Assembly: GCA_003054695.1 (NCBI GenBank)
Contig: QAZA01000011.1
Span: forward strand, 62,001 to 126,000
DNA from: Verrucomicrobia bacterium LW23
GTDB taxonomy: Bacteria > Verrucomicrobiota > Verrucomicrobiia > Methylacidiphilales > UBA1321
Reading direction: 5' to 3'
Length of the DNA stretch: 64,000 bases
In this document: positions 1-64,000 of the stretch, in pieces
Layout of the letters: each line of letters begins with the position of its first letter
How positions within the stretch are numbered: the first letter of the stretch is position 1
Position numbers and translations under genes: made by a program
Notes under the pieces: model-generated
What the model saw: the letters and a program-made list of their open reading frames with translations, nothing else
Database searches by the model: none
What the model was told of the DNA's origin: nothing

Positions 1-55
1 AAGGCATGGACCCTGTTACACGTACGGTACTTGCATTGATTGAATAGACATCGCC

Positions 56-499
56 ATGCCCAACTATCTCATGCAGCCGGCATCTATGGTTCCAGAAGAT
101 TGGCCGTGCAAATGCGAATCAGGCTGCGCGTGCCCGCCGCACGTCTCTGGCGTCGGCTTCTTTGTGGAAACGGCCGACTCATTTCTTTCTTACAGTAGTT
201 TCCTTACATATGTTCCTCCCGATCCGCCAACTGAAGAAGATCCCGGAGAATGTAACGCAGGAACGGGGCGCTATCATGATCACGTGGCCAATTTCGATAC
301 TGGCGACGAACAGTTCGCCATTCAACTGCGTTGCTGTAACGGTAGCGCTATATTGCGCGTTTCTTACTTTTATTTAGGCGATCATATCGTTGATTTTGAA
401 TCTCATGGCCATATTAGCGAGATAACAACGGCGTGCACATCGGAAAGCCTGGAGTTCGGAGTTCTCGGATCATCGCTTTACGTCCATATATACTGGTAA
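56..499 (+). CDS. Hypothetical phage-region protein with cysteine pairs
   Basis: I do not recognise this 147-residue protein. It has closely spaced cysteines near the N-terminus (CKCESGCAC, about residues 18-26), another cysteine near residue 65 and a CC pair in the middle, and no signal peptide or membrane segment. The second half looks beta-rich. It is followed after three bases by another small unrecognised gene, and both are visibly richer in A+T than the phage structural genes downstream. That suggests a separately acquired cargo pair (morons) inside the prophage; this is inference. No Shine-Dalgarno sequence is visible. TTGATTGA lies 12 bases before the ATG and could be a weak variant of the TTGACTCC element seen before other genes here. 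Confidence 0.5.
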   Translation: MPNYLMQPASMVPEDWPCKCESGCACPPHVSGVGFFVETADSFLSYSSFLTYVPPDPPTEEDPGECNAGTGRYHDHVANFDTGDEQFAIQLRCCNGSAILRVSYFYLGDHIVDFESHGHISEITTACTSESLEFGVLGSSLYVHIYW

Positions 500-502
500 T
501 TT

Positions 503-763
503 ATGAATGGTGTTTGCGATACACTAACCTATTGCGCTATATGCATTCGCGGGGGGATACATCGCCGCACACTGCTTGAAACAAAAGGCATTGCTGAGCG
601 TGAGCGCGCAAGTTTTGATATTTGCCCGAAGGGATACACACATGATCGGCTTCCGTCTAAGGAAGCAAAGGCGTTTGCGAAAAAGATGATTCACTATAAA
701 AATCGCAACTATCCGTGCTGCGATAAGCGACGCCAGATGGTTGACTCCGACCGCACGGCGTGA
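503..763 (+). CDS. Small cysteine-rich hypothetical protein
   Basis: This 86-residue protein is basic and cysteine-rich, with CAIC near residue 12, CP near residue 41 and CC near residue 72. The spacing is compatible with a small metal-binding fold, but no named zinc-finger family is recognised. It starts three bases after the preceding stop and its TGA overlaps the GTG start of the next gene as GTGA, so it is probably co-transcribed and translationally coupled. It is AT-richer than the structural genes that follow. Function unknown. Confidence 0.45.
   Translation: MNGVCDTLTYCAICIRGGIHRRTLLETKGIAERERASFDICPKGYTHDRLPSKEAKAFAKKMIHYKNRNYPCCDKRRQMVDSDRTA
741..748 (+). promoter_or_regulatory. TTGACTCC element, 11 bases before a GTG start
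   Basis: This is the first of four identical octamers in the prophage end, each 11 or 12 bases before a start codon. Here the spacer is 749-759 and the start is the GTG at 760. There is no Shine-Dalgarno sequence in the gap. It resembles a -35 box, but it is too close to the start to drive this gene as a normal -35 element. Confidence 0.5.
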
Positions 764-1143
764 AGCTGTATATCGATCGCTCATCAGCGGAGCTGCTGAC
801 CACCGAAGTGCGCGTGAAGCTTGGCACGCGCATCCGCCTGGATCTCGTCTTTACCGAGGGCGGCCGGCCTGTCGCGCTGAAGTCCGACGCCACCGGCAGG
901 CTTGCTGCCAAGTCGGCATTAGTTGATGCCACCTATTCGCTCGACACGCCGAGTTGGACGCCTGGCGCTTCTGCCGGCGTCTACACGTTTATCGTGAACG
1001 TCGATGACCCCAGCCTCATCGCCCGGTTTACCGACCAGCCGGAGCTGACTTTTGTTGCGGAAATCGAATGGCGCGAGGGCGGATGTATCTACAAGACGCC
1101 GACCTTTCGGCTCATTGTTCAGAACCGCGTCATCACGGAGTAA
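760..1143 (+). CDS. Probable phage structural protein (baseplate or tail associated)
   Basis: This is a 127-residue beta-rich protein with no membrane segment. It begins with GTG at 760, overlapping the preceding stop by four bases, with the TTGACTCC element 11 bases upstream. Its position directly before a collagen-like tail-collar fibre, and its hydrophilic single-domain character, suggest an adaptor or baseplate-upper type protein. That role is inferred from context only; I recognise no signature motif. GC content is high, like the fibre gene and unlike the two small genes before it. Confidence 0.5.
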
Positions 1144-1169
1144 CGTCCGCTGCCGCCCGCTCCCATCGC

Positions 1170-2723
1170 ATGCAAATTCACGTCGACAAAACCAACGCCC
1201 TCAACGTCGCGCCGAACCGGCTGGAAGCCAAACGCCAGGCGTGGCTTTTGCTGGACGTCGTGTTCCACGCCGGCGCCCCCGAGGCGCCCGTGCTGCTCGA
1301 CCCTGGCGCGGCCGTTAAGCTCGGCGTCAAGGCGCGATTCGATACCGACCAATTCCTTGCGTTCTCCTCGACGCCCTCGATCGATACCGCCGGCATGCGT
1401 TACCGCTTCGCCCTCCCTCTCGACGGCGCCGAGTTGGGCGCCCTTTTTGCCGGCGGCGCGCCACACGTCGATACGCACCTGGAAGTTCATGTCAACGAGC
1501 TGGGCACGCCCGTCAAAACCGGTCCGATCGCTTTCCGCATTCACAACGCCGTTATCCTTGGCGCGGAGAGCTTCCCCACCCCGATCGACGTCATTCAAGG
1601 CCCACAGGGCGAACCCGGTCCGCCCGGCCCGCCCGGTGCGGACGGGGAGGATGGCGCGCCCGGAGCCACTGGCCCAGCCGGTCCGCAAGGCGAGCCCGGC
1701 CCGCCCGGCCCGCCCGGTGCGGACGGGGAGGATGGCGCGCCCGGAGCCACCGGCCCGGCCGGCCCGCAAGGCGAGCCCGGCCCGCCCGGAGCGGACGGGG
1801 AAGATGGTGCGCCCGGCGCCACCGGCCCGGCTGGCCCGCAGGGCGAGCCCGGCCCGCCCGGCCCGCCCGGTGCGGACGGGGAGGATGGCGCGCCCGGAGC
1901 CACCGGCCCGGCCGGCCCGCAAGGCGAGCCCGGCCCGCCCGGAGCGGACGGGGAAGATGGTGCGCCCGGCGCCACCGGCCCGGCTGGCCCGCAGGGCGAG
2001 CCCGGCCCGCCCGGAGCGGAGGGGGAAGATGGTGCGCCCGGCGCCACTGGCCCGGCCGGCCCGCAAGGCGAACCCGGTCCGCCCGGCCCGCCCGGTGCGG
2101 ACGGGGAGGACGGAGCGCCCGGCGCCACCGGCCCGGCTGGCGCGGATGCCACCGGCCAAACTGGCGACATTCTCGCGACGATCCGCGCGACCGCGCCGGC
2201 CGGCTACGTCATGGCAAGCGGTCGCACCATCAGCGATGGCAGCGGCGGCGGAACGGAGCGAGCCCATGCGGATTGCGCAGCACTTTTTGCGCTGCTTTGG
2301 GCGGATTGGACCAACGCGACAGCGCCAATCTATACAAGCGCTGGCGGTGCCAGCACGCGCGGCGCCTCCGCTAACGCTGACTGGATTGCCCATAAACGCA
2401 TCTCGCTGCCAGACCTGCGCGGCCGCGTTCCCGTCGGCAAAGATGACATGGGCGGCGCGCCCGCCAACCGCATGACGGCGGGCGGTGCCGGCCTCACTGG
2501 CACAACGCTTGGTGCGGGCGGTGGCGCGCAAACGCATGTGCTTACGGTGGCGCAACTTGCCTCGCACCCGCACACCACGGGGCGAGTTGACCCCGGCGCA
2601 GGATTTGCCAGCGGCTCAACCTTTACGTGGACGGCCCCCGTAAACACAGGGAGCGCCGGCGGTGACCAGGCCCACACCAACACGCAACCTTCGCTTATCC
2701 TCAACTACATCATACGGTTATGA
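1170..2723 (+). CDS. Collagen-like phage tail fibre with C-terminal tail-collar domain
   Basis: The 517-residue protein probably starts at the ATG at 1170; the longer frame upstream overlaps the previous gene. Residues 1 to about 143 form an N-terminal domain that resembles the preceding 127-residue protein in style and probably anchors the fibre. Residues about 144-324 are an uninterrupted Gly-X-Y collagen region made of seven near-identical units. Residues about 330-517 match the tail-collar / microcystin-dependent family: a GYV-A-G start, the [11 protein letters not shown] segment, HPH, and a C-terminus of [12 protein letters not shown]. The role would be a trimeric receptor-binding or collar fibre at the virion tail tip. 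Unlike three other genes that start after a gap nearby, no TTGACTCC element precedes it. The next gene overlaps its stop by four bases. Confidence 0.85.
1599..2141 (+). repeat. Tandem collagen-encoding repeats, 81- and 72-base units
   Basis: Seven in-frame units encode the Gly-X-Y region of the fibre. Four are 27 residues long and three are 24 residues, the short ones lacking one GPP triplet. Unit order is 27, 27, 24, 27, 24, 24, 27. Nucleotide identity between units is very high, with alternating synonymous variants, so recent duplication or unequal recombination is likely. Confidence 0.9.
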
Positions 2724-3289
2724 CGTTTCGACAATCTGAAGGCATTGTCTGGATCGAGGATATCGGCTACACGGAAGCCTCTGTGCGGCAACGCTACGAC
2801 GTTTCGTTGCCCGCTGGTATGGTGCACCGTAGCTATGGAGTGATCGCGCCCGGCGTTGAGGAATGGAGCGATGGCCGCAATGCCTATCCGCAGGCCGCAC
2901 CGTCGCTTCCATACGCCGACATCCTGGCGGATATCGCCCATTTCGAGCCGGTTAACCCGCCTGAGCCCGAACCGCCCGAAGTCGACCCGATCGAGGAAGC
3001 GCGGTTGGAAGCCATCCGCCTGGCGCGCGCCGCCGTAGCCGCCGCCGGCATAACCGTGGCCAGCGACGTCGGCCCGCTGCAGCTGTGGTGCAGAGGGGAA
3101 AGCGACTACCTGAACTACGGCGTGCTGCTGGGGCAATTGCGATCCGCCGCAGACCTCGAGATGCCCGACCGCCCTTATCGCATCAGCACCATGCAAGGCG
3201 GTGTCGATCTCCCCGACCGCGCGTCGCTGATTGTGGCGCTTACGCTCTACACCGAGCAGGCGCAACTGCTTTACGAAGCCATTATCTGA
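2720..3289 (+). CDS. Phage tail-fibre-associated protein
   Basis: This 189-residue protein starts at the ATG that overlaps the fibre stop as ATGA, which implies translational coupling and matched expression with the fibre. It has an N-terminal beta-rich part, a proline/glutamate linker around residues 74-92 and a helical C-terminal half with several alanines. Small proteins encoded directly after tail fibres are often fibre-assembly chaperones or fibre-bound proteins, and the linker plus helical tail is compatible with that. No specific family is claimed. Confidence 0.55.
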
Positions 3290-3319
3290 CGTCCGACCAG
3301 TCGCAATCGGTTTGCCCGG

Positions 3320-3327
3320 TTGACTCC
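3320..3327 (+). promoter_or_regulatory. TTGACTCC element, 12 bases before an ATG
   Basis: Second copy of the octamer. The spacer is 3328-3339 and the ATG at 3340 begins the small membrane protein. No purine-rich ribosome-binding sequence is present between the octamer and the start. Confidence 0.5.
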
Positions 3328-3339
3328 CTACCTTCGCTC

Positions 3340-3567
3340 ATGCCTCCCAAGATTCCCGAATCCAACATTTTCCTCCGCGTGCTCGACCGCTACGGCATGC
3401 CGGCTGCCTTCCTGGCCGTCACGCTTTTCGCACTCCACCTGGTCTACGGCGACGTCCGTGCGCAGAACGAGCGGGTGCTCGCCGCGTTCGTCCGCCAGGC
3501 CGAGGTGAGTCAAAAGGTTGCCGCGTCGATTGATGCGCTCACCGCCGAGATCCGGGGACGGAAATGA
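3340..3567 (+). CDS. Small membrane protein, possible holin or i-spanin-like lysis protein
   Basis: The 75-residue product has one hydrophobic segment at about residues 19-37 followed by a charged, probably helical C-terminal tail of about 38 residues. One transmembrane helix plus a periplasmic or cytoplasmic coil fits a class III holin-like or inner-membrane spanin. The stop codon overlaps the start of a tiny lipoprotein gene as ATGA, an arrangement reminiscent of Rz/Rz1 spanin pairs. The start at 3340 is chosen because the longer frame would overlap most of the preceding gene and because the TTGACTCC element lies 12 bases upstream. Confidence 0.55.
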   Translation: MPPKIPESNIFLRVLDRYGMPAAFLAVTLFALHLVYGDVRAQNERVLAAFVRQAEVSQKVAASIDALTAEIRGRK

Positions 3568-3731
3568 TCCGCGCCGCCGTGGTTGCCGTGCTCATCGCCT
3601 GCCTGTGCTCGTCGTGCGCCTCGCTCTCCGATGCCGAGCGCCGGCGCGTGCGCGCCATCGCCATCGAAGCCGCCGGCGTTGCCGTGCGAGTCGCGGCCGT
3701 GGCGGCGGCGAGTGTGGTGATCTCGCGTTGA
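3564..3731 (+). CDS. Tiny lipoprotein, possible o-spanin (Rz1-like)
   Basis: This short gene encodes 55 residues. The N-terminus is a hydrophobic signal (residues about 4-13) ending in LCSSCAS, with Cys17 as the likely lipidated residue. A short charged segment and an alanine/valine-rich tail follow. It overlaps the upstream small membrane protein gene by four bases. Small lipoproteins encoded directly after a single-helix membrane protein are typical outer-membrane spanin subunits; that assignment is inference from layout. The mature part lacks the proline richness of classical Rz1. Confidence 0.45.
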   Translation: MIRAAVVAVLIACLCSSCASLSDAERRRVRAIAIEAAGVAVRVAAVAAASVVISR

Positions 3732-3826
3732 CTTTAGAAGTGCCTCGGGCGATGCGCGGCGATTCGCCGCGATACGGAACGAATCAAAGTGTATCGCCGT
3801 GAATAAGTAAGAGATCCAATCTTTCT

Positions 3827-3834
3827 TTGACTCC
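3827..3834 (+). promoter_or_regulatory. TTGACTCC element, 11 bases before an ATG
   Basis: Third copy, in front of the DNA methyltransferase. The spacer is 3835-3845. The similarity to the copy at 4727 extends into the spacer: both have CGCCGGTG just before the start and ATGAC at the start. Confidence 0.55.
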
Positions 3835-3845
3835 ACGCCGGTGGC

Positions 3846-4631
3846 ATGACATTGCCATCCCCGTTCTGGAGCGACGCGACTACCACGCTTTACCAAGGCG
3901 ACTCGCTCCGCATCCTGCAAGCCCTCCCCACCGCCAGCGTCGATGCCGTGGTTACCGATCCGCCGTACAGCTCCGGCGGCATGACGATGAGCGCTCGCCA
4001 GGCGCCCACCTCCAGCAAATACGTGCTGACCGGCACCAAAGTGCAGCGGCCGGAATTTTGCGGCGACAACCGCGACCAGCGCAGCTTTACCCTGTGGGCA
4101 AGCCTGTGGCTGGCCGAATGCCTGCGCGTCACCCGCCCCGGCGGCGTGCTGCTCTCGTTTATCGACTGGCGCCAGCTGCCGAGCATGACCGACGCCGTGC
4201 AGGTGGGCGGCTGGATCTGGCGCGGCATCGTGCCCTGGGACAAAACCGAAGGCGTGCGCCCGCAAATGGGCTTTTTCCGCGCCCAATGCGAGTACGTCAT
4301 TACCGCCAGCAACGGCCCGATGGGCGACCAGGCCCGCACCCGCCGCATCTGCATGCCCGGCTGCTTTCGCGAAAGCGTGCACTCGCGCGAAAAGCTCCAC
4401 ATCACCGGCAAGCCCGTCGAGCTGATGAAGCGACTACTCGACATCCTCCCCGCCGGCTCCACAGTGCTCGATCCTTTTGCCGGCTCCGGCACCACCCTCG
4501 TCGCCGCCCGCGCCATGGGCATGCACAGCATCGGCGTAGAAATGACCGAAGAGTACGCCGCCATCGCCCGCGACCGGCTTGCCGGCACGGCCACGGCCGT
4601 CGCGTCCGCCACCGCAACGGCGCAAGCCTGA
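3846..4631 (+). CDS. Orphan DNA (N4-cytosine/N6-adenine) methyltransferase
   Basis: The 261-residue enzyme has the catalytic motif IV as TDPPYSSGG (about residues 38-46) before the S-adenosylmethionine-binding motif I, LDPFAGSGTT (about residues 210-219). This is the beta-type order found in many phage and CcrM-like amino-methyltransferases. It should transfer a methyl group from S-adenosylmethionine to an exocyclic amino group in a specific DNA site. No restriction endonuclease gene is adjacent, so it is probably a stand-alone phage enzyme protecting phage DNA or altering regulation. The C-terminus ends in a low-complexity alanine/threonine tail. The start at 3846 has the TTGACTCC element rather than a Shine-Dalgarno sequence. 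Confidence 0.88.
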   Translation: MTLPSPFWSDATTTLYQGDSLRILQALPTASVDAVVTDPPYSSGGMTMSARQAPTSSKYVLTGTKVQRPEFCGDNRDQRSFTLWASLWLAECLRVTRPGGVLLSFIDWRQLPSMTDAVQVGGWIWRGIVPWDKTEGVRPQMGFFRAQCEYVITASNGPMGDQARTRRICMPGCFRESVHSREKLHITGKPVELMKRLLDILPAGSTVLDPFAGSGTTLVAARAMGMHSIGVEMTEEYAAIARDRLAGTATAVASATATAQA

Positions 4632-4726
4632 CGTACCGCCGCAAGTACATCGCCGGCGGATGTCGCAGGCGGATGCCGCAACGCTGCAATCCGAAGTGCA
4701 GCCGTAAGCACATCGGCGGCGCGCCG

Positions 4727-4734
4727 TTGACTCC
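4727..4734 (+). promoter_or_regulatory. TTGACTCC element, 11 bases before an ATG
   Basis: Fourth copy, in front of the holin-like gene, with an 11-base spacer (4735-4745). The 114 bases between the methyltransferase and this gene otherwise contain no recognisable gene. Confidence 0.55.
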
Positions 4735-4745
4735 GCCGCCGGTGC

Positions 4746-4961
4746 ATGACCCTCAAAGTGCTCTCCTACATCGGCAAAGCCGCCGCGTTCATCGCCGGCC
4801 TGTCCGTCTACGCCGACGTCCTGCCCGCCAAATACGCCGGAGCCGCCACCCTCGTCTTCATGGCCGCGTCCCTCGTCAAGGATACCGTCAACCGCGCCGG
4901 CGACATCGCCGACAACGGCAAGGAAGACGGCTCGTTTTCGGTTGATCAGGAGGTGAAGTAA
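4746..4961 (+). CDS. Holin-like small membrane protein
   Basis: The 71-residue product has two hydrophobic stretches, about residues 4-22 and 32-46, separated by a short polar turn, then a charged C-terminal tail. This shape fits a class II holin, a membrane pore that times release of the lysozyme. It lies two genes upstream of that lysozyme. Its TAA shares one base with the next start codon. An AGGAGG near its 3' end serves the following gene. The assignment rests on topology and neighbours rather than a motif. Confidence 0.6.
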   Translation: MTLKVLSYIGKAAAFIAGLSVYADVLPAKYAGAATLVFMAASLVKDTVNRAGDIADNGKEDGSFSVDQEVK

Positions 4962-5554
4962 TGAGTGACCTTACGATTCCGATCAACCCGGATCTGACCG
5001 TGGATTCGCGCGTGATCGCGCAGCATTGCGATGTCGACCACCGCAGCGCGTACCGCCTGCTGACCGAGCACAAGGCCCTCATCGAAAGCCAGTTAGGACT
5101 GGTGCGATTTGAAATCGCATCAGTGAGACGCGAGGGCGAGCGAGGAGAGAAGCACGCTAAGTTCGCGCTTCTCACCGAACCGCAGGCGACCGCCCTCATC
5201 ACACTCTTCCGCAACTCGGAGCCCGTGCTCCGCTTCAAAGTCGCACTTTCCCGCGCCTTCCACCAGATGCGCACCCGCCTGCACGCCATGCAGCTCACGC
5301 GCACCGACTTCGCACACATGGTTCTCGAGCTGGATCGCGAGCTAAAGCAGGCGCAAAGCGTTCTCGACCAGATCCTTCCGCAGCACGCTTACGGCTCGCT
5401 CACCAAATCCGGCACGCCCCGCACCGGAATCCGCCGCGCCTCCTTTGTCGCCGCTCCCCACCGCCGCGCCAATGCCGCGCAAACCCATGCCACCCAATTA
5501 TCTATGCAGCTCGAAGCCAGCACGCAAAAGGAGAACGCCGAATGGATACGCTAA
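4961..5554 (+). CDS. Rha-type phage regulatory protein
   Basis: The 197-residue protein opens with VDSRVIAQHCDVDHRSAYRLL (about residues 14-34, shown shortened in meaning: a Rha-like N-terminal DNA-binding segment), then the FALLTEPQATALITLFRNS region and KVALSRAFHQMR, both characteristic of the pRha family. Rha proteins interfere with phage growth or act as lysogeny-related regulators in other phages. The second half (about residues 115-197) is polar and less conserved. A good AGGAGG Shine-Dalgarno sequence lies 8 bases before the ATG, in contrast to the neighbours that carry the TTGACTCC element. The stop codon lies 13 bases inside the lysozyme gene. Confidence 0.75.
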   Translation: MSDLTIPINPDLTVDSRVIAQHCDVDHRSAYRLLTEHKALIESQLGLVRFEIASVRREGERGEKHAKFALLTEPQATALITLFRNSEPVLRFKVALSRAFHQMRTRLHAMQLTRTDFAHMVLELDRELKQAQSVLDQILPQHAYGSLTKSGTPRTGIRRASFVAAPHRRANAAQTHATQLSMQLEASTQKENAEWIR

Positions 5555-6291
5555 CCCCACGCCAACGCGACCTCACCGTGCGCGCCGCCCAAACCTACCT
5601 GCGCGGCCTCGGCGTCAACCTCGGCACCACCGGCGCCAACCGCGACGGCGTCGACGGCGACCCCGGCCCCAAAACACTCGCCGCCCTCGAAAGCTGGGGC
5701 GACCGCACCTTCCCCGCCGCCCCCGCCAAGCCGGCCGGCACCGACCTGACGCCCGCCATGCGCGCCTGGTACCGCAACCTGTGGGACACCATGCGCATTG
5801 GCACCGCCCCCGCCATCGCCTCCGCCGTCGCAAAAATCACGCGCGGCCGCACCCAATACACCGCCATCGAAGCCAAAACCGGCGTCCCCTGGCGCGTCGT
5901 TGGAATCCTCCACAACATGGAATGCGATTGCGACTTCGCCAAACACATCCACAACGGCGACAGCCTCCGTGCCCGCACCGTCCAAGTCCCCAAAGGCCGG
6001 CCGGCAAATGGCAACCCGCCCTTCACCTGGGAAGTCTCCGCCCTAGACGCTCTCGACCACGACGGCTTTCTCCACCAATCCGACTGGACCACCGAAGCCA
6101 CCCTCTACCGCCTCGAAAAATACAACGGCTGGGGCTACTTCCGCCACACCAACATCCTCTCCCCGTACCTCTGGAGCATGAGCAACCACTACACGCGCGG
6201 CAAGTACGTCGCGGACGGGAAATTTGATGCCGGCGCGGTAAGCCAGCAAGTCGGCGCCGCCGTGCTGCTGGCCGTGCTCAACAAAGCGTAG
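5542..6291 (+). CDS. Phage lysozyme-family endolysin with N-terminal peptidoglycan-binding-like segment
   Basis: The 249-residue protein begins with a peptidoglycan-binding-like stretch, including a DGVDGDPGPKTLAALE segment around residues 32-50. The C-terminal domain (about residues 100-249) matches a lysozyme family known from phages and prophages. It has the HNMECDCDFAKHIHNGD motif with a likely catalytic Glu, a RTVQVPKGRP segment, and NGWGYFRH followed by SPYLWSMSNHYTRGKY. The predicted role is cleavage of peptidoglycan at the end of the lytic cycle. There is no signal peptide, so it would depend on the holin-like proteins encoded upstream. It has an AAGGAG ribosome-binding site and overlaps the previous gene by 13 bases. 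It is the last phage gene before the attachment site. Confidence 0.85.
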   Translation: MDTLTPRQRDLTVRAAQTYLRGLGVNLGTTGANRDGVDGDPGPKTLAALESWGDRTFPAAPAKPAGTDLTPAMRAWYRNLWDTMRIGTAPAIASAVAKITRGRTQYTAIEAKTGVPWRVVGILHNMECDCDFAKHIHNGDSLRARTVQVPKGRPANGNPPFTWEVSALDALDHDGFLHQSDWTTEATLYRLEKYNGWGYFRHTNILSPYLWSMSNHYTRGKYVADGKFDAGAVSQQVGAAVLLAVLNKA

Positions 6292-6372
6292 CCTGCCATC
6301 TCCCGACGCCGGTAGATGGCAAATTTGGCAAAAATTTGGCGTTGGCAATGAAATCAGAGCAGATCGGTTATC

Positions 6373-6413
6373 TTCTAAACCGCAGGTTACTGGTTCGATC
6401 CCAGTTGGGAGCA
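6373..6413 (+). other. tRNA-Arg(UCU) 3' fragment, probable prophage attachment site
   Basis: The segment reads as the 3' half of a tRNA. It has a UCU anticodon at 6374-6376, a right anticodon stem ACCGC, a variable loop, a perfect T-arm (ACTGG, loop TTCGATC, CCAGT at 6389-6405), an acceptor strand TGGGAGC (6406-6412) and discriminator A. The left anticodon stem does not pair and no acceptor or D-arm sequence exists upstream, so this is not a complete tRNA gene. Integration at the 3' part of tRNA genes is classical for tyrosine integrases, so this is probably an att core, with the intact tRNA at the other end of the prophage outside the window. CCA is not encoded. Confidence 0.75.
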
Positions 6414-6437
6414 CTCTTTTGCGTCGCGTCACTCCGC

Positions 6438-7274
6438 TCAGTTGCGCTGAAAGGCGCCGTGCTGCAGAAAATGCGCTACCTGACGATGAGTTTCTCGCAT
6501 CGCCAGCAGGCCGAAGTGGCTGCCGGGCAATGAGATGTGATCGGAAGCGCCGGGCAGGCGCGTTTCGCTCTCCTTAACGCAGCCGTCGGATGGACTGCGA
6601 AGCCCGAAAAGTATGCCGGCGCCAAAGGGATGCGTGCCGGCGATGATGCCGAGGCGGCGGTCTCTGTGCGCCCAGCGCAGCGGCGGCGCCTGCGCGGCCT
6701 GCCTGGCCAGATGATCGTTCATCGTTCGCCCTAACATACTCCTCATCAACGGGATACGCGAGGCCTCCGTTGCCGTCCACGTGCTGAGGAAGGGGCTGCC
6801 GATGGCCACCACGCGCCCCGGTTTTTGGCGGGGATACAGCCGGAAATACTCCAGCACCAGGCATCCGCCCAGGCTGTGCCCCACAAAATGGATGTGCGGC
6901 GTGGGGATCCCCTGGACGAAGGCGCGAAGTCGCTCCACATTCTCCGTAAGTCCCTGACACACATCGCTATAGGGAAAAGTGCGCACGCTGTGGCCTGCGC
7001 GCTTCAGGCTGGCCGCAATCGCCGTAAACTCCAGGCCGTGCATCCACAGCCCGTGCACCAGCACCACCGTTTCCCTCTCCCGCAACGGGCGGCCGGCGGC
7101 GGTGCTACCTGCCACGGGCGAGCTGGAGCGAGAGCGGGGGGCCGGGAGGCGCGCTGGCACGGCCTTGGAGTCGCACGCGATGCTTCTCCTGGCCGCCGGC
7201 TGCTGCGAGGCATGGGCAGAGGCGGCCGCGGCCGGCAGGGCCAGCACGAGGGAGAGAAAGTGACGGCGCGTCAT
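6438..7274 (-). CDS. Exported lipase-like alpha/beta hydrolase
   Basis: The 278-residue protein starts at the ATG at 7274, where MTRRHFLSLVLALPAAAA forms a twin-arginine-like export signal. The mature part shows the alpha/beta-hydrolase oxyanion segment VVLVHGLWMHG, the nucleophile elbow GHSLGG, and a C-terminal GSHFGLL that supplies the likely catalytic histidine. It probably hydrolyses lipid or ester substrates outside the cytoplasm; the substrate cannot be read from the sequence. The coding end lies only 24 bases from the tRNA fragment, so this gene is the first host gene after the prophage. Confidence 0.8.
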   Translation of the reverse strand: MTRRHFLSLVLALPAAAASAHASQQPAARRSIACDSKAVPARLPAPRSRSSSPVAGSTAAGRPLRERETVVLVHGLWMHGLEFTAIAASLKRAGHSVRTFPYSDVCQGLTENVERLRAFVQGIPTPHIHFVGHSLGGCLVLEYFRLYPRQKPGRVVAIGSPFLSTWTATEASRIPLMRSMLGRTMNDHLARQAAQAPPLRWAHRDRRLGIIAGTHPFGAGILFGLRSPSDGCVKESETRLPGASDHISLPGSHFGLLAMRETHRQVAHFLQHGAFQRN

Positions 7275-7401
7275 CCAGGGCTCCTGATCCAGACGCCGCG
7301 CTGTGGAATCGCGCGCCAGGGTGAGAGGAAGGTTGCCGCGTATTCCCCCCGCCGGCAAGGGCAAAGCTTTGCGCTCCGGAAATGCCTTGCGCCCGGCGCC
7401 G

Positions 7402-7890
7402 TTACGCCCCCCGCGTCTGCCGCAGTGCCTCAAACAGGCCGATGCCCGCGGCCGTGCTCAGATTTAGGCTGCGCGCGTGCGGATTGTACTGCGGAATTTT
7501 AATGCACCACTCCTCATTCGCCGCAAGCAGACTCTCGGGCAGCCCTTTCGATTCCCGGCCGAACACCAGGTAGTCGCCATCGCGGAACTCCGCCTGCCAC
7601 AGGGATTTGCGCGCTTTGGTGGTGAAGTACCACAGGCGCGGGCGAGCCGCTGAGGGAACCTTGCTGTTACTTTCCGTCAACGCCGCCACAAACGTCTCCC
7701 AGTTGGGCCACAGCTTCCAGGTGACTTCCTTCCAGTAATCCATGCCGGCCCGGCGCAGTTCGCGGTCGTTAATCGCAAAGCCCAGCGGCTCAATAAGATG
7801 CAGCGTGCTATACGTCGCCGCGCACGCCCGGCCTATGTTGCCCGTGTTTGGGGGAATTTCCGGCTCCAGCAAAACAAGATGCAGCGGCAT
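7402..7890 (-). CDS. trmL: tRNA (cytidine/uridine-34 2'-O)-methyltransferase
   Basis: The product is a small SPOUT methyltransferase of 162 residues, the usual TrmL length. The N-terminus LVLLEPEIPPNTGNIGR and the C-terminal knot segment with IPQYNPHARSLNLSTA are diagnostic. TrmL adds a 2'-O-methyl group to the wobble base of tRNA-Leu isoacceptors. The start at 7890 gives the family-typical beginning; an ATG four codons upstream at 7902 is possible. It lies on the same strand as the hydrolase, 127 bases upstream of it. Confidence 0.92.
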   Translation of the reverse strand: MPLHLVLLEPEIPPNTGNIGRACAATYSTLHLIEPLGFAINDRELRRAGMDYWKEVTWKLWPNWETFVAALTESNSKVPSAARPRLWYFTTKARKSLWQAEFRDGDYLVFGRESKGLPESLLAANEEWCIKIPQYNPHARSLNLSTAAGIGLFEALRQTRGA

Positions 7891-7935
7891 ACCGGGCCAC
7901 ATTGCCTCAGTCCGCGGGCCGCCGCAAGCCTGCGC

Positions 7936-9174
7936 CTACTTTTGAGGCGGGGCGTTAGTGGGTGAAGCCTTTGGCGCAGAGGAGCTTTGGTTGGAGCCGG
8001 GCTTGGGCGGGGCGTTGGTGGGCTTGGCTTTTGCGGCCTTGCTATCCTTCGCTTCCTTCACGCTCATGATGTCCAGATCAGGCTCCTTCTCCTTAAAAAT
8101 GGCATCGCTAAAGAAGTAAAAGACGCCGGCCACCAGCACGCATACGCCTACAAATACCATTACCAGCCACGCACTGCGGCGAGTTTCCTCCTCCTGGGAC
8201 ATCAGGATGGAGACTTTTACTTCCTCCTTTTCGTCGCCGTGCAGGCGCCGCTTGGCGTCCTCAAGTTGCTCGATAAACTCCTCGTACGAGGCGGAGCGAT
8301 CCTCCGGGTAGCGGGCGATCGACTTGCTGATGGCATGCGCCGTCTGGCTCGAGATCGTGGGCACAAACGCGCGGATCGAGACGATGTTGCCGGAGAGATG
8401 CTTCATCGCCACCTCGGTCGGGTCCTCCGCCTCGTAGGGCGGGCGGCCGGTCATGGCGTGGAAAAGCGTGGTGCCCAGGCTGTACAAATCGCTGCGCCAG
8501 TCCTCCGGCTTATGCTCAAGTTTCTCCGGCGCAACATAATAGGGCGTGCCCCATATCTCGCCGGCAAAGTGATCCTCGGAGTCGTACGCCAGGGAAAGAC
8601 CGAAGTCCACCACCTTGGGCGTGCCGTCCTCACCAAACAAAATGTTGCCTGGTTTGATGTCGCGATGGATCAGGCCGCGCTGATGCGCAAAGTTCAGGCC
8701 GGCGGCGATGGCGATGCCGATTTCCAGGCCTTCCTGCTCGGAGACGCTGCCATTGTTCAGAATCTTGTCGTCCAGGCTGCCGCCGGGGATGTGCTCCATC
8801 ACCAGGTAGTACGTGCCGCGCTGCTCGCCAAAGGCGTACACCTGCACAATGTTGGGGTGATTGAGCGACGCGGTGATCTGCGCCTCGAACAGGAAGGTTG
8901 AGATAAACTTCTCGTCCTCAACAAGTTCCGTCTTCAGCAGCTTGATCGCCACCTTGCGCTTCAGGATCGTATCCTTGCCCAGGTACACCGCGCCCATGCC
9001 GCCCTGGCCAATCTGGCGCTCCAAAAGGAAGTTGCCAAACATCCGCGTCAGCGTAAACTCGTGATTACAAATGGGGCACGCAATCTCCGCGCCCACCTGT
9101 ATCCCCGTAACGTCGATGGACCCCTGGCAGTTGGGGCATGTTGACACGGTTTCGGAATCGACGACTTCCTTCAT
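7936..9174 (-). CDS. Membrane-anchored Ser/Thr protein kinase with N-terminal zinc ribbon
   Basis: The 412-residue kinase begins with a four-cysteine zinc ribbon (CPNC at 13-16, CPIC at 33-36). The kinase domain follows: glycine loop IGQGGMGAV (about 55-63), VAIK lysine at 78, HRDIKPGN (170-177), DFG (190-192) and an APE segment. A single transmembrane helix lies at about residues 335-358, and the tail is rich in Lys, Pro, Ser and Ala. All catalytic residues are present, so it should be active. The ATG at 9174 is preferred to an in-frame GTG at 9198. It is divergent from the pseudouridine synthase. Substrate and signal are unknown. Confidence 0.9.
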   Translation of the reverse strand: MKEVVDSETVSTCPNCQGSIDVTGIQVGAEIACPICNHEFTLTRMFGNFLLERQIGQGGMGAVYLGKDTILKRKVAIKLLKTELVEDEKFISTFLFEAQITASLNHPNIVQVYAFGEQRGTYYLVMEHIPGGSLDDKILNNGSVSEQEGLEIGIAIAAGLNFAHQRGLIHRDIKPGNILFGEDGTPKVVDFGLSLAYDSEDHFAGEIWGTPYYVAPEKLEHKPEDWRSDLYSLGTTLFHAMTGRPPYEAEDPTEVAMKHLSGNIVSIRAFVPTISSQTAHAISKSIARYPEDRSASYEEFIEQLEDAKRRLHGDEKEEVKVSILMSQEEETRRSAWLVMVFVGVCVLVAGVFYFFSDAIFKEKEPDLDIMSVKEAKDSKAAKAKPTNAPPKPGSNQSSSAPKASPTNAPPQK

Positions 9175-9274
9175 AGGGTTGAACTGTAGCGTATACACTC
9201 AACAATTGCAACGCTGAAGCGCCGTCCGGAGGGATTGTTTTCAACCTTACGCTAAAGCAACGCAACCTATTGAT

Positions 9275-10357
9275 ATGCAGCATTTTTCGTCGCAGGACAC
9301 CGAGGCGTTCAGCGGCCTGCGGCTCGATCTTTTTCTCGTAGAAGTATTAAAAAAGTCGCGCAGTGCGGTACAAACGCTAATTGAGGGCGGCCATGTGACG
9401 TTGGATCCCATGCCCTCGCGCGGCGTGGCCTCCAACACCAAACTCAAGCCCGGCACCAGCATTACCGTCACGGAGCCAGACGCCCCGCCGCCGCTGGCGG
9501 AAGGCCTTGAGCCTGAGGATATTCCGCTAAACGTCCTGTTTGAGGACTCTCACGTTATTGTGCTGAACAAGCAGCCCGGCCTTGTGGTCCACCCCGCCGC
9601 CGGCAACTTTACGGGCACACTGGTGCACGCCCTGCTGCACCACTGCGGCGGCCGAGACGGGCTGTCCGGACGCGGCGGCATGGAGCGCATGGGCATCGTC
9701 CATCGCCTGGATAAAGACACAAGCGGCGCCATGGTAGTGGCCAAAACCGATGCCGCCCACGAGGCGCTGAGCCGGCAGTTTCACGACCGCGAGGTGGCCA
9801 AAAGCTACCTCGCGCTTGCCTGGGGCGTCGTCCGTCATTCCCAGGGCGAGATGCGGGGCGATATTGGCCGGCACCCGCGCCATCGGCAAAAGATGGCCGT
9901 GGTAACCGTGGGCGGCCGCTACGCGCATACCAGCTACAAGGTGGAGGCGCAAATGCCTCTGGCAGCGCGGGTTAGGTGCCAGCTGCATACCGGTCGAACC
10001 CACCAGATCCGCGTTCACCTTGCCGACTTGGGCCACCCGATTGTCGGCGACGACCTCTACGGCCGCGCCCGCAACCACGCCGGCCTGCCTGCCACCCCGC
10101 GCCAAATGCTGCATGCAGCCGAGCTCGAATTTATTCATCCGGCAACCGCGGTCGCCATGCGCTTCGAAGCTCCTCTGCCGCAAGATTTTACGGAGATGGA
10201 GCGTGCCCTGCGCGACTGCCGCGGCGGGGCCGCGCAAAAGCCCCTGGCCAGCCCGGCCGCTGGGGCTAAGTCCTTGCCGCAGAAGGGTAAACGGGGCGTT
10301 GCACCTGCGGTATACGAGCCCCGCGAAGAACAGAAGCCGACCAGGCACTCGCTGTAG
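9275..10357 (+). CDS. rluD: RluD-type 23S rRNA pseudouridine synthase
   Basis: The 360-residue enzyme has an N-terminal S4 RNA-binding domain (about residues 14-75) and a catalytic domain with GIVHRLDKDTSG, whose Asp is the nucleophile of the RluA/RluD family. It also has the QLHTGRTHQIRVHLADLGHPI motif. The expected reaction is isomerisation of uridines in helix 69 of 23S rRNA, although RluC-like specificity cannot be excluded. Residues after about 320 form a basic low-complexity extension that is longer than usual. No Shine-Dalgarno sequence is visible before the ATG. Confidence 0.88.
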   Translation: MQHFSSQDTEAFSGLRLDLFLVEVLKKSRSAVQTLIEGGHVTLDPMPSRGVASNTKLKPGTSITVTEPDAPPPLAEGLEPEDIPLNVLFEDSHVIVLNKQPGLVVHPAAGNFTGTLVHALLHHCGGRDGLSGRGGMERMGIVHRLDKDTSGAMVVAKTDAAHEALSRQFHDREVAKSYLALAWGVVRHSQGEMRGDIGRHPRHRQKMAVVTVGGRYAHTSYKVEAQMPLAARVRCQLHTGRTHQIRVHLADLGHPIVGDDLYGRARNHAGLPATPRQMLHAAELEFIHPATAVAMRFEAPLPQDFTEMERALRDCRGGAAQKPLASPAAGAKSLPQKGKRGVAPAVYEPREEQKPTRHSL

Positions 10358-10367
10358 CTGCGGCCAC

Positions 10368-10396
10368 TTGACAATTTCTAATTCTGCGCTTAGGTT
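10368..10396 (+). promoter_or_regulatory. Candidate sigma-70-type promoter before the DUF3800 gene, with 5' hairpin
   Basis: TTGACA (10368-10373) is a perfect -35 box, followed by a 17-base spacer and TAGGTT (10391-10396), a weak -10 box. Just downstream, at 10413-10430, GATCTGC and GCAGATC form a 7-bp hairpin with a CCTT loop in what would be the leader. Prediction from sequence only. Confidence 0.4.
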
Positions 10397-10469
10397 TCCT
10401 TTACGGTCAAGAGATCTGCCCTTGCAGATCGTGAAGACGGAGATCTTCCTTGGCCGTCTTATTTTGCTG

Positions 10470-11156
10470 ATGTACCTGCTTTACGCCGACGAATCCGGCC
10501 ACGTTGCCGATCCAAAGCAAAAGTACTTTATCCTGGCTGGCTTTGCTGTGTTCGAGAGGCAAGGGTTTTGGCTTGCCGAGCAGCTTGATCAGATCGCAGC
10601 AAAGTTCGACCCGGCCTCGCCGGAGACTGTCGAGCTACATGGTAATCCGATGTTTCAGGGAAAGGGCCTCTGGCGAAGCAAGGATCGTGAAGTACGTATA
10701 CAGGCCCTGCGGGATGCTTTAAGCACGCTTGCCGCAACGCAGCCGCCGCTCCGCATCTTTGGGGTTGTGGTGGATAGTACAAAGATTCAGGTGGACCCAG
10801 TCTACTATGCATTTGAGCAGCTTTCCAGCAGGTTTGATCAATTTCTGCGCCGGATGCATCGTCAGGGAAACACCCAGCGCGGGTTGATCCTGTTTGACAA
10901 AACGGTGCATGAGTCGACCTTACAGAATATAGCGCGCGATTTTCGCACCATCGGCCATCGCTGGGGCGTCTTGCGTAATCTAAGTGAAGTACCTGTCTTT
11001 CTGGACAGCAAGGCGTCTCGCCTTATTCAGCTTGCGGACCTGATTGCCTACGCCATCTACCGCAAATGGTCCGCTAACGACTCGCAGTTTTATGATATCT
11101 TTGCGCATCGGTTCGACAATGAGGGCGGCAAGGTTCATGGCCTGCATGTGGTTTGA
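10470..11156 (+). CDS. DUF3800 domain protein
   Basis: The 228-residue protein begins LLYADESGH, the hallmark of DUF3800. Further conserved acidic positions follow: VVVDSTK around residue 105, LILFDK around 140, and a C-terminal LIQLADLIAYAIYRKW. The family is thought to adopt an RNase H-like fold with clustered acidic residues and is scattered among mobile and defence-related loci, but its biochemical role is not settled. The ATG at 10470 is chosen because the conserved DES motif begins almost at once. It sits alone between housekeeping genes and is AT-richer than them, suggesting acquisition. A candidate promoter lies about 75-100 bases upstream. Confidence 0.8.
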   Translation: MYLLYADESGHVADPKQKYFILAGFAVFERQGFWLAEQLDQIAAKFDPASPETVELHGNPMFQGKGLWRSKDREVRIQALRDALSTLAATQPPLRIFGVVVDSTKIQVDPVYYAFEQLSSRFDQFLRRMHRQGNTQRGLILFDKTVHESTLQNIARDFRTIGHRWGVLRNLSEVPVFLDSKASRLIQLADLIAYAIYRKWSANDSQFYDIFAHRFDNEGGKVHGLHVV

Positions 11157-11507
11157 CTCGCTTGTCAGAGGTGCTTCGAGGGCGAAACGGCGTGATACTT
11201 TTTGTCACATCGTAGAGTTGTATCATGAACAGGGATCAACGATTGAGAGGGGCGCAGGAGAATTGTCGTGGGAATTTCTCTCGGAAATGTATTCATTTGT
11301 CACAATTTTCTGCCAAGCCGCTTGCATCGTTGAATTCAAATGTGTAATAGAAGGGGCGTGCCAACTGGAACGGGATAAAGTTGTAAGAAATTTTACGCTT
11401 TTTTCGTTTATAACTCTTGTCGTCGCGTCCGGTCGCCGCACTTTCGCCACCTTCACCTCCACTCCACCCTCCTTCATAACCACTTCTGCCACCGGAGTTT
11501 CCACCTC
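11157..11507 (+). other. AT-rich intergenic region before ftsZ
   Basis: No convincing gene is seen here. The stretch is clearly AT-richer than its surroundings, with several T-rich and A-rich tracts between 11290 and 11420, and probably holds the ftsZ promoter and leader. Short frames on both strands overlap ftsZ and lack recognisable content. No FtsA, FtsQ or mur gene precedes ftsZ, so ftsZ is not in a classical division cluster here. Confidence 0.4.
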
Positions 11508-13289
11508 ATGATCGAAATAAAACTCGATGGCCCGCTTGGGCCGGCCGCCGCTGGCGGCTTCAAGAACCAGGTCCGCATTCTGGGCGTAGGGCACGCCGGC
11601 GTTGCAGCGCTGGATTACATTGTCGTACGCGGCTCCGGCGATTGTGATATGACAGTGATCGATACCGACCAGCAGGTCCTGCAGGCCTCGGTTGTTGCCG
11701 ATAAGTTGTTGCTGGGCTACGAGTTAACTCGTGGCCTGGGCTGTGGCGGAGATCTGGAGCTGGCCGAGGAAGTGGCGGCCAACTGCCAGGAGCAGTTTGC
11801 GCAAATTACGGACGGCGCGGAGTATGTGCTGATTTGCACGGGTTTGGGCGGAGGAACCGGCTCCGTCTTTGCCCCGGAACTGGTGCGGCATGCGCACAAG
11901 CACGGCGCCAAGGTTATTGTCCTGGCCTCGATGCCTTTCGCTTTTCAGGGGCGCCGGCTGTATTGCCAGGCGCTGGATTGCCTGGCGAGGCTGCGTGCCT
12001 CCGCAGACGCGGTGATGGTGTTTGCGAACGACCGCCTGAGCGGCGTGCCGAGCGTGGCCGGGAACATCCGCCACGGCTTTCACCTGCTGAACCAGTTTGC
12101 TGGGCGCACGCTTAACTCGCTGGCGCAAGTGCTTAGCCGCCATGGGTTTATCCAGCTTACGTTTGCGGATTTGCGCAGCCTTTACGGGCGCCTGCATGGC
12201 ACCGAGGTGATTGAAAACTGCTGGGCGGGCTGCGGCGAAGTGGCGCCCGACGAGCAGGATATTTCCAAGCTGATTAACCAGGTCATCGACAGCCCGCTGT
12301 TTGCGGACGAGACCGCGTGGCGCAATGCGGATCACGCCGTCGTCTGCCTCACGGGCGGGCGCGAGCTTTCGCTCTCGGAGATCGAGGACATCCTGGCCGA
12401 GCTGCAGGAGCGCTTGCCGAGCGAGCTGCCTGTGGCGGCCGGTACGCACCTGGACGCGAGTGGCGACGGCACGCTGCGCATGACGCTGCTGCTGGCCGCA
12501 ACGAGCGCGCCCGTGGTGGAGATGCTGCCCGGTGGCGAGGAGATCATGCCCGACGAGTATGGCGTTGATCTGCAAGAGGTTGCGATGGCGGAAAGCGCCA
12601 TTTCCGCAACCCCGCACGCCAGCGCGGCGTCGGCAGGGGCTCCGGCTTCGGCGCCTGGTCGCTCCGCGTCGCTGTCGTCGCAGCCCGGTATGGAGTTCCC
12701 CGCAATGTATGCGCAAGCTACTGGTCACCAACATGTTCCGACAGCGGCGGGCGCTCCCGGACGTTCCAGCCATCCGGCGACGGGTGTACACGGAGGCTCA
12801 CCGGTTGCGCCCGCGCATGGTGTTACGGACGATGTGAGCCATCCGCTTTTCGGCGTTGAGGGCGAGGCGCACCCGACGTTTACGGATTCGCAGCGTTTGC
12901 CTCAGTATTACCCCGCGGCGGCGGCGGCCGCGGCGCAGCAGCCGTGGCAGACCCGTCAGGGCTCGCCTGCTCCGGCGTCTGTTGCATCGCAACCTGTTGT
13001 TGCGGAGTATGATGCGGAAGCTCCGGTGATTCCGCCCCTGTATCAGCCGGCAAGTGCGCCGGTGGCCTCCGTGGCCTTTACCCCGCATGGTGCGCAGCGT
13101 CGCTCGGCGGCCGCGCCGTATGTTTCGCACGTCACCATGACGGCGGCGGAGCCTCCCGTGCCGTACCACGAGGTCAATACCGCCACGCGCGAGGTGCGCA
13201 GCCGGTTTGAGCGTGCGGACCGCACCTACTATCACGGCGAGAATCTGGATCAGCCGACGTGGCGCCGGCGCCGTATCAAGCTGCGGTAG
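11508..13289 (+). CDS. ftsZ: Divergent cell-division tubulin FtsZ
   Basis: The 593-residue protein has the tubulin signature GLGGGTGS at residues 112-119, an NDRL motif at 174-177 and the ELTRGLG segment near residue 72, placing it in the FtsZ family. It should polymerise with GTP into the division ring. Several GTPase positions differ: the T1 loop reads GVGHAG instead of GVGGGG, and the T7 loop reads QLTFAD (216-221) where typical FtsZ has NLDFAD, so one catalytic Asp and the Asn are replaced while the last Asp remains. Residues about 340-575 are a very long Ala/Pro/Ser-rich linker. The tail LDQPTWRRRRIKLR resembles the conserved FtsZ C-terminal peptide that binds membrane tethers. Divergent FtsZ is known in Verrucomicrobiota. 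No tubulin-like paralogue is nearby. Confidence 0.9.
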   Translation: MIEIKLDGPLGPAAAGGFKNQVRILGVGHAGVAALDYIVVRGSGDCDMTVIDTDQQVLQASVVADKLLLGYELTRGLGCGGDLELAEEVAANCQEQFAQITDGAEYVLICTGLGGGTGSVFAPELVRHAHKHGAKVIVLASMPFAFQGRRLYCQALDCLARLRASADAVMVFANDRLSGVPSVAGNIRHGFHLLNQFAGRTLNSLAQVLSRHGFIQLTFADLRSLYGRLHGTEVIENCWAGCGEVAPDEQDISKLINQVIDSPLFADETAWRNADHAVVCLTGGRELSLSEIEDILAELQERLPSELPVAAGTHLDASGDGTLRMTLLLAATSAPVVEMLPGGEEIMPDEYGVDLQEVAMAESAISATPHASAASAGAPASAPGRSASLSSQPGMEFPAMYAQATGHQHVPTAAGAPGRSSHPATGVHGGSPVAPAHGVTDDVSHPLFGVEGEAHPTFTDSQRLPQYYPAAAAAAAQQPWQTRQGSPAPASVASQPVVAEYDAEAPVIPPLYQPASAPVASVAFTPHGAQRRSAAAPYVSHVTMTAAEPPVPYHEVNTATREVRSRFERADRTYYHGENLDQPTWRRRRIKLR

Positions 13290-13299
13290 AGGGTGCGGT

Positions 13300-13431
13300 T
13301 TAAGGCTTAAGGTCCAACGCGAGGGCCATACTGTACAAAATCGCAAAGTAAGCCCAAACGCCTGCCAATGCACAGAAAACGCAGGTGATAACGACAAATG
13401 CAACGCGTTCTCGTACAGTAGTTAGCTTCAT
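13300..13431 (-). CDS. 43-residue single-helix membrane protein
   Basis: The gene encodes 43 residues: a basic N-terminus, then a hydrophobic helix from about residue 10 to 36. A strong AGGAGG ribosome-binding site lies 5 bases before the ATG at 13431, within the 20-base gap after the stop of the double-VWA gene, so it is probably translated as the last gene of that cluster. It faces the ftsZ stop tail to tail at a distance of 10 bases. Function unknown; a small subunit of the VWA membrane complex is possible. Confidence 0.6.
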   Translation of the reverse strand: MKLTTVRERVAFVVITCVFCALAGVWAYFAILYSMALALDLKP

Positions 13432-13451
13432 TTCATCCTCCTGCCGTCCGG

Positions 13452-15983
13452 CTACGCCGGCCACCGTCGCACGGCTACGTCCAGCGTAAACACGGCAAGG
13501 GCGGCGATGACCAGGGGGATCCACAGCTCCATTTCGCTGGATGCCGTGCGCGTGTCGTCGGCCAGAATCTGCGCCGGGGTAGGATTGTAGATGCCGCCCG
13601 TTTCGCGGCACAGCGTGTTCAGTCCGGCTTCATCGGGCGGTTGCAGCAGAAACTCCTCCGAGTAGCTGGTGCTGGCGCTCAGGTATTGCGTCTCCAGTAC
13701 ATCCGTGCCATTGCGCAGCGTGGCCTGCAGGTGGTAGGCGCCCTTGTCGCGTGTGGGAAACCATGCTTCCAGGCGCCCCGGGGCGGTGGCTGTCAACACG
13801 GGTTTGGTGGGCTTGCCCTGGGGATCCAGCAGCAGCAGCTCGCCGGTGGCCTCGGGGAGGTAGCGGCCCTGATCGTCGAGGACGTCCATCGTCAGGCGCA
13901 TGCCGCCGCGCTCCTGCTTAAAGGTGCTTTGCGCGCGGGATATGGAGGCGCTGCGCATGAGTTTGCGGATGGTTTGCGCCCAGAACTTGCCGTAGCCGTC
14001 CCACTTCAGCCACTCCACGGCCCAGCGGTTGCGGGCGTCGGAGGTAAAGGCGCCGCTTTGGCCAAGGCCGTAGCGCCAGGTGGTCAGCAGCGGCTCGCCG
14101 GTTTCGGTGGTCAGCCATACTTCGGCGGTAGGTTTCAGCCTGGTCATGACGAAGCCCAGGAGGAAGGGCGCGGTGGTCATGTCAATGCCCGTGAGGAAAG
14201 GTGCGGGCAGGGCGGATTTGGGAATAAACGGAAGCTCCTGCACGGACGACTTGCTGGCGGTCATCGTCTCGCGCGCAAAGATTTGCGGAACGGACGTGGG
14301 GTTGTCCGTAAAGTAGTAGCGGCCGGCGCCCCAGTTGGCGATGTCCTGGAGCAGCGCCTGGTCGGAATCGGAGCCGAGCGCGACGGCGCTTACTGTAATG
14401 CGCTCCTGTACCATGCGGCTCACCATCTCGCGAAACGGCCCGGGCGAGGAAACGCCGTCGGTGAGCAGGATGACGTGTTTGATTTTGGCCGGACACCCCG
14501 GCAGGCGCGCGTAGGCCATCTCCAGGCCCGGCGCAATATTGGTGCCGCCGCCGCTCTGGATCTCCGAGATTTTTTGCTGCACGCCGGCTTTGTCGGCCGC
14601 GCTTACCATTTCCGTAATGCTGTAGGCCTCATGGTCAAAGGCGATGACGGTCACGTAGTCGCGCGGGCCCAGCAGCTCCACGGCGGCTTTGCTGGCGTCC
14701 TTGGCCATCTCCATCTTGTCGGTGCCCATGCTGCCGCTGCGGTCGATGACGAGGGCCAGGGCGAGAGACGGATCTTCCTTCTGCTTCTCAAAATTGCAGC
14801 GCACGGGCAGCAGATCCTCCACGGGCGTCTGGTAGTAGCCGCCGAGGCCGAAGGAGTTGTTGCCGCCGAGCATGAGGAGGCCGCCGCCGAAGTCGCGCAC
14901 ATACGTCGCAAACAGCTCCAGCTGCGCGGGGGAGAGGTCCGTGGCCGGCACGTTGTCCAGCAGCACCAGGTCGTAGTTCTGCAGGTCGGCCAGGTCGACC
15001 GGCGCGCCGGTTGCGGGGCGGACATCCAGGATAATGCCCTCCTGGCGCAGCGCCACGGCCAGGTAGCGCGCCTGGTCGGGCTTGTCGGCGATGAGCAGCA
15101 CTTTGCTTTTGCCCTGCGCCTGCACCACGGCGCCGGCCTGGTTGTTGTCGACGATGGTATCCGATTTGGCGCGGACGGCCGCGGAGTATTCAAACACTTT
15201 GTCGCCTTTTACGGCCTGCGTGTTCTCCAGCCGATTGGTGCCGGGTTTGAGCTTGATGGATGTGGTGGCAATGCGCGCGCCGTTGCGGAAGATGTCGACC
15301 TCCGCATCCGTCTCGACATTGCTCACAATCTCCACGCCCACCTGAAACGGCTGCTCCTCGCGAATCTGCCGCGGTACGGAGACACTGCGCACCAGAACCT
15401 CCGGCCGGGGCGGCGCCTGCACGGGCACGGCCATCACGCGCACACCGGCCGCCTTGAGGGCCCGGGTTGTCTCGGCCAGGTCGCCCTCCGTTTCGCGGCC
15501 GTCGGAGAAGAGCACGATGGTTTTGGCATAGCCCGGCGGCAGCGAGGCCTGGGCAAACTGCAGCGCGCCGGCAATGTTGGTGTTTTCGTCGCGCAGCTGG
15601 CGAATGTTCACCCTGGCGCCCTCGGCGACGGTGGGAACCAGCTCGCTGCGGCCCGCAAAGGGGATCCACTTCCACGACGGCATGGCGGCGGCGCGCTGCG
15701 TTTCCTCAAAGAAGGGCACGGCGCGTTTCTCGGCTTCCTCGCCCACGCTGCGGCTGCGATCCACCACCCACGCCACGGCTGTCTGCCGCGTCTGGCTTAG
15801 CCAGCGGGGATCCGTAAGTGCCAGAACCAGAAGCACAACGCCCAGGCACCGCAGCAGGAAGCTCGCGTTGCGCCGCCACGGGGAGAGGGGCGCGAGCGTC
15901 TGCAACTGCCAGTAGTACAGCAGCCCCAGCACCGCCAGCGCCAGCAGCGCGTACGGTTGGTTGAGTTCCAGCGGGAAAGTCAT
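13452..15983 (-). CDS. Membrane protein with two VWA domains and a GATase-like domain
   Basis: The 843-residue protein has two N-terminal transmembrane helices (about residues 10-24 and 41-57). A first VWA-like domain has MIDAS residues DRSRS (75-79), a class I glutamine-amidotransferase-like fold follows (about 293-395, with GGGLLMLGG but no clear catalytic Cys), and a second VWA domain has DRSGS (414-418). A beta-rich region and a C-terminal helix near residues 818-836 complete it. This architecture is known in Planctomycetes and Verrucomicrobiota next to MoxR and DUF58 genes. VWA domains bind protein partners through a metal ion, so it probably forms the periplasm-facing part of a MoxR-linked envelope machine. 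It follows the AT-richer secreted-protein gene by 53 bases. Confidence 0.85.
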   Translation of the reverse strand: MTFPLELNQPYALLALAVLGLLYYWQLQTLAPLSPWRRNASFLLRCLGVVLLVLALTDPRWLSQTRQTAVAWVVDRSRSVGEEAEKRAVPFFEETQRAAAMPSWKWIPFAGRSELVPTVAEGARVNIRQLRDENTNIAGALQFAQASLPPGYAKTIVLFSDGRETEGDLAETTRALKAAGVRVMAVPVQAPPRPEVLVRSVSVPRQIREEQPFQVGVEIVSNVETDAEVDIFRNGARIATTSIKLKPGTNRLENTQAVKGDKVFEYSAAVRAKSDTIVDNNQAGAVVQAQGKSKVLLIADKPDQARYLAVALRQEGIILDVRPATGAPVDLADLQNYDLVLLDNVPATDLSPAQLELFATYVRDFGGGLLMLGGNNSFGLGGYYQTPVEDLLPVRCNFEKQKEDPSLALALVIDRSGSMGTDKMEMAKDASKAAVELLGPRDYVTVIAFDHEAYSITEMVSAADKAGVQQKISEIQSGGGTNIAPGLEMAYARLPGCPAKIKHVILLTDGVSSPGPFREMVSRMVQERITVSAVALGSDSDQALLQDIANWGAGRYYFTDNPTSVPQIFARETMTASKSSVQELPFIPKSALPAPFLTGIDMTTAPFLLGFVMTRLKPTAEVWLTTETGEPLLTTWRYGLGQSGAFTSDARNRWAVEWLKWDGYGKFWAQTIRKLMRSASISRAQSTFKQERGGMRLTMDVLDDQGRYLPEATGELLLLDPQGKPTKPVLTATAPGRLEAWFPTRDKGAYHLQATLRNGTDVLETQYLSASTSYSEEFLLQPPDEAGLNTLCRETGGIYNPTPAQILADDTRTASSEMELWIPLVIAALAVFTLDVAVRRWPA

Positions 15984-16036
15984 ATAAGTGTGGCGGGGTA
16001 CGAAACAAAATGCGGTTGCGATCGCTGCGAATCATC

Positions 16037-16543
16037 TTAGGCAGGATTCTTCTCTTTAAATTTAAAGCCTGGCTTTTGCGCTTCTATAATAAGGGAAGTT
16101 ATAGTTGTAAGAGTTTGCTTAAACACAGTGGAGTCATTCGTCATCTTTTCTCCCCGCGAACCAAGATAGAAAATGCATAAACCTGCCTGCACCATGACAG
16201 CATGCTTTCCGCTGGCATAGACGCTGGTTCCCGAGGCTCCAGCAACCGGAGCTCCAAGCGCGCTGAAGAACAACGCTGACTTCTTGCATCCCACTTCAAG
16301 CGCGGCCGCATTGGGGTAAGCTTTGATCTTCATGAAGAACTCGGCTCCATTTTCACCAGCGGAAAAATAAAAGTCCTTCCATCCTGCTTCTATTCCTGAA
16401 TCAAACGGGGAATCACATTGAGTAAATGATTGTATCTTATCCTTACTATCAACAGGAGACAGCAACGCATCTGCACCCTCCTTCGCAACGGCTGGGCACG
16501 ATACGATCAAGCTACTTAACAGGAAGAAAAGTATTTTTCTCAT
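16037..16543 (-). CDS. AT-rich small secreted protein inside the MoxR/VWA cluster
   Basis: The 168-residue protein begins with a clear signal peptide (basic MRK, hydrophobic core, cleavage likely after about residue 21). The mature part has few cysteines and resembles no family I know. Its base composition is markedly AT-richer than the genes on both sides, and its ATG lies one base after the stop of the upstream VWA gene, which has an almost identical transcriptional direction and spacing to a native operon member. This points to a late insertion into the cluster that kept it co-transcribed. The role is unknown. Confidence 0.6.
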   Translation of the reverse strand: MRKILFFLLSSLIVSCPAVAKEGADALLSPVDSKDKIQSFTQCDSPFDSGIEAGWKDFYFSAGENGAEFFMKIKAYPNAAALEVGCKKSALFFSALGAPVAGASGTSVYASGKHAVMVQAGLCIFYLGSRGEKMTNDSTVFKQTLTTITSLIIEAQKPGFKFKEKNPA

Positions 16544-16544
16544 G

Positions 16545-18557
16545 CTACTCCGTAACCCGCCGCGAATAGAGCCGCCACTCGATCATCAGCAACAACAGAC
16601 CGAGGATGGTGAGCCACCACCAGGCGGGGTGGGCCGGCATAAAGCTCGTCGTCCAGGCGCCGCTCTCGCTGGCGGCGGTGCCGAGGGAAGTTGCGCCGGT
16701 CGGACTGGCCGATCCGCCGCCCGGCCCGTTCACAAACGCCTCGGCCGGCACCGTGCTTGTGAGGCGCGAGCATACGGGCCCGGGCAGCACGGCGGCAGAG
16801 GCCGCCTGCTCCGTGGGGCGCAGGGACTGGATAACGTTGCCGAGCAGCACGGGGAAGGCGGTGCGCAGCACAAAGTCGGACTGCTCGAGATCAAAGCCCA
16901 GAACCAGCCAGCGCGGAGCCGAAGCGGGGTCCCAGTCGCCGAAGATGAGAGGGTGGCCGAAGCTCTCCGCCAGCACGGCGGAGCCGGGCGCGGGCGTGTA
17001 GGTTTTGGCGGAGTTGAGGCGCACCTGATCGAGCGAGACGTAGCGCAGCGGCACCGATTCGCGCTGCCATTCGCTCACCATCGGCGCCTCCAGCGGCGCG
17101 CCGCTTTTGCCCCAGAAGCCGGTGCCGTCCGGCGCGATAAACACGGCGGCGCGCGGTTTGGCTTCGGCGGAGGGCAGGCACTGGGAGTAGATGACCAGGC
17201 CGGCGGCGGAGGTCTCGGCCGCGGTGTCCTTGCCGGGCTCCACGCGGTGCCAGTCGACGAGGTCGAGCGACGTAAGCAGTGCCTCCAGGAAAGCATTTTG
17301 CGGCGAAACAAGCAGCACGCTGAGCTTGTGCAGGCCCTCCACGCGGGCGGAGGCACTGTTGTCCGCAGCAAGGTCATCTCGCGCGGCGCCGGAGATGGTG
17401 GCGTGGAACTGCACGGCGGCGGGCCCTTGCTCGCGCCACGCTTTTTCCCAGGGCTTGCCGGGCTCCAGCTTGACGGTTTGCACGTCCATCACCCGGCTAT
17501 CGCGCGTCAGTTGAAACTCCACGGTCGCCGGCTCCTTCAGGTTCGATTCGATGCGCGCGGAGATCTGGAACTCCCCCGGCGCCACGGCCGAGCGGCGGGC
17601 GGAGAAGAGGGTAATGCCGACATTAGCCGCGTCGTCGGAGCCCACGCGCACCAGGGTGAGCGATGGCTTTTTGGCGGGGGCTTCGGAAGCGGCGGTGGAC
17701 GCGGAAGGCGCGGGAGCCGGCAAGGGATCGGACGTCGCGACGGGTGACGCGGACGGCGCGTTGGTCGCGGCGGAAGGAGGCGCAGCAGCAGGGCTGGCCG
17801 AAGCGGAGGCTGTCGCCGGGGAAGCCGAGGCGGCCGGGGCTGGTGCAGGACTATTTGTCGCCGCAGTAGATGTGGGCGCAGGCGTTGCAGCCACAATGCT
17901 TTGCGCGGGTGCGGACGGAGCCGGAGCAGCCGTCGCGCTTGCCGTCTGCGCCCCCGGCTCCAGTGGATAACTCAGCACGCCATCGGAGATAAACACCACG
18001 CGGCCGCCCTCGCGCGAGGAGGCGAGGTTCTCCGCCAGCGAGAGCGCTGGCCGCACATCCGCCGGGCCGGCGCCGGGCGCGGCGCCGCTGAGCGCGTGTT
18101 TGAGGGAGCGCTGGCTTGTCGTCCAGCCGGAGAGGATCTGCGGCGGGTCGGTGGCGAGGATAACGGCGGCCTCGTCGGTATAGCGCATCTGGTTAATGCG
18201 CTGCTCCAGCATAGCCACGGCCTGCGCCCAACGGTCGGGCGAGACATCGCGTGCTCGCATGCTGGCCGAGCCGCTAATCACATACACCACACGCTCAGGC
18301 TGGCTGGAGCGCCAGAACGGCTGCGGCTGCGTAAGCGCGCTTACAAGCAACGCAAGTAGCAGCAGCTGCAACGCCAGGGAGAGCCAGCGGCGCAGCTTGC
18401 GCCAGAAGGGTTGCTGGCTCAGGCGCGGCTTGATCTGCTCCCAGAACAGCAGCGTGGAGACGGTGCGTTTGGGCACGCGGCTTTTGACGAGATACAGCGC
18501 GATGATGGGTATCGCGAGCGCAAACAGGCCGAGCGCGGCGGGCCACAGCATGGTCAT
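16545..18557 (-). CDS. BatA-like VWA membrane protein with altered MIDAS
   Basis: The 670-residue protein starts like aerotolerance-regulator BatA proteins: a helix at about residues 4-23, a basic loop, and a second helix at 58-76. A VWA domain follows from about residue 88, but the metal-site motif reads SGSAS (95-99) where DxSxS is expected, so the first Asp is replaced by Ser. Residues about 230-330 are a low-complexity Ala/Pro/Ser/Thr linker. A second beta-rich and GATase-like region follows, with a final helix near residues 645-660. Its start overlaps the DUF58 stop as ATGA. Role: membrane partner in the MoxR system, probably structural if metal binding is lost. Confidence 0.82.
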   Translation of the reverse strand: MTMLWPAALGLFALAIPIIALYLVKSRVPKRTVSTLLFWEQIKPRLSQQPFWRKLRRWLSLALQLLLLALLVSALTQPQPFWRSSQPERVVYVISGSASMRARDVSPDRWAQAVAMLEQRINQMRYTDEAAVILATDPPQILSGWTTSQRSLKHALSGAAPGAGPADVRPALSLAENLASSREGGRVVFISDGVLSYPLEPGAQTASATAAPAPSAPAQSIVAATPAPTSTAATNSPAPAPAASASPATASASASPAAAPPSAATNAPSASPVATSDPLPAPAPSASTAASEAPAKKPSLTLVRVGSDDAANVGITLFSARRSAVAPGEFQISARIESNLKEPATVEFQLTRDSRVMDVQTVKLEPGKPWEKAWREQGPAAVQFHATISGAARDDLAADNSASARVEGLHKLSVLLVSPQNAFLEALLTSLDLVDWHRVEPGKDTAAETSAAGLVIYSQCLPSAEAKPRAAVFIAPDGTGFWGKSGAPLEAPMVSEWQRESVPLRYVSLDQVRLNSAKTYTPAPGSAVLAESFGHPLIFGDWDPASAPRWLVLGFDLEQSDFVLRTAFPVLLGNVIQSLRPTEQAASAAVLPGPVCSRLTSTVPAEAFVNGPGGGSASPTGATSLGTAASESGAWTTSFMPAHPAWWWLTILGLLLLMIEWRLYSRRVTE

Positions 18558-19465
18558 TCGACAAAGCCCCCGTGGCGAAGGGTACGCAGCAGCAGATCCG
18601 GCACGGGCTGCCGCGTGTCGGTCTGAATCAGCGCAATCTGGTTTTGCCTGCAGTACCGGCCGATTGCCTCCTGGTAGTCGCGAAAACGCTTCGCGTAATC
18701 GCGTGCGGCCTGGCGGTCGTTAAGGATGGGCGCGGTGGTGTGCGTCTCGCAGTCCTCCATGTCGTACTCGCCCGGGTCGCCCGCTTCCGCCTCGCCAGGG
18801 TCGGTCATCTGGATAACGGCGACCTCCTGCCGGGCGTAGCGCAGGCGATCGAGCGCGCGCATGGCGTCGCCCAGGTCGGCGCCGAACAGATCGCTGAGCA
18901 CGACTACAAGGCCCCGGCGGGGGCCGGTGGAGAGCCAGCGGCGAACGTTTTCCTCCATCGTACCTGGCTCCGCTGCAACGGGTTGCGCGGCCAGCACGCG
19001 CAGCATCAGCAGAAATTTCTCCTTGCCGCGCGCCGGTTTCCATGGCTTGCCGGCGTTGCTTTGCAGGGGGATCAGCGCCACGCGATCCAGGTTGGCCAGC
19101 CCCAGGAAGGTGAGGCCGGCGGCGACCTGGCGGGCGTAATCGTACTTGGGCGGGTGGGGCGGGGCGCCCCAGTCCATGGAGGCGGAGTTATCGTAGAGAA
19201 TATGCACGTGCCAGTCTTCTTCCTCGATAAAGAGCTTCAGCACCAGCTGGCGCCAGCGGGCAAAGGCGTTCCAGTCGATATAGCGCCAGTCGTCGCCCTC
19301 CGTAAACGGGCGGTACTCGGCAAACTCCACGCTGGCGCCGTGCTGAACGGCGCGGCGCTGCGCCCGCTGCGCGCCTTTGACAAGCTGGCGCGCCGCAAGG
19401 GCAAGACTCTCCAGCCGGGCGAGAAAATCCGGGCTAAAGAGTGCATCGACGGAGGTGGTGGCCAT
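18554..19465 (-). CDS. DUF58 protein of the MoxR/VWA cluster
   Basis: The 303-residue protein contains the DUF58 signature FAEYRPFTEGDDWRYIDW (about residues 48-65) and a VWA-like site with an intact DNSAS (92-96). DUF58 proteins are nearly always encoded beside MoxR AAA+ ATPases and VWA proteins and are thought to be MoxR partners or adaptors. No membrane segment is present, so it is probably cytoplasmic. It lies 42 bases downstream of the MoxR gene and overlaps the next VWA gene by four bases, so the three products are probably made together. Confidence 0.9.
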   Translation of the reverse strand: MATTSVDALFSPDFLARLESLALAARQLVKGAQRAQRRAVQHGASVEFAEYRPFTEGDDWRYIDWNAFARWRQLVLKLFIEEEDWHVHILYDNSASMDWGAPPHPPKYDYARQVAAGLTFLGLANLDRVALIPLQSNAGKPWKPARGKEKFLLMLRVLAAQPVAAEPGTMEENVRRWLSTGPRRGLVVVLSDLFGADLGDAMRALDRLRYARQEVAVIQMTDPGEAEAGDPGEYDMEDCETHTTAPILNDRQAARDYAKRFRDYQEAIGRYCRQNQIALIQTDTRQPVPDLLLRTLRHGGFVE

Positions 19466-19507
19466 GGGGTGGGCGTGGCGGTGCGTTCGCGTGCGTGGCG
19501 TTTCCGC

Positions 19508-20539
19508 TTAGGCCGCCTTGGCCCAGCTTTTGCTCTCGGCGTCGATGAGCTTGGAGATGAGCTTGTCGGCGTCCATGCCATCGGCCTGGGCCTCGAAGTT
19601 GAGCATCACACGGTGGCGCAGCACGGGCAGGGCCACGGCGTACACGTCCTCCATGGAGACATGGGCGCGGCCGGCCAGCACGGCGTGGATTTTGGCGGCC
19701 AGTACGCAGGCCTGGCCCGCGCGCGGGCTTGCGCCGTAGCGCACGTACCGCTTTACGTCGGCGGAGGCGTGGCCCACTTCCGGGTGCGTGGACATGATGA
19801 GATCCACGACGCGCTCGCGGATGCTCGGCGCCATCGGTACGTCGCGCGCAAACTCGCCCAGGCGGGTCAGCTCGCTGCCCTCGAAGATCGGCTTTACTTC
19901 CGGGAACTTGCGCTCCGTGGTGCGAAGCAGAATCTCCCCGAATTCCGCCTTGCTGGGGTAGGGGACTTTGAGCTTGAAGAAAAAGCGATCGAGCTGCGCC
20001 TCCGGGAGCGGGTAGGTGCCTTCCATCTCCAGCGGATTTTGCGTGGCGAGCACGAAGAAGGGCCGGTCCAGCGGGCGCGTTTCGCCGGCGATGGTGACGC
20101 ACTTTTCCTGCATCGCCTCCAGCAGGGCGGACTGCGTTTTGGGCGTGGCGCGGTTGATTTCGTCCGCCAGCATAAGGTTACAGAAGATGGGGCCCTGCGA
20201 GAACTGGAACTTGCTGCTGCCCTGGCCGTCATCGGTAAGGATGTTGGTGCCCACGACGTCGGCCGGCATCAGGTCCGGCGTGAACTGGATGCGCTGGAAC
20301 TTGAGGTGCAGCGCGGAGGCGAGCGAGCGCACCAGCATGGTTTTGCCCAGGCCGGGCACGCCCTCCAGCAGCACGTGGCCGCCGGCAATCATGGCGATCA
20401 GGGTAAAGTCGAGGATCTCCCTCTGGCCGACGATGATGTTGGCAACCTCGTTGCGCAACGCTTCGAACTTGGTTTTAAACTCCGCGAGCGCCTTTTCGAC
20501 GTCGGGCGCGGCGGGACTTTTCGTTTCGGTTTCGGCCAT
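19508..20539 (-). CDS. MoxR-family AAA+ ATPase
   Basis: The 343-residue ATPase starts at the ATG at 20539. It has Walker A GVPGLGKT (60-67), Walker B LMLADEINRA, sensor-1 and arginine-finger regions (FVLATQNPLEMEGTYPLPEAQLDRF, given here only by its core ATQNP and EGTYPLPEAQ), and a C-terminal helical lid. MoxR ATPases work as chaperones that remodel or insert metal cofactors into partner proteins, often through VWA domains. The gene order MoxR, DUF58, VWA, VWA is the classical layout. The upstream gap of 157 bases to the coiled-coil gene has no recognisable gene. Confidence 0.93.
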   Translation of the reverse strand: MAETETKSPAAPDVEKALAEFKTKFEALRNEVANIIVGQREILDFTLIAMIAGGHVLLEGVPGLGKTMLVRSLASALHLKFQRIQFTPDLMPADVVGTNILTDDGQGSSKFQFSQGPIFCNLMLADEINRATPKTQSALLEAMQEKCVTIAGETRPLDRPFFVLATQNPLEMEGTYPLPEAQLDRFFFKLKVPYPSKAEFGEILLRTTERKFPEVKPIFEGSELTRLGEFARDVPMAPSIRERVVDLIMSTHPEVGHASADVKRYVRYGASPRAGQACVLAAKIHAVLAGRAHVSMEDVYAVALPVLRHRVMLNFEAQADGMDADKLISKLIDAESKSWAKAA

Positions 20540-20696
20540 AAATACGTGGTTACGGAAGGGATGTGGGCGTGAGGGGGCGAACGGCGTACCGGGATACGGT
20601 TTGTCTACGCCGCAAAAAGGTGATGCATGTCTGCGTATTGACGAGCGGGTATGCGAGTGAGCGGGCGAGCGAGCTGCAGGGGGATACTCGCAAACG

Positions 20697-22253
20697 CTAT
20701 TGCTTGTCTTTCGGGCGAATGCTCTCGAAGTAGCGTTTGATCGACTCGCGGTGGGCCAGCGGCAGGTTCTCGTCCTCAATCGCCACCTTGCTCAGCTTCT
20801 CGTAGGACTTGAAGCTGGCCTGGCGCGAGGCGAGATTGCCGGCGGGCGTGGGCGTGTTGGATTGCTCCGTCGTCGTCTCCGAGTCGCCTTCGCCAACCAT
20901 ACCGGTCAGCTTCTCTTCCTTAAGGTTGCTTCGCGACTCCGTGGCGCCGCCGAACGGATTGCCCGTGGTGGCGGTGCCGGCTTTGCTGCCGCCTTTGCTG
21001 CGGCTCTGGCTCATGGTCTGGAAAAGCGAGATCTGGAACGACGGCTTGCACGCGCCACCCATGCAGCTTTTGCACTGGCCGATTTGCAGCAACTGAAGGG
21101 CGAGTTTGGCGCTGGCGCTTTGGCTTTGGCCGGCTTTCTTCATGCCGTCCTTCATGCTGCGCATGCCTTTGGCCATGTTGTTGCCATTGCACTTGCCGTC
21201 CTTGCATTCGCCTTCCTTTGCCATCTCGCGCATGCCTTTGGCCAGGGACTCCATTTTGGCGGCGTCGGCTTTGTCGGCGGCTTTGGCCAGCTTGTCTTTG
21301 GCCTCCTGGGAGAGGGCGGCGGCGAGGATCTTTGCGTCGGGTTTGTCCCACTTTTCGGCAAGCTCCTCGGCGGCTTTGTTGGCGGCCTCCATATCGTTTT
21401 TGCGCAGGGCGGCGGCGAGCTGTTCGGAGCCTTGCATGGGCTCCAGAGCTTCGGCAATCTCGCGGGCCAGGGCGGGGTCCATGCCATTGCGTTTGGCGTC
21501 GGCCTGCATGTCGCGCAGCTTTTCTTCGACACGGGCCAGCTCCTGCACCAGCTCCTTTTCGGTGATGTCGCCTTTGGCCAGGCGGTCGCGCAAGGGCTTC
21601 AGCTCCTCCAGGGCACGCTTGAGTTCTTCCGACGGTTGCTCCTTTTCCAGCTTCTCCCAGTCCTGGGCAATTTCCTCAATAACCTGGGTCTGATCCTCAA
21701 TCATCTGCTTTGCCGCAACCTCCTCGGCGGGAGGTGTGTAGCGGTAAAAGCCGGTGGCGAAGAACGCGAACGTGAGCGCGCAGAGCGCGCCGGCCCATTG
21801 GGCGGTGCGGGGCAGACGCAGCGGCCAGCCGCCCTGCACGCGGTCCCAGTTCAGCTCGCGGGAGACGCGGGCGCGTTGGGCCAGGGCCCAGTCGGCGCGC
21901 GCTTTGTCGGCGCCTTGCAGGCGGGAGATCTCCTCCATCGTCAGCACGCCGTCCTTGAGATCCGCCACGCGATCGAGCCGCGCCCAGAGGCGTTTGGGCT
22001 GGATGGGCGCGAGGAAGGCCCAGGCGGCCAGCACCAGAAGGACAGCCGCAAAGATGCCGAGGAACATGGGGAACATCAGCGCCAGTTTGGCGTACAGCAG
22101 CGTGGCCACCGCGCAGCCGGCTAGGGCCAGGGCCACAACCGGCAGGACAACGCCTGCGCCGTCGAAAAGGCGCTCCATGCGCCATCGAAACCGCGCTTTG
22201 CCGTAAATGCTTTCGCGCGCTGCCTCAAGCTGGTCCAGGTGGGGTTTACTCAT
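20697..22253 (-). CDS. Coiled-coil membrane protein (DUF4175-like)
   Basis: The 518-residue protein has two or three N-terminal hydrophobic helices (about residues 30-50, 58-80 and 150-170). A long Glu/Lys/Ala-rich coiled coil (about 185-350) follows, then a glycine/serine-rich segment with a few cysteines (CKDGKC and CKSCMGGAC) and a charged tail. This layout resembles the DUF4175 family encoded next to MoxR/VWA genes in several phyla. The location between the giant TPR gene (58 bases upstream) and MoxR supports a role in the same complex, perhaps as its scaffold. The cysteine motifs could bind metal; this is inference. Confidence 0.65.
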   Translation of the reverse strand: MSKPHLDQLEAARESIYGKARFRWRMERLFDGAGVVLPVVALALAGCAVATLLYAKLALMFPMFLGIFAAVLLVLAAWAFLAPIQPKRLWARLDRVADLKDGVLTMEEISRLQGADKARADWALAQRARVSRELNWDRVQGGWPLRLPRTAQWAGALCALTFAFFATGFYRYTPPAEEVAAKQMIEDQTQVIEEIAQDWEKLEKEQPSEELKRALEELKPLRDRLAKGDITEKELVQELARVEEKLRDMQADAKRNGMDPALAREIAEALEPMQGSEQLAAALRKNDMEAANKAAEELAEKWDKPDAKILAAALSQEAKDKLAKAADKADAAKMESLAKGMREMAKEGECKDGKCNGNNMAKGMRSMKDGMKKAGQSQSASAKLALQLLQIGQCKSCMGGACKPSFQISLFQTMSQSRSKGGSKAGTATTGNPFGGATESRSNLKEEKLTGMVGEGDSETTTEQSNTPTPAGNLASRQASFKSYEKLSKVAIEDENLPLAHRESIKRYFESIRPKDKQ

Positions 22254-22311
22254 AGCTATAGCTCCGCAATAGTTTCGGTATCATTGTGGCACACAACAGA
22301 TATTACACAAG

Positions 22312-25300
22312 TCAATCGATTTGTCGCAGCGAAATGTCTGCGATTTCGACAAAGCCTTCGATTTTCAGAAGGACATCCACGTTAATGCTCGCCTTCTTCA
22401 AGCTCAAAAGCTCGCCCGGCAGCGACTTGCCTTCGGCGGTGATGGGCAGTTGCACAAGCTGCCAGCCGTCCAGGGAAAGATACTGCCGCCAGCCGTCGGT
22501 ATCGCGTTCGGTTACCTTCTCGTTCTTGTCCAGCGCCTGCGCGCCGAACTCGCACTGGGATCCGGTGCGTATCCACGCCGTCAGCAGATAGCTTTTGGCG
22601 GGGTCGATCGGCACGCGGCTGGCCGTCATCATCACCTCGCGCGAGCCCTGGTTGCTGTGGGTACTGAACAAGCCGCAAGAGCCGGGGAACGGCTGGCCGG
22701 TGGTGAGGGTGCCGGCGCCGACCATTTCCGTCTTCCAGCCGGCGTTGGACGTCCATGGCGCATTACCGGCGGTCAGCAGCTCGGGGCCGGAGGGCAGGAA
22801 CATTATCGGGCCGTGGCGGTACTTCGGCTCCTTCTGTTTAGGCTTCGCGGCACCTTCGCTTGACGCCTTCAGCTCCTGCTCTTTCGTCTCCTCGCCGTCG
22901 CCGGCCTTCGTCTCGGGTTGCTTCGCGGCTTCGGGTGCGACGGTCATGCGGGCCACCACCGCGTAGGTGTTGGGGGGCAACTGCAGCGGTCGCGAGCCCT
23001 TCTCGGGCACGTCCTTCCATGTCTCGATCAGCTTCCGGTCGGAATTGGAGTAGAGGGAAGCGGCGAAAACCTCCACGGTGTACTTCAACGGTTTGGGGGA
23101 GGCCGCAAACGGGCGAAAGAGCGCTTCCGTACGGTTGCCGCTTTCGCGGCCGATGCCGCTGATCTCCCAGTGCAGCATCGGCTTTGCCCCGCGGGTGTCG
23201 CGGCTGATGCGGGTGACGAGGTACGGCTCGAACGGCTTGCCGGTGAGGCGGTTGATCTCGTTCTCGAAGAGTTTGAACCGCCCGGCACCCTCACGCCGAA
23301 TGAGCTCGCGGTTGCCCTTCAGTGCGGTCAGCAACTCGTCCGTGGCGGCCACCTCGCCGAAGGCCAGCAGGTTATCCAGCGCGGCGACGGCAACTTCGGC
23401 CTCAATGTATTGCCCGGTGGAGCCCTCGCGCAGCTTGACGGCGAGCTTCTTCCATGCGTCTGCCGCCATCTCGCGGTCGCCGGATTCCGTGGCAATGATG
23501 GCCAGATGCCGCAGGCTCTGAAAGGCGAGGTGCGGGTTGTGGACCATCTCCGTGTTCTTCTCCACAAACTTCTTCAGCAGCTGCGCGGCCAGTTTGCGCT
23601 TCTCCGGCCACGCGGCCAGCAGCTCGCACAGCGAGGGCATGACGTAGAAGTTGTACTGGCCCATGGAGCCCAGCACAAAACTCTGGTCGCTGAAGAACGC
23701 CTTCATCGCCTCGTCGGTCTCCGCCTTGCGCAGCAGGATCAGTGCGGAGAGGCGCATCAGAGTGGCGTCAGTATTGCCGGGCTCTTCCTTCAGCTTCGCC
23801 TCCGCCTTGGTAAGCAGGGCGGGCAGGCAGTCCAGCTGCTGGGCGGCGCGCAACATGGCCATATTGGTGATCTGTATGCGCCCGTTGCCGCCCCAGCCAT
23901 GGGAGGATTGCCATGGCGTTATGCGGCCTCGCATGTACGTGTTGCCCAGAATGGTCCGCTTCTTTGGCTTTTCCTCCGCCGGTTTGGGGAAAAAATGCTC
24001 GGTTACCGCCGCGACAGCTTCATCGTTGCGTTTGAGGGCCATGAGGGTGGTGGCCACGTGGGAGGAGGCGCCGTAGTAGTCGGCGTGCTCGTTATGCTCC
24101 AGTGCCTTTTTGTAGACGCGCAGCGCGCCCTCCAGCTCGTTCTGGCCCGCCAGCTGCTGGCCCAGATTTACCAGGTAATAGCTGGCGGAGGAGTTTTGCG
24201 GCGGCGTCCATTCCTCCACACATTTCAGGAATTCCTCGGCCTTGCCGGCGGCTTTTGCCGAGTCCACGACGGACTGCAACGAGCCGCCGCCGGTCATGAC
24301 GAGGTTCATGTCCAGCTTGCAGGCGCGCAGGTAAAACTCGGCCGCCTCCCCGTTGGCGCCGGCCTGACGCAGCCGCTCGGCCAGCATCAGCATAGAGCGT
24401 GCGTCTCGGGGGTTGAGCTCCGCCAGCGTGCGGTAGTAGGGCAGCGCCAGGCTGCGGCTCTCCGTCACCGAGGCGACAAGCGCGTTGTCGGGCCGTAGCG
24501 TGAGCATGTACGACACTGCTTTGGCGGAGAGCCCGGAGCGGATGGTAATGCCGCTGGAGTTCACCTGGCTGTCCAGCATGGCGACAAGCACGGCGTCGCC
24601 TTCCACGGGCTGCAGAACGGAGGCGGCGGCCGTCTGCTGGTTGCCCAGGTCATTCACGCGGGGGCTTAACACCTTCAGCAGGCCGTTCTCCAAAGTGGCC
24701 CGGCCGTTTTCGGTCGCCTCGTTGGGTGCGTACTGCACCAGCGTCCAGGGCGTGTCGGGCACGGGAGCCAGCGTTACCCCTTTCTCGCCTTTCGCTTCGT
24801 CCGGGCGGATGGGCCCGGCCGTATTGCCGGTAAGATGGATATGGTTCCACACGGAGGTAGCCGTCACGTCGGCTGAGTTGCTGCGGGCCTCCAGGCCGAT
24901 GTAGCAGCGGTCCGGCAGATCCAGGAACTGGCTGCCCAGGTCGGTCCAGGCCTTGCCGTCGGGCGAGACGGAGCCCTGCACACTGCGGCCCTTGCGCTCC
25001 AGCCTAAGCCACAGGGGCGCGTGGTAGATGGAGTGGTTGTTCTGCGACATCTCGGCGCCTGCCGTTTTGCGGTGGGAGACCATGAGCGCGCGGTTGGTCC
25101 ACGCCTGGCTCAGGGCCACCGTGCGCGCGTTGGGCTCAAGGGAGTCGCGCAGCATCAGCGACGCCTTGGCCCAGGAGGCGCCGGGGCTGCAGTCCAGGCC
25201 CGTTACGCGCACCGTCATCACGCCGTCGCCCTTCAGCATTTTGTAGGAGAAGGCGCACTGGTCCTCCTTGCCGCCCAACGTGCCGCCGCGCGCTTTGATG

Positions 25301-28300
25301 CGCACGACATTGTTGGGCAGGCTCTCCACCGTGCCCGGGTCGGCGGCGGGGCCGATATCCGCCAGCTTCCACTCCTTGCCGGCCAGCTCCTGTTCCTGCT
25401 CCTTGTCCTTCTCGATGGCGATGCTCAGCCCCTCGAAGGTGCCGGTGGCCGGGGCTTTGGAGACGTTGCTGCTGACGGCAAGGCCGACGTACAGCTCGGG
25501 GTTCATCTCCTGGGAAATGCCTGACAGGTGCTTCCAGTTTGTGCCGTCAATCGAGCTCGCAAAGCTGAAGGTATTGCCTGTGCGCGTGATGCGGATCCAC
25601 ACGGGCGGCATCGAGTTCGTCCGTTTGCTCATGGTGGGGCGCGTGGGAAACGCCTCGGCCATCAGCAGATTTAGGCGTTGCGATTTAGGCGAAGCCTGCA
25701 GCTGATTGGCGATCTCCGTCTGGTAATCCGCCAGCACTCCGCAGCGTTCCAGCACGTTAATGGCTTCCACACGATTGTTCGCCTCATAGGAGCCATAGCG
25801 GGCCGTCAGCGGGTCCCCGGCGAGCATTTGCCGGGCAAGTGCCGTGGCTTTCTCATAGTCGTCCTTCTCCATCGCCTCGCGCATGGCGCGCTGTTGCATC
25901 TGCGCCTGGTTGCGGCTGCCGGAGGAGGAGCCGCCGCTGCGGGCGGTGGCGCGCTTTTCCATCTCCTCGGCCTTCTCGGTCAGGCCCAGTTCGCGCAGGT
26001 CGTTAATGAGGTTGGGGCGATCCTGCGCCGGCAACTGCAGGGAGGTAAGGCGCAGGGCGGCTTTTTTGGCGGCCTCGGTGTCCTTGGCCTGCTTGGCGGT
26101 ATCCAGCATCAGCAGTTGCGTGGAGATGTAGACGGGGCCGAGGGTGGCGCGGACTTTCTGCAGCTGCTCCAGGCTCTCCTTGTACTTGCTCTCCGCCGAG
26201 TACATGCCGGCCAGCATCAGGCGAAACTCGTCAGAGTCGCGCAGCGCCAGCACCTCCTGCGTCAGCGCCAGGGCTTTCGCTTTGTCGCCGTGCCACCACT
26301 GCGCATACACACGGGCCAGCATGGGGTAGATCTTTTTCCACTCCTCCGTCTGCGCGGCGGTCTGCTTCTCCAGCAGCTTGTCCAGCTCCGCCGTCATGCC
26401 GATGGCATGGATGCGCTGGGCGGTGGACTGCAGCATGCTGAGCCGGGTCTGATCATAATATCGGTTGGGCTGGGGAAAGCCGCCGCGGTTCTGATACATC
26501 GAGCCGCCGTACGGATTGCTGGCGGCCAGTTGCGCCTTGGGCTCCTGCTCCGGCCAGGAGAGCTCCAGGCAGTAGACAAGCATCGCCAGCATCTCGGCAT
26601 GCTGCTCTTTGGTCGGCGTGGCGCCGGGGACAGCGCTTGCCTGCATCACGTAGTGCGGTGCGTACATCACCTGTTGCTGGATCATGACGCGGGACATCGA
26701 CGCGGATTGGCCGTTCCAGGACATATTCTTGTCTTTCAGCAACGCCACCAGAGCGTCCAGGGACTTCTTTGCCATCTCCATATCGCCGATAAGCGAGGAG
26801 AGCTGGAAGGCGGACGTCACCTCATCCGGGTTCTTCATGTCCGAGTGCCTCAACACATCGCGCGCCATATCGCGTAGCTTCTTCTTCTCCTCCGCGCTCC
26901 CCTGCTCGGTGCCCTGCTGCATCATCTGCAGCTGCACGGAGACGCGCATGAGCGCCAGGCTGCGGGCCATGTCGGGCTCCCGCTTGACGATGCGCTGCTG
27001 AAAGATATCGCGAAGCTCCTCCAGCTTCTTTTTCTTCTCCGGCCCGCCCTCCATCACGTTGGTGTAGTAGGGGTACAGCACCATGGTGAAGCAAACGGTG
27101 TCGACCTCCTGGGTCGACTGCGGGTCGGCGCCGGCCGCCTCAATCTCCGCCCACAGCGGGTCGGTAGCCTGAAGCAGCATGTACGTGCCCATGCGCTCCA
27201 TGCGGTCGGCATTGCTGCGCTTGAGCGACTCCTGCAGGCGCGTCAGCATCTCCTCCACCTTCTCGCGCTTGTTGGCAATGGTGCCCAGGTAAATGATCGC
27301 CGTGTCGCGTGGGGACGTACCGCTTGCGCCGGTGGGCATATTGCGGCCGTGCTGCGCGTACGCCTGGCGCGTTTGCCGGCGGTTGGTGCTGCCGGACGTG
27401 AGCATCTGCGCGTTCTGCATCGTCTGATGCATGTTTTGCATCCGCGTAAAGAGGGGAGAGTTGAAGAGGCTCATCATCGACTTGCGGCCCGTCGCCTTCT
27501 GCGTGCCGCTGAGCGACGGCCCGGGCTGCGTGGTGTTGATCGGCTCGGGCAGATCCACCACCTTCCACAGGATGTCCACCGCTTCGTCCATCGAGTCCTG
27601 CATCATCAGCACCTCGGCGTTGGCCAGAAGTCCGGCGCGGTCCGAGCCGGAGCCGCACACCTGGCGCAGCAGAGCGCGCGCTTTGGGGGCGTAGTCGGTA
27701 TCGGTAAACACGTCCAGCACGTCGCTCCACGCGGCGGGATCCTTGCCCAGCGCCACGCTGTTGGCCTCCAGCACCTTCCACGCGTCGTCGGCGCGATTCA
27801 TCTGCGCGTAGTGCCGCGCCAAAGCCAGCTGCTGCGCGTCGGAGGGATCGACCTCCACCAGCATGCGCAGGTAACGCAGCTCCTCTTCCATGTCGCCGTC
27901 CTTATCCGCCAGCGCGATGAGCTGCTTGATGAGGTTGGCGTCCTGCGGCCGGGCGGCCAGCGAGAGCGCGAGCTCGCGCCGCGCCGCGCCAAAGTCCTGC
28001 AGCTGCTTGTAAATCTCCGCCAGGTACACGCCGTAGCGCCAGCCGCCTTCCTCCCCGCGCTGCCGTTTGCGCAGCTTCTCGATAAGCTCGTCCACCTTGC
28101 CGGCGGAGTACGTTACCTCCGTAAGCGGGCGCATCAGGCTCAGCTTTTCCTCGGGCGTGGCCGCCTCTTCAAGGGCGTCCTCCAGCAGGGCGATGGCGGA
28201 GGGCAGGTCGTTGTCCTCCTGTAACATACGCACCAGCTGCAGGCGCACTTCATTCGGCTTCTCGGCCAGGCGAATGGCATCGCGCAGCTTGGCCCGGGCC

Positions 28301-30480
28301 AGATCGCGCTTGCCGGTCTCCGCGGCGATGTTCGCGTAGAGCACGTAGCCGGTCATGTTGGCGGGGGAAAACTCGATGAGCTTCTCGGCGGTAAGCAGTG
28401 CTTCATCCAGCTTCGCCTGCTCGCGGTACAGGTTCGCTTTCTCCACCATCAGGTCCACCCTGGAGGCGGGCTGCAGCGAGATCAGGCGGTCCACCCCGGC
28501 CATGCACGCCTCGTAGTTGCCGCGCGCGCGGTCCTGGTTAATCAGCAGGCGGATGACGGACGGCGAATCGGGAAAGCGCTCGCGCGCCGCCGTCAGCACG
28601 GAGGCCAACTGCTCCAGGCCGTCGGCGCCCTTGGTATCCAGCAGGCGGATGAGCAGGCGCGTTTCGGCTTCGCTCAGCGCGGGGGTGCCGTTCAGGCGCT
28701 CAAACAGCTTCTCGGACTTCTCCTCCGACAGCTTGGCGGCGATGAGCATCTGCACGTGGCGCGCCTCCAGCTGCTCCTGAAAATAAAGGCTGGGCGAGGC
28801 GGCGGCGAGGCCCTCGAACATGGCGATGGCCTCCGCCCATTTCTGTTGCTCGGCGTAGAGATTCCACTTGGCCTGCAGCAGCTCAAAGTGCTTCGGGTCG
28901 ACGGCCAGGCCTTTCTCCAGCGCTTCGCCCGCTTTGTCCAGCTTGCCGTACTTGACCCACGCGGTGGCCAGACGCACATAATTCTCGGGCGTGGCGCGGG
29001 TGCCTTCGACGATCAGATCCAGCTCCTTCCACGCGTCATCCTTCTTGTCCAGCTCCACCAGATAGTCGACATACGCCAGGCGCGTCTCGGAGGAGTCCGG
29101 CACCATCGCCAGGGCGCGGACGAACTCGGCACGCGCTTCGTCATGCAGCTTGTGGGCGCGCAGCACGCCGGCCAGGCGCATCACGGCCTGCTGCTTCTTC
29201 GTGTCGGCCGGCGCCAGCTTTGCCCAGGCGTCCAGCACTGCCTTTTTGGAGGCGGGGGTGGCGGGCTGGGTCTGCTTCCACAGTGCTTCGCCCAGCAGCT
29301 CCCAGTAGTGCGGATCGGTGGCGTCCGCCTGCGTAAGTACGGTGGCCACCTTTACGGCCTCGTCGGCCTTGTTGTCCTCCAGCAGCCGCACTACCACAGT
29401 GGCTTTCACCTCGTTGCGATCGGGCGCCAGCTCCATCGCCTTGCGCAGGGCGTCCAGCGCCTCCTGCTTCTTGCCGATCTCGCTGAGCGCCGTGGCCATG
29501 CGAATAACGGCGTCCACATCGCTCGGGTTCTTCTCCAGCCACGTGCGGTAGTAGGCGGCCAGGCCGGGGATGTCGTCCTGGCGCCGGTAAATCTGCTCGA
29601 TGCGCGCGCGCAGGTCGCGGTTGATCCAGCTGTTGGCGGCCGTTTTGGGCAGCGCGGCCTCGTACTGACGCAGCGCCAGGTCGCTCTTGCCGCGGCGTTC
29701 CTCCACCTCGGCCATGCGAATCATCGCCTGCACGCGGCCGTAGCTGTTCTCTTCGGAGAGCTCGGCCAGCTTCTTGTAGGCGTTCATCGCGTCCTCAAAA
29801 TTCTCCGTGGCCTGGAACGCGGCGCCCGCTTCCTCCAGCGCAAACGCGTCGTCGGGAAACTCCTGCACCAGCTTGCGCCACGTCTCCACGGCGCCCGCTT
29901 CGTCCAGGTTGCGCTGCTTGGCGCGGGCCATCTGGCGATAGAGATCGAGCTTTGCGGCCATGGGCGGATTGGCGTCCAGCGCAAACTGGTAGGCCTTGAC
30001 CGCGTCGGGCAGGCGGCCGTCGCTCGCGGCCAGGTCGCCCAGCGCGGCCCAGATCTTGTCCCCGGCGGGCTGCAGTTTGGACGCTTTCTCATACGCCTCG
30101 CGGGCCTCCGCCGGTTTGGCGCGGCGCTCCGCAAGCAGGCCCATGGCAAAGCGGTAGCCAAACTCCTTTGCGGGATCGCCCGCGGCGGCCGTGGCGGCCT
30201 TGCCCCAGCGATCCGCCAGCGCCTGCAGGCCGGGCCCCTGCAGGTAGTGCTGATACACTTTGTCAAACGCGGTGCCCTTGCCGGGCGCCTTCAGCAGAAT
30301 TTGCTCGTACCGCACCACAACGGGCGGGATGTCCTCGGCAGGCTCCGCAGCCGCGACCGGGGCGGGCGGCGGCTGGTTGGTGGCGGCGGGGACAGGTGCG
30401 GAATCAACTGCGGCGGCCGGGAAGGCGAGGCCGAGAAGGCAGCAGCAGAAAGCCAGAGCAGCGCGAGCGTTGGAGCACAT
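22312..30480 (-). CDS. Giant secreted TPR protein with embedded beta-sandwich domains
   Basis: The 2722-residue protein starts at the ATG at 30480, giving a signal peptide with a cysteine-rich hydrophobic core (CCCLLGLAF, cleavage near AAAVDS). Most of the length is helical repeats, with many A..A..YEKA and LGDLAA..GR-type TPR units from about residue 80 to 1000 and again at about 2000-2400. Around residues 1620-1900 there are two beta-sandwich segments of the DUF1349/concanavalin-like type. The first has VWIRITRTGNTFSFASS and the second has LWLRLERKGRSVQGSVSPDG. A beta-rich C-terminus follows. It is the first gene of the cluster and the largest in the window. It probably acts as an extracytoplasmic scaffold for substrates or partners of the MoxR/VWA machine. 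Confidence 0.82.
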   Translation of the reverse strand: MCSNARAALAFCCCLLGLAFPAAAVDSAPVPAATNQPPPAPVAAAEPAEDIPPVVVRYEQILLKAPGKGTAFDKVYQHYLQGPGLQALADRWGKAATAAAGDPAKEFGYRFAMGLLAERRAKPAEAREAYEKASKLQPAGDKIWAALGDLAASDGRLPDAVKAYQFALDANPPMAAKLDLYRQMARAKQRNLDEAGAVETWRKLVQEFPDDAFALEEAGAAFQATENFEDAMNAYKKLAELSEENSYGRVQAMIRMAEVEERRGKSDLALRQYEAALPKTAANSWINRDLRARIEQIYRRQDDIPGLAAYYRTWLEKNPSDVDAVIRMATALSEIGKKQEALDALRKAMELAPDRNEVKATVVVRLLEDNKADEAVKVATVLTQADATDPHYWELLGEALWKQTQPATPASKKAVLDAWAKLAPADTKKQQAVMRLAGVLRAHKLHDEARAEFVRALAMVPDSSETRLAYVDYLVELDKKDDAWKELDLIVEGTRATPENYVRLATAWVKYGKLDKAGEALEKGLAVDPKHFELLQAKWNLYAEQQKWAEAIAMFEGLAAASPSLYFQEQLEARHVQMLIAAKLSEEKSEKLFERLNGTPALSEAETRLLIRLLDTKGADGLEQLASVLTAARERFPDSPSVIRLLINQDRARGNYEACMAGVDRLISLQPASRVDLMVEKANLYREQAKLDEALLTAEKLIEFSPANMTGYVLYANIAAETGKRDLARAKLRDAIRLAEKPNEVRLQLVRMLQEDNDLPSAIALLEDALEEAATPEEKLSLMRPLTEVTYSAGKVDELIEKLRKRQRGEEGGWRYGVYLAEIYKQLQDFGAARRELALSLAARPQDANLIKQLIALADKDGDMEEELRYLRMLVEVDPSDAQQLALARHYAQMNRADDAWKVLEANSVALGKDPAAWSDVLDVFTDTDYAPKARALLRQVCGSGSDRAGLLANAEVLMMQDSMDEAVDILWKVVDLPEPINTTQPGPSLSGTQKATGRKSMMSLFNSPLFTRMQNMHQTMQNAQMLTSGSTNRRQTRQAYAQHGRNMPTGASGTSPRDTAIIYLGTIANKREKVEEMLTRLQESLKRSNADRMERMGTYMLLQATDPLWAEIEAAGADPQSTQEVDTVCFTMVLYPYYTNVMEGGPEKKKKLEELRDIFQQRIVKREPDMARSLALMRVSVQLQMMQQGTEQGSAEEKKKLRDMARDVLRHSDMKNPDEVTSAFQLSSLIGDMEMAKKSLDALVALLKDKNMSWNGQSASMSRVMIQQQVMYAPHYVMQASAVPGATPTKEQHAEMLAMLVYCLELSWPEQEPKAQLAASNPYGGSMYQNRGGFPQPNRYYDQTRLSMLQSTAQRIHAIGMTAELDKLLEKQTAAQTEEWKKIYPMLARVYAQWWHGDKAKALALTQEVLALRDSDEFRLMLAGMYSAESKYKESLEQLQKVRATLGPVYISTQLLMLDTAKQAKDTEAAKKAALRLTSLQLPAQDRPNLINDLRELGLTEKAEEMEKRATARSGGSSSGSRNQAQMQQRAMREAMEKDDYEKATALARQMLAGDPLTARYGSYEANNRVEAINVLERCGVLADYQTEIANQLQASPKSQRLNLLMAEAFPTRPTMSKRTNSMPPVWIRITRTGNTFSFASSIDGTNWKHLSGISQEMNPELYVGLAVSSNVSKAPATGTFEGLSIAIEKDKEQEQELAGKEWKLADIGPAADPGTVESLPNNVVRIKARGGTLGGKEDQCAFSYKMLKGDGVMTVRVTGLDCSPGASWAKASLMLRDSLEPNARTVALSQAWTNRALMVSHRKTAGAEMSQNNHSIYHAPLWLRLERKGRSVQGSVSPDGKAWTDLGSQFLDLPDRCYIGLEARSNSADVTATSVWNHIHLTGNTAGPIRPDEAKGEKGVTLAPVPDTPWTLVQYAPNEATENGRATLENGLLKVLSPRVNDLGNQQTAAASVLQPVEGDAVLVAMLDSQVNSSGITIRSGLSAKAVSYMLTLRPDNALVASVTESRSLALPYYRTLAELNPRDARSMLMLAERLRQAGANGEAAEFYLRACKLDMNLVMTGGGSLQSVVDSAKAAGKAEEFLKCVEEWTPPQNSSASYYLVNLGQQLAGQNELEGALRVYKKALEHNEHADYYGASSHVATTLMALKRNDEAVAAVTEHFFPKPAEEKPKKRTILGNTYMRGRITPWQSSHGWGGNGRIQITNMAMLRAAQQLDCLPALLTKAEAKLKEEPGNTDATLMRLSALILLRKAETDEAMKAFFSDQSFVLGSMGQYNFYVMPSLCELLAAWPEKRKLAAQLLKKFVEKNTEMVHNPHLAFQSLRHLAIIATESGDREMAADAWKKLAVKLREGSTGQYIEAEVAVAALDNLLAFGEVAATDELLTALKGNRELIRREGAGRFKLFENEINRLTGKPFEPYLVTRISRDTRGAKPMLHWEISGIGRESGNRTEALFRPFAASPKPLKYTVEVFAASLYSNSDRKLIETWKDVPEKGSRPLQLPPNTYAVVARMTVAPEAAKQPETKAGDGEETKEQELKASSEGAAKPKQKEPKYRHGPIMFLPSGPELLTAGNAPWTSNAGWKTEMVGAGTLTTGQPFPGSCGLFSTHSNQGSREVMMTASRVPIDPAKSYLLTAWIRTGSQCEFGAQALDKNEKVTERDTDGWRQYLSLDGWQLVQLPITAEGKSLPGELLSLKKASINVDVLLKIEGFVEIADISLRQID

Positions 30481-30873
30481 AAAGGGGGGTAGGGGCGGAG
30501 TCAGGTCCGGGCGTAACAACAGTGCATCACACAAAAAAGTACGATCGCACACATAAACCGCAAAGGCATCCGTAAGGGTCGACGAATCGGGGAGATGCGG
30601 GTGGATTTCATCCGGGATGCAAGGATTGCTTTCAGCGGCCGGCTATGACGCCGGGGCCGAGGACAGGGGACGTTAATGCAACACAACGCCATATACAAGT
30701 CATAATTTCCTATACAACCTTTCACACCCAGGCTACGCCAGCCCTGCCGAGCGCGCGGCTCCGCACAACAAATCGCAATCGCGCTTAGCTCTGTTTCAAA
30801 CTTCGGGCCTCCTTCCCGGGCCGTAGCCGTTGGGATAGGCAAGGCGCCCGATTTGCGCTATAGTTCAAGGAGC
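30481..30873. promoter_or_regulatory. Divergent control region of the TPR/MoxR cluster
   Basis: This 393-base region separates the giant TPR gene (leftward) from a small membrane-protein gene (rightward). No gene is convincing in it. An AT-rich stretch around 30670-30720 is the likeliest place for promoters; on the reverse strand it contains TTGTAT and TATATG-like sequences. No clear operator is seen. Confidence 0.3.
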
Positions 30874-31269
30874 ATGCCGCGTGCGATACCCGAACCCGGA
30901 CCTGACAACGCGACCGCTCCGTCGCCGGTGGAGCCGCAGGACCGTCCTGCGCGCATCGCGGCGGGGGAGTCCATGGCTCTGCCGCTGATCGTAACCGCCG
31001 CAGCCGCCGTGGTTTACGTGCTGAGCAGCGGCCCGGCGCTGGGCTACTACTCCGCGCGGCCGGTGCTGTGGGGCACCTGGCATTGCGCGGCGGTTGTCAA
31101 CGCTTACCAGCCGATTGAGTGGGCCGCCCGCCAAAGCGCCCCCGTTGCGCACGCCGTAACGTCGTACCGCGTCTACTGGCACCGCTTCTTCCTCTCCACT
31201 CAGGCGGCCGTGCTCCCGCCATCCGTACCGGCAGTGGCGGCCAGGGGGGCGCCGCAGTCAGGGCCGTAG
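30874..31269 (+). CDS. Small membrane protein of unknown function
   Basis: The product is 131 residues with one hydrophobic segment at about residues 38-58, preceded by a polar proline-rich N-terminus and followed by a tail containing several aromatic residues. The ATG at 30874 has AAGGAG immediately upstream (spacing very short); a TTG at 30853 in the same frame is an alternative start. It resembles no family I know. A strong inverted repeat follows the stop codon at 31286-31322 and probably ends its transcript. Confidence 0.5.
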   Translation: MPRAIPEPGPDNATAPSPVEPQDRPARIAAGESMALPLIVTAAAAVVYVLSSGPALGYYSARPVLWGTWHCAAVVNAYQPIEWAARQSAPVAHAVTSYRVYWHRFFLSTQAAVLPPSVPAVAARGAPQSGP

Positions 31270-31285
31270 CTGTGCCCTACATGCA

Positions 31286-31322
31286 AAAGGCGTGCGATCG
31301 CACAGGGCAATCGCACGCCTTT
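31286..31322. terminator. Bidirectional stem-loop terminator
   Basis: AAAGGCGTGCGAT (31286-31298) pairs perfectly over 13 bases with ATCGCACGCCTTT (31310-31322), with an 11-base loop. It lies between two convergent genes, ending at 31269 on the plus strand and at 31362 on the minus strand. The T-rich edges are short, so termination strength is uncertain. Confidence 0.65.
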
Positions 31323-31361
31323 GGGGAAACGGATCGGATCAGAACGCGCGCTCGCGCACAC

Positions 31362-31757
31362 TTACTCCGCCGTCGCGCTGGTCTCGCCGCTCTCGCGGTT
31401 GTACTTCAGCGTAATGGTGGTGATTTCGGAGAGCTTGTAGCCCTTCCAGTACACGGCGTCGCCGCCGTCCACCCATACAATTTTGATGTCCCATTTGGGC
31501 GCGGAGGCGCTGGGGCTGAACTTGACGGACATCTTCTGGTTGTTCTCCAGCGTCTGGTCGCCCGTCAGCAGGTTCTCACCCCAGGTCTCCACCGTGGAGG
31601 GAGCGATGTAGATGCCCTTGATTCCGTAGCCGGTCGCGTTGACCAGATCGAAGTTGAGGTTGGATTCCTCGGCCCGGGCAACGGGCAGCGCCGCTTGCAG
31701 GAGCACAAGCAGGGCCATGGCAAACAAGGCGACGAGAGAGGCCGCTTTGCGATTCAT
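31362..31757 (-). CDS. Small secreted protein of a conserved unknown family
   Basis: The 131-residue protein starts at the ATG at 31757 and has a clear signal peptide, cleaved near ARAEE (about residue 29). The mature part has the pattern NATGYGIKGIYIAPS, WGENLL, and KWDIKIVWVDGGDAVYWKGY. I recall this from small extracytoplasmic proteins often mislabelled in databases, and it forms a beta-sandwich-like domain of unknown role. The upstream region is long and palindrome-rich, so expression may be regulated. Longer upstream frames lack a signal peptide and are not used. Confidence 0.65.
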   Translation of the reverse strand: MNRKAASLVALFAMALLVLLQAALPVARAEESNLNFDLVNATGYGIKGIYIAPSTVETWGENLLTGDQTLENNQKMSVKFSPSASAPKWDIKIVWVDGGDAVYWKGYKLSEITTITLKYNRESGETSATAE

Positions 31758-32318
31758 AGGGGTGATGGGGTGTGACCGTAAAGGGTCGTCTACTGCGGTA
31801 AGCCAGCGCGGGCCGGCGAGGCTCCTCGGCATGTATATCGCGCGGGCGAGCTTCCGGAGATGCGTGGCTGGGAAATGATGCGGCAAAGCAGCCGCGCGGC
31901 AACTGGAATCTACAAGATTTATATAGCCTTTACAGACAATGGGTTGCGCCGAATATTCGGTCTGTCTGACGCGTCGGCAGGTCTGAATTTGTCGCAGTCC
32001 TGATACATTATTTCCCCGCGGCGCGGCCTGCGTTTTCGCCCCATTTGTCGCAAGATGTATCAGCCGCTGCCCGCAGCTCACATTTGCCGCACTTTCCGGT
32101 TCAATTCCTCGCTAACCGCTCGTATCCTTCCTGGCGAACTGCACTTGACCGTCCCCGCGACGTGTCGGAAGATGGTGGTAGCGCCACGCCGCCCGATTTC
32201 CGCCCTGGTTTTGCGCGGGATTTTATCGACGCGCGGGTCTGCGGGCGCTATTTTGTTTATGCGGTAGATCGTTCATTGCCGCACTCATTTTTGCTCTTAA
32301 TAATCAACGCTCATCACC
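31758..32318. promoter_or_regulatory. Long divergent region with palindromes
   Basis: No gene is supported in these 561 bases between the small secreted protein (leftward) and the PEGA protein (rightward). A perfect 12-base palindrome CCGAATATTCGG lies at 31949-31960, flanked by ACAGAC and GTCTGT. TTTGTCGCA occurs at 31988-31996 and 32044-32052. CTGATACAT (32000-32008) is an inverted copy of ATGTATCAG (32055-32063). These look like paired protein-binding sites, but no cognate regulator is apparent. Confidence 0.4.
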
Positions 32319-35042
32319 ATGGCTCTTGGGGACTTCATTATCGCGCTGGACGACCTGGACCGCGACTACCGCACCACGCACAAGGAAATGTCGGACCCCG
32401 CGGCCTTTGCGCTCGATCAGCTGAAGCTGGAGGAGCAGCTGGCCCTGCTCAACGCGCGCCGCTCGCAGATGAAGATGGCGTTTGCCAAGCTGAAGCACGC
32501 CCTGGCCACGGCCCGCGGCAACCAGCTGCATCACGAGCTCCATACCTTCCTGCAAATCAACGGCATGCCGGCGGCCGAGGCGCTCGGCAGCTGGCTCTCC
32601 GCCGACTGGAACGACCTGCTGGCCGAGTTGCCCGCCCTGCAAGACGCCTACGAGCAGCTGGCGACCGAGGTGGAACGGGTCGTCAACTCGCTGGTGGAGC
32701 GCTTTAACCGCGACTCCGACCTGATTGAGCGCGCCATGGCGCTGAGCGAAGCGGGCGAGTATTCCGAATCCCAAAAGTGCCTGGCGAGAGTCACGCGCCT
32801 TTTCAAGGGCATCCCGTACCCCGTGGCGGAGGCGGCGGCGGCCCGGCTTCCGGCGTTGATCGAGAGTCACCGGGTGGCCTTCGACGCCGAGCGGCATCGC
32901 ATAGAGTCCAAACTGCAGGAGTGGGCGCAGCAACCCGGCACCCGCTACCGCGGGGGGGAAGGCGCCAAACTGGTCGCCGCCATCCAGGCCGCCGATCAGC
33001 CCGCGCTCAAGGCCGTGGAGGAGAACGCCGGCGTGCGCCCGGGCAGCGAGTTCCACACGCGCCTGGCAGAACTGATCGCCGCCATCGGCGGCTGGAAAGG
33101 GGAGACGCTGGAGCGGTACGAGGTGATAAAGGCCGCCGCCGCCAAACAGCGCGCCGTCGCCTTGGTTACCGGGCTGGTGTCGGCTACCGTTATCTGCCTG
33201 CTGCTGCTCTGGTACGCCTTCCACACCACCGGCTACCGTTACGTGAACCCGCAGGGCGAGACAATTGTGGCCCGCTACCGCACGCCCGGCACCTACACGG
33301 TGGAGGAGCAGGTGCCCGGCTACCACAAGCTCACTAAAACGTTCAGTGTAAGCCTGATGCAGCTGACCGACCTGGGCACGCTGGATAAATCCGCCATGCA
33401 GCGCGAGAGCGGCCGCCTGGAGGTGGACGTGCAGCCCGAGAACGTGGAGGTGTGGGTGCAGGGCGAAGGCGCTACGGCAAAGGAATTTGCCCAGGGCAAA
33501 GGCACCGTGCTGATGGAAAAAGCGCCCACCGGCACCTATAAAGTCACCTTTCAGCTGGGCGACTTCAAGCACGAGGAGAAGCTGACTGTCGAGAACGGCA
33601 AGACGGCCACTCTGAAAAAAGCGCTGGAGGTGGGCAACGTCAACGTCGTCACCACCCCCGCCGGCGCCCAGGTCATCTGGAAGGGCCGGCCGATGGGCAG
33701 CACACCGCTGAGCATCCCCGCCGTAAAGCCGGGCGAGGTGGCGCTGACCCTGAAGTTTGGCGAGCTGGAAGTGCCTGCCAAAACCACCGTGGCGGCGGGG
33801 CAAACCGCAATTCTGCAGCACGACTTTCCGTTCGGCTCCGTCGTCATCGACAGCGAGCCGACGGGCGCCGAAGTGCGCTTCCTCACGGAGGGCATCCCCG
33901 GCGGCAAAACGCCGCTGCAAGTCAGCAAAGTGCTGGCCCGGCCGTATGAGGTGGAGCTGACCTACCCGGGGCTCGATCCCCGCAGCGCCACCGTTACTGT
34001 CAAGGCGGGGGAGAACAACGCGGCGGTGAAGGTAAAGTTTGTGTACGGCAAGCTGGCCGTGACAAGCAAACCGGCCGGCGCCCTCATTATGTTTAAGGAT
34101 CAGGCGCTGCCGCCCGGCCGCGAGCCCTACCGCGCGGAGTACGTGCGCCCCGGCACCTACGGCATTATCGCCCGCTACGGTCCGGTCGATCTGCGCCAGG
34201 ACGTTACGGTAACGGCCGACAAGGAGGCCGTCGCCACCATCGCCTACCCCCTGGGCAGCGCGCGCATTGAGGCCGAGCCGGAAGGCGTGACCGCCGTGGT
34301 GCTGGGCACCGGAGTCGACGCCGCCGTTACACCCGCGGAGTTGAAGGAGCTGCCCGCCGGCCAGTACGTCGTAAGCCTGCAGCTGGGCAACCAGGAGAAG
34401 CGGATGCCCATGCTGGTGCGCTCCGGCGAGACCACGACGCTCAAAGCGCGCTTTCTCGGCGGCTGGGTGGAGAAACAGAATCTGCCCGCCAGCGACATGA
34501 CCAGGTTTGTCGGCGAAGGCACCATCACCCCCGCGCGCGGCCTGCCCTCGGCGGTCATCGGCGGGCCGGTGGATGTGGCCATCAAAAAGTACGGCAAGCC
34601 CGAGAGAGTGTCGCTGACGGAGGACCCGCACCTGGGCAAGATCGAAACGGCCACGTGGCTGCAGGCCGGCATCAGCATCGTCTCCGACGGAATCACCATC
34701 CATAGCGTTACGGCCACCCCCGGCACCCGACCGCGGGGCGTTTCCTCGGCGGAGGTGGAGCAGGGCACGGGCGCTCAGGAAGTCGCCGGGCCGTGGCTGA
34801 AGACCAGCAAGGGCATCAGCCTGGGCGCTCTGATGGACGAGGTTGTCGCCAAACACGGCCCGCCAGTCAAACGCACGGGCAACGCCCTCAGTTACCCCGG
34901 CATGACGTTCCTCTTCGCGCCCCGCGGCGGCCAGTATGCCCTCATCAGTATCCGCGCCGAGCCCGGCGCGCAGGACCAGACCGCGCCGCCCGCCGCTCCC
35001 GCTCCGGCCCCCGCCACCAAACCCAAAGGCCGCGGCCGGTAG
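32319..35042 (+). CDS. Membrane protein with PEGA repeats
   Basis: The 907-residue protein has a helical, coiled-coil-like cytoplasmic N-terminus (about residues 1-275) and one transmembrane helix at about residues 280-302. A long extracytoplasmic part follows, made of tandem PEGA-type beta domains, recognisable by repeats of the form NVVTTPAGAQVIWKG, DSEPTGAEVRF and TSKPAGALIMF. A lysine/proline tail ends it. PEGA domains occur in surface-layer and envelope-anchored proteins of many bacteria and probably bind protein or glycan partners. It stands alone with its own promoter region, convergent with the LacI-type gene. Confidence 0.82.
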   Translation: MALGDFIIALDDLDRDYRTTHKEMSDPAAFALDQLKLEEQLALLNARRSQMKMAFAKLKHALATARGNQLHHELHTFLQINGMPAAEALGSWLSADWNDLLAELPALQDAYEQLATEVERVVNSLVERFNRDSDLIERAMALSEAGEYSESQKCLARVTRLFKGIPYPVAEAAAARLPALIESHRVAFDAERHRIESKLQEWAQQPGTRYRGGEGAKLVAAIQAADQPALKAVEENAGVRPGSEFHTRLAELIAAIGGWKGETLERYEVIKAAAAKQRAVALVTGLVSATVICLLLLWYAFHTTGYRYVNPQGETIVARYRTPGTYTVEEQVPGYHKLTKTFSVSLMQLTDLGTLDKSAMQRESGRLEVDVQPENVEVWVQGEGATAKEFAQGKGTVLMEKAPTGTYKVTFQLGDFKHEEKLTVENGKTATLKKALEVGNVNVVTTPAGAQVIWKGRPMGSTPLSIPAVKPGEVALTLKFGELEVPAKTTVAAGQTAILQHDFPFGSVVIDSEPTGAEVRFLTEGIPGGKTPLQVSKVLARPYEVELTYPGLDPRSATVTVKAGENNAAVKVKFVYGKLAVTSKPAGALIMFKDQALPPGREPYRAEYVRPGTYGIIARYGPVDLRQDVTVTADKEAVATIAYPLGSARIEAEPEGVTAVVLGTGVDAAVTPAELKELPAGQYVVSLQLGNQEKRMPMLVRSGETTTLKARFLGGWVEKQNLPASDMTRFVGEGTITPARGLPSAVIGGPVDVAIKKYGKPERVSLTEDPHLGKIETATWLQAGISIVSDGITIHSVTATPGTRPRGVSSAEVEQGTGAQEVAGPWLKTSKGISLGALMDEVVAKHGPPVKRTGNALSYPGMTFLFAPRGGQYALISIRAEPGAQDQTAPPAAPAPAPATKPKGRGR

Positions 35043-35072
35043 CGGATTGCAGGGCATGGCGCTGCGCTCGCC

Positions 35073-36125
35073 TCAGATTCGCCCCGTCAGGGGCGGCAGA
35101 TGGGGCTCGTGCCAGGTGCCCTGGATGAGCACCGTGCGCGGGTGGGCCGGCAGGCCGCGCTCGTTGTGGATGATCTTCTCAAGGAGAAGATCGCATAGCG
35201 TCTCGCCGATGACCGGGGCGTTCTCCTCGATGCTGCACGTGGTGCCGCCGGGCCAGCGCCAGCGCACGCAAAACTCCGGGGGCGTGCCGTTGTCGTGGCC
35301 GGTGGCGGTGGCGTCCGACGCCCACTGCGCAAGCCAGGCCTGCTCCGTCATGCCGCCAATGATGGCATCCGGCCTCCACCGCCGCAGCCAGCGCGCAAAG
35401 CGCGCCTGGCCGGCGGGCGTGGGATCGGTCACAAACATGGGGATGCGCGCGGCCGCGGGCAGACGCCGCTGGGCGATCAGGTAGCCGGCCACCCAGTTGT
35501 TGTTGGCGCGCGGCACCATGCGGCGGCTGATGCAGTAGCCGACGCGACGGCGCCCGCGCCGCGCCAGCTCGGCAAACGCAAGCTCCACATGCTGGCGGTT
35601 GTCGGCGCTGACGCAGTCCATGCGGGCGCCCTCCCACGTGTAGCCGCTTTTGATCCACGCGTAGCGCTCCCACGCCATGGCCGGGCCGTCGATGGAGGTG
35701 GCCGTGCGCGGGCCGGCCAGGATGACGCCGACGATGCCGCGTGCGTGCAGGATGCGATCGATAACCGCGGGCGACATGCCGGGCGCCTGCAGGAAGAAGC
35801 ACTCCGTGCGGTACCCGCGCTTCCCGGCGCGCCGCTCGATCGCCTCGTACTGCTGCCGGTAGGCCAGGTGGAAGTCGAACCACGCCTGCTTGTCGGGGAA
35901 ATCGACCAGGATGGCGATGCACCCCGCGTCCTTTACCGCGCGCGCCGTGCGGATGCGCTCCATCAGCGAGGCCACCATCGGGTGTGGCGCATAACCCATC
36001 GCCGCCGCGGCGGCGCGAACGCGCTCCCGTGTCGCCTGGGCAATCAGGGGACTGCCGCGCAGTGCCAGCGAGACGGTGCTTTGGCTCATGCCAAGGCGTT
36101 TGGCGAGTTCGCGCTGGTTAGGCAT
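35073..36125 (-). CDS. LacI-family transcriptional regulator
   Basis: The 350-residue regulator begins with a LacI helix-turn-helix (about residues 4-23, ELAKRLGMSQSTVSLALRG) and hinge residues near 45. A periplasmic-binding-protein-like effector domain with LVDFP and GVILAGP segments follows. LacI-type regulators usually bind a sugar and repress nearby catabolic genes. Here the divergent neighbour is a sialidase-like gene and the intervening 534 bases hold a perfect 20-base palindrome, so control of that gene is the natural inference. The start at 36125 is family-typical. Confidence 0.9.
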   Translation of the reverse strand: MPNQRELAKRLGMSQSTVSLALRGSPLIAQATRERVRAAAAAMGYAPHPMVASLMERIRTARAVKDAGCIAILVDFPDKQAWFDFHLAYRQQYEAIERRAGKRGYRTECFFLQAPGMSPAVIDRILHARGIVGVILAGPRTATSIDGPAMAWERYAWIKSGYTWEGARMDCVSADNRQHVELAFAELARRGRRRVGYCISRRMVPRANNNWVAGYLIAQRRLPAAARIPMFVTDPTPAGQARFARWLRRWRPDAIIGGMTEQAWLAQWASDATATGHDNGTPPEFCVRWRWPGGTTCSIEENAPVIGETLCDLLLEKIIHNERGLPAHPRTVLIQGTWHEPHLPPLTGRI

Positions 36126-36285
36126 AGGGTGGCGCCTCGGGGCTCGGACCAGGAAAAGGGGGTGAAACTCGCGTATGAATGTAAGCCTAAAGCGTGGGCA
36201 GGCCTTGCTCTAACTCCCGGATCAATTTTGAGTTGTGGTAGAGTGGTGTACATATGTGCTTAATCCGGTTTGGATTTTTACTTGC

Positions 36286-36430
36286 TTCCCCCCTTCGCGC
36301 CCTTTGCGTCCTCCGCGCCCTTGGCGCGAAACTGTTGTAGCTATGCTCGACGAAAAGGCCGTGCGAAGCGAAGCATGAACCAGTTTTCGCGCAAAGGGCG
36401 CGGAGGACGCAAAGAACGCGAAGGGGGGGA
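36286..36430. repeat. Long inverted repeat, CTTTGCG family (copy A)
   Basis: Arms at 36286-36334 and 36381-36430 are complementary apart from a few mismatches, with a loop of about 46 bases. The arms consist of blocks such as TTCGCG, CTTTGCGTCC and GCGCCCTT. They are the same family as the element at 41951-42100 but the loops differ. No T-run follows, so it is unlikely to be a simple terminator. It lies between the divergent LacI-type and sialidase-like genes. Confidence 0.85.
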
Positions 36431-36543
36431 AAGGAGACGAGAGTAATACTACTCTCATCCGAATCGTTCCGGTTAATGCGGGGTGACGATCGAAGAGAGA
36501 AGCCCTTCCTGTCTTGGGGGCAGCATAGGGCATATTTGCCGTG

Positions 36544-36563
36544 GATGAAATCGCGATTTCATC
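36544..36563. promoter_or_regulatory. Perfect 20-base palindrome, candidate LacI-type operator
   Basis: GATGAAATCG followed by CGATTTCATC forms a perfect palindrome about 100 bases before the sialidase-like start. A further half-site-like GATGAAATG follows at about 36566. LacI-family operators are palindromes of this size, often with a central CG; here CG lies on both sides of the centre. Binding by the adjacent regulator is inferred only. Confidence 0.5.
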
Positions 36564-36659
36564 GTGATGAAATGAAAAGCTGTCGCGATGGAGACCGGCG
36601 GGCCTTAGCGTTGTGGGCATTGCGTGCATCGCTTCCTTCTCCTTCTCCGCCCACACCCC

Positions 36660-37829
36660 ATGAGTGCCATCGCCCCTCCCACCGCCGCAGCTCAGCAGCA
36701 GGATTCCTCACTGGTGCCCCCTCGCGTCATCACCAATCCAGGGCCCGAGTTTGACGACAGCGTGCGGCAGTTCCAGGGCATCCCGGGCGTGGAACGCGCG
36801 CCGGGCGGGCGGCTGTGGGCCACCTGGTACTCCGGCGGAGATACGGAGTGCGCCGAGAACTACGTGCTGCTTGTTACCAGCGCGGATGGCGGCGAAACGT
36901 GGTCGCCGCCGGCCTTCATTGTCGATCCCGTCCCGCCGGAGATCCGCGCGTTTGATCCGTGCCTGTGGCTGGACCCGCAGGGCCGGCTCTGGCTCTTCTG
37001 GGCCCACTCGCGCGGCCTGCGCGACGGGCGCTTTGGCGTGTGGGCCATGCATGCGGCGGACGCCGACAGCGCCACCCCCGCGTGGTCCACCCCGCGCCGC
37101 CTGGGCGACGGCATTATGATGAACAAGCCGACCGTGGCCGCCAATGGCGACTGGCATCTGCCCGTGTCCATCTGGCCCCCGCGCTCCGCCGAGCACCCGC
37201 CCGATGAGTTTAACCCCTGCGCCCGCACCGGCGCCTGGGACGTCGTCTCCCGCGACAACGGCGCCACGTTCGAGTACCTGGGCAAGGCGGACGACGCCGA
37301 GCGCCGCGTGTTTGATGAGCACATGCTGGTGGAGCGCCGCGATGGCAGCTGGTGGATGCTCTCGCGCGTTATCCGCGGCATCTGGGAGAACGTCTCCCTG
37401 GACGGCGGCCGCACCTGGCCGCGCGAGCTGGGCAGGTTCTCGCCCATCCCCCACATCAACTCCCGCTTTTACATTCGCCGCCTGGCCTCCGGCAACCTGC
37501 TGCTGGTGCGCCACCATCAGCCGCCGTCCACGGAGGACTGGCCGCCGCGCTCGCACCTGACCGCGTTTCTCTCCACCGACGACGGCGCCAGCTGGCAAGG
37601 CGGCCTGCTGCTGGACGAACGCGCCGGCGTCTCCTACCCCGACGGCACGCAAATGCCGGACGGCACCCTGCACGTTATCTACGACTACCAGCGCACCAGG
37701 GACAAGCACATCCTCCTGGCCACCTTTACGGAGTCCGACGTGCTGGCCGGCCAGTGGCAAAGCCCGCGCGCCCGCGCCCGCCAGCTCGTCAACCGCGCCA
37801 CCGCCGTGGGGCGCGACGGCCCGGCGTAG
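36660..37829 (+). CDS. BNR/Asp-box sialidase-like glycosidase
   Basis: The 389-residue protein has an N-terminal RLWATWYSGG segment and Asp-box motifs of the SxDxGxTW type (SADGGETWS, SRDNGATFE, SLDGGRTWP, STDDGASW), as in six-bladed beta-propeller sialidases. No signal peptide is seen with this start, so location is uncertain; a GTG at 36624 would add 12 residues without creating one. Substrate could be sialic acid or another exposed sugar acid; the propeller fold is shared by several families. The LacI-type regulator divergent from it suggests induction by its sugar product. Confidence 0.75.
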   Translation: MSAIAPPTAAAQQQDSSLVPPRVITNPGPEFDDSVRQFQGIPGVERAPGGRLWATWYSGGDTECAENYVLLVTSADGGETWSPPAFIVDPVPPEIRAFDPCLWLDPQGRLWLFWAHSRGLRDGRFGVWAMHAADADSATPAWSTPRRLGDGIMMNKPTVAANGDWHLPVSIWPPRSAEHPPDEFNPCARTGAWDVVSRDNGATFEYLGKADDAERRVFDEHMLVERRDGSWWMLSRVIRGIWENVSLDGGRTWPRELGRFSPIPHINSRFYIRRLASGNLLLVRHHQPPSTEDWPPRSHLTAFLSTDDGASWQGGLLLDERAGVSYPDGTQMPDGTLHVIYDYQRTRDKHILLATFTESDVLAGQWQSPRARARQLVNRATAVGRDGPA

Positions 37830-37862
37830 AGGGGCGAGGGGGAAGCGCAGGTCCCCCTATAT

Positions 37863-37938
37863 CAGAAACTTGGTGCCTTTGTGCCTTGGTGGTTAATCTG
37901 CCTGAAAAAATTCTTACCACCAAGACACCAGGTTTCAG
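37863..37938. repeat. Asymmetric inverted repeat, CTTGGTGGTTA family (copy B)
   Basis: The left arm (about 37863-37895) and right arm (about 37914-37938) share GAAAC, TGGTG and CTTGGTGGTTA blocks in inverted order, but the right arm lacks about 8 bases corresponding to CCTTTGTG. The block order matches the perfect element at 59314-59441. It looks like a decayed copy. Confidence 0.65.
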
Positions 37939-37953
37939 AGGGGGAATGTCTTA

Positions 37954-38113
37954 ACCAATTCGCAAAGTTATTTGCTCTTTTTGTGGGCCGCTTTTGGGCT
38001 ATCGACGCGATGAAAATCCGGTCGAGCATTATTCTGCTGAACTCCCTCCGTTTCAGCGCACCCATAGCCCAAAATCAGCTCCGCATAAAGAGCAAATAAC
38101 TTTGCGAATTGGT
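37954..38113. repeat. Long inverted repeat (copy F)
   Basis: Arms at 37954-38002 and 38064-38113 are complementary over about 50 bases except for a small mismatched patch near the loop side. The outermost 27 bases, from ACCAATTCGCAAAG through GCTCTTT, match perfectly. The loop is 61 bases. The right arm ends two bases before the GH26-like stop codon. It follows copy B almost directly, so two independent elements may have inserted into the same gap between convergent genes. Confidence 0.85.
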
Positions 38114-38114
38114 C

Positions 38115-39242
38115 TTACTCCCGGCTCAGGTAGATGGGATCCGCGATCCCCCTGCGGTATACCTCCACCTGCTCGGGCACGCGCTCAATATCCACGTCTT
38201 TGCCCCAGTAAAAGTAGGTGATCGCCTTCATGTTGGGGTAGCGCTTCATGAACTCGAAGGTGCGGCGCATGTGCTCGGCGTCGCCGGGGTAAGGCTTGGG
38301 CACGTACCAGGCCCCGCAGTTTGGCTCCGTGCCCCACTCCGCCAGCACGATGGGCTTGTTGGGATAGGTGGCGGCCAGGTTGTCCAGGGCGTGATGGTTC
38401 ACGTCGTTGTAAAAGCTGGCGCCCACCCAGTCCACCACGTCGTCGCCGGGGTAGTAGGCCTTATAGCTGTTCATGCTGTCGTACTTGCCAAACTTGCGGC
38501 CGATGGCGCCGGGGCACCATGCAAAGGCCACCTGCGTGGCGCCGTTGTCGCGAAATACCTTGTGGATATGCCGCCACACCTGCTTGAACTTCGCCGCCGT
38601 CCACCCGGCCGGATTTTTGCCCTTGTAGAGCTCCGAGAACTGGAACCAGTCGCCATTCATCTCGTGGTTGATGCTGAGCAGGTACGGCTTGCCAAACTGC
38701 TTCGACATCTCCGCCATGCGCACCCACCGCGCGTCCTCCTTGCCGGCCAGGATGTCGTCCGCGGTGAGGAACGGGCCGCCCGGCTTCCAGTCGCCGGTAT
38801 ACAGCTTGATGAAGGGGACGACGCCGGGCACTGAGTCAATAACGCGCAGGCGCGCCAGGTAGGACTCGATGGGGAGCGGATCCCCCTTGCTCCACAGCGG
38901 CGTAAAGCAGCCGATCATAGAGGGCTTGCGGCCGGCGGTCTCCACGTATTGGGCGTAGCGCTTGTTAAAGAGCTCCTGCGTATCCGTGTTGAGGAGGACG
39001 CCGTGGTAGATCTTGTCCTTGAGCTCCAGCGGGGCCAGCGTGCGTTCCGGCGGGTCCATGGGCACGCGCGGCAGCTTGGCGTACTGCATCAGCTCCACGT
39101 TCGGATCATCGCCGTGGTCAAACGGGCGGTCGCCGGGTTTAGGCTCGGCTGCGGCAGGCTGCTGAGCGAGGGCAAAGGCTGCCGCCACGACGAGGAAAGC
39201 AGCCCACACGGAAGGAGCGCAAAAATAGCGAAAGCTCATCAT
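38115..39242 (-). CDS. Secreted GH26-like beta-glycosidase
   Basis: The 375-residue protein has a signal peptide (about residues 1-32, cleavage after AAA). It resembles GH26 enzymes: a TIM-barrel with the acid/base Glu in NHEMNGDW (E194) and a nucleophile Glu in LAEWGTEP (E302). GH26 enzymes cut beta-mannan and related beta-glucans. It is convergent with the sialidase-like gene and close to a GH38 alpha-mannosidase, which suggests a role in breaking down mannose-containing polysaccharide. Two adjacent ATG codons are possible starts (39242 and 39239). Confidence 0.75.
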   Translation of the reverse strand: MMSFRYFCAPSVWAAFLVVAAAFALAQQPAAAEPKPGDRPFDHGDDPNVELMQYAKLPRVPMDPPERTLAPLELKDKIYHGVLLNTDTQELFNKRYAQYVETAGRKPSMIGCFTPLWSKGDPLPIESYLARLRVIDSVPGVVPFIKLYTGDWKPGGPFLTADDILAGKEDARWVRMAEMSKQFGKPYLLSINHEMNGDWFQFSELYKGKNPAGWTAAKFKQVWRHIHKVFRDNGATQVAFAWCPGAIGRKFGKYDSMNSYKAYYPGDDVVDWVGASFYNDVNHHALDNLAATYPNKPIVLAEWGTEPNCGAWYVPKPYPGDAEHMRRTFEFMKRYPNMKAITYFYWGKDVDIERVPEQVEVYRRGIADPIYLSRE

Positions 39243-39354
39243 TGCATTTCAAGCGAAATGCGAGCGTGCGTCAATGCGGCGCCGGGAGAGAATATCTTGG
39301 ACAGTCAACCTGAAAGATCCCCCTTGAGGTGGGCTGGAGGGACTTTCGCCAGGC

Positions 39355-40461
39355 TTAGCGTGCCAGGTAACCAAGTACTTCGGGCCCAAAGGGTTTGGGT
39401 TGGATGCCGAAGGCTTTGGAGGCGGGCTCGGGATCGCCGATGTTGTCCTCCTGCAGGAGTTTGGCCTGCTCTCCCAGCTGCAGGGAGTAGGGGAGGATCG
39501 GGTTGATGGCATCCCGCGCGGCGTGCAGGATGTTGATGTTGACAGGGACGTTGTAAAAAATATAGCTGCGCCAGCGCACGGCGATGAACAGGAGCACGGC
39601 CCACACCAGGCACATCAGCAGCAGCACGGGCCAGAACTCGTTGAGCATGCTGTTGGTGCTAAAGAGCACGATGGCCAGGGGGATGGCCGCGACGAACGCC
39701 CAGAGGACGCTGCGCACCACGGTGAGGATCGGCAGATCCTCAAACTCGTACTTTTTGCCCATGGCGGTGGCCACGGCGCCAATAATGTCGCGGGCGCGCA
39801 CGGGTTTGGGGCCGCAAAGGGTGTAGATTTTGCCGTTGGCCTCCGCGTTGCCAAGGCTTTCGACAAAACATGTCGCAACTTCTTCCACGTGAATGGGTTG
39901 CACCATCACCTCGCCGCCGGACGGGTTGGGGTAGGCGTAGACGTTGATCATATCCCACGGGAAACGCAGGTTGCCGGCCAGGCGGTTGATGGACTGGTCG
40001 TTAGGCCCGTAAATGACCGAGGGGCGGAAGATGGTGAAGTCGAAGTCGGGCGTGCCAATGGTACACTCCGCGGCGTACTTGCTTTGGTGGTAGGTGGAGT
40101 TGGCGTTGGGGCGCGTGCCGGCGGCGCTCATCAGCACAAAGCGGCGCACGCCGGCGGCTTTGGCCGCGTTGGCCAGGTGCATGGTTCCCTCGGCATGCAC
40201 TTTCTGGAAGGTGCTGCTGGAGGACGACTCGAAGAGGATGCCGACGAGGTGGATGATGGCGTTGACGCCTTTGACGGCGGGGGCCAGCGTCTCGGGCTTG
40301 TTGATGTCCCCCTCCACAAGCTCGGCATTGTAGCGGCGTTGCAACTGCCACGCGCTGTCGGCGTTACGCACCAGGAGACGGAGCTTGTAGCCCTTCTCAT
40401 GCAGCTTTTTGATGATCTCGCGCCCAACAAATCCAGTGCCGCCCGTAACCAGAACAGTCAT
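39355..40461 (-). CDS. NAD(P)-binding epimerase of the NDUFA9 type
   Basis: The 368-residue protein has a Rossmann nucleotide-binding motif GGTGFVG at residues 7-13 and an extended SDR core (AAGTRPNANSTYHQSKYAAE region, with a YxxxK-like site). It resembles the complex-I-associated NDUFA9-type NAD-dependent epimerases. The C-terminal third has two or three hydrophobic helices (about residues 247-300), so it may be membrane-bound. Function of bacterial members is not well defined; a role in quinone or respiratory chain maintenance is often proposed. A perfect inverted repeat lies in its upstream region. Confidence 0.75.
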   Translation of the reverse strand: MTVLVTGGTGFVGREIIKKLHEKGYKLRLLVRNADSAWQLQRRYNAELVEGDINKPETLAPAVKGVNAIIHLVGILFESSSSSTFQKVHAEGTMHLANAAKAAGVRRFVLMSAAGTRPNANSTYHQSKYAAECTIGTPDFDFTIFRPSVIYGPNDQSINRLAGNLRFPWDMINVYAYPNPSGGEVMVQPIHVEEVATCFVESLGNAEANGKIYTLCGPKPVRARDIIGAVATAMGKKYEFEDLPILTVVRSVLWAFVAAIPLAIVLFSTNSMLNEFWPVLLLMCLVWAVLLFIAVRWRSYIFYNVPVNINILHAARDAINPILPYSLQLGEQAKLLQEDNIGDPEPASKAFGIQPKPFGPEVLGYLAR

Positions 40462-40741
40462 GTTATCGATCTCCTCTTTTGTTGTCTATAGTGTTGCCTG
40501 GGCCCGCTTTAGTCGAGTCAGGAAACGCGGTGGGTTGCAAAATTATTGCGACGAATTGGGGAGGGGAGGGAGGATGTAACCTCGGAGCACACGAAGCACA
40601 CGAAACTACGGAGGTGAAGAAAGGGGGAATAGGTCCAAGTCGTTCGAGGCACTGCGAAACGCTTGCGGATTTCACGCAATGGGGGAAATGGAGAAGCAGA
40701 ACTCGCGAACGGGAAGGAAGCTGAGAACATCAACTCAGCGT

Positions 40742-40880
40742 CCCTCCCCCCTCTATCCCCACTTAGCGGCTTTGTCCCCCTTCGTGCGAAATACTCCCCT
40801 TCTCAAAACCGCAGAGCAGATGGGGGATAGTTTCGCACGAAGGGGGACAAAGCCGCTAAGTGGGGATAGAGGGGGGAGGG
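40742..40880. repeat. Perfect 50-bp inverted repeat (copy C)
   Basis: Arms at 40742-40791 and 40831-40880 are perfectly complementary over 50 bases, separated by a 39-base loop. The arms contain CCCCCCTC, TTAGCGGCTTTG and CCCCCTTCGTGCG blocks. The loop contains CCGCAGAG, which also occurs in the loop of the element at 59314-59441. It sits between the prmA stop and the NDUFA9-type gene start. No gene overlaps it. Confidence 0.92.
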
Positions 40881-40944
40881 GAGAATATTTTCCCTCTATT
40901 TCCATCCCGTTAGCATCACTATTCCTCCTGCGGCCAATCGCTGC

Positions 40945-41898
40945 TTACTCTGCTGGCCGGGTGTAGTGCAGCATGGCCCACTTGCCGTCGCGGCGCTGGC
41001 GGACGAAGCGGAGTGCGGGGGTGGCGGCGGGGGATTCGAAGGCTTCGCGGACCCAGTCGCGCTTGCTCTGGAGGATGCCGCTGAGGAGCAGGGTGCCGCC
41101 GGGGGCGACGACGGAGGCGATCTTGTCACGCGCGGCGACAAGGATCTCGCTGTAAAGATTAGCCAGTACGAGGTCGCACGGGGCGGGCTTGCGGATGGCG
41201 AAGAGGTCCGCCGTTTTCCACAAGATGTTGCCGGGCTGGAAGTTAGCCGCCTCGTTTTCGGTGGCGATGCGCGTGGCGTGAGGATCCAGGTCGAAGCCCT
41301 GGATGGCGGCGGGGCGCGGGGAGGCGCCGGCCTCTTTGGCAGCCGCGGCGCGCTCGGAAAGCTGCCGCGCCGCTAGTGCCAGGATGCCGCTGCCCGAGCC
41401 GATATCGACGACGCGGCGCACGGCGGTGAAGTCGAGCGTGGTCATCTCGCGCAGGATCATGCGGGTGGTGCCGTGCTCGCCGCTGCCAAAGGCCATGCTG
41501 GCGGGGATGAGCAGCGCGGGGACCTTCGGGTGCGCGGCGTCCCACGCGGCCTTGCCGGCGGAGTCGGGCGCGATGGCGAGCTTCTTGCCGGCCGCCCAGG
41601 GCTCCGAAAGCATGGGGCGTTGCCATGCCTCGTCGGGCAGGGACAAGACATGTCCCTTGTGGCGCGCAACCAGTTGCTGTTGTTCGGCTTGTGTGGGGTG
41701 GTAGACTTCCAGGCGCAGCGTGTTTTTGCCCACAAAGCCGGTCATCGCAATACGGCCCGGGTCATCCAGCCACGCCAGCTTCTCCAGCCACGCGTCCTCC
41801 GCCTCAATGGGTATGGTGCGGCGCCAGATGGTGGTGGCGCTGGAAGTTGTTGCAGCTGTGGGAGTAGCAGCTGCTGGCTTTTTGGTCTTTTGGGGCAT
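40945..41898 (-). CDS. prmA: Ribosomal protein L11 methyltransferase
   Basis: The 317-residue enzyme has the PrmA core ASMAFGSGEHGTTR (substrate and S-adenosylmethionine-binding loop) and DIGSGSGILALAA as motif I, with a later NLYSEIL active-site segment. PrmA trimethylates lysines and the N-terminus of ribosomal protein L11. The N-terminus is extended by about 25 Ala/Thr-rich residues. It is separated from the phosphofructokinase gene by a long inverted repeat, so transcription of the two is probably independent. Confidence 0.88.
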   Translation of the reverse strand: MPQKTKKPAAATPTAATTSSATTIWRRTIPIEAEDAWLEKLAWLDDPGRIAMTGFVGKNTLRLEVYHPTQAEQQQLVARHKGHVLSLPDEAWQRPMLSEPWAAGKKLAIAPDSAGKAAWDAAHPKVPALLIPASMAFGSGEHGTTRMILREMTTLDFTAVRRVVDIGSGSGILALAARQLSERAAAAKEAGASPRPAAIQGFDLDPHATRIATENEAANFQPGNILWKTADLFAIRKPAPCDLVLANLYSEILVAARDKIASVVAPGGTLLLSGILQSKRDWVREAFESPAATPALRFVRQRRDGKWAMLHYTRPAE

Positions 41899-41950
41899 GG
41901 TGGTGGAGTGGCAAGTCTCCTGAGTCTAAACTATTTTTTCCATTCTTCAG

Positions 41951-42100
41951 CCTCCGTCTCCCCCTTCGCGCCCTTTGCGTCCTTCGCGCCCTTTGCGCGA
42001 AACATGCGTTGGGCTTTGCTACACTATTACGTCGAGCACTACCCTGTGGTGATCTCACGCAAAGGGCGCGAAGGGCGCAAAGAACGCGAAGGGGGGAGGG
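41951..42100. repeat. Long inverted repeat, CTTTGCG family (copy D)
   Basis: Arms at 41951-41999 and 42056-42100 are near-complementary, with a loop of about 56 bases. Arm sequence is close to copy A (shared CCCCTTCGCG, CTTTGCGTCCTTCGCG and GCGCCCTTTGCGCG blocks), while the loop has no similarity. This suggests that the arms, not the loop, are conserved. It lies between prmA and phosphofructokinase. Confidence 0.85.
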
Positions 42101-42150
42101 AATTAGAGAGAGGGTATGAGTCTTCCCTCCAGGGACTTTGGGAGCCCGTT

Positions 42151-43152
42151 TTACGCAACCTCCACGGCGTCGCCTACTTCAATGCCCAGGTTGCGGGCCA
42201 GGCGGATGCTGTCGGCGGGGATGGTTTTGCGGCGGCTGAGTATGTCGTCGAAATCGCGCAGTTGCATGCGGCCGTTGACTTGCGCAACCATCACGCCGCG
42301 TTCACCTTGCGTCAGGGCAAGCACGGCCATCTCGCCCATGCGGCTGCCCAGGTAGCGGTCGAAGTGCGAGGGGATGCCGCCGCGTTGCACGTGGCCCAGT
42401 ACGGTCAGGCGCACATCCTGCTGAATGCGGCCTTTGCCGGTGTCCATCAGGCGCTGCATAAACTCGTGGCCGGGGCAAACGCCCTCCGCCACAATGATGA
42501 CGCAGTTGGTGTGTTTGGTGCGAAAACGGACGTCCAGCAGCTCCACAATGCGCTCATAATTCAGCCGGTACTCCGGGATGACGGCGACCTGACTGCCGGT
42601 GGAGATGGCGCTCATCAGGGCCAGGTAGCCCGATCCACGGCCCATTACCTCCACAATAAAGCAGCGGCTGTGAGAGGAGGCGGTGGCTTTGATCATGTCC
42701 ACCATGCTGATGATGGTGTTAAGCGCTGTATCCACGCCGATGCCCATCTCCGTGCCGGCAATGTCGTTATCAATCGTGCCAGGCATACCGACAACCGGCA
42801 CGCCCAGGCGGTGCAGGGCACGCGCGCCGGTCAGGGAGCCGTCGCCGCCGATAACCACCAGGCCCTCAATGCGGTGCTTTTCCAGCAGCGAGAGAGCCCG
42901 CTTTTGCACCTCAAGCTCGTGAAATTCCTTGCACCGGCTCGTCTGTAACATAGTGCCCGCCACACGGTTAATGCCGCTGACCATGAGGTTGTCCAGCGGT
43001 TCCAGCTCCTCTGCCAGCAACCCGGCATAGCCGTTACGGATGCCGAAGACTTCGATGCCAAAATTAATGGCCGTGCGTGTAACTGCGCGAATGGCCGGGT
43101 TCATGCCGGGCGAATCGCCGCCAGAGGTGAGGACCGCAATACGTTTCATCAT
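42151..43152 (-). CDS. pfkA: 6-phosphofructokinase
   Basis: The 333-residue enzyme starts at the ATG at 43152 (a second ATG follows immediately). It has SGGDSPGMN near the N-terminus, GGDGS at 103-107 with the Gly typical of ATP-dependent enzymes (PPi-dependent enzymes usually have Asp there), PGTIDND with the catalytic Asp, and VMGRGSGY. It phosphorylates fructose 6-phosphate to fructose 1,6-bisphosphate in glycolysis. It is divergent from the alpha-mannosidase, whose product could feed glycolysis, but the two are not in an operon. Confidence 0.92.
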   Translation of the reverse strand: MMKRIAVLTSGGDSPGMNPAIRAVTRTAINFGIEVFGIRNGYAGLLAEELEPLDNLMVSGINRVAGTMLQTSRCKEFHELEVQKRALSLLEKHRIEGLVVIGGDGSLTGARALHRLGVPVVGMPGTIDNDIAGTEMGIGVDTALNTIISMVDMIKATASSHSRCFIVEVMGRGSGYLALMSAISTGSQVAVIPEYRLNYERIVELLDVRFRTKHTNCVIIVAEGVCPGHEFMQRLMDTGKGRIQQDVRLTVLGHVQRGGIPSHFDRYLGSRMGEMAVLALTQGERGVMVAQVNGRMQLRDFDDILSRRKTIPADSIRLARNLGIEVGDAVEVA

Positions 43153-43508
43153 GTGTGGGGAAGGGGAAAGGACCGGGCGGGCGCCGGTTGAGAGGGGAGC
43201 GCCCGGAGAGTGGCATGCTGCGGTATGCAAGCGCCCCGCCGCAAGCAGGAAGTGGGAGGAATTGTGTAACCTTATGACGACACAGGCGCATCGGGTCCGG
43301 CAGGGTGGTGCGCGAAAAATTTAGCGCTATATAAAATGCTGTGTTCATGCAGTATTGTAAGCTGTAAAGCATTGCCTGAAAGCATCTTGCACGCAATCGC
43401 AAGTTCTGCCCGGGCTCCCTGGCCGCCCCGCGCACAGCGCACACGCAATTTTCGACTCGCAACGCGCGCCACTCTGTCCTATGTGATAGAGCTTCTCTCC
43501 ACCACCCT
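43153..43508. promoter_or_regulatory. Divergent promoter region of pfk and alpha-mannosidase
   Basis: No gene is supported in this 356-base gap. An AT-rich core around 43310-43380, including TATATAAAATG near 43328-43338, is the likely promoter area. No palindromic operator was found. Confidence 0.3.
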
Positions 43509-46500
43509 ATGTTAAAGCATCCTGAGTACACGCGCGATCGCATCCGTCAACTCGTTCAGCGCCTTGAGAAAAAGATTTACCAAGACAGCGTCCCGGTAAC
43601 GTCGCTGACTGTTGCCGGGCCCAGCCTCAACCGCATGAGCCATGCGGAAGCGCTCCAGATTCCGGACTCCGAGTTCCGCGAAGCCAGGATTGGCGACCAG
43701 TTCCGCCCCGAGTGGGCCACGTTCTGGTTCCGCGTTGCCGCGGAGGTGCCGAAGGCATGGGTGGGCGAGCGCGTCGATTTTCTCTGGGACAGCCAGAGCG
43801 AGGCCACGCTGTGGGTGGACGGAGTAAGCACGCAGGGCCTGAATATGACGCAGGGCGACCGCCCCGACGCGATCCTTCTGGAGAAGGCCGCCGGCGGCGA
43901 GAAGCTGAATTTTCTGGTGGAGATGGCGTGCAACAACAAGTTTGGCGTACCGGGCAGCAAAGACGACGCGATCAGCCCCTGGCACCTGCGCAAGGTCAAA
44001 ATCGCCCGCTTTAACAAAGCCGCGTGGGATTTGTACTGGGACGCGTATGTCCTCACCAAGCTGATGGAGGAGCTTATGCGCGACGGCGACATGACCGACC
44101 TCTCGTGGCAGGGCCGCCTCCTGGGCGAGCTCAACAAGTTCTGCAACGCCATTGTGGAGGACGACGAGTCGACCTGGCCGGAGGCGCGCAAGTTCCTTGC
44201 CGGGCTGTACGAGTTCAAGAACGCCAGCCGCATGTTCGAGCTCTCGATGATCGGCCACGCCCACATCGATACCGCGTGGCTGTGGCCGCTGGCCGAGACG
44301 TGGCGCAAGTGCGAGCGCAGCTTCTCCAGCGCCGTGGCGTACATGAAGGACTACCCCGAGTACCGCTTCTCCTGCTCCCAGGCGTACCAGTACGACATCA
44401 TCGCCAAGCGTAACCCCGTGCTTTACAGCAAGATAAAGGCGGCGGTGAAGGCCGGGCAATGGGTGCCTGTCGGCGGCACGTGGATCGAGCCGGACTGCAA
44501 CATCCCCAGCGGCGAGGCGCTTGTCCGCCAGTTTGTGTTTGGCCAGGGCTACTTTGAAAAGGAATTCGGTCGCCGCTGTAACGAGTTCTGGAACCCCGAC
44601 GTGTTTGGCTACAATGGCCAGCTGCCGCAGATCATGCGCCTGGCGGGCATCAAGCGTTTCCTCACGCAAAAGCTGAGCTGGAATCGCTTTAACAAGCCGC
44701 ACAATCACACCTTTCTGTGGCGCGGTATTGACGGCAGCGAAGTGCTCACCCACTTCCCGCCCAGCGACACCTACAACGCGTTCGGCACGGGCGAGAGCAA
44801 GAGCGAGCTCTCCTGGCTGCGCCAGAACCTGCGCGATTTTCGCGATCACGACCGCAGCAACGAGGGCATTATGCTCTACGGCTGGGGCGATGGCGGCGGC
44901 GGCCCCACCAAGGGCATGCTGGAGGTCATCCGCCGCACCGCCGACCTGCAGGGCCTGCCGCGCACGGTGCAACGCACCAGCGACGAGTTCTTCGAGCGCC
45001 TGGAGGGCAACATCGAGGACCCCGCCGTGCTGTTTGGCGAGCTTTACTTTGAGTATCACCGCGGCACCTACACGTCGCAGGCGGCCGTCAAACGCAACAA
45101 CCGCGCGGGCGAGCAGCTGCTGCACGAACTGGAGTTTCTGGCCACCGCGCAGGCGGTGCAGAGCGGCGCGGCTTACCCGGCTGCGGAGATTGCCGAGATA
45201 TGGAAGGTGTTGCTGCTCAATCAGTTCCATGACATCCTGCCCGGCAGCTCCATCACGCAGGTGTACGAGGATTCCGCCAGACAGTTTGAGGAGATCCTGG
45301 GCCAGGCCTCGAAGCTGATCGTCGACGCGATCGGCGCCGGCGATACGCCCGTCAACACCATCGGCTTTGCCCGCGGCGAGGTTGTGGAGCACAACGGCAA
45401 GCTGGCTTACGTGAAAGCGCCCGCCTACTCCACCGGCGAGATCGCGGAAACCGCTGACACCGTTGCGTTTACGCGCGAGGGCGACAGCCTTACCCTGGAA
45501 AACGCCCACCTGCGCGCCGTCCTCACCACCGGCGGCCGCCTCACCAGCCTGGTGCTGAAGGAGAACGGCGCCGATGTGCGCGAAACGATGCGCGGCAACG
45601 GCAATGTCTTCGAGATATACGACGACATGCCGACCGCCTATGACGCGTGGGACGTCGACCCGTACCACCTGGAGACCAAAGCCGAGCTCGCCCCCGCCGC
45701 CAGCTGGGAAGTTGCCGCCACGGCGCCGCTGCGCGTGGACCTGCGCTTTGAGTACAAGCTTACCGACAAGTGCACGCTCTCGCAAATTGTCCGCCTCAGC
45801 GCCGACTCGCGCCGCCTGGAGTTCCATTGCACCGCCGACTGGCAGGAAAGCCACAAGATGCTGAAAGTGGCCTTCCCGGTCGACATTCTGGCACGCGACG
45901 CCACATACGAAATGCAGTTTGGCCACGCCGACCGCCCCACCCACTACAGCACCATGTACGACCTGGCGCGGTACGAGGTGCCCATGCATCGCTGGTTTAA
46001 CCTGCAGGAACACGGCTTCGGCGTCGCCATCCTCAACAACAACAAGTACGGCGGCAGCACCTACGATAACGTAATGCGCCTGAGCCTGTTGCGCAGCCCC
46101 AAACACCCGGACCCGATCTGCGACATGGGCAGCCACAGCTTCAGCTTCGCCATCATGCCGCACTCCGCCGACTGGCGCGAGGCTGGTGTCATCGCCGAAG
46201 GCTTCCGCTTCAACTTCCCCATCCGCTTCGGCGGCCTCAAGCCCGCCGACCTGCCGGCCAGCTTTGTGGAAGTGGAAGCCGAGGGCGGAAACGTGGTCCT
46301 CGACACCATCAAACGCGCGGAAACCTCCGACGCCGTCGTCGTGCGCCTCTACGAAGCCCACGGCGCCCGCGGCACCGCCACCCTGCGCCTCGGCCCCACG
46401 CTGGCCAGCCGCATCACCAAAGCCGAGCGCACCAACGTGCTGGAAGACAAAGGCGAGCCTGTCGTCATCGAAGCGGACGGCACCCTCGCCGTGCCCTATC

Positions 46501-46535
46501 GCCCGCACGAGATCATTACGCTGAAGCTGAGCTAA
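43509..46535 (+). CDS. GH38 alpha-mannosidase
   Basis: The 1008-residue enzyme has the family 38 catalytic domain: GHAHIDTAWLWPLAET (about residue 248 onward, zinc-binding His and Asp), WNPDVFGYNGQLPQI with the nucleophile Asp364, and a downstream DGGGGPT segment. Large C-terminal beta-sandwich domains follow. GH38 enzymes release alpha-linked mannose; the bacterial type is usually cytoplasmic, and no signal peptide is present here. The catalytic motifs are intact. A strong hairpin follows the stop codon. Together with GH26-like and sialidase-like genes nearby it fits use of mannose-containing glycans. Confidence 0.93.
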   Translation: MLKHPEYTRDRIRQLVQRLEKKIYQDSVPVTSLTVAGPSLNRMSHAEALQIPDSEFREARIGDQFRPEWATFWFRVAAEVPKAWVGERVDFLWDSQSEATLWVDGVSTQGLNMTQGDRPDAILLEKAAGGEKLNFLVEMACNNKFGVPGSKDDAISPWHLRKVKIARFNKAAWDLYWDAYVLTKLMEELMRDGDMTDLSWQGRLLGELNKFCNAIVEDDESTWPEARKFLAGLYEFKNASRMFELSMIGHAHIDTAWLWPLAETWRKCERSFSSAVAYMKDYPEYRFSCSQAYQYDIIAKRNPVLYSKIKAAVKAGQWVPVGGTWIEPDCNIPSGEALVRQFVFGQGYFEKEFGRRCNEFWNPDVFGYNGQLPQIMRLAGIKRFLTQKLSWNRFNKPHNHTFLWRGIDGSEVLTHFPPSDTYNAFGTGESKSELSWLRQNLRDFRDHDRSNEGIMLYGWGDGGGGPTKGMLEVIRRTADLQGLPRTVQRTSDEFFERLEGNIEDPAVLFGELYFEYHRGTYTSQAAVKRNNRAGEQLLHELEFLATAQAVQSGAAYPAAEIAEIWKVLLLNQFHDILPGSSITQVYEDSARQFEEILGQASKLIVDAIGAGDTPVNTIGFARGEVVEHNGKLAYVKAPAYSTGEIAETADTVAFTREGDSLTLENAHLRAVLTTGGRLTSLVLKENGADVRETMRGNGNVFEIYDDMPTAYDAWDVDPYHLETKAELAPAASWEVAATAPLRVDLRFEYKLTDKCTLSQIVRLSADSRRLEFHCTADWQESHKMLKVAFPVDILARDATYEMQFGHADRPTHYSTMYDLARYEVPMHRWFNLQEHGFGVAILNNNKYGGSTYDNVMRLSLLRSPKHPDPICDMGSHSFSFAIMPHSADWREAGVIAEGFRFNFPIRFGGLKPADLPASFVEVEAEGGNVVLDTIKRAETSDAVVVRLYEAHGARGTATLRLGPTLASRITKAERTNVLEDKGEPVVIEADGTLAVPYRPHEIITLKLS

Positions 46536-46552
46536 CCCCCGCAGAGGGTTCC

Positions 46553-46585
46553 GGGTTCCCTCGCACCAGAGTGCGAGTGGAACCC
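46553..46585 (+). terminator. Stem-loop after the alpha-mannosidase
   Basis: GGGTTCC and CTCGCAC (46553-46566) pair with GTGCGA and GGAACCC (46571-46585) around a CAGA loop with one small bulge. It lies 18 bases after the stop codon. There is no T-run, so it may be a transcript-stabilising or weak terminator hairpin. Confidence 0.55.
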
Positions 46586-46891
46586 TGGGCCGGGGGGAGG
46601 GGACGGCTTCCGCCGTTCTCGGACCTTTACCTGGAGCGATGAAGACTGGAATTTCAGTGCGTCCAGCACTCAAAAGCGGCGTGCCATTGTACCGATGAAC
46701 GAAGCGCGCGCGATCGGACAAACGTCTGGAACGTGATGTGGGATAGGAATGGTAGTAGCGCAGCGGTAACTTTGTTATGAGATTGCCGTACAGTTATTAC
46801 CTGTGGTTGAATGCCCTGCATGTGGAACTCCCATGGTAAGGACAGGTCTGCTACTCACTCGTGGTGCGAATATGATCCCACGTTGCAAGAC

Positions 46892-48160
46892 ATGAAGGGC
46901 AAGCTGAAGTATCCCTTTCAGCTGAGCCTGTTTACCTACTTTTTGCCGGAGGAAGAGGATGGCCCGGACTCCAAAGGCCGCGCCGCAACCGCGGACGAGA
47001 CGGCGAAGGTTGCGGCCTTTCAGGAGGGGATGGCTACCCGCCTGGGGCCGGCCGATAACGTGCTGATTCTCGGCCGTTGCTGGCACCTGGGCGTTGTGCA
47101 GTTGGAGTACCGCGTGGCGGATCCCGAGCTGGCCAACCAGGCGCTCCAGGCCATCATCGATGCCAAAGCCAACGAGTTCCCCTTTGAGTACCGCATGTTC
47201 CCCGATGGCCGCTGGGAAATTCCGCGCAGCCTGTGGACGGGTGAGCTGATCGCCGGGCAGGCGGAAGCCGGCGAGGCGGAGGATGAGACTGATCTCGACG
47301 ACGAATCCGACGACGGGACGGACGAAGACGAGGACGAGGACGAGGGTGAAGGTGCGGAGGATGAGGAGGAAGAAGGCGAAGAGGCGCTTGAGGACCTGCA
47401 GGCCAGGCTGAACGACACCACCGGCGACGACCGCATCGTCCTCTGGTACCGCATCGCGCCGCTTCTGGACGAACTGGACGAAGCCGAGGCGCTGCTGAAG
47501 GCCGGTCTGGTCGAGTATCCGGAGAATGCCAGCCTGCTGCGTATGCTGGGCCTCATCCACATCCGCCAGCGCAAGCTGGACGAGGGCCGCGTGGCGTTAT
47601 TGAAATCCATTGAGCTGGAGGAACTTAGCTCCATGGCCCACTACAACCTGGCCTGCCTGGAGGCCCTGGCCGGCCGCCCCGACGACGCCATGGTGGCACT
47701 GAAAAACGCGCTTCTCATCGAGCCGTTCAAAGCCTTCGACGCCTGCGGGGACGATGACTTTGAGAGCCTGCGCGAGCGCGAAGACTTCCAGAAAATCGCC
47801 TCGCCCCAGCTCTGCATAGGCTCCCGCAGCGCGGAGAACGAGCACGCCGAGACACTGCTGATCGTCATGCCCGGCAGCATGGGCCCGATGGAGCGTGGCG
47901 AGCTGTACGAAGATCCGCTCGGTGCATTTTTGGACGAGCGCGAAGCCGGCACGGTGTTGGGCGGCAACACCTCGCTGTCCACCGGCGAAGCCGAGGGCGA
48001 GACCACCATCGAGATCGGCACCGACGACGTGGAGGCGACCATCTCCGCCATCCAGGAGTTTTTTGCTACCGCCGAGGTGAAGCCGCCCCCCGGCACCCGG
48101 CTCTATCCCGGCGCGCAGGTCGGCGTGATTCGCGACCCGGCCACGGCGGTTGCGCTTTAG
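46892..48160 (+). CDS. TPR protein with acidic linker
   Basis: The protein has 422 residues from the ATG at 46892 or 449 from an ATG at 46811; neither start has a clear Shine-Dalgarno sequence. An N-terminal domain (to about residue 120) is followed by a strongly acidic Asp/Glu-rich segment around residues 130-175. Then come three to four TPR-like helix pairs (about 185-290, with AHYNLACLEALAGR as a typical unit) and a C-terminal domain. No membrane segment or signal is visible. It probably mediates protein interactions in the cytoplasm. The gap from 46586 to the start holds only a second small hairpin and AT-rich sequence. Confidence 0.65.
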   Translation: MKGKLKYPFQLSLFTYFLPEEEDGPDSKGRAATADETAKVAAFQEGMATRLGPADNVLILGRCWHLGVVQLEYRVADPELANQALQAIIDAKANEFPFEYRMFPDGRWEIPRSLWTGELIAGQAEAGEAEDETDLDDESDDGTDEDEDEDEGEGAEDEEEEGEEALEDLQARLNDTTGDDRIVLWYRIAPLLDELDEAEALLKAGLVEYPENASLLRMLGLIHIRQRKLDEGRVALLKSIELEELSSMAHYNLACLEALAGRPDDAMVALKNALLIEPFKAFDACGDDDFESLREREDFQKIASPQLCIGSRSAENEHAETLLIVMPGSMGPMERGELYEDPLGAFLDEREAGTVLGGNTSLSTGEAEGETTIEIGTDDVEATISAIQEFFATAEVKPPPGTRLYPGAQVGVIRDPATAVAL

Positions 48161-48318
48161 ACCCGGTGCAAGGCGAAAATGCGGGAGGCGATGCCGCAGT
48201 CCGAACGGGGCGGGGCTATCCCTGTGGAGCTGTGACCGCAGGACATGCTTGCGCAAAGAACTTTGTTGTGCAAAGATAAAAGTACGACGAGCAGTGCAAG
48301 TTATAGAACGCCACCTCT

Positions 48319-50076
48319 ATGCTTAACATCCTCCAGCAATCCGAGGCCGAGCCCACCCCCTCCGCCGCCTCCCCCAGGCCCCTGCATGCGCCGGCCGCCG
48401 CCGCCCACCCCCGCCGCCGCATTGATCCCCACGAACCGTTCCGCCACCTCCCCCGCCCCCGCTGGCAGCCCCGCGAGATGCGCGAGGCACCACCGCTGGC
48501 GCCCCTTGCCGGCGCGGAGGGGAGCCCACCGCCTCCCGTCCGCCTGCGCTACGCGTTGCTCATCAACCCGTTCTACCCCAAGGATCCACACGCCAGCTTT
48601 GGTAAGCACGTGCTGACACCCACCCTGGCCCTCACGAGTGTGGCGGGCGCCACTCCGCCGGAGTGGGAGGTGCGGTACTGGGACGAGAATCTGCTGCAGG
48701 GCCCGCCGCCCGCGGATCCCGTCCCGCAACTCGTCGGCATAACCGTGCACCTTACCTTCGCACAGCGGGCCTACGAGCTGGCACGCTGGTACCGGGCGCG
48801 AGGCGCCAAAGTGGTGTTTGGCGGCCTGCACATCCTCTCCTGCCCGGAGGAGGCGCGACCGCACGCCGACGCCCTGGCGATTGGGGAAGGCGTTGCCCTC
48901 TGGCCCCGCATTCTGCGCGATGCGGAGGCGGGCGAGCTGAAGCCGGAATATAGCTCTGCGTTCGATACCCCCTATCGCACGGATCCGCCGCCGCGCCGCA
49001 AGCTGCTCTCCCGCAACAGCTTCCTCACCACCAGCAGCCTTATCGCCACGCGCGGATGCCACAACCGGTGCGGCTTCTGCTACCTGGCTACGGACGGCCT
49101 GCGCATGCCCTATCAAATGCGCGATCCCGAGCAGATTGCGGCGGAGTTTGCCGAGGACGCGCAGCCTTACGGCGTGTTTATCGACAACAACCTGGGCAGC
49201 AACCACACCTACCTGCGCGCCTTGTGCCTGGCCCTGCGCCCGCTGGAGAAGATCTGGAGCGCGGCGGTGACACTGGACGTGACGGACGACCCCGCCCTGG
49301 TGCGAGAGATGGCGCTGGCCGGCTGCACAGGCGTCTTCATCGGCTTCGAGTCGCTGAGCGACGGCAACCTGGCCTGGGCCAAAAAGCGCACGCCCCGCAC
49401 GGTGGACTACGCGCGGCGCGTCCGCGTGTTTCACGACAACGGCATTCAGGTTAACGGCAGCTTTGTGCTGGGCTTTGACGAGGATCACCCCGACGTTTTC
49501 GCCACCACCGCTGAGTGGGTGGAGGATAACCGCCTGGAGTGCGCTACGTTCCACATCCTCACGCCCTACCCCGGCACGCCGCTCTACCGCCAGATGGAGG
49601 CCGAAGGCCGGCTGCTGCACCGCGACTGGTCGCGTTACGATACCGCGCACGTCGTCTTTCAGCCCCGCCACATGACGCCCGAGCAGCTGGCCCAGGGCTA
49701 CGCGTGGCTGTACCAGCGCCTGTTTTCGCACGCCTCCATATGGCGCCGCCGCCCGGAGGACTGGCGTGCCGTGGCGCCCTACATGGCGATGTCCTACCTT
49801 TACAAGCGCTCTAACCGCTTCTGGCACATGCTGATACGTGCCGGCCTGGTCCACACCGTCTGGTGGCCGCTGGTGGAGTGGAGCCGCCGCCGCCACCTCA
49901 CCTACCGCGCCGAGCTGGCCGCCACACCGGTGGACACGCACGGCATCGACGGCACCCGCTCCGTTGTCCCGCACGTGGAGGTGGCGGAGCAGATAGAAGT
50001 GAGCGCCCCCGTTAGGCAGGCGGAAGCATTATCCGCGCCCGCACGGTACGGCAACCTCGTCAGCCCAGGGGTGTGA
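48319..50076 (+). CDS. B12-binding-type radical SAM protein
   Basis: The 585-residue protein has an Ala/Pro-rich N-terminal extension (residues 1-73), then a cobalamin-binding-like Rossmann region (about 78-200, with VGITVH and VVFGGLH). The radical SAM cluster motif CHNRCGFC has cysteines at 247, 251 and 254. Class B radical SAM enzymes of this layout modify lipids, hopanoids, tetrapyrroles or antibiotics by methyl or other radical chemistry. The substrate cannot be deduced and no pathway genes are adjacent. It is preceded by the TPR gene at 158 bases. Confidence 0.85.
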   Translation: MLNILQQSEAEPTPSAASPRPLHAPAAAAHPRRRIDPHEPFRHLPRPRWQPREMREAPPLAPLAGAEGSPPPPVRLRYALLINPFYPKDPHASFGKHVLTPTLALTSVAGATPPEWEVRYWDENLLQGPPPADPVPQLVGITVHLTFAQRAYELARWYRARGAKVVFGGLHILSCPEEARPHADALAIGEGVALWPRILRDAEAGELKPEYSSAFDTPYRTDPPPRRKLLSRNSFLTTSSLIATRGCHNRCGFCYLATDGLRMPYQMRDPEQIAAEFAEDAQPYGVFIDNNLGSNHTYLRALCLALRPLEKIWSAAVTLDVTDDPALVREMALAGCTGVFIGFESLSDGNLAWAKKRTPRTVDYARRVRVFHDNGIQVNGSFVLGFDEDHPDVFATTAEWVEDNRLECATFHILTPYPGTPLYRQMEAEGRLLHRDWSRYDTAHVVFQPRHMTPEQLAQGYAWLYQRLFSHASIWRRRPEDWRAVAPYMAMSYLYKRSNRFWHMLIRAGLVHTVWWPLVEWSRRRHLTYRAELAATPVDTHGIDGTRSVVPHVEVAEQIEVSAPVRQAEALSAPARYGNLVSPGV

Positions 50077-50097
50077 GCTCCGGTCCATCATCGCCTA

Positions 50098-50484
50098 CTA
50101 CAGGGCTTTGATATCTTCAAGCAGCCATCGATCATAGCCATCCTGGACGATGTCGATCTGGTACAAGTAGTTGAGCTTTAATTTGTTGTAGAGCTCCAAT
50201 GGCGACTCGCCGCTCCTCGGGGCCAGCTTTACCTTTCGCTTGTCGTCCAGATGGACATAGTAATTCGTAGCCCAGTTATAGACAGGAATGTCCACGGGGG
50301 CAGAGAGATCTCTTGTCTGATACGGCTCCTGTTCTTTCGCGGCAATGGTTACTTTGCCAACAAATCGATTGTGCCGAATATTGAGCAAATAGGCATGCAC
50401 GACCGTGTTGTACCCACAATACACGATGAAAACGACAAACGCGACTTTGCCCAGTTTAGAGACGATGCTGAATAGCGCGACCAT
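50098..50484 (-). CDS. Small membrane-anchored hypothetical protein
   Basis: This 128-residue protein has an N-terminal hydrophobic helix at about residues 12-33 that may be an uncleaved anchor, followed by a polar extracytoplasmic domain with several Tyr and Lys residues. It is AT-richer than its neighbours and matches no family I know. Its stop lies 21 bases from that of the convergent radical SAM gene. Role unknown. Confidence 0.5.
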   Translation of the reverse strand: MVALFSIVSKLGKVAFVVFIVYCGYNTVVHAYLLNIRHNRFVGKVTIAAKEQEPYQTRDLSAPVDIPVYNWATNYYVHLDDKRKVKLAPRSGESPLELYNKLKLNYLYQIDIVQDGYDRWLLEDIKAL

Positions 50485-50602
50485 ACAGGTACGGTGGATG
50501 AACAGTTGAGATTGTCAAATGGTCGCATCCAAACCGTTGCGCTGCGGCTTGTTGTATCTCCGCCTGCACTGCCCGCGCATTCCGACGATTGCAGGCACCT
50601 TG

Positions 50603-52765
50603 TCAGATAAACCACTGGCTCGCCTCAAAGTCCGGCGTCGGCACGGCGAACTCCAGGGCGCCGCGTTCGGGGTAGCGTTCGCGCTGCAGGCCTTCTTCGT
50701 ACAGCTGGACGAAGAAGCTGACTTTGCCGCCCATTGTCCAGCGCAGCGCCTTGATGGGGATGCCGACGACCAGGAAGTGGTCGCGTTCGGCGATGACTTT
50801 GGCGTCCTCAATGACGGTGTATTTCACCGCGTCGGGGCTGTCTTCCAGGGTGGCGGCGTACTTGCCGTCGGGTTGCAGCTTCAGGTCCACGCGCGCGGCG
50901 TAGGGGGTGGTGAACTGCACGCCGATGTGGTTGGGCACGCCGGCGGTATCCAGGCGCAGGTAAAAGAGCTCGTTGTTGAAGCCGAAGAGGAGTTGCTGGC
51001 CCATGCGGTCGGCCTGGAACATGGCCGTCTGCTGCTGCAGGATGTTGAGCAGGCCCGCGCCCACCCAGTCGTAATACGTTTGCAGCGAGCCCGTGAGCGG
51101 CGGGTGGATGTACCGGTGCGGGCTGGAGTAGCTGATCGCCTCGCTGGGCAGGCAGATGGGCAGCTCCAGGTTGGCCGGCGGGTGGTAGCCGAGGATGCGA
51201 TAGACGTTTTGCAGGTGCGTGCGGAAGAGCTCGTCGAAGAGAAAGTCGCACTCTGTCGTAAAGTCCGGGCCGTACCACCAGAACCAGTCGCTGCCCTCCG
51301 CGGCGTAAATCTCCCACCAGGCGGCTTCGGACTGCTCGGTTGTGACGGTGCCTTTGGCGATGGTATCCGTAAGGAACTTGCGCGTCTGGCCAATCAGCTC
51401 CCAGCCGCGGTTCTCCTCGGGGTCGCCGATCCAGATGTCGAAGTCGCTGTTGATCCACGAGCCGCTGTGCAGGCGCGTGCACTCCGCCACGGGCGGGAAC
51501 TCCGTGAAGTAATCCTTAAGCTTTTTGCTGCGAAGATGATGGCGCTCCGCAATGCCCTTGTAAAAGAGCGTGAGGAACTCCTCGCCGCTGTCCGCAAAGG
51601 CTTCCCAGGCGTTCTCGCCGTCCAGCGCCAGCAGCACGGCGCCGTGGCCTTTTTGCACTACGCCGGAGAGGTGATCGAGATTGTTGAGCAGGTAATCCGC
51701 GCTTTGCCGGGCGGGGTTGCGCGCGGCGTTAAAGCCGATGAAATCCGACAGCGGGCGCTCGCGGAAAATCGCGTTGACGTGCGCGCTGCCGTTGCGGATA
51801 CGCCAGCCCTGAAAAAGCTCCAGGTGATCGGCCGCGCGGCTGGCCCACACGGGGTCCTTCTCCAGGCTGCGGAACAGATTGCCCTCGTCCGTGCAAAAGT
51901 ACTCAATGCCGGCCTCCTGAAACAGCGGAATCAGCTCCGGCGCCACGGAGCCCTCGCTGGGCCACAGGCCGGTGGCCTTGCGGCCAAACACGCGCTCGTG
52001 CAGCTCCTGGCTCAGCCGCAGATGGGCGCGCACGTCGTCCGGCGCGGTAAAGCGCATGGGCAGTGGGGAGTGCGGCTGACAGCGGCGCGCAAAGTCGGTA
52101 TCGTACACCAGCGGCATAATGGGGTGGAAGAACGGGGTCGTCGTCACCTCAATTTGCCCGCGCTCCTGCGCCTCGCGGTACAGGCCCAGGACGGTGCGCA
52201 GGATCTCCTTATGCACGTCCAGCAGGGCGGTTTTCTGCTGCTCGGTAAAGTCGCGGCCCTGCTTCTTAAGCTCGGCAATGAGGGGGTAGCGGCGCTCGGC
52301 GGAGAAGCCGCACCAGGCCAGGTTGTACCACACCTGCAGGTCCCTGAAGTCTTGCTCCGTAAACAGATGCACGGTTTCCGGCATCGTCTTCTCGGTCCAG
52401 TCAAAGCCGCGCAGGTTCAGCAAATCCCAGTAGCGCGGGTAGGGCTTGATGCAGCTCTCCCAGTTGACTTTGAAGAAGTTCTCCAGCACGCGGATTTTCT
52501 CGTCCACGTGCAGCTCCCACGCCGGCTTGCGGCTCCAGCTCTCCCACAGGTCCAGCACTTCGTCGTTGGCCAGCTCCTCAATCTGCTTCACCAGCACGGG
52601 GGTGAAGTTGAAGTTGACGCGAACTTCCGGCACCTTCAGCAAAAGGTCAATCATGTCCAGGTAGCCTTTAACGGCGTGCAGGCGCACCCAGGGCATCAGG
52701 GCCGTCTTCGTCAGCGGGTTGACGTAGTACGGCTGGTGCATGTGCCAGAGAATAAGGACGTTCAT
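50603..52765 (-). CDS. GH57 glycoside hydrolase (amylase/glucanotransferase type)
   Basis: The 720-residue enzyme starts at the ATG at 52765, giving the family start VLILWHMHQPYY with His8 and His10. The nucleophile motif is GLWPSEGS with Glu271, and a conserved acid/base Asp382 lies in LDGENAWE. GH57 enzymes act on alpha-glucans such as starch and glycogen. It is cytoplasmic (no signal). The C-terminal third has beta-domains. It lies 103 bases downstream of the GalT-type gene on the same strand, so a glycogen or maltodextrin role for the pair is likely. Confidence 0.9.
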   Translation of the reverse strand: MNVLILWHMHQPYYVNPLTKTALMPWVRLHAVKGYLDMIDLLLKVPEVRVNFNFTPVLVKQIEELANDEVLDLWESWSRKPAWELHVDEKIRVLENFFKVNWESCIKPYPRYWDLLNLRGFDWTEKTMPETVHLFTEQDFRDLQVWYNLAWCGFSAERRYPLIAELKKQGRDFTEQQKTALLDVHKEILRTVLGLYREAQERGQIEVTTTPFFHPIMPLVYDTDFARRCQPHSPLPMRFTAPDDVRAHLRLSQELHERVFGRKATGLWPSEGSVAPELIPLFQEAGIEYFCTDEGNLFRSLEKDPVWASRAADHLELFQGWRIRNGSAHVNAIFRERPLSDFIGFNAARNPARQSADYLLNNLDHLSGVVQKGHGAVLLALDGENAWEAFADSGEEFLTLFYKGIAERHHLRSKKLKDYFTEFPPVAECTRLHSGSWINSDFDIWIGDPEENRGWELIGQTRKFLTDTIAKGTVTTEQSEAAWWEIYAAEGSDWFWWYGPDFTTECDFLFDELFRTHLQNVYRILGYHPPANLELPICLPSEAISYSSPHRYIHPPLTGSLQTYYDWVGAGLLNILQQQTAMFQADRMGQQLLFGFNNELFYLRLDTAGVPNHIGVQFTTPYAARVDLKLQPDGKYAATLEDSPDAVKYTVIEDAKVIAERDHFLVVGIPIKALRWTMGGKVSFFVQLYEEGLQRERYPERGALEFAVPTPDFEASQWFI

Positions 52766-52814
52766 GCAGGGAAGAGGGGGAGAGGAAAAAGCTTGGGGAG
52801 TGAGGGACTTGCGT

Positions 52815-52838
52815 GGGGCCAGCGTGACGCTGGACCCC
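52815..52838. repeat. Short palindromic repeat, GGGTCCAGCG family
   Basis: CCAGCG (52819-52824) pairs with CGCTGG (52828-52833) around a TGA loop, extended by GGGG and CCCC with one bulge. On the plus strand it is followed by CTTTTT. It resembles a related palindrome within bioD at 55068-55084, which also has GGTCCAGCG. It lies between two minus-strand genes, so the T-run is on the wrong strand for their termination. Confidence 0.55.
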
Positions 52839-52868
52839 GTCTTTTTGGGGGGATCGGATCCTCGGTTT

Positions 52869-53885
52869 TTAGAGCCGGATCTGCCGCAGGTACTGTGCCG
52901 CTTCTTCCGGCAAAGTGGTGTTGATGAAGAAACCGGTGCCGAACTCAAAACCGGCGATGCCCGTCAGGCGCGGCAAAATCTCAATGTGCCAGCGGAAGTC
53001 AAAGTCGATCGTCGACCAGTAATTCTTGCGCGGGCGGCGAACCGGGGCGGTAAACACCACCATGTTGTAGTTGGGTGTGCCAAGGGCCACTTTCAGGCGG
53101 CTCAGCGCGTTCTTTACGGCGTCCGCCAGCAGCACCATCTCGTGCCCGTCCACGCTGTGAAAATCCGGCGACTGACGGCGCGGATAGATGGAAAGCTCAA
53201 AGGGAAAACGGCTTGCGAAGGGACAGAACACCACAAAGCCCTGGTTCTCGTACACAATGCGCTCCTGGTTCTTCACCTCGTTGCGCAGAATGTCCTCAAA
53301 GATGTTGCGGTCCTTCTCCTCAAAGTATCTCAGCGCAATCTGCAGCTTGTGCTTAATCTGCATCGGCACCACCGGCAGCGCCATCAGCTGCGAGTGCGCA
53401 TGTGCCACGGAGGCCCCCGCCTGCGGTCCTACGTTCTTGAACATCAACAGGTAATGAAAGCGCGAGTCCTTCATCAGGTCGAGCGTGCGATGTCGAAACG
53501 CCTGGAACACGTCCGCCACGCCCTCCAGCGACTGATCCTCCAGCGCCAGCGTCGGGTCCGGCGTCTCAATAATCACCTCATGCGCGCCAATGCCGTTCAG
53601 GCGATCATAAAAGCCCACCGCCTCGGGGTTCAGCTCCCCCTCAATGCGCAGCGCCGGGTAGCGATTCGGCACCACGCGCACCTTCCAGCCCGGCGTGTTG
53701 GGTGTGCTGCCATTGGGCCGCACCGCATACACCTCGCCCGGCGTCAGCCGCTCGTTACCGGCAGAAAATGCATCTACTTTAGGCAGAGAGGTTTCCGGCC
53801 CTTCAAAATCAATAGGGCGCTGCTTGCGTTCCGGGGCGAAAACGACCCAGCGTCCAACTAACGGGTCTTTACGGAGTTCAGGCAT
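52869..53885 (-). CDS. galT: Galactose-1-phosphate uridylyltransferase-type enzyme
   Basis: The 338-residue protein starts at the ATG at 53885. Its N-terminus LRKDPLVGRWVVFAPER and segments RVVPNRYPAL and HEVIIETP are typical of GalT. The active-site motif is HAHSQ (162-166), where the classical form is HPHxQ; the two His and the Gln are kept and the Pro is replaced. It transfers UMP between UDP-glucose and a sugar phosphate. Given the GH57 neighbour, a broader nucleotidyltransferase role in glycogen metabolism is also possible. Confidence 0.82.
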   Translation of the reverse strand: MPELRKDPLVGRWVVFAPERKQRPIDFEGPETSLPKVDAFSAGNERLTPGEVYAVRPNGSTPNTPGWKVRVVPNRYPALRIEGELNPEAVGFYDRLNGIGAHEVIIETPDPTLALEDQSLEGVADVFQAFRHRTLDLMKDSRFHYLLMFKNVGPQAGASVAHAHSQLMALPVVPMQIKHKLQIALRYFEEKDRNIFEDILRNEVKNQERIVYENQGFVVFCPFASRFPFELSIYPRRQSPDFHSVDGHEMVLLADAVKNALSRLKVALGTPNYNMVVFTAPVRRPRKNYWSTIDFDFRWHIEILPRLTGIAGFEFGTGFFINTTLPEEAAQYLRQIRL

Positions 53886-54426
53886 GGGAGGGAGAGAATA
53901 GGAGAGAGGCGGGCGCTGAAATGTACAGGTGGGCCCGCAAGAGCGGAAAGCAGCAGGCGCCGGGCCACAATTTTTGTGAAGCAAAAGCCGCCCGAAGGGA
54001 AGCACGAAGATCGCGCCGGGGGAAGAATCTGCGGAGGGCCTCAGAGCTTTGCTTTGTTTCTCAAAAATTCGATCTTCTTGAAGACAAGCTGGTTTGTTGG
54101 TAGTTTTCGCCCCTAAATGGAAATCAATACTTCCAAGGCGGTCTTTTATCACGATGGGCGATTCCCTCCCCAGACGCCGAGCAAATGAAGCCTCGCTTTT
54201 CCACATTGCTGTCCTCCAAATGGTCAGTACAGCCGTTGGATTTCGTATTCACATATCCGATATTTCTCCACAGCCGATTCACAAAAAGGGCGGGCATCCC
54301 CTCCGGCAGTGCGGCACGGTTTACAGGCATATTGCTGGAATCCGGGCTGTTACAATTGGTGCGGGAAGCTGCCGGGCGACAATCCGCCATTTATCGATTT
54401 GAACCTCTCATGGCGCTTGTGCGGGT
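53886..54426. other. Intergenic region before bioD
   Basis: These 541 bases contain no gene I can support. The part from about 54030 is AT-rich and contains short overlapping frames on both strands without motifs. Promoters for galT (leftward) and bioD (rightward) must lie here. No repeat of the long inverted type was found. Confidence 0.35.
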
Positions 54427-55236
54427 ATGATGCATATTTTTGTGACAGGCACCGATACGGACGTGGGCAAAACTTACTTTGGCGCTTGGCTTTTACGGCA
54501 GTGGCTGGCGGCGGAGAAAGGAGACGCCGCGGCTGGTCACTCCCTCGCCTTCAAGCCCATATGCAGCGGCGGGCGGGGGGACGCGGAGGCATATGCGGCG
54601 GTGCCGGGGCACGGGCTTTTGCTGGACGAGATTAATCCGCTGCACTTTCGCGAGCCGCTCAGCCCGCTGGCCGCGGCGGCCGTGGAGGGGCGCGAGGACG
54701 GGATGGACTTTGCAGACATCGTCCGCCTGAATGCTCATGTGGTGCGCGTCGCGGCGAAGCGCCAGGCGCAACGCGTTCTGGTGGAGGGAGTTGGCGGCTG
54801 GCTTGTGCCGCTGGGCAAGAATCCCACGCTGCTGGTGCGCGACTGGGCGCAGTCCCTCGGCTGGCCCGTGGTGGTAGTGGCGCGCGCCGGGCTGGGCACG
54901 CTCAATCACACGTTGCTTACTGTGGAAAGCATTCAGGCCGCGGGACTTACGTGTGCGGGCGTTGTGCTGAACGAAGGCGCGCCGGCTGCCGTCGGTGCTC
55001 CGAGCGTATCCACCCCCGCCCCGCAATCCCCAGCGACGGCCCCCGAAGGGCCGTCAGCACCAGGGGTCCAGCGCTCCGCGCTGGCGTCAGCTACCGGGGT
55101 GCAGCGCCCCGCGCTGCCTTCGGGTGTAAACGGCGCGATTCTCGTTGCCCTTACGGGGCTTCCCGTCTTTACCTTCCCGGCCGGCGCGGAAGGCGTCGGC
55201 CTCCTCCCGGTCTGGCTGTCGGGCAAACAGGCTTAG
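54427..55236 (+). CDS. bioD: Dethiobiotin synthetase with repeat-derived C-terminal extension
   Basis: The 269-residue enzyme has P-loop GTDTDVGKT at residues 8-16, the conserved FKPICSGG and VEGVGGWLVPL segments, and a VARAGLGTLNHTLLT motif, so it should make dethiobiotin from diaminopelargonate, CO2 and ATP. After GVVLNE (about residue 178) the protein leaves the family pattern for a Ser/Ala/Pro-rich stretch of about 50 residues containing two GVQR-AL motifs, encoded by palindromic repeats. It then resumes with ILVALTGLPVFTFP. It overlaps tsaD tail to tail by 150 bases. No other biotin gene is adjacent. Confidence 0.88.
   Translation: MMHIFVTGTDTDVGKTYFGAWLLRQWLAAEKGDAAAGHSLAFKPICSGGRGDAEAYAAVPGHGLLLDEINPLHFREPLSPLAAAAVEGREDGMDFADIVRLNAHVVRVAAKRQAQRVLVEGVGGWLVPLGKNPTLLVRDWAQSLGWPVVVVARAGLGTLNHTLLTVESIQAAGLTCAGVVLNEGAPAAVGAPSVSTPAPQSPATAPEGPSAPGVQRSALASATGVQRPALPSGVNGAILVALTGLPVFTFPAGAEGVGLLPVWLSGKQA
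55035..55117. repeat. Three tandem palindromes inside bioD and next to the tsaD stop
   Basis: GACGGCCC/GGGCCGTC (55035-55042 and 55048-55055), CCAGCG/CGCTGG (55068-55073 and 55079-55084) and GCAGCG/CGCTGC (55101-55106 and 55112-55117) form three consecutive hairpins with 5-base loops. They encode the odd Ser/Ala/Pro region of BioD in one direction and supply the end of tsaD in the other. Similarity to the palindrome at 52815 suggests a dispersed short repeat that can be inserted in frame. Confidence 0.7.
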
Positions 55237-56250
55237 GTTCGGGTCGATATCCGCCCGAATGCGCGGGTGGATGCCGGCGGCCAGCTTGCCACCGGCCACC
55301 GCCGCAATCATCGCCGCGTTGTCGGTGCAAATCGAAGCGTCGGCCAGCATCAGGTCCAGCCCCTGATGGCGGCACTCCTCCGCCAGGGCCTGGCGCAGTA
55401 CATTGTTGCACAGCACACCGCCGGCGGCCAGCACGCGGGGCACGCCCGTGCGCAGTGCGGCATCTACCGTTTTGCGCACAAGTACCTCCACCACAGCGGC
55501 CTGGAAGGATGCGCAGACATCGGCCAGCATGTTGCCGTCGGTCAGCACCTCCGGGTGGCGCTCCGCAAAATAACGCACGGCCGTCTTCAACCCGCTAAAG
55601 CTGAAGTTATAGTTGCCCGCCTGCATAAAGCTGCGGGGAAAATCATAGCGCGTGGGGTTGCCGTGGCGCGCCATCTTCTCCACCTCCGGCCCGCCCGGGT
55701 AGGGCAGGCCGAGCAGCTTGGCCACCTTGTCAAAGCACTCGCCCGCCGCGTCGTCGGCCGTGGCGCCGATGCGCTTGTAGTCGTCCCACGAGCGCACATG
55801 CACCAGTATCGAGTGCCCGCCACTTGCAATAAGCCCCAAAAACGGGAACGCCACCGGGCGGCGATGCGTGAGAAACGGCGAAAACAGGTGCGCCTCCAGG
55901 TGATTCACCCCGATGACGGGCTTGTCCGCCGCAATCGCAAACGCCCGCGCGTAGCTGTGGCCGATGAGTAGCGAGGCGGCCAGACCGGGCCCTTCCGTCA
56001 CGGCCACGGCGTCGATGAGTCGCGGTGTTAACTCGCAGTCCTGCAAGGCGTTATGCACAAGCCGGGGCAGGTTCAGCAGGTGCTCGCGCGTCGCAACCTC
56101 GGGCACCACTCCGCCGAAGGGCGCATGCCGGGCAATCTGGCTGGCAATGTGGTTGACAACGACGTAAAAGCTGCCGCTATACGGAGGATCCTCCTGCACA
56201 ATCGCGACGCTTGTTTCGTCGCACGAGGTTTCGATGCCAAGAATAACCAT
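55087..56250 (-). CDS. tsaD: tRNA N6-adenosine threonylcarbamoyltransferase
   Basis: The 387-residue protein begins LGIETSCDET, has metal-binding His in NHLEAH (about residue 116), a second motif GLIASGGHS, and the nucleotide-binding LAAGGVLCNN. TsaD transfers threonylcarbamoyl to A37 of tRNAs that read ANN codons, together with TsaB and TsaE. Family members are usually about 340 residues long; here about 35 extra basic residues follow LSLFARQPD, and these are encoded by sequence that overlaps bioD and the palindromic repeats. The tail is therefore probably a read-through extension. Confidence 0.93.
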   Translation of the reverse strand: MVILGIETSCDETSVAIVQEDPPYSGSFYVVVNHIASQIARHAPFGGVVPEVATREHLLNLPRLVHNALQDCELTPRLIDAVAVTEGPGLAASLLIGHSYARAFAIAADKPVIGVNHLEAHLFSPFLTHRRPVAFPFLGLIASGGHSILVHVRSWDDYKRIGATADDAAGECFDKVAKLLGLPYPGGPEVEKMARHGNPTRYDFPRSFMQAGNYNFSFSGLKTAVRYFAERHPEVLTDGNMLADVCASFQAAVVEVLVRKTVDAALRTGVPRVLAAGGVLCNNVLRQALAEECRHQGLDLMLADASICTDNAAMIAAVAGGKLAAGIHPRIRADIDPNLSLFARQPDREEADAFRAGREGKDGKPRKGNENRAVYTRRQRGALHPGS

Positions 56251-56355
56251 AGCTTGCAGGGGAGGAACGGACGCGATCGCGCTGTCCCGGACGTTTCTAT
56301 CATACCCCTGAATTAACCGAAGGCGAGCGCGAAATGATGTCGTAAAACAGCCGCC

Positions 56356-56952
56356 TCAATCGACCCGTGCGGCCGCCGCAGGGCGCTGGGAGGCCGGCAG
56401 CGCGCCATGCAACTGTACACCGGCGGCGGCTGGCGCCGCAGGGAGAACGGAGCCGGTGGAGCCGGGCAGCCACGTCAGTACCAGATTGTCGCGCAGCCAC
56501 TCCCGCACCACGGCACCGCCCAGGGTGGGGCGCCCCTGCACGGGCACCGCAAGCGCCGCGGATTGCAGGCGCGTGGCCTCGGCCAGCAGCGCCAGGGTGT
56601 GAAACGGCAGCGGCGCGGGGCGCTCGAACGCGAGGGTGCCGGACACGTGGGCCGGTTCCGCGGCCTCCGCAGGCTGGTTCAGCAGCAGCTCCGCACAAAA
56701 CGCGAACTCGCCCGGGCTGGGCAGGCGCGTGTCGCACGTCAGCCGCGCGGCAGGGTCGCCGGCGGCGGCGATGACGACCGGAGCGGCATCGGCGGACTGG
56801 CCGGAAGCGGCGGCGTTGCCGGGAAAAACAGCGCAAATCCAGGTGAGGCTAAGAAGGGTGAGCGTAGCCGCGCCCGCTATGGAAGCCAGTGTTTCAGCGG
56901 TCGCGTATCCCTTGCATGCACCGGATGTTGTGCGCCTGTTTTTCATCATCAT
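56356..56952 (-). CDS. Exported or membrane-anchored hypothetical protein
   Basis: The 198-residue protein has a hydrophobic segment around residues 24-45 that could be a signal or anchor. The rest is Ala/Pro-rich with two cysteines in the mature part (around residues 73 and 88). No family is recognised. It is transcribed away from the divergent amidase gene and shares a 382-base control region with it. A real gene is likely from codon usage and signal, but function is unknown. Confidence 0.5.
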   Translation of the reverse strand: MMMKNRRTTSGACKGYATAETLASIAGAATLTLLSLTWICAVFPGNAAASGQSADAAPVVIAAAGDPAARLTCDTRLPSPGEFAFCAELLLNQPAEAAEPAHVSGTLAFERPAPLPFHTLALLAEATRLQSAALAVPVQGRPTLGGAVVREWLRDNLVLTWLPGSTGSVLPAAPAAAGVQLHGALPASQRPAAAARVD

Positions 56953-57334
56953 CGTTTTGCCATCTTCCCGGTTAAATCTTTTCTACGCTGGCGGGGGTGA
57001 ACCTTAGAGAGGGGAAAAGAGTCATGTCAACACATGTCAACGACGGCAGAATTGGCCTTCTGGAAACACTGTGTGTCGATGTAACGTGCAGATAACATGT
57101 TGCGTAGTGTTTCCACGCAAAAAGATGTTGTTGAGATTTTTTGGCGGGAAAGGCTATGTTGTATACAAAAGTATTGAAATCACAAGGACTTTCGCACTTC
57201 CACCCATTTCCTCCTTTGCCCCGCTCAAAAGCATAACAGGCTGCCATTCGCACTGGCCACGCCATGAATGCACATGTATATTGCGCTGGCCGCGGCCGAC
57301 CCGTGCCCGCCCTGCCGACCGAACCACCCCGGCC
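56953..57334. promoter_or_regulatory. Divergent control region before the amidase
   Basis: No gene is supported in these 382 bases. It holds a direct repeat of ATGTCAAC at about 57023-57040 and a perfect 9-base inverted repeat GGAAACACT (57062-57070) / AGTGTTTCC (57106-57114). An AT-rich stretch around 57120-57170 is a likely promoter area. Confidence 0.35.
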
Positions 57335-59173
57335 ATGAGACGCCGCACCCTCTCCTCCCACATCTCCATCGCCGCCCTGCCCGCATTGTGCGGCGCCATT
57401 GCCCTGCTGGGCGGCGCCGGCGCGTGGATGTGCCGAAGCCACGCACAGGTCACGGGGCCCTCCACAAACACCCTGGCGACAAATACTTCCGCGGAAGCCA
57501 CGCCGTCCTCGTCCTCTCCCTCCACCCTGCGCTTCCCCGCGCCGGGCACCGCGCCCGCATCGCCCTCCGCCGGGGAAACGCGGCGCGCGGGCGGCGACGA
57601 CGCGGCGGCGAAACTCCCCGAAGCCGGCCGCTACACGCCCAAACTCTCCAGCCTGGCCACCGCGCCGGACTGGAAGCAGCTGGAACCCTACCAGCGCACG
57701 ATGACGCGCGAAGAATTTGTGCGCTGGATCGACCAGATTTACGCGCCCTCCGGCGCCTTCTGGCGCTACGCGGAGATCGACGCCAAAGCTGAAACGCTCA
57801 CCCTCTACGGCGAGGCCGGCCCGGCGCCCGCCACCAACGCGCCCGCCTCCGCGGCGGGGACGCCCCCTGCGACAAACCGCCCCGCTGAGGCCCCCTCCGC
57901 CCCGCCGGCGCCGCGCACGCGCCTGTTTACGCTTCATTTTGCGCGCGATGCCACCGATGTGCGGCCGCGGCCGGTGCACTTTCGCCCGGAGAAGGAGGCG
58001 CCATGGACGCTGCCGCCGCGAGACCCGGCGAAGCCGCTGGACGGCGTGCGTATCCTGTTGGACCCTGGGCACATCGGCGGCGACTGGGCGGGGATGGAAG
58101 AGCGCTTTTTTCAGCTTGGCGTTGGTAAGCCGGCGGTTGTGGAGGGCGACCTGACGTGGGACACCTGCTACCACGTGGAGCGCGAGCTGAAGGCGCTGGG
58201 CGCCGACGTGGCCTGGACAAAAGGCCGCGGCGAGCCCTCTACCCCACTGCGACCCAAAGACTTACGTGATGCGGCGATTAAGCTGATTGCCGACGGCAGT
58301 GGCTACTACCCCACGCCGCCCACCGCGCAGGATCTCGTCAAGCGCCTTAACCGCGAGGCTAACTCGCTTTTCTACCGCACGGCGGAGATCCGCGCGCGGG
58401 CCGTGCAAGTGCCTAAGTTTAAGCCGGATCTGATCATTTGCGTGCACTACAACGCCTCGCCCTGGGGCTATGAGCGGCGCGCGATGCTGAACGATGTGGA
58501 TCGGCTGGTCGTCTTTGTCAACGGCATGTACTCCCTGGGAGAGCTGGCGAATGACGACCAGAAGTTTGCGGTAATGTTCCGCGTGCTGGCCCGCATTACG
58601 CCACTGGAGCTCAATGTCTCGGACCGGGTCTCCGCCGAAATGGCAGCCTCGCTTGGCCTGCCGCCGGAGACGTACCGGGGCTCGCAAACGATGCGGCAGA
58701 TGGGGGCGAATCCGTACGTGTTTGCGCGTAACCTGCTGGCTAACAGGATCTTCGACGCACCCGTGGTGTATGTGGAAGGGCCGTACATGAACAGCAAGAC
58801 CTCCTACCCGCGTTTCGTCGCCGGCGACTATGAGGGCGAGCGCAAGATCGATGGCAAGATGGTGCCCAGCCTGCTGCGCGAGATGGCGCAGTGCATCACG
58901 CGCGGCGTCGTCCATTATTTTACCCAGCCGCCCCGCAACCTGGAGGGCAAAATCCCCCTGGCCGGCCCCTCCGACTGGCCCTGGCCGCCCACCACCAACG
59001 ATCTCGTGCCGGCCCCGCTCCCGCCGTTCCCACCGCCTCCGCCGCCCCGCCCCCCCAGCACCAATGCGCCTGCCACCCCACCTGCGCCCGCTGCCACCAA
59101 CGCGCCCCCGCCCGCCGAGACGCCACCCTGGTACGCCTGGCCCCCGCCGGCAGCCACCAACTTCGGGTTTTAA
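57335..59173 (+). CDS. Secreted N-acetylmuramoyl-L-alanine amidase (Amidase_3)
   Basis: The 612-residue protein starts at the ATG at 57335, which begins a signal peptide (about residues 1-36). A low-complexity Ala/Thr/Pro region follows. The amidase_3 zinc site has His246 in DPGHIGG, Glu270 in VVEGDLT and His371 in VHYNAS, with a further Glu in YVEGPYMN near the C-terminus. It cleaves the bond between muramic acid and the peptide during wall turnover or daughter-cell separation. The C-terminal 50 residues are a proline-rich tail. A perfect 46-base inverted repeat follows the gene. Confidence 0.88.
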   Translation: MRRRTLSSHISIAALPALCGAIALLGGAGAWMCRSHAQVTGPSTNTLATNTSAEATPSSSSPSTLRFPAPGTAPASPSAGETRRAGGDDAAAKLPEAGRYTPKLSSLATAPDWKQLEPYQRTMTREEFVRWIDQIYAPSGAFWRYAEIDAKAETLTLYGEAGPAPATNAPASAAGTPPATNRPAEAPSAPPAPRTRLFTLHFARDATDVRPRPVHFRPEKEAPWTLPPRDPAKPLDGVRILLDPGHIGGDWAGMEERFFQLGVGKPAVVEGDLTWDTCYHVERELKALGADVAWTKGRGEPSTPLRPKDLRDAAIKLIADGSGYYPTPPTAQDLVKRLNREANSLFYRTAEIRARAVQVPKFKPDLIICVHYNASPWGYERRAMLNDVDRLVVFVNGMYSLGELANDDQKFAVMFRVLARITPLELNVSDRVSAEMAASLGLPPETYRGSQTMRQMGANPYVFARNLLANRIFDAPVVYVEGPYMNSKTSYPRFVAGDYEGERKIDGKMVPSLLREMAQCITRGVVHYFTQPPRNLEGKIPLAGPSDWPWPPTTNDLVPAPLPPFPPPPPPRPPSTNAPATPPAPAATNAPPPAETPPWYAWPPPAATNFGF

Positions 59174-59313
59174 GTGGGAGCTGTAGACGCTTTTGGAAAG
59201 CAGTCGAAGGGATGCAGAGAAGAGGATCGGGGGACGAAAGGGCGAGGGTATTCTGGCGCGAATCTTGTATGCCAGTGGTATCTGTTAACTTATACGAGCC
59301 GTATATTCACTGT

Positions 59314-59441
59314 TTCCCCTCCGGCCCTTTGTGACTTCGTGTCTTGGTGGTTAACAATCCCCTGTCCCCAATTCCGCAGAGAATCGGAGAGGAGAGATTG
59401 TTAACCACCAAGACACGAAGTCACAAAGGGCCGGAGGGGAA
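59314..59441. repeat. Perfect 46-bp inverted repeat (copy E)
   Basis: Arms at 59314-59359 and 59396-59441 are perfectly complementary over 46 bases with a 36-base loop. The arms contain CCTCCGGCCCTTTGTG and CTTGGTGGTTAACAATC blocks, shared in part with the decayed element at 37863. The loop contains CCGCAGAG, also present in the loop at 40792-40830. It lies between convergent genes and is not followed by a T-run. Confidence 0.92.
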
Positions 59442-59571
59442 TGTAGCTAAAATGTCTCGGGAGACTATTCTACGTTCTAAATCTCCCCCTTTCATCCGCT
59501 CATTTCCCTGTCTGTTTCCCCATTCGTCTGCTTTCCGTGGTTAAACGCCCTGGCTCCATGTGCCGGGCGTC

Positions 59572-59610
59572 AAAAAAATGGCCCGCCCCGAATTGCTCCG
59601 AGGCGGGCCT
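59572..59610 (-). terminator. Rho-independent terminator of the barrel gene
   Basis: On the minus strand GGCCCGCC (59609-59602) pairs with GGCGGGCC (59587-59580) around a 14-base loop, followed by A and seven T. It lies 45 bases after the barrel stop codon, which is a textbook layout. Confidence 0.85.
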
Positions 59611-59655
59611 GGCTTTTATGAGGATGCTAAGCTTCTGTGGGGGAAGCGCTTCCGC

Positions 59656-60591
59656 TTAGAACGTGCCTTTGATGCCGAGTGTGCCGTAGGGGGCCACTTC
59701 GTCGTTGCGGATGTGGAAATCGGCGCGGTGGAAGTCGAAGTCGCGGTACACCATGGCACCAGCCTCAAGGTCGAGCGTGAGGGTGGGCAGGATGTTCCAG
59801 GAGACACCGGCGCCGGTGCGGATTTCGGTGTAGCTGATAGGCGTGTTGTTCAGCTTGCCTTCACCGTGCGTGTTGCCGAAGTCTTCGCTGCTGCGGAACG
59901 TGCTGGAGCGGAAGTCAGCGCCGGCAAAGACGGTGAGCTGCTTGGAGGCGAGGTACTCGATGCGGGGCTTGGGCGGGATGGCGTTGAGCACCCACTGATC
60001 CGCAAACTTCCAGCGGAGGCCGGCGCCGGGGATCGCGATCCATTCACGCCAGGGGTCGATGCTGAGGCCGAAGAAGATCTGCAGGTCCTTGTTGACCAGG
60101 TAGGAGCCGCCGAGCACCACGGGCACGTTCACGTCGTCCCAGGAGATGCCGTCGTTGTCGGTGTAAATGCCGGGCATTACGTCCAGGCGGAACAGCCAGT
60201 TGTCGCCCAGTTGGGTGTCGAGACCGATGATGGCGTTGGCGTTATACAGCGTGTTGGGGATCTTGGCCGCGCTCGGCAGGCCGAAGGAGTAGCGATTGTA
60301 CTCGCCGCCCAGGCGCAGGATGCCGACGTTCTCGATCATCGGCATAAGGATGTAGCGGGCCGTGACGGTGCTTTCGTCCACCTTGCCGATACCGGCGTCA
60401 CCCTGCTTCATCTTGGCTTCGCCCACGTAGGAGGTCTCTACAAAGAACTCCTGGTCGATATGCATGGGCTCCTTCGTGATGGAAGGAATCTTCTTGGGAT
60501 CCGGGGCTGCGACATCCGGACCGGCGAAGGCCGGGGCAACGGCTACCGCAAGCAGCACCGTCCATTGGGCGAGGGTTTTCGAAAAGTTCAT
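59656..60591 (-). CDS. Outer-membrane beta-barrel protein (DUF6268-like)
   Basis: The 311-residue protein starts at the ATG at 60591 and has a signal peptide (about residues 1-23, cleavage after AFA). The mature part alternates hydrophobic and polar residues with aromatic girdles (RLGGEYNRYSFG, WLFRLDVMPGIY, LQIFFGLSI) and ends with a phenylalanine (GIKGTF), the usual outer-membrane insertion signature. It resembles DUF6268 barrels of unknown role. It has a strong terminator and appears to be transcribed alone. Confidence 0.75.
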   Translation of the reverse strand: MNFSKTLAQWTVLLAVAVAPAFAGPDVAAPDPKKIPSITKEPMHIDQEFFVETSYVGEAKMKQGDAGIGKVDESTVTARYILMPMIENVGILRLGGEYNRYSFGLPSAAKIPNTLYNANAIIGLDTQLGDNWLFRLDVMPGIYTDNDGISWDDVNVPVVLGGSYLVNKDLQIFFGLSIDPWREWIAIPGAGLRWKFADQWVLNAIPPKPRIEYLASKQLTVFAGADFRSSTFRSSEDFGNTHGEGKLNNTPISYTEIRTGAGVSWNILPTLTLDLEAGAMVYRDFDFHRADFHIRNDEVAPYGTLGIKGTF

Positions 60592-60725
60592 AAAAGCGTG
60601 CCCTTGTTTATAGGTCGGCGATGTCTGTGGCAAGGCTGAAATAGCAGGAAGTGAAGAAATTTTAATTGAATGCAAGCACTGTTTTTACGTTGTTTAAAGT
60701 AAAAAGAAAGTGCGTGCACAAAACG

Positions 60726-61733
60726 TTACTTCTTAAGGTCTTGCTGCAGATATCCCGCGACCTTCTTTACCTCTTGTTGCATGATGGCCGTTGCACCCAA
60801 TCGCCCCATGCCCTTGGATTCCGGACTTTCCGGTACACTCAGGAAGTCGCCGCGCCAGACAAGGGTGGCCTCCTTACCCCCAATCTGCACGGGCCAGAGC
60901 TGGTAAAAGACAAGGTTGGTGTAAAATCCGCCGCTCGCATAATATTGCCAGTCAAGCACTTGCATGGTGCCATCAGCGCCTGTAGCCGTTTTGGTGGTGC
61001 CGATGTTAACGGCGCCGGTGCCCTGCACGTCAAAAAACTCCCAGTAGCTGGGGGAGGCCTTGCCGCCGGAGACAAGGCTGACGAGGCTGGGGAACTGTTT
61101 GGCGAGAAATGCGTTGGCGCCGATGATGGAGCGGGCGTCGCCACGTGCGGTAACAGGTCCGTTCGGTGTGTCGTAAGTGGCGGAGCCAAAGGAGCTTGCG
61201 CGTTCGGACAGGACCTTGGGCCAGGCGCCGGCTGGATCTTTCTTCAACTCCTCGGCCTCGGCCTTGCTGACGTGCACGCCGTCGATGCCCTGGCCGGTGG
61301 CTTTGAGGAAGTTGCGGTAGGACCCGTTATTAACTGTGGAGAGCTTGTTGAATCCGCCCGCCTTTGTAACATTCTCGTGCACAAACACTTTCAGATCGCC
61401 GTGGCGCACGCCGCTCCAGGTGGTCAGCCCCCTTGCCACATCCTTGACGGGCGCCTGAATTACAAAAGCGCTTTGCACCGAGATGCCGCGCGTAAAGGCC
61501 ATGAGGGGGCTGGGCCGGGTGAGGACGGTGCCGCCGGCGACGCTATCGAGCTTGAAATCCCGAAAGCTGGAGAAGCCGGAGAGCTCGGCGGCGGGATCTG
61601 CCGCTGTGGCCGTGGAGGGCGTTGCGGCGAGGGCGGCGATGGCCAGAAGCGCGGCCGCCGAGGCGACTGCGGTGAGGGTGCGTGCCAGGGAGGCACGGAA
61701 CGGAACGAATGTATCCGCCACAAGTGTATTCAT
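60726..61733 (-). CDS. Secreted protein of unknown function
   Basis: The 335-residue protein has a signal peptide (Ala-rich, about residues 18-44, cleavage near TATA). The mature part begins DPAAELSGFSSF and contains motifs such as TWSGVRHGDLKVFVHE and YWEFFDVQGTGAV, with a C-terminal helix. This looks like a secreted START/lipid-binding-like fold, but I do not recognise a family. It lies 134 bases upstream of the barrel gene on the same strand, and the two may share a transcript. Confidence 0.6.
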   Translation of the reverse strand: MNTLVADTFVPFRASLARTLTAVASAAALLAIAALAATPSTATAADPAAELSGFSSFRDFKLDSVAGGTVLTRPSPLMAFTRGISVQSAFVIQAPVKDVARGLTTWSGVRHGDLKVFVHENVTKAGGFNKLSTVNNGSYRNFLKATGQGIDGVHVSKAEAEELKKDPAGAWPKVLSERASSFGSATYDTPNGPVTARGDARSIIGANAFLAKQFPSLVSLVSGGKASPSYWEFFDVQGTGAVNIGTTKTATGADGTMQVLDWQYYASGGFYTNLVFYQLWPVQIGGKEATLVWRGDFLSVPESPESKGMGRLGATAIMQQEVKKVAGYLQQDLKK

Positions 61734-61989
61734 AGAGAAGCAAGCCTATGTGTTAACGCAATGTTTGTATAAAGAGCAGCACGGCCGTTGCCTGTATACA
61801 AAGAGGCAGCCGCGCTGTCCTTACGCTATGACAAAAGCCGCGTTTTGCAACGCCGGCCACCACTTGTTCGTCGAGAGTGCCAGTACTCTTACAAAAAGAT
61901 CAAGCACTTATTATATGCAAACACGGAAAATATTGCGGAACACAATCTGCCGCAACAGAGCAGGGGGCGGATACGCTGTCTCAAGCGAT

Positions 61990-62566
61990 TTAAACGGCCG
62001 TCGGTATCGCCACGCCCAGGGGCTCGCTCAGCGAGCGCATGGCGCCCACAATATCCGCAAACGGCACGGCCGCAACGGGTTGCCCGGCATGGCATGCGCC
62101 CTGGCTTACCAGCGCGGCCAGACACCCCACCGCCTCGCCTGTCGGCACGGAGTTGCCGGTAACGCGGTAGCTGGAGTGCGAAAGGAAATCGCCGCTGATG
62201 CACCGGCCGGCAAACAGGAGGTTGTCGATATCGGCCGCCACCAGGGCGCGCAGGGGGATGTCGTAGGGCTTGCTCTTAATGGCGTTGTCCTTGTCAAAGG
62301 GCTGGTGCGAGTCCTTGCGCGTGGAGTGCACGTCGATGGGGGGGGCGGCGGCTGCGCGGGCTGACGGAGATCCAGGTGGGCGACCTTATCAACGGCACCC
62401 TGCACGAGGACGCGGTGTGCAAAGCCACGTTCCCCGCCGGCCCGCCACCGCACACGACGACATCGGCCTCGCGGGCTACGGGGATGCCTCGCGGGGCTTC
62501 GGAGAGGAAACGCGCAGGTGAGGGTGACGAGGAGGCGCAAGGAGAGGGCCGGCCGGAGGCAGTCAT
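61990..62566 (-). pseudogene. Remnant of an FAD-dependent oxidoreductase gene
   Basis: The N-terminal end (from the ATG at 62566) contains DVVVCGGGPAG, the FAD-binding Rossmann motif. The C-terminal end (61990-62331) in another frame contains DVHSTRKDSH, KPYDIPLRALV, NLLFAGRCISG and SYRVTGNSVPTGEAVG, which are typical of the last part of large FAD-dependent oxidoreductases (about 450 or more residues). Between them the expected catalytic centre, roughly 250-300 residues, is missing and the frames do not join. This is a broken gene with an internal deletion and a frameshift. The adjacent beta-helix gene is intact. Confidence 0.7.
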
Positions 62567-62789
62567 GCACTGAGGGTAGACCGGGGCGGGGTGCGGCGCA
62601 ATGCTATTGCAGGCATTGCGCGGCTTGGGGAGGAGTATACAGAATATATACGGGGGTGATGGGGGTGGGTTCGGGCACAAATCCCAGCGGGAGTTTTTGT
62701 TTCCGCTCGCTTACAGGTCTTTATGATATGGACTCCAGGGCAAAAAGTCAATCTTGGCCGCCGAAAGCCACGCCTTACCCACTTTTCCC

Positions 62790-64000
62790 CTACTTCTTGT
62801 CCGGCACGGAGCTCCCCTCCGTTATCCTTGGGCGGCTGCCTTTCTCCACGTATACGCCGGGGTACATGTTGCTGTGGATGTGGCAGTTACGGATGATGCC
62901 CTCGCCGTGGTTGCTGACGTTGATGGCGTAGGACTTGATGTGGTGGATGTCGCAGCGGTCCAGCGTGGGGTTGCCGCCGTGGGTGATGGAGACGCCGCCG
63001 AGGGCAAAGTTGGAGATCTCGCACTCCGTAAAGGTGGGGGCGCCGTTGGTGTGCACGTAGATGCCGTGGCTGGCGCCGCGCTGGATTTTGCAGCGGACAA
63101 AGTGGGGCGTGGCCCAGTCGCACACGTCCACGCAGCTGACCTCGAAGTTGCGAATTTCGCAGTCCGTAAAGGTGCCTTTGGCGGCGTCCCACACAATGAG
63201 GCCGCGGGTGGGGCCGCAGGCAATCACGCAGCGCAAAAACTGGGGGTTGGAGCGGGCGCCGTGCACGGCCACGGCGGCGTGGCCGGCGGCGGTGATGACG
63301 CAGTCCTGCATAATGAGGGTGCCCTGGTGCACGTGCACGGCGTAAATGCGTTCGAAGCCGGGGCTGGGTTTGGAGAGGACGCTGAGGTTGCGCACCACGG
63401 CGCGGTCCGTGCAAATGTTGATGCCGTCGGCCGTGTTGCACTCAATGATCACCTCGTGCGGGAGGCCTTCGCCGATAATCTCGACGTCCTTGGTAATGCG
63501 CATGCCCTCGCGGTACGTCCCTTTCTCCAGCAGGATTTTCTGGCCCGGGCGGGAGATGGCGACCGCGTGGTTGATGGTGGGGAAGCGACCCTTGCCGTTG
63601 GGGGCTACGACGAGCACGTTGGGGTCGTCGCGGCGCGCGCGGGCCGGTACCGGGGCGGGCGCGGGTTTGCGGCCGGCGCCGACGGGGTTGACGCCGGGGC
63701 TGAGCACGGACGTGTTTTCATCCAGCAAATGGCGCGGGGCGGCGCCGGCCGCGGCGTAAATTTTGGTGATACGGCCCCAGTCGCGCTTGCCAACCTCCGC
63801 GTGGGAGAAGCGGCGCAGGGCGTAGCCCCAGGTCTCCACGGCCCAGCCGGCGGCGCGCGGCTCCATGCCGTAGTTGCCGGAGAGGCGGTTGACCATGTCG
63901 GCCATCATGCTGTCCAGTTTGCCGCCGTTGGATTCTTCGTGGCGCATCCACGTTTGCGGCACGCCGCTTTGCAGGGCGCACAAAATCACGTGGGTTTCCA
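62790..64000 (-). CDS. Right-handed beta-helix protein (N-terminus beyond window)
   Basis: The reading frame continues off the right edge, so the N-terminus is missing; the visible part has about 400 residues. An N-terminal helical segment contains AAGWAVETWGYALR, a motif also found in other large Planctomycetes-Verrucomicrobia proteins. A proline/arginine linker follows, then a parallel beta-helix with repeated NPQFLRC, TFTDCEI, HFVRCKI and TFTECEI rungs (about residues 160-390) of the pectate-lyase / periplasmic copper-binding type. It has no visible catalytic motif and is probably a surface or carbohydrate-binding protein. Confidence 0.75.
   Translation of the reverse strand, partial: ETHVILCALQSGVPQTWMRHEESNGGKLDSMMADMVNRLSGNYGMEPRAAGWAVETWGYALRRFSHAEVGKRDWGRITKIYAAAGAAPRHLLDENTSVLSPGVNPVGAGRKPAPAPVPARARRDDPNVLVVAPNGKGRFPTINHAVAISRPGQKILLEKGTYREGMRITKDVEIIGEGLPHEVIIECNTADGINICTDRAVVRNLSVLSKPSPGFERIYAVHVHQGTLIMQDCVITAAGHAAVAVHGARSNPQFLRCVIACGPTRGLIVWDAAKGTFTDCEIRNFEVSCVDVCDWATPHFVRCKIQRGASHGIYVHTNGAPTFTECEISNFALGGVSITHGGNPTLDRCDIHHIKSYAINVSNHGEGIIRNCHIHSNMYPGVYVEKGSRPRITEGSSVPDKK

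Follow-up and report, generated by a model that had tools for sequence, protein, structure and literature searches.

A strand-oriented two-hairpin repeat at the tsaD stop codon, read in frame within bioD of Verrucomicrobia bacterium LW23

The bioD–tsaD locus

The window, a stretch of 64,000 nucleotides from the genome of Verrucomicrobia bacterium LW23, carries the convergent genes bioD and tsaD together with a set of palindromes in and beside the region where they overlap. The features, in window positions, are as follows.

54427-55236, forward strand: bioD, dethiobiotin synthase, 269 aa (open reading frame, family match, alignment with 23 relatives and AlphaFold model)
55087-56250, reverse strand: tsaD, tRNA threonylcarbamoyltransferase, 387 aa; with the terminal QRGALHPGS and the stop codon supplied by the repeat
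55087-55236, no strand: tail-to-tail overlap of the convergent bioD and tsaD, 150 bases; found also in the sister genus
55023-55088, reverse strand: full copy of the two-hairpin element (SL2, ACCCC linker, SL1) in the tsaD orientation (alignment and covariance model R1)
55035-55055, no strand: SL1 hairpin, GACGGCCCCCGAAGGGCCGTC (sequence and compensatory changes among copies)
55068-55084, no strand: SL2 hairpin, CCAGCGCTCCGCGCTGG (sequence and alignment of copies)
55085-55117, reverse strand: truncated second copy, with the SL2' hairpin (55101-55117), the linker and GGTAGCTGACG, and without SL1
55087-55089, reverse strand: tsaD stop codon TGA, part of the element sequence GTAGCTGACG; SL2 of the full copy follows after 2 bases

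Both gene products matched their families well above the curated cutoff levels (BioD, TIGR00347, 136 bits; TsaD, TIGR03723, 390 bits). The 150-base overlap given by the first-pass annotation is exact, and the three hairpins that it placed within 55035-55117 were located as palindromes at 55035-55055, 55068-55084 and 55101-55117. The second and third palindromes are spanned by a direct repeat of 33 bases, in which 55085-55117 is identical to 55052-55084 at 27 of the 33 positions. The full copy was scored by covariance model R1 at 79 bits (E 3.7e-14). RNA folding of a 106-base piece of bioD gave a z value of -2.0, which is not strong alone because the region is GC-rich.

An odd stretch of BioD with two GVQR-x-AL motifs had been noticed, and reads TAPEGPSAPGVQRSALASATGVQRPALPS. 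BioD was also supposed to run past the normal end of its family, but alignment with 23 relatives places the extra residues internally, where they follow the conserved N182 and precede the usual C-terminal end (VNGAILVALTGLPVF...LPVWL). In this alignment, the repeat-encoded insert covers about residues 200-231, inside a loop enlarged over about 186-232. About 30 residues are contributed by the element, and a further 12-15 or so (AAVGAPSVSTPAPQS) lie outside the element model. Because the ancestral loop sequence is gone, the exact insertion point is unreadable. In the alignment, BioD retains its P-loop along with the remaining invariant residues. The AlphaFold model has a mean pLDDT of 82.9, with residues 188-217 below 50, and the closest PDB structures to this model are dethiobiotin synthetases, the fold being kept; the core fold is predicted to be intact, with the insert forming a low-confidence loop.

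TsaD indeed carries about 40 extra C-terminal residues compared with most of its family, but this tail is common to relatives without the repeat. Only its end is different: the last nine residues, QRGALHPGS, and the TGA stop are derived from the element, and the final residues of the relatives (PGEIEVW and alike) are missing. We infer that both altered proteins, BioD and TsaD, are functional.

The age of the overlap is indicated by a sister genus of the same family, hereafter g2. In six g2 genomes, bioD and tsaD are convergent and overlap by 123-141 bases without the repeat, and BioD is 214-218 aa and TsaD 377-381 aa in length; covariance model R1 gave no match in any g2 genome. In more distant relatives, TsaD is about 340-345 aa and the overlap is 21 bases or less. 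The proposal that the repeat created the overlap was to fall if relatives showed the same overlapping tails and no repeat, and the six g2 genomes refute it in this way; the length of their TsaD likewise contradicts the proposal that the repeat lengthened this protein. It is hardly credible that one insertion made the overlap and extended both proteins past their normal ends: the element does encode the stop and the final nine residues of tsaD, and BioD and TsaD each exceed the average length of their families, but overlap and TsaD length are found in six repeat-free relatives and BioD keeps its own C-terminus after an internal insert. What holds of the original idea is that a single site changes both proteins, BioD inside and TsaD in its last nine residues; what does not hold is the extension of both tails.

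Five of these six genomes have the sequence TCACCAGA, as seen from the bioD strand, at the tsaD stop. There the stop falls in the BioD loop between the conserved asparagine and the next segment, and the same loop holds the element in LW23; the insertion site therefore corresponds, within the limits of the alignment, to the old tsaD end. The five genomes keep TCACCAGA here, with serine encoded by TCA in genes that are GC-rich, and this may reflect selection for the tsaD stop.

A dispersed composite repeat

The genome has 34 occurrences of the SL2 motif at up to three mismatches, where a reversed-pattern control gives 2; in the window there are 2 occurrences, with 0.02 expected. With the covariance model, 54 places were identified, of which two were discounted as duplicates between contigs C9 and C10, leaving 52 distinct copies, 51 at E <=1e-5 and one weak. 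The annotation of the palindrome as a dispersed element lying in frame within a gene is thus borne out, both by these 52 copies and by the BioD insert as compared with the 23 relatives. The two element copies on C9 and C10 have identical flanks on both contigs, and these contigs seem, for this reason, to have a duplicated or redundant stretch in common.

When 26 copies were aligned in the orientation of most host genes, the order was CCAGCGCGGGGCGCTGG - ACCCC - TGTNGCTG - ACGGCCC...GGGCCGT - CGCGGGGGA, in which hairpin SL2 is followed by a linker carrying a GTAG-like tag and then by hairpin SL1 (in short, SL2-ACCCC-TGTNGCTG-SL1), in a unit of about 66 bp. The tag is GTAG in 15, GTTG in 15 and GTGG in 6 of the 52 copies, and two bases (CT) separate it from the stem. 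Both-sided changes were detected at 4 of the 16 predicted base pairs among the aligned copies: two SL1 pairs in six or seven copies, another SL1 pair in one copy and one SL2 pair in three copies. On the bioD strand, the consensus has no stop codon in any of the three frames.

The analysis revealed neither a target-site duplication at the element nor an empty allele nor a transposition event, no T run follows SL1 or SL2 in the aligned copies, and nothing near the gathering score was found in Rfam. No REP-associated transposase was detected in the genome by Pfam PF01797 and NCBIfam, in an assembly that is 95% complete. The transposases present are IS200-type TnpA genes only, none of them flanked by the element; as the element is absent from the ends of these genes, they were rejected as its carriers.

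Another genus of the same family, g3, contains a diverged form of the element, with SL2 as CCAGCGTGACGCTGG or GCAGGGCTGAGCCCTGC, the linker ACCCAGTAGCTG and SL1 as GACGGCAC...GTGCCGTCGC; the usual tag is GTAG, and the copies are also often located at stop codons. The g3 linker pattern matched 29 and 22 times in two g3 genomes (G004 and G002), compared with 1 and 2 for the reversed control, and was not above control in g2. At five g3 loci, the stop codon of the host ORF lies inside the SL2 loop (GCGTGACGC, GCGTAACGC, GGCTGAGCC). Vertical inheritance of the sites was considered and rejected, the g3 hosts not being orthologous to those of LW23 (one weak match of 28%). The dispersal of copies and the difference of sites between genera suggest that the element is mobile. 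With a strict pattern for the composite element, only LW23 was matched among 387 genomes of the phylum, a sample that lies apart from g3; one named match elsewhere is Verrucomicrobium sp. isolate HJP_bin11.

Placement behind stop codons and proposed history

The distance to the nearest stop codon was counted at the loci around the copies, using same-strand ORFs of at least 120 aa and random positions drawn from the same DNA. The element starts within 20 bases after a stop in 35 of the 52 copies (random positions, 3.6%) and within 3 bases in 25 (random positions, 0.9%), while a gene end on the SL1 side instead was found for only 2 copies. Since this control is uniform, part of the post-stop excess reflects the insertion tolerance of DNA behind genes; the precision of 0-3 bases is not accounted for by such tolerance alone. 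The genes so followed include genuine ones such as rpsD (ribosomal protein S4), groEL, fabI (enoyl-ACP reductase), mreB, glucan branching enzyme and ybaB, and rpsD of six relatives ends at the identical residue without the element. The bioD–tsaD copy shares the usual orientation and is found 2 bases past the TGA of tsaD.

Hairpins so placed could be an ordinary terminator or another cis-acting RNA element of the convergent pair, immobile in either case, and the RNA-like compensatory changes agree with such a role. Against it stand the lack of a T run and of an Rfam family, the rpsD orthologues of six relatives that do without the element, the different hosts in the two element-bearing genera and the copies within several coding regions, so that we regard this role as very unlikely.

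The copies within coding regions bear on another alternative, a plain in-frame insertion into bioD like that of the Rickettsia elements or intragenic REPs, with the position of the tsaD stop a coincidence. In-frame copies are found at residues 460-482 of an AMP-binding ligase (L085, 122-2059, forward strand) and, just before the domain, at residues 213-235 of a DUF2339 membrane protein (L135, 3153-6734, forward strand), both read in the same frame as in BioD (TAPEGPSATGVQRPAL). A further in-frame copy (L137, 3693-4451, forward strand) immediately precedes a pilin-like (N-)methylation motif, GFSLVELLIVLG; the leader peptide may be encoded in part by this copy, or the copy may not be translated at all. 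Two spanning ORFs without Pfam match were left out of the intragenic cases. Because no known same-strand gene end is present at the ligase and DUF2339 copies (at least two such cases), placement behind a stop is not the sole route into genes. The ligase insertion is not polarised, as no close counterpart was found in the family at E 1e-60. These in-frame copies favor a plain intragenic insertion into bioD, but the orientation and the 2-base distance to the tsaD stop follow the genome-wide post-stop rule, and a coincidence at this locus is judged unlikely.

We consider it probable that an ordinary post-stop insertion took place behind tsaD and landed in bioD because the genes were already nested, the bioD frame then being kept by selection. 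This is the most economical account, as orientation, 2-base distance and old stop position agree. The element would be a strand-oriented REP-like repeat of this Verrucomicrobiota lineage that usually settles immediately behind stops. In the likely order of events, the ancestral tsaD would already have had its end within the 3' portion of bioD; one copy, accompanied by a second, truncated one, would have arrived at the tsaD stop in the usual orientation; and the same event would have added codons to the BioD loop, because the tsaD stop site lies inside bioD. Two events were perhaps needed, since the tsaD stop before the full copy lies in the truncated copy. The surviving bioD keeps its frame and predicted fold, presumably by selection, and as the consensus is open in all three bioD-strand frames, length was the single constraint. 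On the tsaD strand a TGA comes with the element, and TsaD therefore stays close to its former length, with a changed terminus.

A wider generalization is more doubtful, namely that a mobile two-hairpin family integrates specifically at stops, or with the stop in a hairpin loop as in g3 (GCGTGACGC, GGCTGAGCC), spreads nearly harmlessly in this manner and enters proteins mainly via overlapping genes.

Intragenic palindromic repeats are already known, and in the present case one can follow how the repeat entered the gene: where a post-stop repeat meets a nested stop, two proteins of core metabolism are edited at once. The bioD–tsaD pair is a clean natural test of insertion tolerance in a convergent overlap, and the post-stop rule, under which half of the copies fall no more than 3 bases from a stop codon, opens the choice of target to direct testing.

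Comparison with known palindromic repeats

In E. coli, REPs located within 15 nt of the stop codon limit translation (discussed in PMC12306157). The present element shares with them hairpins a few bases from stop codons, but differs in sequence and build, the likeness being one of placement in the sequence alone. Compared with an intrinsic terminator, the element has the GC-rich hairpin but no T run in the aligned copies.

The in-frame palindromic elements of Rickettsia (Ogata et al. 2000, 2002; reviewed in PMC10969869) likewise insert into genes of unrelated function and are tolerated as extra residues, and BioD, as compared with 23 relatives, has an in-frame palindrome in a gene that the relatives have without it. 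Rickettsia belongs to a different phylum and its elements are compared here by unit size and placement; they are about 150 bp, with some families largely intragenic, whereas the present element is about 66 bp and mostly post-stop. The likeness to Rickettsia drawn at first thus stands for the in-frame intragenic palindrome, but in build and preference for gene 3' ends the element is closer to GTAG-tagged REPs.

The GTAG and CGTC REPs, among them the REPs of the verrucomicrobium Opitutus terrae, prefer gene 3' ends, can supply stop codons and occur inside ORFs (Di Nocera et al. 2013, PMC3733652). GTAG REPs and the present element are both short GC-rich palindromes in tens of copies with compensatory stem variation, and in both many copies lie at the 3' ends of genes, some provide the stop codon and some fall within ORFs (PMC3733652). 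The tag of GTAG REPs is an unpaired GTAG at one end of the hairpin; the GTAG, GTTG or GTGG that precedes SL1 here, two bases away from the stem, may be its counterpart. In LW23 the short palindrome is repeated in 52 copies, mostly extragenic near gene 3' ends (35 of 52). In g3, a gene for a REP-associated tyrosine transposase (L172 of G004, 1381-1925) has on either side classical GTAG REP pairs built from the same SL1 hairpin (GACGGCAC...GTGCCGTCGC), the flanks being REP pairs and not the composite element. The LW23 element departs from GTAG REPs in joining two dissimilar hairpins, always in the same order and direction: SL2, then the ACCC(C) linker, the tag and a further two bases, and finally SL1. 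In addition, roughly half of its copies start no more than 3 bases from a stop codon, and no REP-associated transposase was found in the LW23 genome. By the criterion of a RAYT gene flanked by the repeat, the element is REP-like rather than a full member of the GTAG REPs; repeats of this kind are known, and its construction from two hairpins is unusual among them.
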